33,174 nt of DNA from Nitrospirales bacterium. GTDB taxonomy: Bacteria > Nitrospirota > Nitrospiria > Nitrospirales > UBA8639. The stretch spans positions 1 to 33,174 of the forward strand of contig JAHRAK010000046.1 in NCBI GenBank assembly GCA_020027535.1, written 5' to 3'. The position numbers were made by a program, and so were the translations under genes. The notes under the pieces were generated by a model, which was given only the letters and a program-made list of their open reading frames with translations, did not search any database and was not told the DNA's origin. Shown here piece after piece: positions 1 through 33,174 of the stretch. Each line of letters begins with the position of its first letter. The stretch's first letter is position 1.

Positions 1-35
1 ACTCAGGATGCCTCAGTTCCCCGCCTTGGTAAGAC

Positions 36-110
36 AACCCCCTCAATCCCCCTTATCAGGGGGACTGCAGAGCCCTTTCTACCCCCCTGATAAGGGGGGC
101 CAGGGGGGTT
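36..110. repeat. Intergenic palindromic repeat (C-run/TTATCA/G-run pair)
   Basis: Two hairpin units, CCCCCTTATCAGGGGG (48-63) and CCCCCCTGATAAGGGGGG (82-99), are inverted copies of one another around an 18-base centre. The outer flanks AACCCCCT (36-43) and AGGGGGGTT (102-110) are also inverted. The whole can fold into one long cruciform. A related half-element, a C/G hairpin followed by CCAGGGGAGG, occurs at 24562-24592. It looks like a dispersed, non-coding intergenic repeat downstream of gatB. Translations across it (NPPGPPYQGG-like) are artefacts of the repeat. Bases 111-244 show nothing I can name. Confidence 0.75.
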
Positions 111-244
111 CAGCTCTGACGCCACCCTCCCCCCGCCGAACGACCGCGTCGGCAGCAGGAACACGCTGGCCCTTCGTTCCGAGTTCCCTTCTTGTGGCCA
201 GCCCTTCATTCCCAGCAGAGCAGGCAGGACGACACCGAACGTTA

Positions 245-1672
245 TTAGGCAAGCCGCGTCTTGAACAAGGCATTCACTTTTTGGGGATTGGCTTTGCCCC
301 CGGAGTTTTTCATGACCTGGCCGACCAGGAACCCGATCACCGTCTCTTTTCCCTCTCGATATTGGGCCACCTGCGCAGGGTGCCGCTCGATGACGGCGTC
401 GACCAAGGCCAACAACTCCCCTTCATCAGACAGTTGCCGGAGCCCCTTTTCCTCTACGAGTTGCGCGGCCGATTTGTCTCCGGCGTAGAGTTCGGGAAAA
501 ATCTCCTTGGCGACTTTCAAACTGATGGTTTCATCATGCACGAGTGTCAATAATCCCACCAACCGTTCCGGAGACACGGGGGAAGCCTCAACGGTCGTCC
601 CGGTTTGATGCAACTCCCGCAATAATTCACTCATCATGAAGTTGCTGATGGTTTTGGGTTCGGCAAACAACGTCGCGCAGGCTTCAAAGTAATCGGCCAA
701 GGCACGAGAGCTCGTGAGCACACCGGCATCGTAGTCCGGCAATCCGTAGTCCTTCAGAAATCGCTGATGGCGATCCCGGGGTAATTCCTGAATCGTGGAT
801 CGCAATTCCTCAACCCACTCGTCGGGAATCACAAGCGGAACAAGATCGGGATCGGGAAAATAGCGATAATCATGGGCTTCTTCCTTGCTTCTCATGACCA
901 CGGTCTGGCTACGCTCAATATCCCACAATCGGGTTTCCTGATAGACCGTTCCTCCCTCCGTGAGGACTTTGGTTTGCCGTTTGATTTCATACTCGATGGC
1001 GTCTTTTACGAACTTGAACGAGTTGATATTCTTGGGTTCCACCTTGGTGCCCAATGCGTCGGATCCCGCAGGCCTCAGCGAAAGGTTGGGTTCACAGCGA
1101 AGACTGCCTTGTTCCATGTTGCCGTCACACACGTCGATATACATCAACACGTCCCGCAAGGACTTCAAATACGAGACGACTTCCTCTGCCGAGCGCATAT
1201 CGGGCTCGGTCACAATTTCTATCAACGGTGTTCCCGCTCGATTCAGATCGACGAAACTGCCGGCACCTTCACTCGCGTGAATATTTTTCCCCGCGTCTTC
1301 TTCCAAATGCGCTCGACGGATTCTCACCCTTCCGGACGTCCCGTTTGCCTTGAACTCAAGCCAGCCATTCTCGCAAATGGGCCGGTCATACTGGGAGATT
1401 TGATAGCCCTTCGGCAAATCCGGGTAAAAATAATTCTTTCGGGCAAATTGGTTCGTTGTCCGAACCGTACAATTCAAAGCCAATCCCGTCCGAATCGCCA
1501 TTTCCACCGCACGCTTATTCACGACCGGCAACGCACCCGGCAATCCCAGGCAGACGGGACAGGTCCGAGTGTTGGCCGGCGCCCCGAACTCCGTTGCACA
1601 GCCGCAAAACATTTTCGACTGCGTTTGGAGTTGGGCATGCACCTCCAACCCAATGATGGTTTCGAACGTCAC
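245..1672 (-). CDS. gatB: Aspartyl/glutamyl-tRNA(Asn/Gln) amidotransferase subunit B
   Basis: This is the 475-residue tRNA-binding and kinase/activating subunit of the GatCAB amidotransferase, which converts Glu-tRNA(Gln) or Asp-tRNA(Asn) to the amidated form using ammonia from GatA. The N-terminus carries the family signature [18 protein letters not shown] (residues 8-25), with the zinc-ligand cysteines, and the C-terminus is the GatB/YqeY helical domain ending in [15 protein letters not shown]. The length matches the family. The start codon is GTG at 1672-1670 and overlaps the stop of the upstream YtxH gene in a GTGA tetranucleotide, so translation is probably coupled. It is the last gene of the gatC-panD-gatA-DUF948-ytxH-gatB unit; a palindromic repeat lies downstream. 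Confidence 0.97.
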
Positions 1673-1998
1673 CGTAACGGATCGGATTCTTCTGAAGAAG
1701 GACGCCGCATTTGCTGCACCGACTCCCGTCCCGCATCCACCGCATCCTTGACGACCGTCCCGGCTTCATTCAGAAACTCCCGGCTTTTGTTCATCACGTC
1801 GTCCCAGGTATCCGTGGCTTTTTCCGAAAAATCTCGAACGTCATCGCCCGCCTGTCGCACCGTACGGAACAAGGTCTCCCGCGATTCCCGTCCGGCTTGC
1901 GGAGCCAATAACAAGGCGGCGACGGCGCCGAACGCCATCCCGCTCAAAAAAGCCACCATCACGCTACTGGCTGACGCGCCAGAATTCTTGTTTCCCAT
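1669..1998 (-). CDS. YtxH-domain small membrane protein
   Basis: The 109-residue protein has one hydrophobic segment near the N-terminus (about residues 12-32, [20 protein letters not shown]), followed by the P-x-x-G-R-x-x-R-E-x-L pattern typical of YtxH/gas-vesicle-like proteins and a charged helical, probably coiled-coil, tail. It probably sits in the inner membrane with the helix in the cytoplasm; no enzymatic residues are visible. The start follows directly on the DUF948 stop, with its ribosome site (GGAGGGCGG) lying inside the DUF948 3' end, and its own stop overlaps the gatB start. The pair DUF948-YtxH is a common neighbour pair in bacteria; its function is unknown. Confidence 0.82.
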
Positions 1999-2388
1999 TT
2001 ATCCGCCCTCCTTTTTTTGTGCACGATTTTTTAAAGTGAGTGCCACGGCCCTCATGCCCACCAGCACGCTGACCAGATTCTTCATGAGCGTCGTCCCTTG
2101 TCCACGAAGAACTCCATGGACTTGATTGACCGTCTCACCCACGTCGCCAATGGCATTCATCAACACCGCCGCCCTCCCTACTCCTTCCCTGGCTTGCGTG
2201 GACATGGCTCGGACGTTCTCATTCGTCTGCTTGATCTCTGTCAGGATCTTCGGCAATTCGGAATTAATCTGCGACAGGAGTCGTTCGGCTTGAGTCACGG
2301 TCTTCCGCACCTGAATCACGGTCGGAATGACGTAGCCCACAAGCGCCACGAAGGCTACGGCAATTACCACTGCGGCAACCTCAATCAT
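1999..2388 (-). CDS. DUF948-domain membrane-anchored protein
   Basis: The 129-residue protein has an N-terminal transmembrane helix (about residues 3-25, VAAVVIAVAFVALVGYVIPTV) followed by a long heptad-rich amphipathic stretch (roughly 30-90), and a second, weaker hydrophobic patch near the C-terminus. This layout matches the DUF948 family. The ATG at 2388 is preceded by GGAAGGTG. The start is 12 bases after the gatA stop, and the YtxH gene begins on the base after its own stop. The position between gatA and gatB means it is almost certainly co-transcribed with them. No enzymatic function is suggested by the sequence; a membrane scaffold or adaptor role would be speculation. Confidence 0.8.
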   Translation of the reverse strand: MIEVAAVVIAVAFVALVGYVIPTVIQVRKTVTQAERLLSQINSELPKILTEIKQTNENVRAMSTQAREGVGRAAVLMNAIGDVGETVNQVHGVLRGQGTTLMKNLVSVLVGMRAVALTLKNRAQKKEGG

Positions 2389-2400
2389 ACGTCACCTTCC

Positions 2401-3870
2401 TTATCGAATAAGTGGTCGTTTTTTGTGCCAGTCCGTGGCCAACTCATACGCACGTGCGGCCCGAAGAACGACGTCTTCTTCAAAGGGACGACCCAAAATT
2501 TGCATGCCGATCGGCAACTTCTTCCGGCTTAACCCGCAAGGCAAGGAAATCGCCGGAATCCCGGCTAAACTTGCGGAAATGGTATACAGATCCGACAAAT
2601 ACATTTGCAGGGGATCTTCGATTTTTTCACCGAGTTGAAACGCCGGGGTCGGCATCACAGGAGTCACGAGCAGATCGACGTCCTGAAAGGCCCGATCAAA
2701 ATTCTGTCGAATAAGGGTCCGCACCGCTTGAGCTTTGGCATAATAGGCATCATAGTAGCCGCTACTCAAGGCATAGGTGCCCAGCATAATCCGTCGTTTC
2801 ACCTCCGGACCAAACCCTTCTTGCCTGGTGCTCCGATACATCTCCAGAAGATCAGAGTTTTCTTTGGCCCGGAATCCATATTTGACGCCATCATAGCGGG
2901 CCAGGTTGGAACTCGCCTCCGCCGTTGCCACGATGTAATAGGTCGCCACTGCCACCCCCGTGTGCGGGAGCGAGACCTCTTCAATCGTCCCGCCCAAATC
3001 TTCCAGCACGGCGAGGGCTTCGCCCACGGCGTCGTAGACTTCCGGATCCAGCCCTTCCGCAAAAAATTCAAGCGGGACCCCGATTTTCAGTTTTTTGACG
3101 TCTTTCTTTTTGAAAGCCCGCGTAAAATCGGGAACCGGGTTGTCCGCCGAGGTCGAATCCCGGGGATCATGCCCGGCAAGCACGTTCAACATCAACGCGG
3201 CATCCATGACGTCCTTGGTAATGGGCCCGATTTGATCCAGGGAAGAGGCAAACGCAATAAGTCCATAACGGGACACGCGTCCATACGTCGGTTTCAGGCC
3301 GACGACCCCACAACACGCGGCCGGTTGGCGGATAGACCCTCCCGTATCCGTCCCCAGCGCCGCCACGCATTCATCGGCAGCCACGGCCGCAGCCGAGCCG
3401 CCGCTCGAGCCACCGGGCACAGAGGAGAGCTTCCAGGGATTTCGACTCGGGCCAAAAGCCGAATATTCGGTCGAAGACCCCATCCCGAATTCATCCAGAT
3501 TGGTTTTTCCGATAAGAAGACACTGCTGCGCCTGCAACGCATTCACCACGGTGGCGGAATACGGCGGGGTGAAACCCCCGAGAATGCGGGACCCACACGT
3601 CGTGGGAAGGCCTTCCGTGCAAATATTATCCTTGATGGCAATCGGCATCGCCATCAGGGGCTCGGTTTTTCTCCAGGCGCTCAACGACTCATCCAGCTCC
3701 CGGGCCTGAGACAAAATGGTCTCTTTGTCGTTCAGCGTAATATAGGCTTTGACCTTCGACTCCACGACGCTGATCCGCAGAAAGTAGGCACGGGCAATCT
3801 CCACGGCACTGACGTCTCCGCGCGTAAAGCGATCCTGAAGCTCTTTCAGGGTACATTTAACAAGTGACAT
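2401..3870 (-). CDS. gatA: Aspartyl/glutamyl-tRNA(Asn/Gln) amidotransferase subunit A
   Basis: This is the 489-residue amidase-signature subunit that hydrolyses glutamine (or asparagine) and delivers ammonia to GatB. The Ser-cisSer-Lys centre is visible: the lysine in MPIAIKDN (about residue 78), the serine-rich GGSSGGSAAAVAA block (about 152-164) and GTDTGGSIRQPA (about 173-184) with the nucleophilic serine. The length is normal. The ATG at 3870 lacks a clear Shine-Dalgarno sequence in the 59-base gap to panD, so translation may depend on coupling or on another signal. It lies third in the operon, after gatC and panD. Confidence 0.97.
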   Translation of the reverse strand: MSLVKCTLKELQDRFTRGDVSAVEIARAYFLRISVVESKVKAYITLNDKETILSQARELDESLSAWRKTEPLMAMPIAIKDNICTEGLPTTCGSRILGGFTPPYSATVVNALQAQQCLLIGKTNLDEFGMGSSTEYSAFGPSRNPWKLSSVPGGSSGGSAAAVAADECVAALGTDTGGSIRQPAACCGVVGLKPTYGRVSRYGLIAFASSLDQIGPITKDVMDAALMLNVLAGHDPRDSTSADNPVPDFTRAFKKKDVKKLKIGVPLEFFAEGLDPEVYDAVGEALAVLEDLGGTIEEVSLPHTGVAVATYYIVATAEASSNLARYDGVKYGFRAKENSDLLEMYRSTRQEGFGPEVKRRIMLGTYALSSGYYDAYYAKAQAVRTLIRQNFDRAFQDVDLLVTPVMPTPAFQLGEKIEDPLQMYLSDLYTISASLAGIPAISLPCGLSRKKLPIGMQILGRPFEEDVVLRAARAYELATDWHKKRPLIR

Positions 3871-3929
3871 GGCTATGAAACGGGCTTACGAGTGAAGGAA
3901 GAAGCGACGATCAGAAGCCGCCGCCGGCA

Positions 3930-4286
3930 TCAGGAGCAATTGGCGATTCGATTGTCGTCGTCTACTTGAATGATTCGAGGGCAATGGTGCTTTGCTTCGT
4001 CGTCATTGTAATATTCATAACAAAAAATGATGACCCGATCCCCAGTCACCCCTTTTCTGGCCGTGGGTCCATTGAGCACGACTTCGCCTGATCCCCGTTT
4101 TCCATTGATGGCATAGGTCGTGAACCGCTCCCCATTATTCAAATTCGAGACCATTACGAGTTCATAGGGCAAAATTCCGGCTGCATCCAACAAATCTTCA
4201 TCCACTGTCAGGCTGCCCTCATATTCCAGACAGGCATCCGTGACCAACGCTCGGTGGATTTTCGCCCGTAACATGTGCCGTAACAT
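3930..4286 (-). CDS. panD: Aspartate 1-decarboxylase (pyruvoyl enzyme)
   Basis: The 118-residue protein is the proenzyme that decarboxylates L-aspartate to beta-alanine for pantothenate and coenzyme A synthesis. It self-cleaves between Gly24 and Ser25 to make the pyruvoyl group; the site reads YEGSL here, as in the family. Lys9 (AKIH), the RFTTYAI block with the conserved Tyr and the NGPTARKGVTGD block are all present. I chose the internal ATG at 4286 because it has GAGGAAG directly upstream and gives the canonical MLRHMLRAKIH N-terminus; a longer frame starting at 4349 would overlap gatC. It sits 22 bases after the gatC stop, inside the GatCAB operon. coaD, a later enzyme of CoA synthesis, is encoded 2 kb away. 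Confidence 0.96.
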   Translation of the reverse strand: MLRHMLRAKIHRALVTDACLEYEGSLTVDEDLLDAAGILPYELVMVSNLNNGERFTTYAINGKRGSGEVVLNGPTARKGVTGDRVIIFCYEYYNDDEAKHHCPRIIQVDDDNRIANCS

Positions 4287-4308
4287 CGCTTCCTCGACTT
4301 CCTCGGAT

Positions 4309-4605
4309 TCACCGATCACTGATAATTTGCGGAACCTGAAACAAACCATCCACCGCTTCCGGTGCGTTGCTCAACGCGTGCACTTGCGACAGGGAGGGTT
4401 GTCTCTCATCTTCACGCAACACGTTGGCGTCACCCACGACCACCGACGTCGTCCCTGGAATACCCGTCGTATCAACGGCGTTCAACTCTTCCATAGAGGT
4501 CAAAATACGACTCAGTTGGCGACTGAACCGCTCCAGTTCCTCCCGGCTCAGTTGAAGCCGTGCAAGATCCGCCACGTGTTCCACTTGACTTATCTCGATG
4601 CTCAT
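4309..4605 (-). CDS. gatC: Aspartyl/glutamyl-tRNA(Asn/Gln) amidotransferase subunit C
   Basis: The 98-residue small subunit stabilises the GatA-GatB interface. The N-terminus has the characteristic I-x-x-V-x-x-V-A-x-L-A-R-L pattern, followed by EELERFSRQLSRILTSMEELN; near the C-terminus LREDERQPSLS matches the family's L-R-x-D segment. It is the first gene of the minus-strand operon and has a good sigma-70-type promoter about 55 bases upstream. Its stop (TGA at 4311-4309) is followed by panD rather than directly by gatA. Confidence 0.95.
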   Translation of the reverse strand: MSIEISQVEHVADLARLQLSREELERFSRQLSRILTSMEELNAVDTTGIPGTTSVVVGDANVLREDERQPSLSQVHALSNAPEAVDGLFQVPQIISDR

Positions 4606-4658
4606 CGACGAAGGCCTGCTCCTCTTCGGGTTGGGCTTTCCTGCCGCTCCGGGAAAGG

Positions 4659-4687
4659 ATTATATCATTAGGGCCGAAAGACTACAA
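4659..4687 (-). promoter_or_regulatory. Predicted sigma-70 promoter of the gatC-panD-gatA operon
   Basis: Read on the minus strand, TTGTAG (4687-4682) is separated by 17 bases from a perfect TATAAT (4664-4659). The predicted transcription start near 4652 leaves a leader of about 46 bases before the gatC ATG at 4605. The -35 box is poor (3 of 6), the -10 box is perfect, and it stands in the only sizeable gap upstream of the operon. Confidence 0.6.
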
Positions 4688-4774
4688 AGAGTTTGCTATT
4701 TTATCATGACGGGCGTTGGAAAGCTACGGAAGACCGTCACCATACGACGGACTTTCGGTGCGAACGGTGTTTCG

Positions 4775-5506
4775 TCAACGCAGGTATTTACTCGACAACG
4801 CGGCCACCGGCGGCGACATCCACCCTTCATCGGCAAAAGAGACATAGCGTCCGTCACCAATGATGACGTGGTCAAGAACTTGTACGCCGAGAATGTCACC
4901 GGCTTCCTGCAGGCGTGCCGTCAACGCCCGGTCTTCTTTACTCGGCTTGGGGTCCCCGCTCGGGTGATTATGCAGAAAGATCACGGCTGCTGCCGACTCG
5001 CGGACGGCTTCATTGAACACTTCCCTCGGATGCACCAGGCTGCTCGTCAAACTCCCTTCGGAGACGGTTTTTTCCCTGATGACCGCATGCTTGGCATCGA
5101 GGAGGATCACCTTAAAGAGTTCGCGCCGTAAGTCCCGCAACAGCGGATAGTAATGATCAAAAACCGTTCGACTTTGGGTAATCACCGTCCCGGTCGTCAG
5201 CGGAGCAGACAACACCCGTTTGCCCAGTTCAATGGCCGCCTTGATCTGGGCCACCTTGGTCGGGCCGATACCCGGCACGGCACAGAGTTCCTGGACGCCT
5301 CGATTGGCTAATCCCTGTAAGCCTCCCAAATGCTTCAGAAGATCCATGCCGACCTGGACAGCCGACGTCTTATGCCGGCCCACCCGAAGCACAATGGCCA
5401 GCAGTTGCGCATCGGTCAGAGACTCCGGACCTTCTTCCAACAGTCGTTCACGCGGCCGTTCACTTTTTGGCCAATGCAGGATCGCTTTAGAAGGTTTTTC
5501 GTCCAT
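4775..5506 (-). CDS. radC: RadC-family JAMM metalloprotein
   Basis: The 243-residue protein has an N-terminal helix-hairpin-helix-type UPF0758 region (ERPRERLLEEGPESLTDAQLLAI, then VPGIGPTKVAQIKAA) and a C-terminal JAB1/MPN-like RadC domain with the metal-binding motif HNHPSGDPKPSKED (about residues 179-192: His179, His181, Asp192). The C-terminal block VLDHVIIGDGRYVSFADEGW is a family hallmark. Despite the name, a role in DNA repair is not established for this family; a DNA-processing metalloprotease or nuclease role is only proposed. I chose the ATG at 5506 because it gives a family-like N-terminus; an upstream in-frame ATG at 5563 has no ribosome site. It is divergent from rsmD and lies upstream of gatC on the same strand, 169 bases away. 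Confidence 0.93.
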   Translation of the reverse strand: MDEKPSKAILHWPKSERPRERLLEEGPESLTDAQLLAIVLRVGRHKTSAVQVGMDLLKHLGGLQGLANRGVQELCAVPGIGPTKVAQIKAAIELGKRVLSAPLTTGTVITQSRTVFDHYYPLLRDLRRELFKVILLDAKHAVIREKTVSEGSLTSSLVHPREVFNEAVRESAAAVIFLHNHPSGDPKPSKEDRALTARLQEAGDILGVQVLDHVIIGDGRYVSFADEGWMSPPVAALSSKYLR

Positions 5507-5617
5507 CCTCTTCTCGTCTCTTACCGGAAACGCTCGACGACCATTGCCGCGAGGGTAAAACATTCGGCCGCAACTTCACGCCCTACCAAAGCGGAGACTC
5601 CTTCTGATGGGCTTATC

Positions 5618-5646
5618 TTGCCGCTCACGAACCAGTATGCTACTTT
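5618..5646 (+). promoter_or_regulatory. Possible promoter of rsmD-coaD-aminotransferase
   Basis: TTGCCG (5618-5623), a 17-base spacer and TACTTT (5641-5646), with a TGC extension just before the -10 box, lie directly upstream of the rsmD ribosome site AAAGGAG (5657-5663). The -10 hexamer itself is poor, so this is a weak call supported mainly by position. Confidence 0.3.
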
Positions 5647-5669
5647 TTCTCGTCTGAAAGGAGCAAGCG

Positions 5670-6245
5670 GTGCGAGTCGTTGCTGGCAGCCAAAAAGGGC
5701 GTCGTCTCAAAGAGCCAGAAGGGCAGGACCTTCGTCCGACCTCGGCCCGAGTCCGCGAGGCCTTATTGTCGATCCTGGCCCATCGCACACAAGGCGCACG
5801 CGTCTTGGATCTCTATGCCGGAACCGGGGCATTGGGTCTCGAGTCTTTGAGTCGTGGGGCCCACCAGGTCGTCTTTGTGGAGAACCACGTCGCCTCGGCA
5901 CGAATCCTTCGGGAAAACGTCACCCGGTGCGGCCACGACGAACGATGCGTCGTCATGACGCAAGACGCCGAGACGTTTTTAACCGCACCCCCATCGTGTG
6001 GCGAACCGCCTGCGTTCGATATTGTCTTTGCTGATCCGCCCTATCACACCACCGACCTGACCCGGTTGCTCGAACGCTTGAGCCGGAGTGGAATAATCGC
6101 TTCCCAAGGGATGGTCATTCTTGAACATTTCTTCAAGCATCCCGTACCGAGCCGAATCGGAGCACTCACGCAAACGCGCCAGTCGCGGTATGGCAACACC
6201 ATGCTCACTTTCTATCAACGTTCCACGGAGGAGACATGCGACTAG
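5670..6245 (+). CDS. rsmD: 16S rRNA (guanine966-N2)-methyltransferase
   Basis: The 191-residue protein is an SAM-dependent methyltransferase that modifies G966 of 16S rRNA. It begins with the RsmD signature MRVVAGSQKGRRL and continues with RPTSARVREALLSIL, the SAM-binding motif I VLDLYAGTGALGLESLSRGA (about residues 45-64) and the catalytic N6/N2-type motif IV ADPPYH (about 121-126). The start is GTG at 5670 with AAAGGAG seven bases upstream. It overlaps the coaD start by ten bases; rsmD followed by coaD is a very common bacterial gene pair. Confidence 0.95.
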   Translation: MRVVAGSQKGRRLKEPEGQDLRPTSARVREALLSILAHRTQGARVLDLYAGTGALGLESLSRGAHQVVFVENHVASARILRENVTRCGHDERCVVMTQDAETFLTAPPSCGEPPAFDIVFADPPYHTTDLTRLLERLSRSGIIASQGMVILEHFFKHPVPSRIGALTQTRQSRYGNTMLTFYQRSTEETCD

Positions 6246-6724
6246 CCGTCTATCCGGGCACCTTCGATCCCATTACCCGTGGGCACACGGATATTGTCAG
6301 CCGCAGCCTCAGCATCTTCGACCGGCTGATCGTAGCCATCGCTCCCAATCCACGAAAAGGAGCGCTTCTGTCTATCGAGGAACGAGTCAAACTGGCGAAA
6401 ATCGCCACGAAGGAATTCCCCAACGTGGAAGTAGAATCGTTCAACGGCCTGTTAGTGGAATACGTTCAACAGCGGGGAGCCCATGCCATTATTCGAGGAT
6501 TACGAGCGGTTTCCGACTTTGAACACGAGTTTCAAATGGCGTTACTCAATCGCAAGCTCGATGAACAGTTGGAAACGGTTTTTCTGATGCCAAGCGAAGA
6601 ATATTCGTATCTGACTTCCAGCATCGTCAAAGAACTCGCCCTGTTCGGAGGCGAGTTGGAGGCCTTTCTCATCCCTGAGGTCGCCAAACACCTTCGTGAA
6701 AAGTATGGGCATCACTCACCATGA
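6236..6724 (+). CDS. coaD: Phosphopantetheine adenylyltransferase
   Basis: The 162-residue enzyme transfers AMP from ATP to 4'-phosphopantetheine, the penultimate step of coenzyme A synthesis. The nucleotidyltransferase signature AVYPGTFDPITRGH (residues 4-17, with the T/HxGH element) and the late SSIVKEL motif (about 128-134) are both present, as is the IIRGLRAVSDFEHE substrate block. The length is standard. The start overlaps rsmD by ten bases, with GGAGGAG just upstream, and the stop overlaps the next gene in an ATGA. With panD at 3.9-4.3 kb it makes a loose CoA-synthesis neighbourhood. Confidence 0.97.
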   Translation: MRLAVYPGTFDPITRGHTDIVSRSLSIFDRLIVAIAPNPRKGALLSIEERVKLAKIATKEFPNVEVESFNGLLVEYVQQRGAHAIIRGLRAVSDFEHEFQMALLNRKLDEQLETVFLMPSEEYSYLTSSIVKELALFGGELEAFLIPEVAKHLREKYGHHSP

Positions 6725-7914
6725 GACTGGCCACCCGTACCACTCGCATCGTCCCCTCCCCGACCTTGAACATTTCGGCAACGGCCAAGTCCATGGCGGC
6801 CCAAGGCGTGGACGTTATTGATTTTTCCGCAGGGGAACCGGCATGTGACACACCTGAGGTGGTGAAAGCGGCCGCGAAGTCGGCCATCACGGACGGATTT
6901 ACCAAATACACGCCGGCCTCGGGCACCGATGAACTCAAGCAGGCCATCGTTGAGAAATTTTCACGAGACCAGGGGATCCACTACGAGAAATCGCAAATCC
7001 TGGTGTCCTGCGGGGCCAAGCACACCTTGTATAACGTCGCGCAAGCCCTTTTGGATCCCGGGGACGAAGTCATGATCCCCGCTCCGTATTGGGTGTCCTA
7101 CCCGGATATCGTGCGACTGGCCGATGGACAACCCGTTATTCTGGAAACAAAGGAAAGCCAAGGATATGCCATTGATCCGAAACAATTGGAAGCCGGCGTC
7201 ACCCCCCGCACCAGGGCAGTGATCCTGAACAGCCCGTGTAACCCGACGGGGACGCTGTATACACGGGAGACGCTTGAAGCGGTGGCCGACGTGGCCAAAC
7301 GTCATGGCTTTCTCGTGATCTCGGACGAAATTTATGAACAACTCGTCTATGGAGAAACCCCATTCTTGAGTATCGTGTCCGCCGCACCCGAGATTGCCGA
7401 TCAGACTCTTGTCGTGAATGGCGTTTCCAAAGCGTTTTCCATGACGGGATGGCGTATCGGCTACGCAGGGGGACCGAAAGCGTTAATCGCCGCGATGGCG
7501 ATGATTCAAAGCCAAAGCACGTCCAATCCCACGTCGATTTCGCAAAAAGCCGCGGTGGCCGCCCTCCGGGACGGGACCCCATTTTTCGAGGAGTTGCTTG
7601 CGGATCTCAGTCCCAAACGTCGTCTCATGATTGACGCGTTGAACGCGATCCCCGGCATGACCTGTCCAACCCCTGCCGGAGCCTTTTACGCATTTCCCAA
7701 CGTTTCGGGAGTGTTGGGAAAACGGCATGCCAATGGAACCATTGCGACCTCGGCGGACTTGGCCACCTACTTATTGGATGAAGCTCACGTTGCCTGTGTG
7801 CCCGGTGAACCATTCGGTAGCCCGCACCATCTGCGATTGACCTATACCCCGACGCTCGACTCGATCGAACGAGGACTCAAAAGGGTCGAAAGGGCCATTC
7901 AAGCCCTCCATTGA
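6721..7914 (+). CDS. Class I PLP-dependent aminotransferase (aspartate aminotransferase type)
   Basis: The 397-residue enzyme is a fold-type I aminotransferase. NSPCNPTGTLY (binding site block), SDEIYEQLVY (Asp that holds the PLP pyridine nitrogen) and NGVSKAFSMTGWRIGYAGG with the PLP lysine near residue 237 are clear; an arginine late in the chain (HLRLTYT) fits substrate-carboxylate binding. The sequence resembles the 1-beta group of aspartate aminotransferases, some of which also act on prephenate for phenylalanine/tyrosine synthesis; the sequence alone does not settle the substrate. The start overlaps the coaD stop by four bases, so it is in the rsmD-coaD transcript. Confidence 0.93.
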   Translation: MRLATRTTRIVPSPTLNISATAKSMAAQGVDVIDFSAGEPACDTPEVVKAAAKSAITDGFTKYTPASGTDELKQAIVEKFSRDQGIHYEKSQILVSCGAKHTLYNVAQALLDPGDEVMIPAPYWVSYPDIVRLADGQPVILETKESQGYAIDPKQLEAGVTPRTRAVILNSPCNPTGTLYTRETLEAVADVAKRHGFLVISDEIYEQLVYGETPFLSIVSAAPEIADQTLVVNGVSKAFSMTGWRIGYAGGPKALIAAMAMIQSQSTSNPTSISQKAAVAALRDGTPFFEELLADLSPKRRLMIDALNAIPGMTCPTPAGAFYAFPNVSGVLGKRHANGTIATSADLATYLLDEAHVACVPGEPFGSPHHLRLTYTPTLDSIERGLKRVERAIQALH

Positions 7915-7987
7915 TCCCTAAAGATCCTTGACTTGACCGATAACAATCTTATTGAAAATGGAAAGACCGTGAAACGAGAGGATAACG

Positions 7988-8356
7988 ATGCCACTATACG
8001 AATATCTATGTGAGACCTGTCACCATCAATTCGAAGTCCGGCAAAAAATTTCCGACCCGGTGATCGACAAATGCATACAATGCGGGCACGGGGTCCGAAA
8101 ACTCATATCGGCGCCCGGCATCATGTTCAAAGGGACCGGCTGGTACGTGACGGATTACTCAAATAAGCTGAAAGATCCCAGCCAAGCGAAACACAGTGAG
8201 AGCCAGGCCAAGGACGGAGCAGGCAGTGGACCGGAAAAGACCCCCGCAAAAAGCGAATCCGGCTCCACCCCTGATACGTCGTCATCCTCGCCCGCGTCTC
8301 CTCCGTCAAGTCCGGCACCTTCAAACTCAGGTTCGTCTTCGGACTCCACGACCTGA
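7988..8356 (+). CDS. FmdB-type zinc-ribbon protein with low-complexity tail
   Basis: The 122-residue protein starts MPLYEYLCETCHHQFE and has two CxxC pairs (Cys8/Cys11 and Cys29/Cys32), the putative regulatory FmdB/CxxC-CxxC-SSSS zinc-ribbon domain, followed by FKGTGWYVTDY, a block typical of this family. From about residue 65 the chain becomes a Lys/Ser/Pro/Glu-rich disordered tail ending in serine repeats. AGAGG lies eight bases before the ATG. Despite the name, this ribbon is not tied to formamidase regulation in most bacteria. It is 73 bases downstream of the aminotransferase and may be read through from it. Confidence 0.88.
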   Translation: MPLYEYLCETCHHQFEVRQKISDPVIDKCIQCGHGVRKLISAPGIMFKGTGWYVTDYSNKLKDPSQAKHSESQAKDGAGSGPEKTPAKSESGSTPDTSSSSPASPPSSPAPSNSGSSSDSTT

Positions 8357-8418
8357 TTCCTCTCAGCCAACGGCACCGCAGGCGACAAATCTTCAAGGAT
8401 CTCGCTAACAACAGCGTA

Positions 8419-9084
8419 TTACGGCAACCCCGGGCAGGCGCCGAAACGATCCGCGAATAATTCGTTCCATACCAACCGGGCAAACGTCCGATAACCCGCG
8501 GCATTGAGATGCAGGCCATCACTGGAAAAGTGCGAGGCCAGGAGAAAAGAGGGGCCTTCCGAAGTCGCCTGAAACAAATCCACACATGGCATGTGATGAC
8601 GTTCACATCGTTCGGCAATCAGGCGATTCAATTCCAACCGAGAGTGAAGATGTGAGTGAAGCCAGTCAGGCAGCGGGCCGGCGCTTGGATCCTCGGCCCT
8701 GATCGAAGGGACCGTCACTCCAACGGGTTGCACGCCCGCGGCCAACGCCAAGGTATAGAAACGCTCCAGGTGTGTGATAATCGTGGAAGGGGCAACGCCC
8801 CATCCCAAATCGTTCGTTCCGCCTAAAATCACGGTAGAAGCAGGAAGTACGTCAACAACGTCGCGAGGGAATCGCGTCACCATGTCGGACGTGGTTTCGC
8901 CGCAAATGCCTTTAACGGAGACCCGCCCTCGTGCGCCTAACCATTCCTGGAGAAATCCGCCGTAGGGAGTATCCGGCAGAGGCATCCCCGTCTCAGCCTG
9001 AACGTGATACCCCGCGGTGAGACTATCGCCGAAACAGACGAGTAGCGGAGAAGAATCAGCGTGCGACTTGACACTTAGAGACAT
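8419..9084 (-). CDS. SGNH/GDSL-family esterase (arylesterase/lysophospholipase-like)
   Basis: The 221-residue hydrolase has the SGNH blocks: GDSLTAGY with Ser21 (block I), a Gly in GICGETTSDM (block II), GGTNDLG with the Asn (block III) and SSDGLHLN with Asp189 and His192 (block V). It most resembles single-domain arylesterase/TesA-like enzymes acting on carboxyl esters. The ATG at 9084 is chosen because AGGAGG lies ten bases upstream; the in-frame ATG at 9108 would place that ribosome site inside the gene. No convincing signal peptide is visible, so it may be cytoplasmic. It converges on the FmdB gene, and nothing hairpin-like is obvious in the 62-base gap. Confidence 0.9.
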   Translation of the reverse strand: MSLSVKSHADSSPLLVCFGDSLTAGYHVQAETGMPLPDTPYGGFLQEWLGARGRVSVKGICGETTSDMVTRFPRDVVDVLPASTVILGGTNDLGWGVAPSTIITHLERFYTLALAAGVQPVGVTVPSIRAEDPSAGPLPDWLHSHLHSRLELNRLIAERCERHHMPCVDLFQATSEGPSFLLASHFSSDGLHLNAAGYRTFARLVWNELFADRFGACPGLP

Positions 9085-9238
9085 TGCCGAACACCCTCCT
9101 CTTGACATCGCCCCGTCTCAATGAATAGCCTTATAAAGTCAAAGATAGACCGATCGAGGCAATTCGTCTCCATAACAACACGTGTTTTCCGTTACCGATC
9201 ATCACTCACTGTCTGTTTTGAGGAAGGAGTTCTGTCTT

Positions 9239-9814
9239 ATGCAAGGACGTCATCAGCACACTTCACATAAACGCGGCAACGTGATCCTCTCCCTGCTCGG
9301 ATGGTTCATGATCCTAAGCCTGTTTTGTAGCCTCCCCTACGCCTTTGCAGAGGAATCGTTTCAAATAGCCATCATTGATCCTCAAGCGGTCCTGGAAAAT
9401 TCCAACGCGGGGCAAAAGGCGCTGGCGACCTTAAAAGAACACGTGATGGTTCGTCAAAAACTGTTGGAAACGGATGAAGAAGAAATACAGAAACTCGAAC
9501 AACAGCTTCAAGGCGGTACGGGTCGCAGTGAAACCGAAACGCAAGTCTTGCGGGAAGAGTTACAAGGCAAAATCCAGGATTACCAACGGCGGCGCCAAAC
9601 GTTCCAGCAAGAAGTGCAGGAAAAGCAAAAGACTCTGATGGTGGATTACATGAAGAAAATCGAAGGTGCGACCAAGATTGTCGCCGAACGGCGTGGCTTT
9701 TCGTTGGTCATCGATAAGGGCAATGAGGCCATCATGCAAATTGTGATCTACTCCGCCAAGGGCATGGATATTACCGATGAGGTCGTGAAGGAGTTTAATC
9801 AAACCCACAAATAA
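9239..9814 (+). CDS. OmpH/Skp-family periplasmic chaperone-like protein
   Basis: The 191-residue protein begins with a positively charged N-terminus and a hydrophobic segment ending at about residue 37 (LLGWFMILSLFCSLPYAFA, cleavage before EESFQ), then has the OmpH start IAIIDPQAVLENSNAGQKAL, a long charged coiled coil (about residues 65-145) and the C-terminal strand segment RRGFSLVIDKGN. This is the usual Skp layout: a trimeric periplasmic holdase for outer-membrane proteins. The ATG at 9239 has GGAAGGAG at 9222-9229. It is isolated, not next to bamA or lpxD, which is less usual for skp. Confidence 0.88.
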   Translation: MQGRHQHTSHKRGNVILSLLGWFMILSLFCSLPYAFAEESFQIAIIDPQAVLENSNAGQKALATLKEHVMVRQKLLETDEEEIQKLEQQLQGGTGRSETETQVLREELQGKIQDYQRRRQTFQQEVQEKQKTLMVDYMKKIEGATKIVAERRGFSLVIDKGNEAIMQIVIYSAKGMDITDEVVKEFNQTHK

Positions 9815-9860
9815 ATGGCTCAGCCTTCAGACGAAGGAAGAGTGACGGGACGTTTGCATT

Positions 9861-10247
9861 CTAGTCTCGAGCATCAGGGCCTGGCTCCAGAGGATACCCC
9901 GCCTGTCGCCATGCCTTGATGCCTCCTGCCATGGACAAAACCTGCGTATAGCCCATCTCTTGCAAGTTGGCAGCCGACAAGACCGATCGATATCCTCCAC
10001 CGCAGTAGAGAATAATTTCCGCGTTTTTATCAGGAATCATTTCCTCGATATCACGTTCCAGAATCCCCCGGCCTTTGTGAATAGCCCCCCGGGCATGACC
10101 TTGAGCCACTTCACGATCTTCCCGAACATCGATAAAATGAAAGACTTTACCACGTTCGAGGCGAGCCATGACCTCATCCGGTCGGCACTCATGAATTTGG
10201 CTTTTTCTTATCTCAACCAGCCGCTCGAATCCGGGATTATGCCCCAT
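9861..10247 (-). CDS. Single-domain rhodanese-like sulfurtransferase
   Basis: The 128-residue protein is a single rhodanese domain: FIDVREDREVAQGHARGAIHKGRGILE (CH2A-like) and ILYCGGGYRSVLSAANLQEMGY, with the catalytic Cys82 in a six-residue loop CGGGYR, then the C-terminal block VLSMAGGIKAWRQAGYPLE. It would carry a persulfide sulfur on the cysteine. The ATG at 10247 has AAAGGGGA upstream; a longer frame from 10313 lacks a ribosome site. It lies 103 bases downstream of tRNA-Arg on the same strand and could share its transcript. The physiological acceptor cannot be told. Confidence 0.9.
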   Translation of the reverse strand: MGHNPGFERLVEIRKSQIHECRPDEVMARLERGKVFHFIDVREDREVAQGHARGAIHKGRGILERDIEEMIPDKNAEIILYCGGGYRSVLSAANLQEMGYTQVLSMAGGIKAWRQAGYPLEPGPDARD

Positions 10248-10349
10248 CAGGACTTTCCCCTTTTGTAAAACGCATCCTTCTCCCTGAAAACACTGAAACG
10301 CCGACAGCCTCAAAAACCAAGCTCAGGACCGTGAGTTCTTTCAGCAGAG

Positions 10350-10425
10350 TGGTGCGCCCGGCAGGGGTCGAACCTGCGACCCTCGGCTTAGAAGGCCGAT
10401 GCTCTGTCCACTGAGCTACGGGCGC
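10350..10425 (-). tRNA. tRNA-Arg (anticodon TCT)
   Basis: The minus strand folds as a full cloverleaf: acceptor GCGCCCG / CGGGCGC (10425-10419 and 10360-10354), anticodon loop CTTCTAA flanked by a TCGGC / GCCGA stem, T-loop TTCGACC in a GCAGG / CCTGC stem, discriminator A and an encoded CCA at 10352-10350. The anticodon TCT reads AGA/AGG arginine codons. It follows tRNA-Pro by 47 bases on the same strand. Confidence 0.97.
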
Positions 10426-10472
10426 TCGGCCTTATTCTTCGATAAGTGAGGCAAGGTGACAAGTTGGAATAC

Positions 10473-10539
<67 letters not shown>

Positions 10540-10549
<10 letters not shown>

Positions 10550-11148
10550 ACGTCTCTCCAAAGTTTGCGTTTCAACACGTCTTTGGCTTTAGCCAACGCT
10601 TGTCCACGATGACTGATTCGGTTCTTCTGGTCAAGCGTCAACTCCGCCAGAGTTTTTCCCAGTTCCGGGACAAGAAAGACCGGATCATAGCCAAACCCGT
10701 GAACTCCGGAGCAGTGGTCCGCGATCCGTCCCCGCAACACACCCTCTACGAACTCGACGGAAGAAACAGGATCGGCAATGGCCACCACCGTCAGAAAACG
10801 AGCCCCCCGTTGCTCCGCCGGAATACCCGTGAGTTCGTCCAACAATTTTCGACAATTGTCTGCATACGTGGCATGGGCTCCGGCATATCGAGCGGCAAAC
10901 ACCCCAGGCCGCCCTCCTAAGGCGTCGACTTCCAAGCCGGTATCATCGGCGAGGGTCAGCGCGCCGGTGAACTGTGCAATCTCCCTGGCCTTTTTGCCGG
11001 CATTCTCCTGGCACGTCTCGCCATCCTCAGCCACGACCGGAGCGGCGGGAAACTCATCCAGCGTCCGAATGGTCAAGCCAAGGTCCTGCAGGAGCGCCTT
11101 CATCTCCTGTTGTTTATCCCGATTCCCCGTCGCTAACACAAGCTCCAT
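10540..11148 (-). CDS. rdgB: Non-canonical purine NTP pyrophosphatase (RdgB/HAM1 family)
   Basis: The 202-residue enzyme hydrolyses ITP, dITP and XTP to the monophosphate, keeping deaminated purines out of nucleic acids. The family blocks are present: [12 protein letters not shown] (residues 5-16), [28 protein letters not shown] (about 63-90, with the metal-binding acidic residues) and [12 protein letters not shown] (about 151-162), then SHRGQAL. The start lies six bases after the rph stop, the frequent rph-rdgB pairing. Its 3' end runs into tRNA-Pro by ten bases and the stop codon is inside the tRNA acceptor/D-arm junction. Confidence 0.96.
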
Positions 11149-11154
11149 GATGTT

Positions 11155-11898
11155 CTACACGAGATTACCGATACAGTCTTTTTGCAGCTTGATCAATTGC
11201 TGGATACCGTTCCACCCCAACGACAGGAATTGATCCAACTCCTCTTTGCCAAACGAACCGCGTTCGGCTGTCCCTTGCACCTCGACCAGGCGCCCCTTGC
11301 CGGTCATCACGAGATTCATATCCACCTCGGCCATGGAATCTTCTTCGTAGCACAGGTCCGCCAAGGCGACCCCTCCGACTCGTCCGACACTGATGGCGGC
11401 AAGATAATCCACCAGCGGCGGCGTCTTCAGCATTTTCTTCTCTTTCAATGCGGCAAACGCATCGGCGAGCGCGATAAAGGCTCCGGTAATCGAGGCCGTG
11501 CGCGTGCCGCCGTCGGCTTGAATGACGTCACAATCGATCCAAACCGTGCGCTCCCCCATCGCAGGCAAATCCGTCACCGCGCGTAACGCTCGACCCACAA
11601 GCCGTTGAATTTCCAGGGTCCGGCCGCTTTGCTTCCCTCGCGAGGCTTCGCGGGGCATGCGATCATGCGTGGCCCGTGGCAACATGGCATATTCAGCCGT
11701 CACCCAGCCTTGCCCTTTATCCCGTAAAAACGGCGGGAGCTTTTCTTCAACCGACGCCGTGCAAATGACTTTGGTTTCGCCCATTTCCAGCAGGACGGAC
11801 CCATCCGCATACTTGATAAACGGTCGAGTCACCTTGACGAGACGGATTTCATCGGGTCGGCGGCCATCCGGTCGTTGCACTCGTAACATGTCATTCAT
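11155..11898 (-). CDS. rph: Ribonuclease PH
   Basis: The 247-residue phosphorolytic 3'-5' exoribonuclease trims tRNA 3' ends and degrades structured RNA. Visible blocks are [68 protein letters not shown] (phosphate-binding arginines) and [20 protein letters not shown]. The length is close to that of the E. coli enzyme (238). The ATG at 11898 is preceded by AAGGAAG at a suitable distance; a longer in-frame start at 11934 overlaps the micro-ORF upstream and has no ribosome site. It is followed at six bases by rdgB, then by two tRNA genes, which are themselves possible substrates. Confidence 0.97.
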
Positions 11899-11902
11899 AA
11901 GC

Positions 11903-12019
11903 CTATCTTCCTTTTCTTCTCTGTTTTTTAGCAACGACCGCTCGCACGAGCAAAAGCCCGAGAATCATGAAGACCACACCCCCGACAAACAGATCTTCGT
12001 ACGGAAACAGATACGGCAT
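11903..12019 (-). CDS. 38-residue predicted membrane micro-protein upstream of rph
   Basis: A short frame begins ATG at 12019 and ends TAG at 11905-11903, four bases before the rph start. It encodes 38 residues: [11 protein letters not shown], then a hydrophobic helix of about 19 residues ([19 protein letters not shown]) and a strongly basic tail KKQRRKGR, a perfect positive-inside anchor. The rph ribosome site AAGGAAG lies inside its last codons, which is what translational coupling would look like. No strong ribosome site precedes it, and a weak -10 (TATACT, 12059-12054) lies 35 bases upstream of the ATG. The hydrophobic/basic partition argues that it is real, but there is no homology evidence. 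Confidence 0.5.
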
Positions 12020-12078
12020 AGACTCAGAGTAGGAGAAACCTCACGCTACCGCAAGTATAACGCCTCGTCGCCTCTTCG

Positions 12079-12107
12079 TTGACTGCCTCAGAGAGGCATG
12101 CTAACTT
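12079..12107 (+). promoter_or_regulatory. Predicted serS promoter with palindromic spacer
   Basis: TTGACT (12079-12084, 5 of 6 consensus) is followed after 17 bases by TAACTT (12102-12107) with a TGC extended -10. The spacer contains the perfect palindrome TGCCTC-AGA-GAGGCA (12084-12098), so a repressor or regulator could bind between the boxes. The predicted start near 12114 leaves about 28 bases before the serS ATG at 12142. Confidence 0.4.
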
Positions 12108-12141
12108 TCATCCATATTTTCAACAAGTTGGGATTTTCTCC

Positions 12142-13425
12142 ATGTATGATCTTCGATCGCTCAGAGAACAGTTACCTGCCATTCGCGACCAACTCGGGCC
12201 CCGTGGAGCAGACGTGGCATGGGAAGAAGTCGAAAAGCTCCTACAGGACCGCCGCGACCAGTTCTCCCAAGTCGAAGCCCTCCGGCATCAACTCAAAAAA
12301 GGCTCCGAGGACGTTGCTCGATTAAAGCGCGCGAACCAACCGGCAGAAGAAGCCATGGCCGCCATGCGGGCACTGGGCGACAACATCGCCATTCATGAAG
12401 AGCATTTGCGGACGATTGAGACCCGACTCGAAGAACACGCGCTGGGCATTCCCAACGTCCCGCATGACACGGTCCCACAAGGAGTCGATGCGTCGCAGAA
12501 CGTCGAAATTCGTCGATGGGGTGAGCCGCTCTCCTTTGCCTCTCCACCGAAACCGCATTGGGAAGTAGGAGAATCTCTGGGCATTTTGGACTTTAAACGA
12601 GCCGGCAAAATCGCGGGAGCGCACTTTTCCATGGCATTGGGCACGGGCGCCCAACTCGAACGCGCGTTAACCACGTTGATGCTCGATATCCATACCCGGA
12701 CGCATGGCTATACCGAAGTACTCCCTCCCTATCTCGTCAATCGAGAGGCCATGATCGGCACGGGGCAGTTGCCGAAATTCGAAAGCGACCTGTTTCACCT
12801 CCGCGACGATAAATACCTCTTAATCCCGACGGCGGAGGTACCGGTCACCAACATGTACCGGGATGAAATTCTTCCGGATACCGCCTTGCCGATCCGGCAC
12901 GTGGCGTCGACACCCTGCTTCCGTCGAGAAGCCGGTTCCTATGGACAAGACACACGAGGCCTGATTCGCCTACACCAGTTTCACAAGGTCGAACTCGTGG
13001 CCTTCACCACCCCGGAGGAATCGTATGTCGAACTTGAGCGCCTCACCAACGCGGCCGAGGCGATTCTGCAGGCGCTCGAATTGCCTTACCGGGTCGTCAG
13101 CCTGTGCAGCGGGGATCTGGGGTTCGCCACTGCCAAAACCTATGATCTCGAAGTCTGGGTCCCCTCGCAACACGCGTACAGGGAAATTTCATCGTGCAGC
13201 AATTTCGAAGCCTTTCAAGCGCGGAGAGCCAATATTCGATTTCGGCCCAAGGGCGGCAAGCCGGCCTATCTTCATACGCTCAATGGATCCGGCGTGGCCG
13301 TGGGCCGGACGATCGTCGCCATTCTGGAAAACTATCAACAGGAAGATGGCTCGGTCATCATTCCCAAGGCGTTGCGTCCGTATATGAACGGTGTCGAACA
13401 ACTCACCGCAACCCCGGCATTTTGA
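12142..13425 (+). CDS. serS: Seryl-tRNA synthetase
   Basis: This is the 427-residue class II synthetase that charges serine on tRNA-Ser; one of its substrate tRNAs is encoded 330 bases downstream. The N-terminus [22 protein letters not shown] leads into the antiparallel coiled-coil tRNA-binding arm (about residues 28-100). Class II motif 2 is [25 protein letters not shown] and motif 3 is [24 protein letters not shown] in the active site binds serine. The ATG at 12142 gives the canonical N-terminus, although its Shine-Dalgarno sequence is weak; a longer frame from 12079 has no family support. Confidence 0.98.
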
Positions 13426-13498
13426 CGTTGCCGACTGAAATTTTGGCGGGTACAAGGCCCTGCCTTGCGACCATATCTGCCTAACAAGGAGGTCTGTT

Positions 13499-13738
13499 GT
13501 GAAGATTGGGAACCTGATCAGACTATCGGCCTGTACGCTGGCCTTATTGGGAATCACAGCGTGCGGGATGAACCAAGTGCAAACCTCGTGGTCGAAACCA
13601 GGTGCCGCGCCCGGTGAGTTTGAACGCGTGAGCGCCGAGTGTGACAACGACCCGGGCATGGCCGGGCTCAAAGGTTACGCAAGTTATCAGGTCTGCATGA
13701 AAAAGCACGGCTGGTTTCTCATCGAAGAGTCCATGTAA
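13499..13738 (+). CDS. Small predicted lipoprotein
   Basis: The 79-residue protein has a type II signal: MKIGNLIRLSACTLALLGITAC with the lipobox ITAC and Cys22 as the lipidated residue, followed by GMNQVQTSW. The mature part is about 57 residues and has two cysteines (in ECDNDPG and QVCMKKHGW) that could form a disulfide; its ending, YQVCMKKHGWFLIEE, resembles small conserved lipoproteins with a C-M-x-x-x-G-W motif. The start is GTG at 13499 with an excellent AAGGAGG at 13486-13492. It lies between serS and tRNA-Ser. Gly after the lipid Cys favours outer-membrane sorting, if E. coli Lol rules apply. Function unknown. Confidence 0.82.
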   Translation: MKIGNLIRLSACTLALLGITACGMNQVQTSWSKPGAAPGEFERVSAECDNDPGMAGLKGYASYQVCMKKHGWFLIEESM

Positions 13739-13753
13739 CGAGGGGCACAACCC

Positions 13754-13841
13754 GGAGGGGTGCTGGAGTGGACGAACAGGCCGGTCTTGAAAACCGGAGT
13801 CCTTCACGGGACCGTGGGTTCGAATCCCACCCCCTCCGCCA
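13754..13841 (+). tRNA. tRNA-Ser (anticodon TGA)
   Basis: Acceptor GGAGGGG / CCCCTCC (13754-13760 and 13831-13837), anticodon stem CCGGT / ACCGG with loop CTTGAAA (anticodon TGA, reads UCN codons), a long variable arm typical of serine tRNAs (GTCCTTCACGGGAC), T-arm GTGGG-TTCGAAT-CCCAC, discriminator G and an encoded CCA at 13839-13841. The broken TonB receptor region begins immediately downstream. Confidence 0.98.
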
Positions 13842-14090
13842 CACCACAAAAGCCATACCCCTGCGCATGGAGGTACCATATCAGTTCATTGCCATCTATG
13901 CTGGTGAGGTTCGAACAGGGGTTGTGGATAGACGTTCAGCCCTCAACCATTTAACTTTCTATTTGCATTTGGATTCGCGATCTTCTTGCTGTTTTTTCAT
14001 ATCCAATTTTTGATCTTTGGGTTTTTTTCAATCTTTTTGCTACTTTTTGTTCTTTCTTTCTTACCCAATAAAAGACAAGGAGAACGAGGC

Positions 14091-16671
14091 ATGTCGTCCA
14101 GAAACCTGTTGCTCACCGTCTTGATTATCTGTGTATTGGCGTCCGGAACGTCAGCACAGCAACCCGATCCCGAGGAGGCACCGACCAGGCTTGAGGAAAT
14201 CATCGTGATCGGCAGCAGGATCGAGGGCAGAAGCATCACGGATTCCCCCGTACCGGGGGACCTCATCAAACAGGAAGACATGCGTAACACGGGGCAACTC
14301 GAAGTGGGCCGGGCCATCCAGCGATTGATCCCCTCGTTCAATTTCTCAAGCTCGTCGATCAGCGACGGCACGGACGCCATACGCCCTGCGACGTTGAGAG
14401 GAATGGGACCGGACCAGGTGCTCGTGCTCTTGAACGGGAAACGTCGTCACGGCAGCGCACTTATCCACATCAACAGATCAGTGGGCCGTGGTACTGCAGG
14501 AACTGACATGAACGCGATACCCATGGGCGCCATCAAGCGGATCGAAGTCCTGCGGGACGGGGCCTCCGCACAGTACGGGTCTGACGCCATCGCCGGTGTC
14601 ATCAACGTCATCCTCAAAGACGACTACGAGGGAGGGTTCCGGACAAACTATGGAACGACCTACAAGGGAGACGGCGATCAGTTCGTCGCCAGCCTGGACA
14701 AAGGCTTCCAAGTCGGAGAAGACGGCACGCTGCACGCGACGTTCGAGTATCGAAACCGGCAACGGACCAACCGGGCGGGGCTGTTCGGAATCCCCAATTA
14801 CCCCGGCACGACCTGTACCCTGAGTGCGAGCGACTGTGCGCCCGGGGTATCATGGAAGCAAGCGGCATTGGATACATACGGAGGAGACGCCAAAGTCATT
14901 ACGAATGACCCCGGCGACAGAGAGAGGAATTTCAACCGTCGCAACTTCCGCGTCGGGGATTCCGACTCGGAACAATTCAGCGGCGCCCTGAACTTCGACA
15001 AATCACTCGGGAAGGGACTCGAATTCTATTCCTTTGCCGACGTGTCGAGGCGCGCGAACGAAAGCGGCGGTTTTTGGAGACAGGGAAATTCCGACAAAGA
15101 CAACCCTCCTTTCGGCAACCCGCCCGTCCGTGTCTATCCCGACGGATTTCTCCCGCTGATTAATTCGACGATCTGGGACTATTCCTTCGGCGCGGGTGTC
15201 GTCAAAGAGTTCGACAACGGCCTCAGGGCGGACCTGGGAGTGGTGCACGGAGGCAACACGTTCAATTTCAACATTTCCAACTCCCATAATGCCTCATGGG
15301 TTGCGACCAATCAGCAGCCCGGGGCAACGTCCGCGGATGCCGGAACCCTGGAACCCTACCTCACCACCGTGAACCTGGATTTCTCCTTGCCGATACCCGA
15401 CAAGAACATGAACTTGGCCTGGGGAGCGGCATACAGGAGGGACAACTACCAGATCCAAGCCGGAGAAGAATACTCGTACGCAGACTATGATGGGCCGGGA
15501 GGGGGCGACGCAGGCATTGAGGTTTTCACGGGATTCAAACCTGAAAACGAAGTCAACGAGTCACGACACGCAATTTCCTTCTACACGGACGCGGAGATGT
15601 TCGTAGACAACCTCGGTGTCTTATCAGGTCATGGTCAGCCCCGCGGTACGTTACGAGCACTACAGCGACTTCGGCCATACCATCAACGGCAAAACTCGCC
15701 ACGAAACTGGATTTCTCCAGGGCACTGGCCGTCAGAGGCTCCATGAGCAGCGGATTCCGTGCGCCGTCCATGCAGCAACTGTACTTCAACAACATCAGCA
15801 CACAATTTGTCACCGGGCAGGCGGAGTCTATACAGGTAGGGACATTCAGAAACGACAGCGCCGTCGCAAAGGCGATCGGCATCCCCGAACTCAAGCAGGA
15901 AATCGCCACCAACCTGAGCGTCGGCTTGGTGTACCAACCCACGTCCTCGTTCACTCTCACCGCGGATGTCTACCGTATCGAAGTGAAGGACAGGATCATC
16001 CTGAGCGGATTTCTTAAGCCAACGGACCGGCGCTTTCAGACAGCGTCATTGCGGCGTTGAATAATGCGGGAGCCGGCAGCGCTCAGTTCTTCATGAATGC
16101 GGCGGATACCGAGACCCGAGGCGGAGAAATCCTTGCCTCATGGAACGTACCGTTCATCGACCGCGGAAACCTGGATCTGAATTTCCTGGGAGCCCTCATG
16201 CAAACCCAAATCAGAGACGTGAAACTTCCCGCCGGTCTTCCTTCTTCGCTGTTCGATGACCGGGAGCGCTCCATCATAGAAGAATGGCAGCCCAGGAGCC
16301 GCTTTACGTTGTCCGGCTTGTATCAATTGGATCAATTGTCGGCCTCGGTCATGGTACACCGCTACGGCTCGTACACGGTGAGTGGCGACGGGAATAATCC
16401 CCCGAAACAGAAATTCGACCCCCAATACGTGACCGACGTTCAGCTCAGCTACAACTTCGGACCATTCGGGATCCTCAAGCTGGGAGCCAACAACTTGTTC
16501 GACGTCACGCCGGACGAAGACAGGATTGATGGGGCTAGAGGTGGCACAATCATCGACAACCAGGGCAATCTCATCGTGGACTCCCCGGACGTGTTCACGT
16601 ATTCGCGCCGTTCCGCGCCCTTCGGCTTCAACGGCGGGTTCTACTACGCCGCGTTTGAATACCGGTTTTAG
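14091..16671 (+). pseudogene. TonB-dependent outer-membrane receptor, broken by three frameshifts
   Basis: Joined frames give a receptor of about 860 residues: a signal peptide (NLLLTVLIICVLASGTSA), a plug domain with IEEIIVIGSRI-like TonB-box context, LRGMGPDQVLVLLNGKRRHG and IKRIEVLRDGASAQYGSDAIAGVIN, then beta-barrel repeats including VRYEHYSDFG and SSGFRAPSMQQLYF, ending in the C-terminal AAFEYRF with a terminal Phe. The ATG at 14091 has AAGGAG upstream. The frame is lost three times: a +1 between about 15607 and 15640, a +1 in the AAAA run at 15691-15694, and a -1 at about 16011-16030; removing or restoring one base at each gives an uninterrupted chain. As sequenced, the product would end at 15746, inside the barrel. 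True decay and sequencing error cannot be told apart here. Ligand unknown. Confidence 0.85.
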
Positions 16672-16686
16672 GAGCCTCTAACGACA

Positions 16687-16723
16687 CCCTCACCCCGGCC
16701 CTCTCCCATAATAGGGAGAGGGA
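16687..16723. repeat. Short hairpin repeat (CCCTCTCCC-type)
   Basis: CCCTCACCCCGGCCCTCTCCC is followed by ATAATA and GGGAGAGGG; CCCTCTCCC (16699-16707) and GGGAGAGGG (16714-16722) form a perfect nine-base-pair stem. The same opening motif, with two changes, occurs at 24499-24519. It stands between the convergent TonB pseudogene and the J-domain gene, where it may serve as a bidirectional transcription stop, but it lacks a T-run. Confidence 0.7.
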
Positions 16724-16755
16724 GTGCGATTAAATCTCGCTCCGCGGTACGCAGG

Positions 16756-17427
16756 CTACTTGCGGACGTAGAGCAACTCACAGGCTTCGCAATAGCCATC
16801 CACCCGACCCCGGCGAAACGCCGCGGCCAATTGCCGTCTGACCCACTCCTCGCCTTCATGGCCACCGCGGCCATCGACGCCTTGAGACAACAGCATGTGT
16901 AAGGCCACGTCAAGCAACCGTTCTTTTCGCTCTTCCATCTCAGGGGTCACGATTTCACCGATCACGTGTTTGGCATGCATCTTCACGATGTCTTCATGAA
17001 ATTTGTCATAGCCTAACTTGGCGACCGTGGCTTTGCGAATGTTTGCCAGTTCCTGTTTCACCAGGGGAAGGTCTTGCATCAATTTCCGAAAAATTTCCAA
17101 TCGCCCTTCCTCCCACAACTTTTTCTCCATGGCCTCGAGGACAACCCCCGGATCGATCGTTTCGGTGGGCTCCGCAGCGGCAAAATCAGATTTCCGGCCA
17201 TAGCCCCCAAACCGAAGCCGTTCGTAGGATTTCCGGGTTTCAGGATCACCGAGCACTTCATACGCGGCATTGATTTCTCGAATTTTGTCTTCAGCGTTCT
17301 TGTTTCCCTGATTGCGATCAGGATGATATTTGAGCGCAAGTTTGCGATAGGATCGCTTAATCTCTTCATCCGACGCCTCTGGAGTGACCCCCAGGGTGGT
17401 ATAGTAATCAAGATGGATTTGTGCCAT
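16756..17427 (-). CDS. J-domain protein (DnaJ-like co-chaperone)
   Basis: The 223-residue protein begins with a complete J-domain (about residues 7-70): DYYTTLGVTPEASDEEIKRSYRKLALKYHPDRN with the HPD triad at 35-37 needed to stimulate DnaK, and the ending REINAAYEVLGDPETRKSYERL. It lacks the Gly/Phe linker, the zinc fingers and the substrate-binding domains of true DnaJ. The remaining 150 residues are helical and charged, with a Cys pair near the end (YCEACELLYV). It is therefore a dedicated J-protein with a private client. The ATG at 17427 gives the natural J-domain start; AGGAG lies about 16 bases upstream, so initiation is not strongly marked. It is divergent from the molybdenum-carrier-like gene. 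Confidence 0.87.
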   Translation of the reverse strand: MAQIHLDYYTTLGVTPEASDEEIKRSYRKLALKYHPDRNQGNKNAEDKIREINAAYEVLGDPETRKSYERLRFGGYGRKSDFAAAEPTETIDPGVVLEAMEKKLWEEGRLEIFRKLMQDLPLVKQELANIRKATVAKLGYDKFHEDIVKMHAKHVIGEIVTPEMEERKERLLDVALHMLLSQGVDGRGGHEGEEWVRRQLAAAFRRGRVDGYCEACELLYVRK

Positions 17428-17563
17428 CAGTTCTCGTCGACTCCTTATGCCTTGATCATAGCGGGGGGCGGAGTTGCAGAACAAGCGACGACTGCTCCCG
17501 CGTCATGCACGAGGAATCCGTCATCCATCTACTCTACTCTCACGCATTGGAGCATCTGCCGTT

Positions 17564-18034
17564 GTGTCACACGTTCTTCTTTCGAAATTGATCTCAGGCG
17601 GTCAAACAGGAGTTGATCGGGCAGCCCTCGACGCCGGCGTGGCCATGGGTCTGGAGATTGGAGGCTGGTGTCCGAGAGGGCGTCAGGCCGAAGATGGCAT
17701 GATCCCGATGACGTATCCGTTGCAGGAAACGCCTTCGCCGCATTATTCCCAACGAACACGGTGGAACGTCCGCGACGCGGATGGAACCTTAATCCTGACC
17801 CGCAACGACCCCACTGGCGGCACAGCCCTGACGATCCACATAGCCCGGCGCTTTCACAAGCCCTATCGCGTCATCGACTTGACAACAAAACCGGACCCCC
17901 ATGATGTCGCCTCGTGGATTTCCCATACGGGTATGACCGTTCTGAACGTGGCCGGACCCCGGGAAAGTACCTGCCCGGGCATTTATCATGAAGCGTTCGA
18001 CTGGTTACAAGAAATGTTGGGAAACCACGCCTGA
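17564..18034 (+). CDS. Putative molybdenum carrier / LOG-like Rossmann protein
   Basis: The protein of about 156 residues has the fold-defining start LSKLISGGQTGVDRAALDAG, followed by GGWCPRGRQAEDGMIPMTYPLQETPS, YSQRTRWNVRDADGTLILT and GGTALTIHIARRFHKPYRVIDL. These blocks match the family annotated as putative molybdenum carrier, a relative of the DprA/YpsA/LOG nucleotide-binding proteins. The molybdenum link comes from a family member's structure and is not proof of function; a nucleotide-related role is equally possible. The start is uncertain: GTG at 17564 fits the conserved N-terminus, while a TTG at 17474 would add 30 residues of no recognisable character. Confidence 0.8.
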   Translation: MSHVLLSKLISGGQTGVDRAALDAGVAMGLEIGGWCPRGRQAEDGMIPMTYPLQETPSPHYSQRTRWNVRDADGTLILTRNDPTGGTALTIHIARRFHKPYRVIDLTTKPDPHDVASWISHTGMTVLNVAGPRESTCPGIYHEAFDWLQEMLGNHA

Positions 18035-18137
18035 CGAAGAATTGCCCGCCTGCCATCACGACAATTTCTTGCAGAAAAGACGGAAGGCGCATACCTGACA
18101 GGCAGAAGAACGTAGCTCGGAAAGCCCGATCTCTCCC

Positions 18138-18341
18138 TCAGGCCTGACGGGATTGTCTGATGAGAGGCGGACGCCCCGGCCCGCCGGGATGCCAGGGACG
18201 ACTGCCCTTACGCACCCGCATCAATGTCCGCCGTTTTTTCAAGTGCATAGCACAAAACCACTGGCTGACGGCTTTTCTGGGACAATAAATGCACAGGCCT
18301 GCTTCCTTGTGACGCCGCTGATACCGTTGTTGCCGTGTCAT
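18138..18341 (-). CDS. Small zinc-ribbon-like protein
   Basis: The 67-residue frame reads MTRQQRYQRRHKEAGLCIYC, then PRKAVSQWFCAMHLKKRR and a basic, proline-rich tail. The CxxC and CxxH spacing (CIYC, then CAMH) with surrounding arginines looks like a one-zinc ribbon of the type found in small nucleic-acid-binding or HNH-related proteins. The ATG at 18341 has no clear ribosome site; a longer frame from 18422 exists. It sits in a gap between two plus-strand genes. Moderately likely to be real, because the metal-ligand pattern is unlikely by chance, but it could be a remnant. Confidence 0.45.
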   Translation of the reverse strand: MTRQQRYQRRHKEAGLCIYCPRKAVSQWFCAMHLKKRRTLMRVRKGSRPWHPGGPGRPPLIRQSRQA

Positions 18342-18557
18342 AAACAATCTACCGACGTTGTGTTGTTTATATTGAGGGAAAAACCGGAATCCCCGCCTTT
18401 GGTTTATACCGCTTATTTGCATCAGTCAGTCTAGCATCTATCATCTGTCTCTTAATTAGTCTATACCGCCAACCCGATCCTCTTCAAGATATCCCGGTCT
18501 TGCTCGGGAGAAGAATACATGAGACAGTACGTCGAATCCGTGAAGGTCACGTAAAGT

Positions 18558-19031
18558 ATGTGTATCCTCTGGTTGGGGCTCATCGTATCAGGTCTGTCAG
18601 GACAGTTGCTCCCCAGCCATTTGCCCTCTCCATGCTTTTCGCAACCCATTGAAAACACAAAGTTTATTGAAATTGTCACCATTCCACAACTGCTTCAGAC
18701 TCCAAGCCAATACCATCAAAGACTGATTCGAATCCGAGGAACCGTCACACGCCTGGAACTTCACCTCGACGACTCGAAACATTTCATCAATTTTGTGTTC
18801 CACCTCAAAAAAGGACCCGACCGCGTGCTGGTTTTCGGACGACATGATCGCACCTTGGGCGACATCCAGATGACCACCGGTCGAACCGTCGAGGTTCAGG
18901 GCATCTTCTGGCAAGAACGAGAGGCCAATGGCTACAGGTTGTTTAACAATATCGAAGCCAATCTGGTCACGTTCCATCCTCCGCTCACCCCGGATCAAGC
19001 CGCCCTTTCTCTTCTCCTTACAAGCTTTTGA
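18558..19031 (+). CDS. Predicted secreted protein with possible OB-fold
   Basis: The 157-residue protein has a short hydrophobic N-terminus (MCILWLGLIVSGLSG) consistent with an export signal or anchor, then about 115 residues with strand-rich pattern: FIEIVTIPQLLQTPSQYHQRLIRIRGTVTRLEL, FINFVFHLKKGPDRVLVFGR and GRTVEVQGIFWQEREANGYRLFNNIEA. The order 'boundary helix, I-x-G-x-V, ligand strand, V-x-V-x-G-x-F' is that of an OB-fold (nucleic-acid- or ligand-binding) domain of the kind seen in periplasmic proteins. I do not recognise the family. An in-frame TAA lies two codons upstream of the ATG, so the start cannot be further 5'. It converges on the flavoprotein gene with a 17-base gap. Confidence 0.65.
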   Translation: MCILWLGLIVSGLSGQLLPSHLPSPCFSQPIENTKFIEIVTIPQLLQTPSQYHQRLIRIRGTVTRLELHLDDSKHFINFVFHLKKGPDRVLVFGRHDRTLGDIQMTTGRTVEVQGIFWQEREANGYRLFNNIEANLVTFHPPLTPDQAALSLLLTSF

Positions 19032-19048
19032 CGCGAGAAAAACGATCG

Positions 19049-19960
19049 TCACCACGCTTCAGCCCGAAAACTGAGCGGAGCCAATTGCGCCTGCTCCAGC
19101 CCCAGGACGAGTTGATCCCTTGCCAGCGGATTTCCACAAAACCGAACGTGACATTGCTGCAGATTTGGCTCCAACGCTATGAGCGGTGCAAGGTTCACGC
19201 ACTCTTCCTGTCCTCCGTTCGTCCGGACTTGTATGATGCGCCCCTTCCCATGAGACCAATCCTCCGGCCATTCCCGGGTCAACACGGGATGATACGAAAA
19301 GTGTTGCGGAAACTCCTGGGCCAGATCCAGCAATGCCTGATGCTCCATCAACTGACGAGGCGTTTTGACACTCAGGATAAGGCTAACATGTCCCCCTATT
19401 GCTCCGTCCAGGGTTCCGAACGCTCTGGCCTTCATATACTGCAGATACGACAAAAACGGCGTAATGCCCGTCGAAAGCGCCAATGCCACGATCCGCATGG
19501 AACGCCATTCGTGATCGACTTCCAAGATCAAGGTCGTCGGGTCAACCGTCTCGCTGTTCTGATACACCACCAGTTCAGAACGGGTTTCATCATAGTTCAC
19601 GCACACGTCGATCGATTCACCCGTACGGCAACGCTGCACGAGATCATCGGTCTGCCACCAGGGAGAGGTATCGGCTTTTTCCTTATGAGTATCATTGATA
19701 ATCGTTTCCAGCACGCGCGGGCTTTCATCCGAACAATTGGTGCGCGTATACATTCTGCGGCGATACTTTTGCGTCCGGACACCAAACGGTTTCACCAAAA
19801 ACGCCGAACCGGGACGCATGCGATCACGAACCGGAACGGGCCGTCCATCGACCTCGTAAGTCTCCGGCAACGTGAAGGCGACCTTTCTCACCTCACCCGA
19901 GTCATAGGTATACACGTTGGTGATTTTCGCAGGAATAAAGAGCTCACGTGGTCGGTTCAT
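19049..19960 (-). CDS. Ferredoxin-NADP reductase-like FAD/NAD(P) oxidoreductase
   Basis: The 303-residue protein resembles the FNR superfamily: an N-terminal barrel with the FAD motif RMYT (RxY[ST]; residues about 72-75) in a segment of FGVRTQKYRRRMYT, then a NAD(P)-binding half with LALSTGITPFLSYLQYM (the G-x-G-x-T-P-like phosphate loop, here STGITPF) and a C-terminal CHVRFCGNPLARDQL resembling the YxCG-type end that stacks near the nicotinamide. No [2Fe-2S] domain is visible, so an external electron partner is needed; none is adjacent. The ATG at 19960 has AGGAGAGG upstream. The family match is moderate, since the FAD diphosphate-binding segment is divergent. Confidence 0.72.
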   Translation of the reverse strand: MNRPRELFIPAKITNVYTYDSGEVRKVAFTLPETYEVDGRPVPVRDRMRPGSAFLVKPFGVRTQKYRRRMYTRTNCSDESPRVLETIINDTHKEKADTSPWWQTDDLVQRCRTGESIDVCVNYDETRSELVVYQNSETVDPTTLILEVDHEWRSMRIVALALSTGITPFLSYLQYMKARAFGTLDGAIGGHVSLILSVKTPRQLMEHQALLDLAQEFPQHFSYHPVLTREWPEDWSHGKGRIIQVRTNGGQEECVNLAPLIALEPNLQQCHVRFCGNPLARDQLVLGLEQAQLAPLSFRAEAW

Positions 19961-20363
19961 CCACCTCTCCTTTTCCCTTCTCCGGCATCCGGGTTTCTGA
20001 GAGCACCATTGCCATCTGTCCGTCCCTCTGTCACACACAGTATAGGAAGCTGAAGAGAATTCGCCAACTGCAATCAACAACATTCGCCGACACCGGCCGC
20101 CTCACCATAGCCTCGACCGATAATCTCCGGTCCAATTCCTGCGTCAACAGGAATCCGAGGGCCAAAGCCTGGCCCAGAGGCTTGTCCCCACGGGTTTTCG
20201 TGGGGATCTATCGGGAGGGAGGATTCATCGGGGGAGTGCCGGCCTTCTATGTTCTCTTGCGAGGAATCTTCATTTTCGCTAAGCTATGTAGGCAATTGTA
20301 CGAACGTTATCCATTTCTTTCGGCACCTGGGAGCCCTTCGCATTTCTCAGGAAGGTCTTTTTT
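19961..20363. other. 403-base intergenic region upstream of aroG-type gene
   Basis: No gene is supported here. Two clean hairpins occur: ATTCCTG / CAGGAAT (20135-20141 and 20148-20154, seven base pairs) and CCCCACG / CGTGGGG (20186-20192 and 20199-20205, seven base pairs, loop GGTTTT). Neither is followed by a T-run, so they are not intrinsic terminators. The aroG ribosome site AGGAAGG is at 20348-20354. Outward-facing promoters for both flanking genes must lie here, but I see no strong -10/-35 pair. Confidence 0.5.
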
Positions 20364-21440
20364 ATGCAAGAACCTCTCAACAATCGATACGTCATTGAAA
20401 TCGAAGAACTGGTGACCCCTCGGCAGATCAAGGAACAACTGCCAGTCTCCGTGGCCGCGGAGACCACGGTCCTGCAAACCCGTCAGGCCATCAGGGATAT
20501 CCTCTATGGACGAGACCAGCATCGGCTCCTCGTGGTCATCGGGCCATGCTCCATCCATGACTCTGAGGCGGCTCATGCCTACGCGTCCGCGCTCAAAAAA
20601 GTCGGTGAGGCCACCAAAGAACACCTGCTGATCGTCATGCGGACCTACTTTGAAAAACCGCGAACGACGGTCGGGTGGAAAGGGCTGATCAATGATCCTC
20701 ATTTGGACGGTAGCTGTGACATTGCCGAAGGATTGAGACAGGCCCGAACCCTTCTCCTGAACTTGAATAATCTTGGTGTGCCCTGCGCCACCGAATCGCT
20801 CGACCCGGTGACTCCCCAATATCTTTCCGACCTCATCAGTTGGTCAGCCATCGGCGCACGCACCACCGAGAGCCAGACCCATCGGGAAATGGCGAGTGGA
20901 TTATCCATGCCGGTCGGCTTCAAAAACGGAACGGATGGCAGTCTGCAAGTCGCCCTCAATGCCATGGTGGCAGCGAGACAGCCTCACAGGTTCGTCGGGA
21001 TTAATCTCGATGGTGTCACCTCCATTATCAAGACCAATGGGAACCCCGACCGACATATCGTGTTACGCGGCGGCGGCGGAAAGACAAATTACAGCCGGGA
21101 ACACATTCTTCAAGCCCGGGACGGGTTGGTGGATGAAGAAATTGCGAGACCCATCATGGTCGATTGCTCACATGGGAATTCCGACAAAGATCACACGCGC
21201 CAGATTCCGGTTGCCCACTCCGTCGTGAAACAATATTGCGAGGGGCAACGATACATCTTGGGGCTTTTGTTGGAAAGCAATCTGAAACCAGGCAAGCAAT
21301 CCTGGGTAAACGGCAAAACGTTGGAATATGGCGTCTCGATCACCGATGCCTGCATCGGTTGGGAGGATACGGAGACCTTGTTATATGAACTGGCGGATAC
21401 GTTGGCGAAACAATCACCCACGCACGCAAGCACCACGTAA
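20364..21440 (+). CDS. aroG: 3-deoxy-7-phosphoheptulonate synthase (DAHP synthase, AroG/F/H type)
   Basis: The 358-residue type I-alpha enzyme condenses phosphoenolpyruvate with erythrose 4-phosphate, the first step of aromatic amino acid synthesis. Family blocks are VVIGPCSIHDSEAAHAYA (about residues 56-73, with metal-binding Cys), MRTYFEKPRTTVGWKGLINDPHLDGSCDI (PEP-site), GARTTESQTHREMASGLSMPVGFKNGTDG, VLRGGGGKTNYS and VDCSHGNSDKDH (metal-binding His). The length matches E. coli AroG. Which aromatic amino acid inhibits it (Phe, Tyr, Trp) cannot be told from sequence, so the aroG letter denotes type only. AGGAAGG lies nine bases before the ATG. Confidence 0.95.
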   Translation: MQEPLNNRYVIEIEELVTPRQIKEQLPVSVAAETTVLQTRQAIRDILYGRDQHRLLVVIGPCSIHDSEAAHAYASALKKVGEATKEHLLIVMRTYFEKPRTTVGWKGLINDPHLDGSCDIAEGLRQARTLLLNLNNLGVPCATESLDPVTPQYLSDLISWSAIGARTTESQTHREMASGLSMPVGFKNGTDGSLQVALNAMVAARQPHRFVGINLDGVTSIIKTNGNPDRHIVLRGGGGKTNYSREHILQARDGLVDEEIARPIMVDCSHGNSDKDHTRQIPVAHSVVKQYCEGQRYILGLLLESNLKPGKQSWVNGKTLEYGVSITDACIGWEDTETLLYELADTLAKQSPTHASTT

Positions 21441-21519
21441 ACCCCATTCCGCTCTCTTGCTCTCTTTTCAACTTCTTCATTGACGATGCGGGCGAGATGC
21501 AAACCGCACGGAGTAGCTC

Positions 21520-22188
21520 ATGACTGTTGCTCTTCCCTTTCGTGAACCACGTTTGGGACAGGATTATTGGATCGAAGATACTATTCTTCCCAATGCCCTT
21601 GAAGTGGCGCAACGGTGCATTGCACACAGTACCTGGACGTTGGGCTCACCCTGGCGTCCGGAACCCTGGCCCGGCATGAGGGCTCCCCATGCCCTGCTGC
21701 CCGAGGAATTGCGCCGTATTGAAGAATGCGTGACGCGACGACTCGGCATCCCTGCCCTGCAACCGCAAAGCGATTCGGACATGGGGATTTCCGGCCATAA
21801 TCACATCCAACTGTGTGGCGGAGCCGAGGGCGTAGCGCGTCCTCACGTCGATTCCGCAGCCATTTGCGATTACGCGGCGATCCTGTACCTCCACCCCAAT
21901 CCTCCGACCCCTCATGCGGGGACGTCGTTTTACCGGTTCCACGTGCCGGGGGAAGAACCCGGCGGCAACGTCTGCCCACGGGAATATGAAAGTTTGCGGG
22001 ACGTTCCCGGGATGCCTCAAGAAATGGACCCTACGCTCTTTGAGGAAATTTTGGAGGTACCGTACGTGTTCAATCGACTCTTGGCCTACAAATCCGACCT
22101 AATTCATTCTGCCACTTCATATTTTGGGTGGGGCACCGAACTCGCTTCAAAACGGATGGCCGTGGTGTTTTTCTGGAAAGTCCGGTAA
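21520..22188 (+). CDS. Probable 2OG-Fe(II)-oxygenase-like protein (DUF6445-like)
   Basis: The 222-residue protein has the facial-triad layout of iron/2-oxoglutarate oxygenases: H109-x-D111 in ARPHVDSAA, a distal His196 in KSDLIHSATSYFG and a downstream arginine (about 212, in SKRMAVVFFW) suited to bind 2-oxoglutarate. The block YLHPNPPTPHAGTSFYRF and the pattern PGMRAPHALLPEELRR resemble DUF6445-type proteins. The substrate is unknown. GGAG lies about ten bases before the ATG. It follows the DAHP synthase after 79 bases on the same strand, so co-transcription is possible, though no functional link is known. Confidence 0.72.
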   Translation: MTVALPFREPRLGQDYWIEDTILPNALEVAQRCIAHSTWTLGSPWRPEPWPGMRAPHALLPEELRRIEECVTRRLGIPALQPQSDSDMGISGHNHIQLCGGAEGVARPHVDSAAICDYAAILYLHPNPPTPHAGTSFYRFHVPGEEPGGNVCPREYESLRDVPGMPQEMDPTLFEEILEVPYVFNRLLAYKSDLIHSATSYFGWGTELASKRMAVVFFWKVR

Positions 22189-22204
22189 GGAAGGGGAGGA
22201 GGGA

Positions 22205-22305
22205 TGTCATTCCCGCAAATTTCTAGCGGGAATCCAGTGTCGTTATCTCCGCGAACGGAAGAAAAAAAAGCCCTGGATCCTCGATGACAAACGTCGAGGA
22301 TGACA
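22205..22305. repeat. Composite palindromic repeat (TGTCATTCCCGC type)
   Basis: Left hairpin ATTCCCGC / GCGGGAAT (22209-22216 and 22226-22233), right hairpin ATCCTCGA / TCGAGGAT (22277-22284 and 22294-22301), enclosed by TGTCAT (22205-22210) / ATGACA (22300-22305) and TCCAG / CTGGA. This is the well-known type of dispersed intergenic repeat with CATTCCCGC ends. It fills the gap between the convergent oxygenase-like gene and recN and could act as a transcript stop. Confidence 0.8.
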
Positions 22306-22336
22306 GAACGGGGCGAAATGCCTGCCCGGTGAGGAT

Positions 22337-24013
22337 TCAGTTTGTGGCGTTGAGCATTTCTCCGGCCGCTTTCCGGACTGTTTGCGTGATCGTTGTTCCT
22401 CCCAACATTCGCGCAATTTCTTCTTCACGATCTTCGGCAGGAAGACGTGTAACCGACGCAACGGTTCGCTTGTTCACGCTTTCTTTTTTCACCAGATAAT
22501 GATGGTGGGCTTGGGCTGCAATTTGCGGCAGATGGGTGATGCACATCACCTGGTGTGTGTGCCCCAATGCCTTGAGACGTTGCCCCATGGTCGCGGCCAC
22601 GTTGCCTCCGATTCCCGCATCCACTTCATCGAAAATCAACACCGGCACTTGATCCACACCTGCCAGCACCGTTTTCATCGCCAACATCAGCCGGGAGAGC
22701 TCTCCGCCTGATGCGACACGCGCTAACGGTTGCAGACTTTCTCCGGGATTGGCACAAAATGCGAACTCGATCTCATCGATGCCGTTTGGTCCGATGTGTT
22801 CTGCTTGAGAGGCCGCAGTGATCTCAATGTGGAATCGTGATTTTTCCATCTTTAATTGGGCCAACTCGGTCGCGATTCGTTTTTCAAGCTTTTTTGCTAC
22901 GGCCTGGCGAGATTCGGATAGCTTTTGCCCCAAGGCCCATAGGTCGTGATAGGCTTGTGAGACTTTTTGCTGAAGCTGCTGCATGTGTTCTTCGAGGTTC
23001 TCGAATTCCTCCAATTCGGATTGAATCCGGGTCTGACGAGCGAGTAAGCCTTCCAGCGACTCACGGTATTTCTTTTTCAACCGTTGCAGTAACGCTAAGC
23101 GTTCGTCGATCTGCGCGAGTCTTGCCGGGTCGTGCTCAAAACCATCTTTATAACTTCTGGCGGCCAAAACCAGTTCTTCAACCTGGGCGATGCCGCCATC
23201 GGTCAACTCACTCCAATGACGAGTCGTCTCATCGATTGTCCCCAGCTCATGCACCAGTTTCTTGACTTCCGTCAATTGGGACAGGATCGACTCTTGATCG
23301 TGATACAACAGGGTATAAGCCTGATTGACGATTTCCAAAAGCCGGCTACTATTCTGCAATTTGCGGTGTTCTCGTATGAGGGCTTCATCTTCTCCGGGAG
23401 TTAATTGGGCCTTGCCTAACTCCTCGCATTGAAAACGCAAAAACTCCTCGCGTTCCTGCCGCTCCTTGGACCGCCGGGTGGCGTCCTCCATGGACCGGAC
23501 CAATTCTTGCCATTGATGATAGTGGGTGGTGCATTCATCACGTAACGCCGGCAGGCATCCAAATGCATCAAGGACACGCATTTGCACTTTTGATGAAAGA
23601 AGCGATTGCTGCTCATGTTGCCCATGAATATCGACCAACCAGCCGCCCAATTCCACCATTTGGTGCAACGGAACCAGCGTCCCGTTCACGTACATTCGGC
23701 TCCGCCCTTCCCGGGACAGAACCCGGCGAAGCAGAAGCTCCTGCGTCCCATCCGGCAGCAGATCCCATTCTTTCAATTTCGTGAGAATCGGCGGGTGTTC
23801 TGATAAAGAGAACACCGCTTCCAACGTGGCTTCTTTGGCCCCGCTTCGAATATGCTCGCCGGACGCACGCCCGCCCAGCAGCAGGATCAAGGCGTCAACC
23901 AGGAGCGATTTTCCGGCTCCGGTCTCTCCCGTCAACACCTGGAAGCCAGGCGAGAACTCAAGTTCGAGGTAGTCGATAAGAGCAAAATGGGAAATGCGCA
24001 GCTCAGTGAGCAT
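22337..24013 (-). CDS. recN: DNA repair ATPase RecN (SMC-like)
   Basis: The 558-residue protein is an ABC/SMC-type ATPase for double-strand-break repair. The N-terminal MLTELRISHFALIDYLELEFSPGFQVLTGETGAGKS contains Walker A (GETGAGKS, residues 29-36); a central coiled coil runs about 150-390 (HYHQWQELVRSMEDATRRSKERQEREEF onward), and the C-terminal head has VASGGELSRLMLAMK (signature motif) and VPVLIFDEVDAGIGG (Walker B) followed by THLPQIAAQAHHHY. The length is normal. The ATG at 24013 is chosen for the canonical N-terminus; an in-frame GTG two codons upstream at 24019 is a possible alternative. It follows trxA by 23 bases and is probably in the same transcript. Confidence 0.95.
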   Translation of the reverse strand: MLTELRISHFALIDYLELEFSPGFQVLTGETGAGKSLLVDALILLLGGRASGEHIRSGAKEATLEAVFSLSEHPPILTKLKEWDLLPDGTQELLLRRVLSREGRSRMYVNGTLVPLHQMVELGGWLVDIHGQHEQQSLLSSKVQMRVLDAFGCLPALRDECTTHYHQWQELVRSMEDATRRSKERQEREEFLRFQCEELGKAQLTPGEDEALIREHRKLQNSSRLLEIVNQAYTLLYHDQESILSQLTEVKKLVHELGTIDETTRHWSELTDGGIAQVEELVLAARSYKDGFEHDPARLAQIDERLALLQRLKKKYRESLEGLLARQTRIQSELEEFENLEEHMQQLQQKVSQAYHDLWALGQKLSESRQAVAKKLEKRIATELAQLKMEKSRFHIEITAASQAEHIGPNGIDEIEFAFCANPGESLQPLARVASGGELSRLMLAMKTVLAGVDQVPVLIFDEVDAGIGGNVAATMGQRLKALGHTHQVMCITHLPQIAAQAHHHYLVKKESVNKRTVASVTRLPAEDREEEIARMLGGTTITQTVRKAAGEMLNATN

Positions 24014-24036
24014 AATCACGGCGCATACTCATCACC

Positions 24037-24384
24037 CTAGGCAGGAGCGGAGTGCTGTGCGAGCAGCGAATCGATGACTTGTTTGAATTGGGGTTTGGGC
24101 CTTGCCCCCACTATTTTTTCAACCGGTTGTCCGTTCTTGAAAAAGAGAATCGTGGGAATGCTCATGATTTGAAACTTGCCGGCAATCTCGGGAGCTTCAT
24201 CGGTGTTGAGTTTCATGACCTTTAATTTTCCTTCGTATTCTTTGGCCAGTTCTTCGACGATCGGAGCCACCATCTGACAAGGTCCACACCAAACGGCCCA
24301 AAAATCAACCATCACCAATCCATCGATTTGACCCACCTCAACTTCCCAATTGTCAACCGTTGCTTGCGCCACGAGTTCGGACAC
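24037..24384 (-). CDS. trxA: Thioredoxin
   Basis: The 115-residue protein is a canonical thioredoxin: VMVDFWAVWCGPCQMVAPIVEELA with the redox pair Cys33/Cys36, the cis-proline loop IMSIPTILFFKNGQPVEKIVGA, and the usual length. It reduces disulfides in cytoplasmic proteins, fed by thioredoxin reductase. The start is GTG at 24384, preceded by AAGGGGGA at a suitable distance; an ATG seven bases upstream is out of frame. A strong promoter lies about 60 bases upstream. recN follows after 23 bases. Confidence 0.97.
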   Translation of the reverse strand: MSELVAQATVDNWEVEVGQIDGLVMVDFWAVWCGPCQMVAPIVEELAKEYEGKLKVMKLNTDEAPEIAGKFQIMSIPTILFFKNGQPVEKIVGARPKPQFKQVIDSLLAQHSAPA

Positions 24385-24442
24385 GGCATCCCCCTTTTTT
24401 CAAATATGACGACACGATCTCTTTCTTCACATAGTGGAAAGA

Positions 24443-24472
24443 ATCCTAAACAGGCTATTGAAAGGGTGTCAA
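24443..24472 (-). promoter_or_regulatory. Predicted sigma-70 promoter of trxA-recN
   Basis: On the minus strand TTGACA (24472-24467, perfect) is followed after 18 bases by TAGGAT (24448-24443, 4 of 6). The predicted start near 24436 leaves a leader of about 52 bases to the trxA GTG. Confidence 0.55.
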
Positions 24473-24498
24473 CTTTATCAAAACCTTCTTCCTTTGTG

Positions 24499-24592
24499 CC
24501 CTCGCCCCAGCCCTCTCCCTATTTCCCGCTTAATGCGGGAAATGGGAGAGGGTGCTTTGTTCCCCTCCTTTGTAAGGAGGGGCCAGGGGAGG
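24499..24592. repeat. Composite hairpin repeat (two linked palindromes)
   Basis: It opens with CCCTCGCCCCAGCCCTCTCCC (two changes from 16687-16707), then CCCTCTCCC-T-ATTTCCCGC (24511-24529) faces GCGGGAAAT-GGGAGAGGG (24535-24552), an arm of 18 pairs with one unpaired T. A second hairpin follows, CCCCTCCTT / AAGGAGGGG (24562-24570 and 24574-24582) plus CCAGGGGAGG, resembling the right end of the repeat at 36-110. Two repeat families are thus fused in tandem. Confidence 0.75.
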
Positions 24593-24612
24593 TAGAGTTC
24601 ATTCGAGTGCTA

Positions 24613-24646
24613 TCACCTTCCCGTTGTTATTGTTCAGGCACCCCGG
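24613..24646 (-). repeat. Degenerate copy of the 3' end of the adjacent gene
   Basis: This 34-base stretch matches 24709-24742, the last coding codons of the next gene, at 30 of 34 positions; all four differences are transitions, and the offset is exactly 96 bases (32 codons). In the gene's frame the copy reads VPEQ then a TAA stop in place of Trp. It is best explained as a local tandem duplication of the gene's tail that has since decayed, or a shift of the stop after duplication. Confidence 0.6.
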
Positions 24647-24695
24647 ACTCTTGAGCCTTCCTCCGCTATTCTAAGTACTTCTCTATGCCGGGTGC

Positions 24696-25262
24696 CTAAT
24701 GGAATCCCTCACCTTCCCATTGCCACTGTTCAGGCACCCCGGCCCACCAATTTTCAGGGTGTGTCTTTTCCCAGGCTCTGACTTCCAACCATAATTCATC
24801 GGCGCGAGCGCGGTCGAGCCGGTTGGCCATGCCGGCCACCACGTCATATTGCTGCCGGATCCCCTCATGCAGTATTTCTTTGGCCATCCTGGCCAACATG
24901 TCCGGGGGATCGACCAGATCCATGGTCCCGCGGTTGACCATGGACAGCGACAACTGTCCCACCTTGACCCACTCATCACGTTTGGACAACGACTCCAAAT
25001 ACCCGTCCAGCGCATGATACACGTAAATGAGGTACACGTAACTTTCAACGGATGGGGATTGATCGATGTTCATCTGGCAGGCCTCGACCGCACGACGGTA
25101 ATCCCCGGCAGCCAGATACACTTTGGCCCGCGCCAAGGGATGCTCGGCACGCGGGCCGTCCCCTATGTCCGCAACCGACACACTGGTTCCTGTCAGACAC
25201 CATCCGAGACACAACACCAGAAGACTCAGATGAATCGTTCGAGACTGATCCGGCACGTTCAT
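24696..25262 (-). CDS. Predicted secreted helical-repeat protein
   Basis: The 188-residue protein has a signal peptide (residues 1 to about 32, with core IHLSLLVLCLGWCLTGTSVSVA) and then a helical region whose first part looks like a TPR pair: HPLARAKVYLAAGDYRRAVEACQMNIDQSPSVESYVYLIYVYHALDGY. The second half has the repeated pattern of paired helices (LSLSMVNRGTMDLVDPPDMLARMAKEILHEGI, YDVVAGMANRLDRARADELWLEVRAWEKTHPENWW). The ATG at 25262 has GGGAGGG upstream. I do not recognise the family. It is divergent from the TPR protein gene at 25409, with which it may form a functional pair. The 3' end has a degenerate duplicate just downstream. Confidence 0.8.
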   Translation of the reverse strand: MNVPDQSRTIHLSLLVLCLGWCLTGTSVSVADIGDGPRAEHPLARAKVYLAAGDYRRAVEACQMNIDQSPSVESYVYLIYVYHALDGYLESLSKRDEWVKVGQLSLSMVNRGTMDLVDPPDMLARMAKEILHEGIRQQYDVVAGMANRLDRARADELWLEVRAWEKTHPENWWAGVPEQWQWEGEGFH

Positions 25263-25317
25263 CACACCCTCCCATGGTTGACGGTTCACGATGCGGTCAA
25301 AACCAGAATACCACGTC

Positions 25318-25346
25318 TTGATCCATGCGTGCATGCAGCTTAACTT
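25318..25346 (+). promoter_or_regulatory. Possible promoter of the TPR protein gene
   Basis: TTGATC (25318-25323), a 17-base spacer and TAACTT (25341-25346) stand 63 bases before the ATG. The -10 hexamer is the same as that predicted for serS. Weak call. Confidence 0.3.
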
Positions 25347-25408
25347 CTTCACGGCGATGTGGTAAAAATCGATCGACCCTCGCGTGCCCTACAGCCCGGG
25401 ACTCAACG

Positions 25409-26119
25409 ATGTATGCTTTGATACTGATTTTAGGAATGGTCTTGGCGTCTTCCCCCGTGCAAGCGGAGACGGAATCATGGAAGACACTCAATACCGCCGG
25501 CATGTTGGCCTACAAAGAACGTAATTTTGCCATGGCACAAGAGATGTTTCACCGGGCCTTACACCTCCTCGGAGGAGCGACCGAACTCGATCCGCGCATC
25601 GCCACGACCCTGAACAATCTGGGCGCGACCCACGAAGCGTTGGGAGAGTACGAACAAGCCGAACTCCGGTATCGTCATGCTCTCACAATGATCGAAACGA
25701 TCCAGGGCCCCGATCATCCTGACATCGTGGTCGGGTTAAACAATCTGGCGTCTTTGTATTTTTCACAAAAAGCGTTCGACAAGGCAGAGCCGCTTTGGCA
25801 AAGAGGGCTCTCCATCAGTGAAGGTTTTTTAGGAGACGCGCACCCCCATCTTATTCAAACCCTGCTCACCTTAGGACTCGTCGCGCAGGCACAAAACAAG
25901 TTCGATCAAGCGGAGCCCTACTATCTTCGCGCCATTGCAATCGGCAAACGTTCCCTGGGTGACGACCATCCCAGCCTGATTCCTCTCTATGAACGCTATG
26001 CGTCATTACTGCGCCAAACAAATCGAGAAGAGGAAGCACAAGTTGTCGATCGCCAGGTGGAGGCTATTCGAGCGACGAATCAACTTTCCTTTCCTCAGAG
26101 TAAACCGGCAGGCGATTGA
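25409..26119 (+). CDS. Predicted periplasmic TPR protein (kinesin-light-chain-like repeats)
   Basis: The 236-residue protein has a clear signal peptide (MYALILILGMVLASSPVQA, cleavage before ETES) and four to five TPR units of about 42 residues: LNTAGMLAYKERNFAMAQEMFHRAL, LNNLGATHEALGEYEQAELRYRHALTMIE, LNNLASLYFSQKAFDKAEPLWQRGLSISE, LLTLGLVAQAQNKFDQAEPYYLRAIAIGK and a last partial unit. The 42-residue spacing and GPDHPDIV/GDAHPHLI/GDDHPSLI linkers are typical of the kinesin light chain/TPR_10 subfamily, used as protein-binding scaffolds. The ATG at 25409 is supported by the signal peptide rather than by a ribosome site. Partner unknown. Confidence 0.85.
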   Translation: MYALILILGMVLASSPVQAETESWKTLNTAGMLAYKERNFAMAQEMFHRALHLLGGATELDPRIATTLNNLGATHEALGEYEQAELRYRHALTMIETIQGPDHPDIVVGLNNLASLYFSQKAFDKAEPLWQRGLSISEGFLGDAHPHLIQTLLTLGLVAQAQNKFDQAEPYYLRAIAIGKRSLGDDHPSLIPLYERYASLLRQTNREEEAQVVDRQVEAIRATNQLSFPQSKPAGD

Positions 26120-26188
26120 TTTGGGTGAGAACGATGGGTTCACACAACACCCTGTGGCGGGTGGCACGGAGCCTGAATTTTTCTCATC

Positions 26189-26217
26189 TTGACCACCGGA
26201 TTCACCACGGGTAAGAT
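26189..26217 (+). promoter_or_regulatory. Promoter positioned for a leaderless transcript
   Basis: TTGACC (26189-26194, 5 of 6), a 17-base spacer and TAAGAT (26212-26217, 4 of 6) end six bases before the ATG at 26224. The usual start site, about seven bases after the -10 box, falls on the A of the ATG. Confidence 0.4.
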
Positions 26218-26223
26218 CCGGCC

Positions 26224-26499
26224 ATGGCACGAATTCCGTTTGATCCTCGCTCCTTGGGTTCCATGCGCAGACGCCCCCAACCCGGTCCTTCTCAGGCTGA
26301 TCCCAGCGCCCAATTTCGTTCGCTGAATGCCACCCTCTTGTTTTGTCCGAATTGCAAAGAGGCGACACCGGCACGGGAACGGCTTTTGCTCGTCCTGCCG
26401 TCAGGCAACAAATACGAATACGTGTGCTCCTACTGCGGAACCTCGACCGGCGAAAAGATCGATCAGGACCACCAGGCCCCCACGTTAATCATTCCCTGA
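26224..26499 (+). CDS. Small zinc-ribbon hypothetical protein
   Basis: The 91-residue protein has a disordered, Arg/Pro-rich first third and one zinc ribbon, CPNC (about residues 41-44) and CSYC (about 68-71), separated by ERLLLVLPSGNKYEYV, a strand hairpin. Such ribbons bind one zinc and mostly serve nucleic-acid or protein contacts; I do not recognise this one. There is no Shine-Dalgarno sequence, and the predicted promoter places the transcript start at the ATG. It converges with the MutS-family gene, 17 bases apart. Confidence 0.72.
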   Translation: MARIPFDPRSLGSMRRRPQPGPSQADPSAQFRSLNATLLFCPNCKEATPARERLLLVLPSGNKYEYVCSYCGTSTGEKIDQDHQAPTLIIP

Positions 26500-26516
26500 C
26501 TTCTTTGAAAATCGTC

Positions 26517-28373
26517 TCACGGCCCGGACGTTGTTTCGGGAACCGGCAAGCCTTCCATGGCCATGATGCGAAGCGCATTGGTGATGGGACAAGGCCCGGG
26601 ACGGAGCCGATAGTCGAACGTCAATTCCTTGTCACCGACCGTTTCCTGAAAATGAACGTTGACGAGACTTGCCAATTCTTTTTCCAGGTTGGCCAACTCC
26701 AGGTCGTGCGTCGTAACAAGGCCCAATCCCCGTCCGGCAGTCAGTTCGCGAATAAACGCTTCACTTCCCAATAATCGTTCCCGGTTGTTCGTTCCTTTGA
26801 AAATTTCATCGATGAGAAACAACACCGGAGGTTCACGATGATCGCTCATCGCTACCAGCAGGTTTTTCAGGCGTTTGACTTCAACGTAAAAATACGACAA
26901 CCCCTCTTCGAGGGTATCCCCAACCCTGATACAGGACTGCATCCGCAGCCATGACCATTCCCAGGATTCGGCACACACCGGTCCCCCGGCCTGCGCCAGA
27001 CACACGTTGATCCCAACCGTTCGTAAGAACGTGCTCTTTCCGGACATGTTGGAACCGGTCACCAGGAAGACCCGGCCCAAACCTCCGAGTATCAAATCAT
27101 TGTTGATCCGTTGTTGATGGGCAATCAGGGGATGCCCGATAGCCGTCCCGGAAAGGCCGATGCCGGCAGCGTTCCCCTCCGGCCGCCGGTGGGGCCACGC
27201 GTAGGATGGATTCAAGTAGGCAAACGTGGCAAGGGCCATCGCCGCGTCAATGGTCGCCAGTCGCTCGATCCAATCCGGCAGAACGGGTCGCAGCCGGCCG
27301 CAGACCTTCTGCAAATACCACGTCCACGCCAGATCCCAGGGGACCACGACGTGCATCGCAATATGCAAGAACGGATGCGCTTTCAGACTGAGTCCGCTGC
27401 AGATTCTCGCCAGTTGTTTGATAGCCGCCGAAGGTTGCCTGGCCCAGGCTCTCAACGGTTCGGTCACGGCTTGAATCGCGGGAAAAGGTCGAAACGACCG
27501 CTTCTCGAAAATGCCGATAACCGCGACGAGTTTGTCCAACTCCAGGTGCAGATCGAGAGTCCGTTCAAACACGTGGCTCAAGCGCCCGCCGGTGACGAGC
27601 ATCAACAACGCGTAGCACAGAAAGGAAACGATCCAATATCCGGGCCCTCCTTCGACGACCCAGAAACCAAACAGGACAAGATTGAGTCCGGCCAGAGCAC
27701 TTGCCACCAGCAACAGCGGACCCAATTGAGCCACGGACAGGGGATGCTCTAACAGGCTCCACAGGCGATCGGCATCGATCGGTTTGGGACTCATGCATTT
27801 CGCCACGAGTCGAATCCGATTCCGTAATCCCGGTAACAAGGTCAGGGCTTGAACGAGTTTCCGGCGACTTTCCCATTGGTCGAAAGAAAGCGAGGGATCA
27901 TGTTGATACGCCACCCAGGCCATCAGCCGTGCCTGCCCTTCTCGTGATATTGTCGTGTCCAACAAACGGAACAAAGAATACCTCCCGACAAGATCAAGAT
28001 CCGCACCGTACGGGTGATCGGAGGGTAAACTCATCGTTGTTTCCGGGATGCTTTTCCAATCCACACGAAGACGAGCCAGGTTTTTTTCCTGGATCTCAAT
28101 CCACACTCCAAGGCGATGCAGCCGGCTTTCCAATCGGTTATGAACGTGAACCACCCCCAGAAAGCAAAGAAGAAACCCCATAAGCGCCCAATTTCCCGTG
28201 ACGAACCATCCAAGTTCGTACAACGCGGCGCAAACCAGAATCCCGAGAAGTACGAGTCCCATTCGGCCCCGGCTCATCGCCAAACTGACGCGTTGGCCTT
28301 TCCGGAGAAGGCGGGTTCCTCGTTCACTCCCGCGGTTGATCATGCAGTCGCGTTTGTGCCGTTTGTCATCCAT
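26517..28373 (-). CDS. Membrane-anchored MutS-family ATPase
   Basis: The 618-residue protein has two N-terminal transmembrane helices (about residues 34-80, MGLVLLGILVCAALYELGWF and WALMGFLLCFLGVVHV), a second membrane hairpin (about 215-265, LGPLLLVASALAGLNLVLFGFWVV and WIVSFLCYALLMLVTG) and a C-terminal MutS ATPase domain: GSNMSGKSTFLRT (Walker A, about 440), LFLIDEIFKGTNN (Walker B) and VTTHD. The mismatch-recognition and connector domains of MutS are missing, and the MutS-core helices are interrupted by the membrane hairpin. It is therefore not the mismatch repair enzyme. Its role is unknown. The start is uncertain: the ATG at 28373 gives no strong ribosome site, and later in-frame ATGs exist, such as 28343. 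It follows the 130-residue unknown gene. Confidence 0.82.
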   Translation of the reverse strand: MDDKRHKRDCMINRGSERGTRLLRKGQRVSLAMSRGRMGLVLLGILVCAALYELGWFVTGNWALMGFLLCFLGVVHVHNRLESRLHRLGVWIEIQEKNLARLRVDWKSIPETTMSLPSDHPYGADLDLVGRYSLFRLLDTTISREGQARLMAWVAYQHDPSLSFDQWESRRKLVQALTLLPGLRNRIRLVAKCMSPKPIDADRLWSLLEHPLSVAQLGPLLLVASALAGLNLVLFGFWVVEGGPGYWIVSFLCYALLMLVTGGRLSHVFERTLDLHLELDKLVAVIGIFEKRSFRPFPAIQAVTEPLRAWARQPSAAIKQLARICSGLSLKAHPFLHIAMHVVVPWDLAWTWYLQKVCGRLRPVLPDWIERLATIDAAMALATFAYLNPSYAWPHRRPEGNAAGIGLSGTAIGHPLIAHQQRINNDLILGGLGRVFLVTGSNMSGKSTFLRTVGINVCLAQAGGPVCAESWEWSWLRMQSCIRVGDTLEEGLSYFYVEVKRLKNLLVAMSDHREPPVLFLIDEIFKGTNNRERLLGSEAFIRELTAGRGLGLVTTHDLELANLEKELASLVNVHFQETVGDKELTFDYRLRPGPCPITNALRIMAMEGLPVPETTSGP

Positions 28374-28480
28374 GATGCTGACCAATGACGATCCGCGTGG
28401 AAAGATGCGTCACCACACATGAGTACCTTTTCAGTGTACTATTCGCCTCTGTGGATACGAGTGAGGAAAGAACAGGCAGG

Positions 28481-28873
28481 TTAATCGGAAGACAATTGCA
28501 GGTTCTCGGGCAGGCTTTCCAAATACTCCATCAAGGCTCGATACGTCAGTTCGCGGACTCTGGCTTTCGTCGCCGGCTCTCCATCCAAACTGCGTTTCAG
28601 CCAGACCGTATCCTGCACTTGAGCGTTCGCCTGATTGCACAGGGTCCACATGTGATGAAGAAACTCTACCGATAATCCAACCTGAACCCCTTCCGATTCA
28701 ATGCGATCATCCAGGATAGCCAAAAGGTCTGAAATGGCCTGATCGGCCCGATACGGCTTGGACGCATACCCGAATGCTTCCGTGGTGGCTTCGTCTTGTT
28801 TGGCCTGTTCGACCAAATCATGCATATACTCTTTCAAGAGTCCGATTTGTCGTCCTGAGAGCCGCATAGCCAT
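28481..28873 (-). CDS. Hypothetical helical protein upstream of the MutS-family gene
   Basis: The 130-residue protein is mostly charged helix without signal peptide or cysteine motif: MRLSGRQIGLLKEYMHDLVEQAKQDEA, YRADQAISDLLAILDDRIESEGV, VEFLHHMWTLCNQANAQVQDTVWLKR and VRELTYRALMEYLESLPENLQL. I do not recognise it. It lies 107 bases upstream of the membrane MutS-like gene on the same strand, so it may share its transcript. The ATG at 28873 has GGGATC upstream; a second in-frame ATG lies two codons later. Confidence 0.65.
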   Translation of the reverse strand: MAMRLSGRQIGLLKEYMHDLVEQAKQDEATTEAFGYASKPYRADQAISDLLAILDDRIESEGVQVGLSVEFLHHMWTLCNQANAQVQDTVWLKRSLDGEPATKARVRELTYRALMEYLESLPENLQLSSD

Positions 28874-29002
28874 TTCGATCCCAATCTCGATTGCACTCCA
28901 GCAGGAAGATGCGCCTTACCTTATCTCAACTTCTCGAGATCGGCAAGCACCCGCATGACAAGAGCAAGCCGCACACTTTCTGAACCTATTGGTAAAAATG
29001 CA

Positions 29003-29031
29003 TTGACGGGCACCCAGATTTTTGGTTTTAT
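29003..29031 (+). promoter_or_regulatory. Predicted promoter of the DUF1302-DUF1329-YCF48 cluster
   Basis: TTGACG (29003-29008, 5 of 6), a 17-base spacer and TTTTAT (29026-29031, 4 of 6) lie 57 bases before the DUF1302 ATG, in an AT-richer patch between the divergent unknown gene and the cluster. Confidence 0.4.
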
Positions 29032-29087
29032 TCGCCTGTCCACCTCGCCCTTGAACGTATTCAACCCCTACCTGCGAAACAACAAGG

Positions 29088-31025
29088 ATGAACATATGGG
29101 GACAAGAGACACGGGTAAATTTTCGCCGTTCCGGCTTCGGGTGGCAGGCTGGGGCATACGCGGCGGTGACGGCCTTACTGACGTCGGCCGTCGCACCACC
29201 TTCCCCATCCATCGCTGCGGAACTGCCCTACAACGAGAGCGGCATCACGGGATATTTCGACACCACCGTCTCGATCGGTACGGCGATACGGACCCAGGAG
29301 CGGGACAAAGCCATCATCGCCATCGCCAACGGCGGCTACGCGCCTTCCTTCAACGAAGATGACGGCAATCTCAACTACAACACAGGCGATTTCGTCTCCG
29401 CCAACGTCAAGGTCTCGCACGAGTTGCAGATCGACGTGGGCGAACTGAGTTTCTTTAGCCGTACGTTCTATTTTTACGATCACGCTGCCACGGCCAACGA
29501 CACCCGCCGCACGTCTCTGTCGGGCAAAGCCCAGCAGTATGCCGGACACGACATCCAACTTCTGGATGCGTATGTCAGCACCGATATCGACGTGGGCGAA
29601 TTCCTGCTTGCAATTCGAATCGGCAATCAAGTGCTCAACTGGGGCGAAAGCGTCTTCATCCGCAACGGCCTCAACTCGATCAACCCGATTGACGTTTCCA
29701 AGGTCCGCATCGCCGGCGCGGAGGTGCGCGACGTCGTGACTCCGATCCCGGCGGTCAATCTCAAAGTCGGCCTGACCGACAACCTGTCCTTGGAAGGCTT
29801 CTACCAGTTCCGGTGGCTTCATACCCGGCTCGAACCGGCCGGCACGTTCTTCTCGACCACCGACGCCGCAAGCCCTGGCGGAGACATCATCCATTTCGGA
29901 TTCGGCGATCCGCTCAGGGGCAACGACGAAGACGGCACGGCGGATCCATATTGCTACACGGGCCTTTGCTCGCGGTTGCCACGTGTCAGCGACCGGGATG
30001 CCAGGCACCAGGGCCAGTTCGGTCTGGCAGTGCGCTATTTCGCGCCGGAGCTGAACGACGCCGAACTGGGTCTCTATTATGCGCGCATCCACAGCCGCCT
30101 GCCACTGGTTTCGGCCCGAGCGGGGAACCCCCAAGCGCTGACGGACCCCAAAGGCTATGCCGGCTCCGTCCAATATTTTCGGGAATTTCCCGAAGATATC
30201 GACATCATGGGCGCAAGCTTCAACACCGAGATCGGCACCAGCGGGTTCGCGATCCAGGGCGAGGTGTCCTATCGCCGGAACCAGCCGCTCCAGATCGACG
30301 CCGTCGAAGTGATCCTTTCCACCTTGTCGCCGCTCCGGTTCGTGCACGTGCCCCAGACCCTGTTGCCACTGCTGCAAAATCCGGCTGCTTGCGCACAGAA
30401 TTTAGCGATTTGCCGACAGGCGCAAGGACTCGCACAGTTACAAGGGGCGGGAAGGTTGTTCAGCCGGAGCCAGACCGGTCCTCTCGCTCCCGGGGAAGAG
30501 GTCATCGGCTTTCGCCGCAAGGACGTGCTGCAGGCGCAGTTCGCCATCTCAAAGGTATCGGGTCCCATGTTCGGCGCCGATCAATCCCTGTTCCTGGTCG
30601 AGACCGGGTTCACCTATGTCCGGGACATGGAGGACAAATCGGCACTTCGCTACGATGGACCGGGCACGTGGACGAGCGGCAACCCGATCTTTACGCCCAT
30701 CATTCAGCCGGTGACCCAGAACGGTGGCTTTGCCGATCCGTTCTCCTGGGGTTACCGGATGGTCGCGCGGACAACCTACAACAACGCCATCGGCTCCGTG
30801 AACCTGTCGCCGCAGATCTCGTTCGCGCACGACGTGAGCGGCACGACGCCGGCACCGATCAGCAATTTCGTCGAGGATCGTAAATCCTTCACGCTGTCGA
30901 TCGAGGCGAGCTACCTGATTTCATGGCAGGCCATTTTGTCCTACACCAACTCGTTCGACGGCGGCGCGTTCAATCTCTTGAACGATCGCGACTTCGTGGC
31001 CAGCACGGTGAACTATTCCTTCTGA
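29088..31025 (+). CDS. DUF1302 family outer-membrane barrel protein
   Basis: The 645-residue protein has an N-terminal export signal ending near residue 44 (AVTALLTSAVAPPSPSIAA, then ELPYNE) and a long strand-rich body typical of the DUF1302 family: SGITGYFDTTVSIGTAIRTQ, NYNTGDFVSANVKVSHELQIDVG, LDAYVSTDIDVGEFLLAIRIGNQVLNWGESVFIRNGLNSINPIDVSKVRIAGAEVRD and the barrel ending VASTVNYSF with a terminal Phe. These features indicate an outer-membrane beta-barrel. Function is unknown; in other bacteria it is found with DUF1329, a YCF48-like protein and an RND exporter. The ribosome site (AAGG at -4) is unusually close, so the start is less certain. GC content is visibly higher than in the genes to the left. 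Confidence 0.86.
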   Translation: MNIWGQETRVNFRRSGFGWQAGAYAAVTALLTSAVAPPSPSIAAELPYNESGITGYFDTTVSIGTAIRTQERDKAIIAIANGGYAPSFNEDDGNLNYNTGDFVSANVKVSHELQIDVGELSFFSRTFYFYDHAATANDTRRTSLSGKAQQYAGHDIQLLDAYVSTDIDVGEFLLAIRIGNQVLNWGESVFIRNGLNSINPIDVSKVRIAGAEVRDVVTPIPAVNLKVGLTDNLSLEGFYQFRWLHTRLEPAGTFFSTTDAASPGGDIIHFGFGDPLRGNDEDGTADPYCYTGLCSRLPRVSDRDARHQGQFGLAVRYFAPELNDAELGLYYARIHSRLPLVSARAGNPQALTDPKGYAGSVQYFREFPEDIDIMGASFNTEIGTSGFAIQGEVSYRRNQPLQIDAVEVILSTLSPLRFVHVPQTLLPLLQNPAACAQNLAICRQAQGLAQLQGAGRLFSRSQTGPLAPGEEVIGFRRKDVLQAQFAISKVSGPMFGADQSLFLVETGFTYVRDMEDKSALRYDGPGTWTSGNPIFTPIIQPVTQNGGFADPFSWGYRMVARTTYNNAIGSVNLSPQISFAHDVSGTTPAPISNFVEDRKSFTLSIEASYLISWQAILSYTNSFDGGAFNLLNDRDFVASTVNYSF

Positions 31026-31137
31026 ACCGGAGGGACAGATGATAAGCCGTCCACCGGAAATATTGCTGAGATTTGAGCGGAGAATGCGAAGTCACTCTGA
31101 AGCAGAACGTTCCATGATGACTGTTGGAGGAAGACTC

Positions 31138-32496
31138 ATGAACGCACGAGGGATCATTTGGACAACGGTGCTGGTGGCACTGACCACGAGCACACCGGTG
31201 GCGGCGAAGGTCACAGCCGCCGAGGCGGCGAGGCTGGGTAAGGAGCTGACGCCGCTGGGTGCCACAATGGCCGGGAACAAATCCGGTTCCATCCCGGAGT
31301 GGCGGGGCGGAATCACCAAGCCGCCGGCCAACTACCAACCGGGCGCGCGCCCTCCGGACCCGTTCGCGGACGACAAACCGCTGTTCACCATCACCGCCGA
31401 CAATTTCCGGCGCTACGAAACACATCTTTCCCCGGGCCAGGCCGCGCTCTTTGAACGCTACCCACACACCTTCCGGATGCCGGTCTATCCCAGCCGGCGC
31501 TCCGCGTCCCTGCCGCAGCATATCTATGACCGGACAATCGCCAACGCGATGACCGCAACGCTGACCGAGCACGGCAACGGAGTGAGGAACGCCGCCGAAG
31601 GCATCCCCTTTCCAATCCCGAACAACGGACTCGAAGCGATCTGGAACCACCTGATGCGCTACCGCGGCCACACATCGAGCGCGACGAACGGGCAAGCATC
31701 GCCAACGGCCGATGGCAACTACGTCATGGTCGTCCTCAAGGAGGACGTGCTGTGGGAGTATTATCAGCCCGGTGCCACGACCGAGACAATCGACAACATT
31801 CTCGCCTATTTCCTGCAGGAGATCCTGTCTCCGCCGAGGCTCGCCGGGCAATTTCTGCTGGTCCACGAGACGCTCAACCAAGCGGCCGAGCCACGCAAGG
31901 CATGGACCTACAATCCGGGCCGGCGGCGAGTGCGCCGGGCGCCCAATATTGCCTATGACAACCCCGGTATCGCATCAGACGGCCAGCGCACCAACGATCA
32001 GCACGACATGTTCAACGGGGCACCGGACCGTTACAACTGGACGCTGGCAGGCAAACAGGAACTCTATATTCCCTATAACAGCTACAAGCTGCACAGCGAC
32101 CACCCCATCGACGACGTCCTGATGCCCGGCCACATGAATCCGGATCTGACGCGCTACGAGTTGCACCGGGTCTGGGTCGTCGATGCACGGCTGAAAGAAG
32201 GAACCAGACACATCTACGCCCGGCGCACCTTCTATATCGACGAGGATAGCTGGCAAGTCGCCATCGTGGACCACTATGACGGACGCGATCAGATCTGGCG
32301 AGTGAGCGAGGGGCACGTGATCAATTTCTACCAGGTCCCGTTGGTCTGGACCTCGACGGTAGCGGCATACGACGTGCAGAACGGACGCTATATCGTCAAC
32401 GGGCTCACCGTCGAGAATACGATCGTTGAGTTCGACGTGCCGATGAAGCACCAGGGGTTCACCCCACAAGCTTTGCGCAAACTCGGCCGCCGCTAA
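31138..32496 (+). CDS. DUF1329 family secreted protein
   Basis: The 452-residue protein has a signal peptide (residues 1 to about 22, MNARGIIWTTVLVALTTSTPVAA), then the DUF1329 body: VTAAEAARLGKELTPLGATMAGNKSGSIPEWRGGI near the N-terminus, NNGLEAIWNHLMRYRG, WTYNPGRRRVRRAPNIAYDNP, YNSYKLHSD, MNPDLTRYELHRVWVVDARLKEGTRHIYARRTFYIDEDSWQVAIVDHYDGRDQIWRVSEGH. This family is distantly related to LolA/LolB-type lipoprotein-sorting folds and is expected in the periplasm or at the outer membrane. GGAGGA at 31126-31131 supports the ATG at 31138; the longer frame from 31039 has no such site. It is 112 bases after the DUF1302 gene. Confidence 0.9.
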   Translation: MNARGIIWTTVLVALTTSTPVAAKVTAAEAARLGKELTPLGATMAGNKSGSIPEWRGGITKPPANYQPGARPPDPFADDKPLFTITADNFRRYETHLSPGQAALFERYPHTFRMPVYPSRRSASLPQHIYDRTIANAMTATLTEHGNGVRNAAEGIPFPIPNNGLEAIWNHLMRYRGHTSSATNGQASPTADGNYVMVVLKEDVLWEYYQPGATTETIDNILAYFLQEILSPPRLAGQFLLVHETLNQAAEPRKAWTYNPGRRRVRRAPNIAYDNPGIASDGQRTNDQHDMFNGAPDRYNWTLAGKQELYIPYNSYKLHSDHPIDDVLMPGHMNPDLTRYELHRVWVVDARLKEGTRHIYARRTFYIDEDSWQVAIVDHYDGRDQIWRVSEGHVINFYQVPLVWTSTVAAYDVQNGRYIVNGLTVENTIVEFDVPMKHQGFTPQALRKLGRR

Positions 32497-32550
32497 ACAG
32501 GACAGACCGTTCGGGGAAAGAAAGCGTAAGCCCTTACCCGAAAGATGCTT

Positions 32551-33174
32551 ATGAACCTGCCCTTCTCTCGATCCCTGGCGCTTGGGTTGTTCCTGGTTGC
32601 GGCCTCGACCGCTCCATCCCTGCTCTGCGCCGAATCGCTTGACGAGGCGGCGGCGATGGTGGTCTGTCCGGAGTGCGGCCTGATCACCGCTGCCATCGCG
32701 ATTCCAGGCGGCTTCGTCGCGGTCGGCGAGCGTGGTCTGATCGTTCACGGTACGGCTGGCAACTGGCAGCAGGCTCCGGCACCGTCCCGGCGCATGCTGA
32801 CCGCCGTAACCGGAACCGGTGGCGGAAATCTCGTCGCCATTGGGCACGACGCCCTGATTCTGGCGAGCCGCGAACCCGGAGCAGCCTGGACCGTCGTTCG
32901 GGCGAGCCCGGAACTGGACGCCCCGCTACTCGACATATGGATCGCCGGAAACGGCAGGGGACTCGCAGTCGGCGCCTACGGGATGGCTCTGGCCACTGAG
33001 AACCACGGCCTCGACTGGTCGCCCCGCGAGATCGATCCGGACGAACCACACTTCTACGCCATCCGCGAGGCTGCGGATGGAACACTCTTCATCGCCGGCG
33101 AATTCGGGACGGTACTCCGGTCCAGGAACGACGGCACAACCTGGACCAAGCTGGATGCCGGTTGGGACGGCACG
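32551..33174 (+). CDS. YCF48-like/BNR-repeat secreted protein (partial, runs off window)
   Basis: The frame is open to the window end (208 codons seen, no stop), so the C-terminus is missing. It begins with a signal peptide (LALGLFLVAASTAPSLLCA, then ESLDEA) and has short propeller-like repeats of the type GxxGxIxxSxDxGxTW: VGERGLIVHGTAGNWQQ, IGHDALILASREPGAAW, VGAYGMALATENHGLDW, AGEFGTVLRSRNDGTTW. This is the pattern of the Ycf48/Hcf136 (BNR-type) beta-propeller family, named for photosystem II assembly but widespread outside photosynthesis. The ATG at 32551 or 32545 are equally possible; GAAAG precedes the second. It follows the DUF1329 gene by 54 bases. Confidence 0.8.
   Translation, partial: MNLPFSRSLALGLFLVAASTAPSLLCAESLDEAAAMVVCPECGLITAAIAIPGGFVAVGERGLIVHGTAGNWQQAPAPSRRMLTAVTGTGGGNLVAIGHDALILASREPGAAWTVVRASPELDAPLLDIWIAGNGRGLAVGAYGMALATENHGLDWSPREIDPDEPHFYAIREAADGTLFIAGEFGTVLRSRNDGTTWTKLDAGWDGT

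Follow-up and report, generated by a model that had tools for sequence, protein, structure and literature searches.

A probably acquired cassette of the AmeABCD exporter type in a member of the Nitrospirales

The last three genes of the 33,174-base contig analysed here are, with a probability that we put at roughly 0.7, the first three genes of an acquired four-part hydrophobe exporter of the AmeABCD type, the fourth gene of which, ameD, would lie on a second contig of the same genome. A preliminary description of this DNA had called the cluster an envelope system of unknown function. As an envelope module for export or lipid handling it stands; the words "unknown function" are outdated, because the set corresponds to AmeABCD of Castellaniella defragrans and because homologues have been characterised both in that organism and in P. 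putida (PMC6394551, PMC10866462).

Results

Genes of the cassette

The window, that is, the whole stretch of DNA that was analysed, is an entire contig of 33174 bases (C117). The genome as a whole is referred to as G000, and C103, C43, and C101 are other contigs of it. Coordinates of all features are given in Table 1.

Table 1. Features of the ame cassette, its left flank, and the broken resident operon in G000
Feature	Position	Strand	Remarks
Left flank gene, 130 aa	28481..28873	-	Native, without Pfam match; same place in congeners
Left junction (about 28946-28985) and cassette leader	28946..29087	+	Congener alignment stops at 28948-28965
ameA-like, DUF1302 outer-membrane beta-barrel, 645 aa	29088..31025	+	Pfam E 9.4e-160, whole profile
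ameB-like, DUF1329 periplasmic LolA-like protein, 452 aa	31138..32496	+	Pfam E 2.8e-150, whole profile
ameC-like, YCF48-like beta-propeller with signal peptide	32545..33174	+	PSII_BNR/YCF48 E 1.6e-7
ameD-like, MMPL/RND protein	G000:C103:1-1647		Outside window; MMPL E 3.7e-13
Resident operon, broken	G000:C43:18508-22689 (L004)		Compare L174, L175, L176

The earlier reading of three same-strand genes encoding a barrel, a LolA-like protein, and a propeller is borne out by Pfam matches to DUF1302, DUF1329, and PSII_BNR. The ameA-like product begins with a signal peptide and ends in YSF. The open reading frame of the ameB-like gene opens at 31039; read from the sequence, the ATG at 31138 is the better, and probable, start, since GGAGGAAG stands before it and a signal peptide follows it. 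The encoded protein has an additional LolA_like match (Pfam, E 3e-7). The contig stops 210 codons into the ameC-like gene, and the Pfam E value of this gene refers to the 210 residues present; these are 57-59% identical to the full-length proteins of L017 and L018, two loci from gammaproteobacterial metagenome-assembled genomes (MAGs). A scan of the cassette leader for promoters and terminators found none, and there is no second DUF1302 or second full DUF1329 elsewhere in the G000 genome.

An MMPL/RND gene had been forecast just beyond the window. The window ends with the contig itself, and C103 opens inside precisely such a gene, whose product shares 75% identity with the L017 homologue over residues 231-769; the first ~230 residues are unassembled. 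Immediately beyond ameD, the GC content of C103 drops to genome level. The ameA, ameB, and ameC genes are contiguous on one strand of C117, and ameD is on a separate contig. Judged against L017, ~1.06 kb (the end of ameC and the start of ameD) is unassembled between the two contigs, and no overlap between their ends was found. That ameC and ameD adjoin is deduced from the flanks of C117 and C103, which are neighbours in congeners.

A sequence search of the PDB with the DUF1302 and DUF1329 proteins gave no match, and folds were therefore compared instead. The AlphaFold model of the ameA-like protein (pLDDT 76) is a barrel with ~18 long strands, and its closest folds are porins and the alginate exporter AlgE; these matches support a predicted barrel, of no particular barrel family. 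The model of the ameB-like protein (AlphaFold, pLDDT 87) has a LolA-like fold, closest to LolA3 of Porphyromonas gingivalis and to a solved DUF1329 protein. The L017 homologues of AmeC and AmeD match Ycf48 structures and the structure of MmpL5, respectively.

Recurrence of the four-gene order

The DUF1329 protein was scanned against 84,980 species genomes, which gave 119 relatives, 80 of which were kept. The trio had been described as recurrent and often accompanied by an MMPL/RND gene, and the order DUF1302-DUF1329-YCF48-MMPL is indeed present in most of the 80 homologous loci, a recurrence far above chance. As a clue to the substrate, the genes neighbouring the cassette give a mixed picture: the cassette aside, no gene family is common to more than close relatives. 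In the flanks examined, the G000 cassette has no terpene or hydrocarbon genes beside it. The nearest cassettes are those of the gammaproteobacterial MAGs (L017-L019). Between G000 and L017 or L018, second codon positions diverge least and third positions most, as expected for genes that are presumably under constraint. A secreted-looking protein with a KKSKSGICHCPGG motif is encoded just upstream of the cassette in all three of these MAGs (L017 7075-7854, L018 7150-7956, L019 5297-6088); it turned up at no other locus. A literature search on a sponge origin of the homologous MAGs found nothing.

Acquisition of the cassette

The preliminary description had taken the cassette for a transferred module partly on account of its GC content, which was given as 63-67% against about 48% in recN. 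Those values had been counted on single lines of 60 bases; over 1-kb windows, GC is 59-62% in the cassette and 52-54% in recN. The contrast is thus real, yet unexceptional. In 4-kb windows over 125 kb of G000, GC averages 56.1% (SD 3.1, maximum 62.7%), and the cassette is at 60.9%; the codon distances of its genes fall between roughly the 40th and the 95th percentile within the G000 sample, the contigs of which were picked by family hits and are not a random choice. The cassette therefore lies inside the genome's spread, an outcome named beforehand as speaking against transfer, and GC content and codon usage were rejected as proof of it.

Given that composition does not decide the matter, the case for acquisition rests on the distribution of the cassette, empty sites, a tree, and a scar in the closed congener G010, and on these grounds the proposed transfer is well supported. 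A full DUF1329 is found in one of the 14 genomes of the genus, G000 alone, and a DUF1329 match with E < 1e-20 in 4 of the 236 genomes of the order. The right flank of the cassette, on C103, is msrA. The 130-aa gene on the left has 77-88% DNA identity in congeners, where it adjoins a MutS-like gene. Four congeners (G003, G004, G011, and G012) have an empty site, with the left flank gene and msrA ~20-90 bases apart. At the same spot, G010 has a RelE-like and helix-turn-helix gene pair followed by the end of ameD beside msrA. This stretch is identical to the ameD end in 39 of 39 bases and absent from all other congeners; we regard it as an ameD remnant because it encodes LAWLL, against LAWLF in the gammaproteobacterial homologues. 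The most economical interpretation places the insertion of the cassette ahead of the split between G000 and G010, with a later loss in G010.

The content of the insertion site varies within the genus: the RelE/helix-turn-helix pair is present in G010 and G005, small genes in G009, and a cytochrome-c-like gene in G013 (L134, L160, L161, and L162).

We considered the possibility that the contig is chimeric or wrongly binned, with a cassette that stems from a different bacterium in the same metagenome. The 2.23 Mb assembly is indeed in 140 contigs with 3.3% contamination, both C117 and C103 break within the cassette, and its closest relatives are gammaproteobacterial MAGs. Such an error would have to account for native flanks on two separate contigs that are adjacent in congeners and, above all, for the tail of ameD that the closed G010 genome has at this very junction. 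Because the scar sits at the same place, a chimeric contig is very unlikely indeed.

One other full cassette was found in the family, in G033, which belongs to another genus. It is located elsewhere (L165 5409-15753), has ~45% GC, and has the A-B pair on one strand and the C-D pair on the other, with a 1170-aa gene in between. The presence of all four genes in G033 could point to vertical descent, whereby an ancestral Nitrospirales cassette was lost in nearly all descendants, and G010 shows that losses do occur. A tree had been proposed as a check on transfer. In a quick tree from a concatenation of three proteins, with G033 on a long branch, the G000 cassette groups with gammaproteobacterial L017-L019 with full support, and a single clade of G000 and G033 is rejected (p-AU 2e-113). 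Together with the scarcity of strong DUF1329 matches in the order, and with a G033 cassette that is interrupted, differently placed, and of different GC, this makes vertical descent highly improbable. Over the three proteins, G000 is ~72% identical to L017-L019, which excludes a recent transfer from them, and we infer that the donor was an unsampled proteobacterium.

The organism

Among the proteins encoded by G000 is a subunit, 1,090 aa or longer, that falls in the DMSO-reductase type II alpha family, as does NxrA. No 16S gene was found in the G000 genome. Relatives are spread over four family codes within the order, and four families of Nitrospirales have been described (PMC12342949). Genomes of the genus are 1.9-3.0 Mb in size, and G000 has ~56.6% GC in a 125-kb sample; for Candidatus Nitrosymbion, a nitrite oxidiser found mostly in association with sponges, the means are 2.36 Mb and 56.9% GC (PMC11812461). 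The organism is probably a nitrite oxidiser and a sponge symbiont.

A broken resident operon

The genus also has a resident operon of MMPL, LolA_like, and outer-membrane protein (OMP) genes. Of the 13 congeners, 10 carry one or more full-length open relatives of an MMPL gene; this gene is found together with a LolA_like gene in G012, G004, and G010, and in G012 and G004 an OMP gene with a weak DUF1302 match joins the pair. Like ame, the operon (L174, L176) thus combines an MMPL inner-membrane pump with a LolA-like carrier and a barrel-type OMP, but its pump is ~21-24% identical to AmeD and no YCF48-like gene was seen. In G000, lesions break the frame of all three genes of the operon, which relatives keep open. 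Measured against G004, ~527 bases are missing from the MMPL gene, which is also frameshifted, 10 bases are deleted from the LolA-like gene, and the OMP gene is frameshifted. Lesions of a single base may be assembly errors; a 527-base deletion plus several further lesions is hard to explain in that way. In G010, which lost ame, the resident MMPL and LolA-like genes are intact, and three congeners have neither system. A second MMPL paralogue of G000 (G000:C101:14523-16820) has one in-frame TGA and is either a pseudogene or a site of sequencing error.

Discussion

AmeABCD was described in 2018 in C. defragrans 65Phen as an HAE3 RND system that protects against monoterpenes; deletion of ameABCD led to poorer growth on unfunctionalised monoterpenes and slightly more Nile Red accumulated (PMC6394551). 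Both sets comprise a DUF1302 OMP, a DUF1329/LolA periplasmic protein, a COG4447 YCF48-like protein, and an MMPL/HAE3 RND protein, the gene order being probably shared (PMC6394551), and the lengths in G000 are similar to the 605, 451, 316, and 787 aa of AmeA, AmeB, AmeC, and AmeD (PMC6394551). The likeness meant here is one of family content, probable order, and lengths; the kinship of ameD refers to its grouping with A-B-D cassettes. The settings also differ, in that the C. defragrans genes lie in a monoterpene-degradation island of a heterotroph, whereas the G000 cassette stands alone between the 130-aa gene and msrA. Judged by its genes, the G000 set is of the AmeABCD type, an already described kind, in a host for which the literature searched reports no such set.

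Related sets have been met elsewhere. In P. putida, PP_0765/PP_0766 and PP_2018/PP_2019 are required for growth on Tween 20 and are predicted to form a transport complex (PMC10866462). Here too, DUF1302 and DUF1329 proteins go together with a periplasmic protein and a transporter of the RND type, but the genes are split across two loci, and the phenotype concerns growth on Tween 20 rather than tolerance to terpenes (PMC10866462). DUF1329, YCF48-related, and MMPL genes are strongly expressed in a benzene-degrading consortium, as part of a 'nanopod' cluster of benzene-degrading ORM2a (PMC13101534); this cluster includes additional genes and has a proposed function (PMC13101534). The HpnN hopanoid transporters are HAE3 members that move their substrate outward (PMC6394551); they share with the G000 set an MMPL/HAE3 inner-membrane pump, but are without dedicated periplasmic or outer-membrane partners.

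In the proposed mechanism, AmeD, a proton-driven inner-membrane protein of the HAE3/MMPL class of RND proteins, would pick up hydrophobic molecules from the membrane or periplasm, the proposed cargo being terpenoids, hydrocarbons, or fatty-acid-like lipids. Periplasmic AmeB, with the greasy cavity of a LolA-like protein, and AmeC, as a propeller scaffold, would hand the cargo onward to the outer-membrane barrel AmeA for export. Export is the most likely direction. That the substrate may be terpenoids of the host or its microbes is a guess that draws on the characterised relative and on where the organism probably lives.

The same four proteins might instead import long-chain lipids or other hydrophobic carbon, by way of the barrel, the LolA-like carrier, and the MMPL protein, to the inner membrane. 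The need of P. putida for PP_0765/0766 and partners on Tween 20 fits import as well as export (PMC10866462), and the cassette at L020/L021 adjoins acyl-CoA synthetase and beta-oxidation genes. Such neighbours are found at few loci, however; known HAE3 members, such as the hopanoid transporter HpnN, transport outward, and the C. defragrans mutant was more sensitive and accumulated more dye (PMC6394551). A probable autotroph would, furthermore, have little need of lipid import. We therefore think import unlikely, and favour export by an AmeABCD-type pump.

The state of the resident operon raises the possibility that ame took over from it in a probable sponge-associated nitrite oxidiser, driven by hydrophobic compounds of the host or community, e.g., terpenoids. 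As the pattern was noticed during the analysis, not predicted, and rests on one genome pair, we offer this replacement as a tentative and rather doubtful suggestion.

AmeABCD-type pumps are hereby extended to a probable autotrophic nitrifier. Growth on hydrocarbons would be unexpected in such an organism, and protection from surrounding hydrophobic compounds is therefore the likelier role. With just one of two MMPL-LolA-barrel systems of different build in each genome, the G000/G010 pair offers a natural test of whether both systems share one job, and the answer would help to establish what DUF1302 and DUF1329 do. What most deserves to be followed is the decay of the resident operon.
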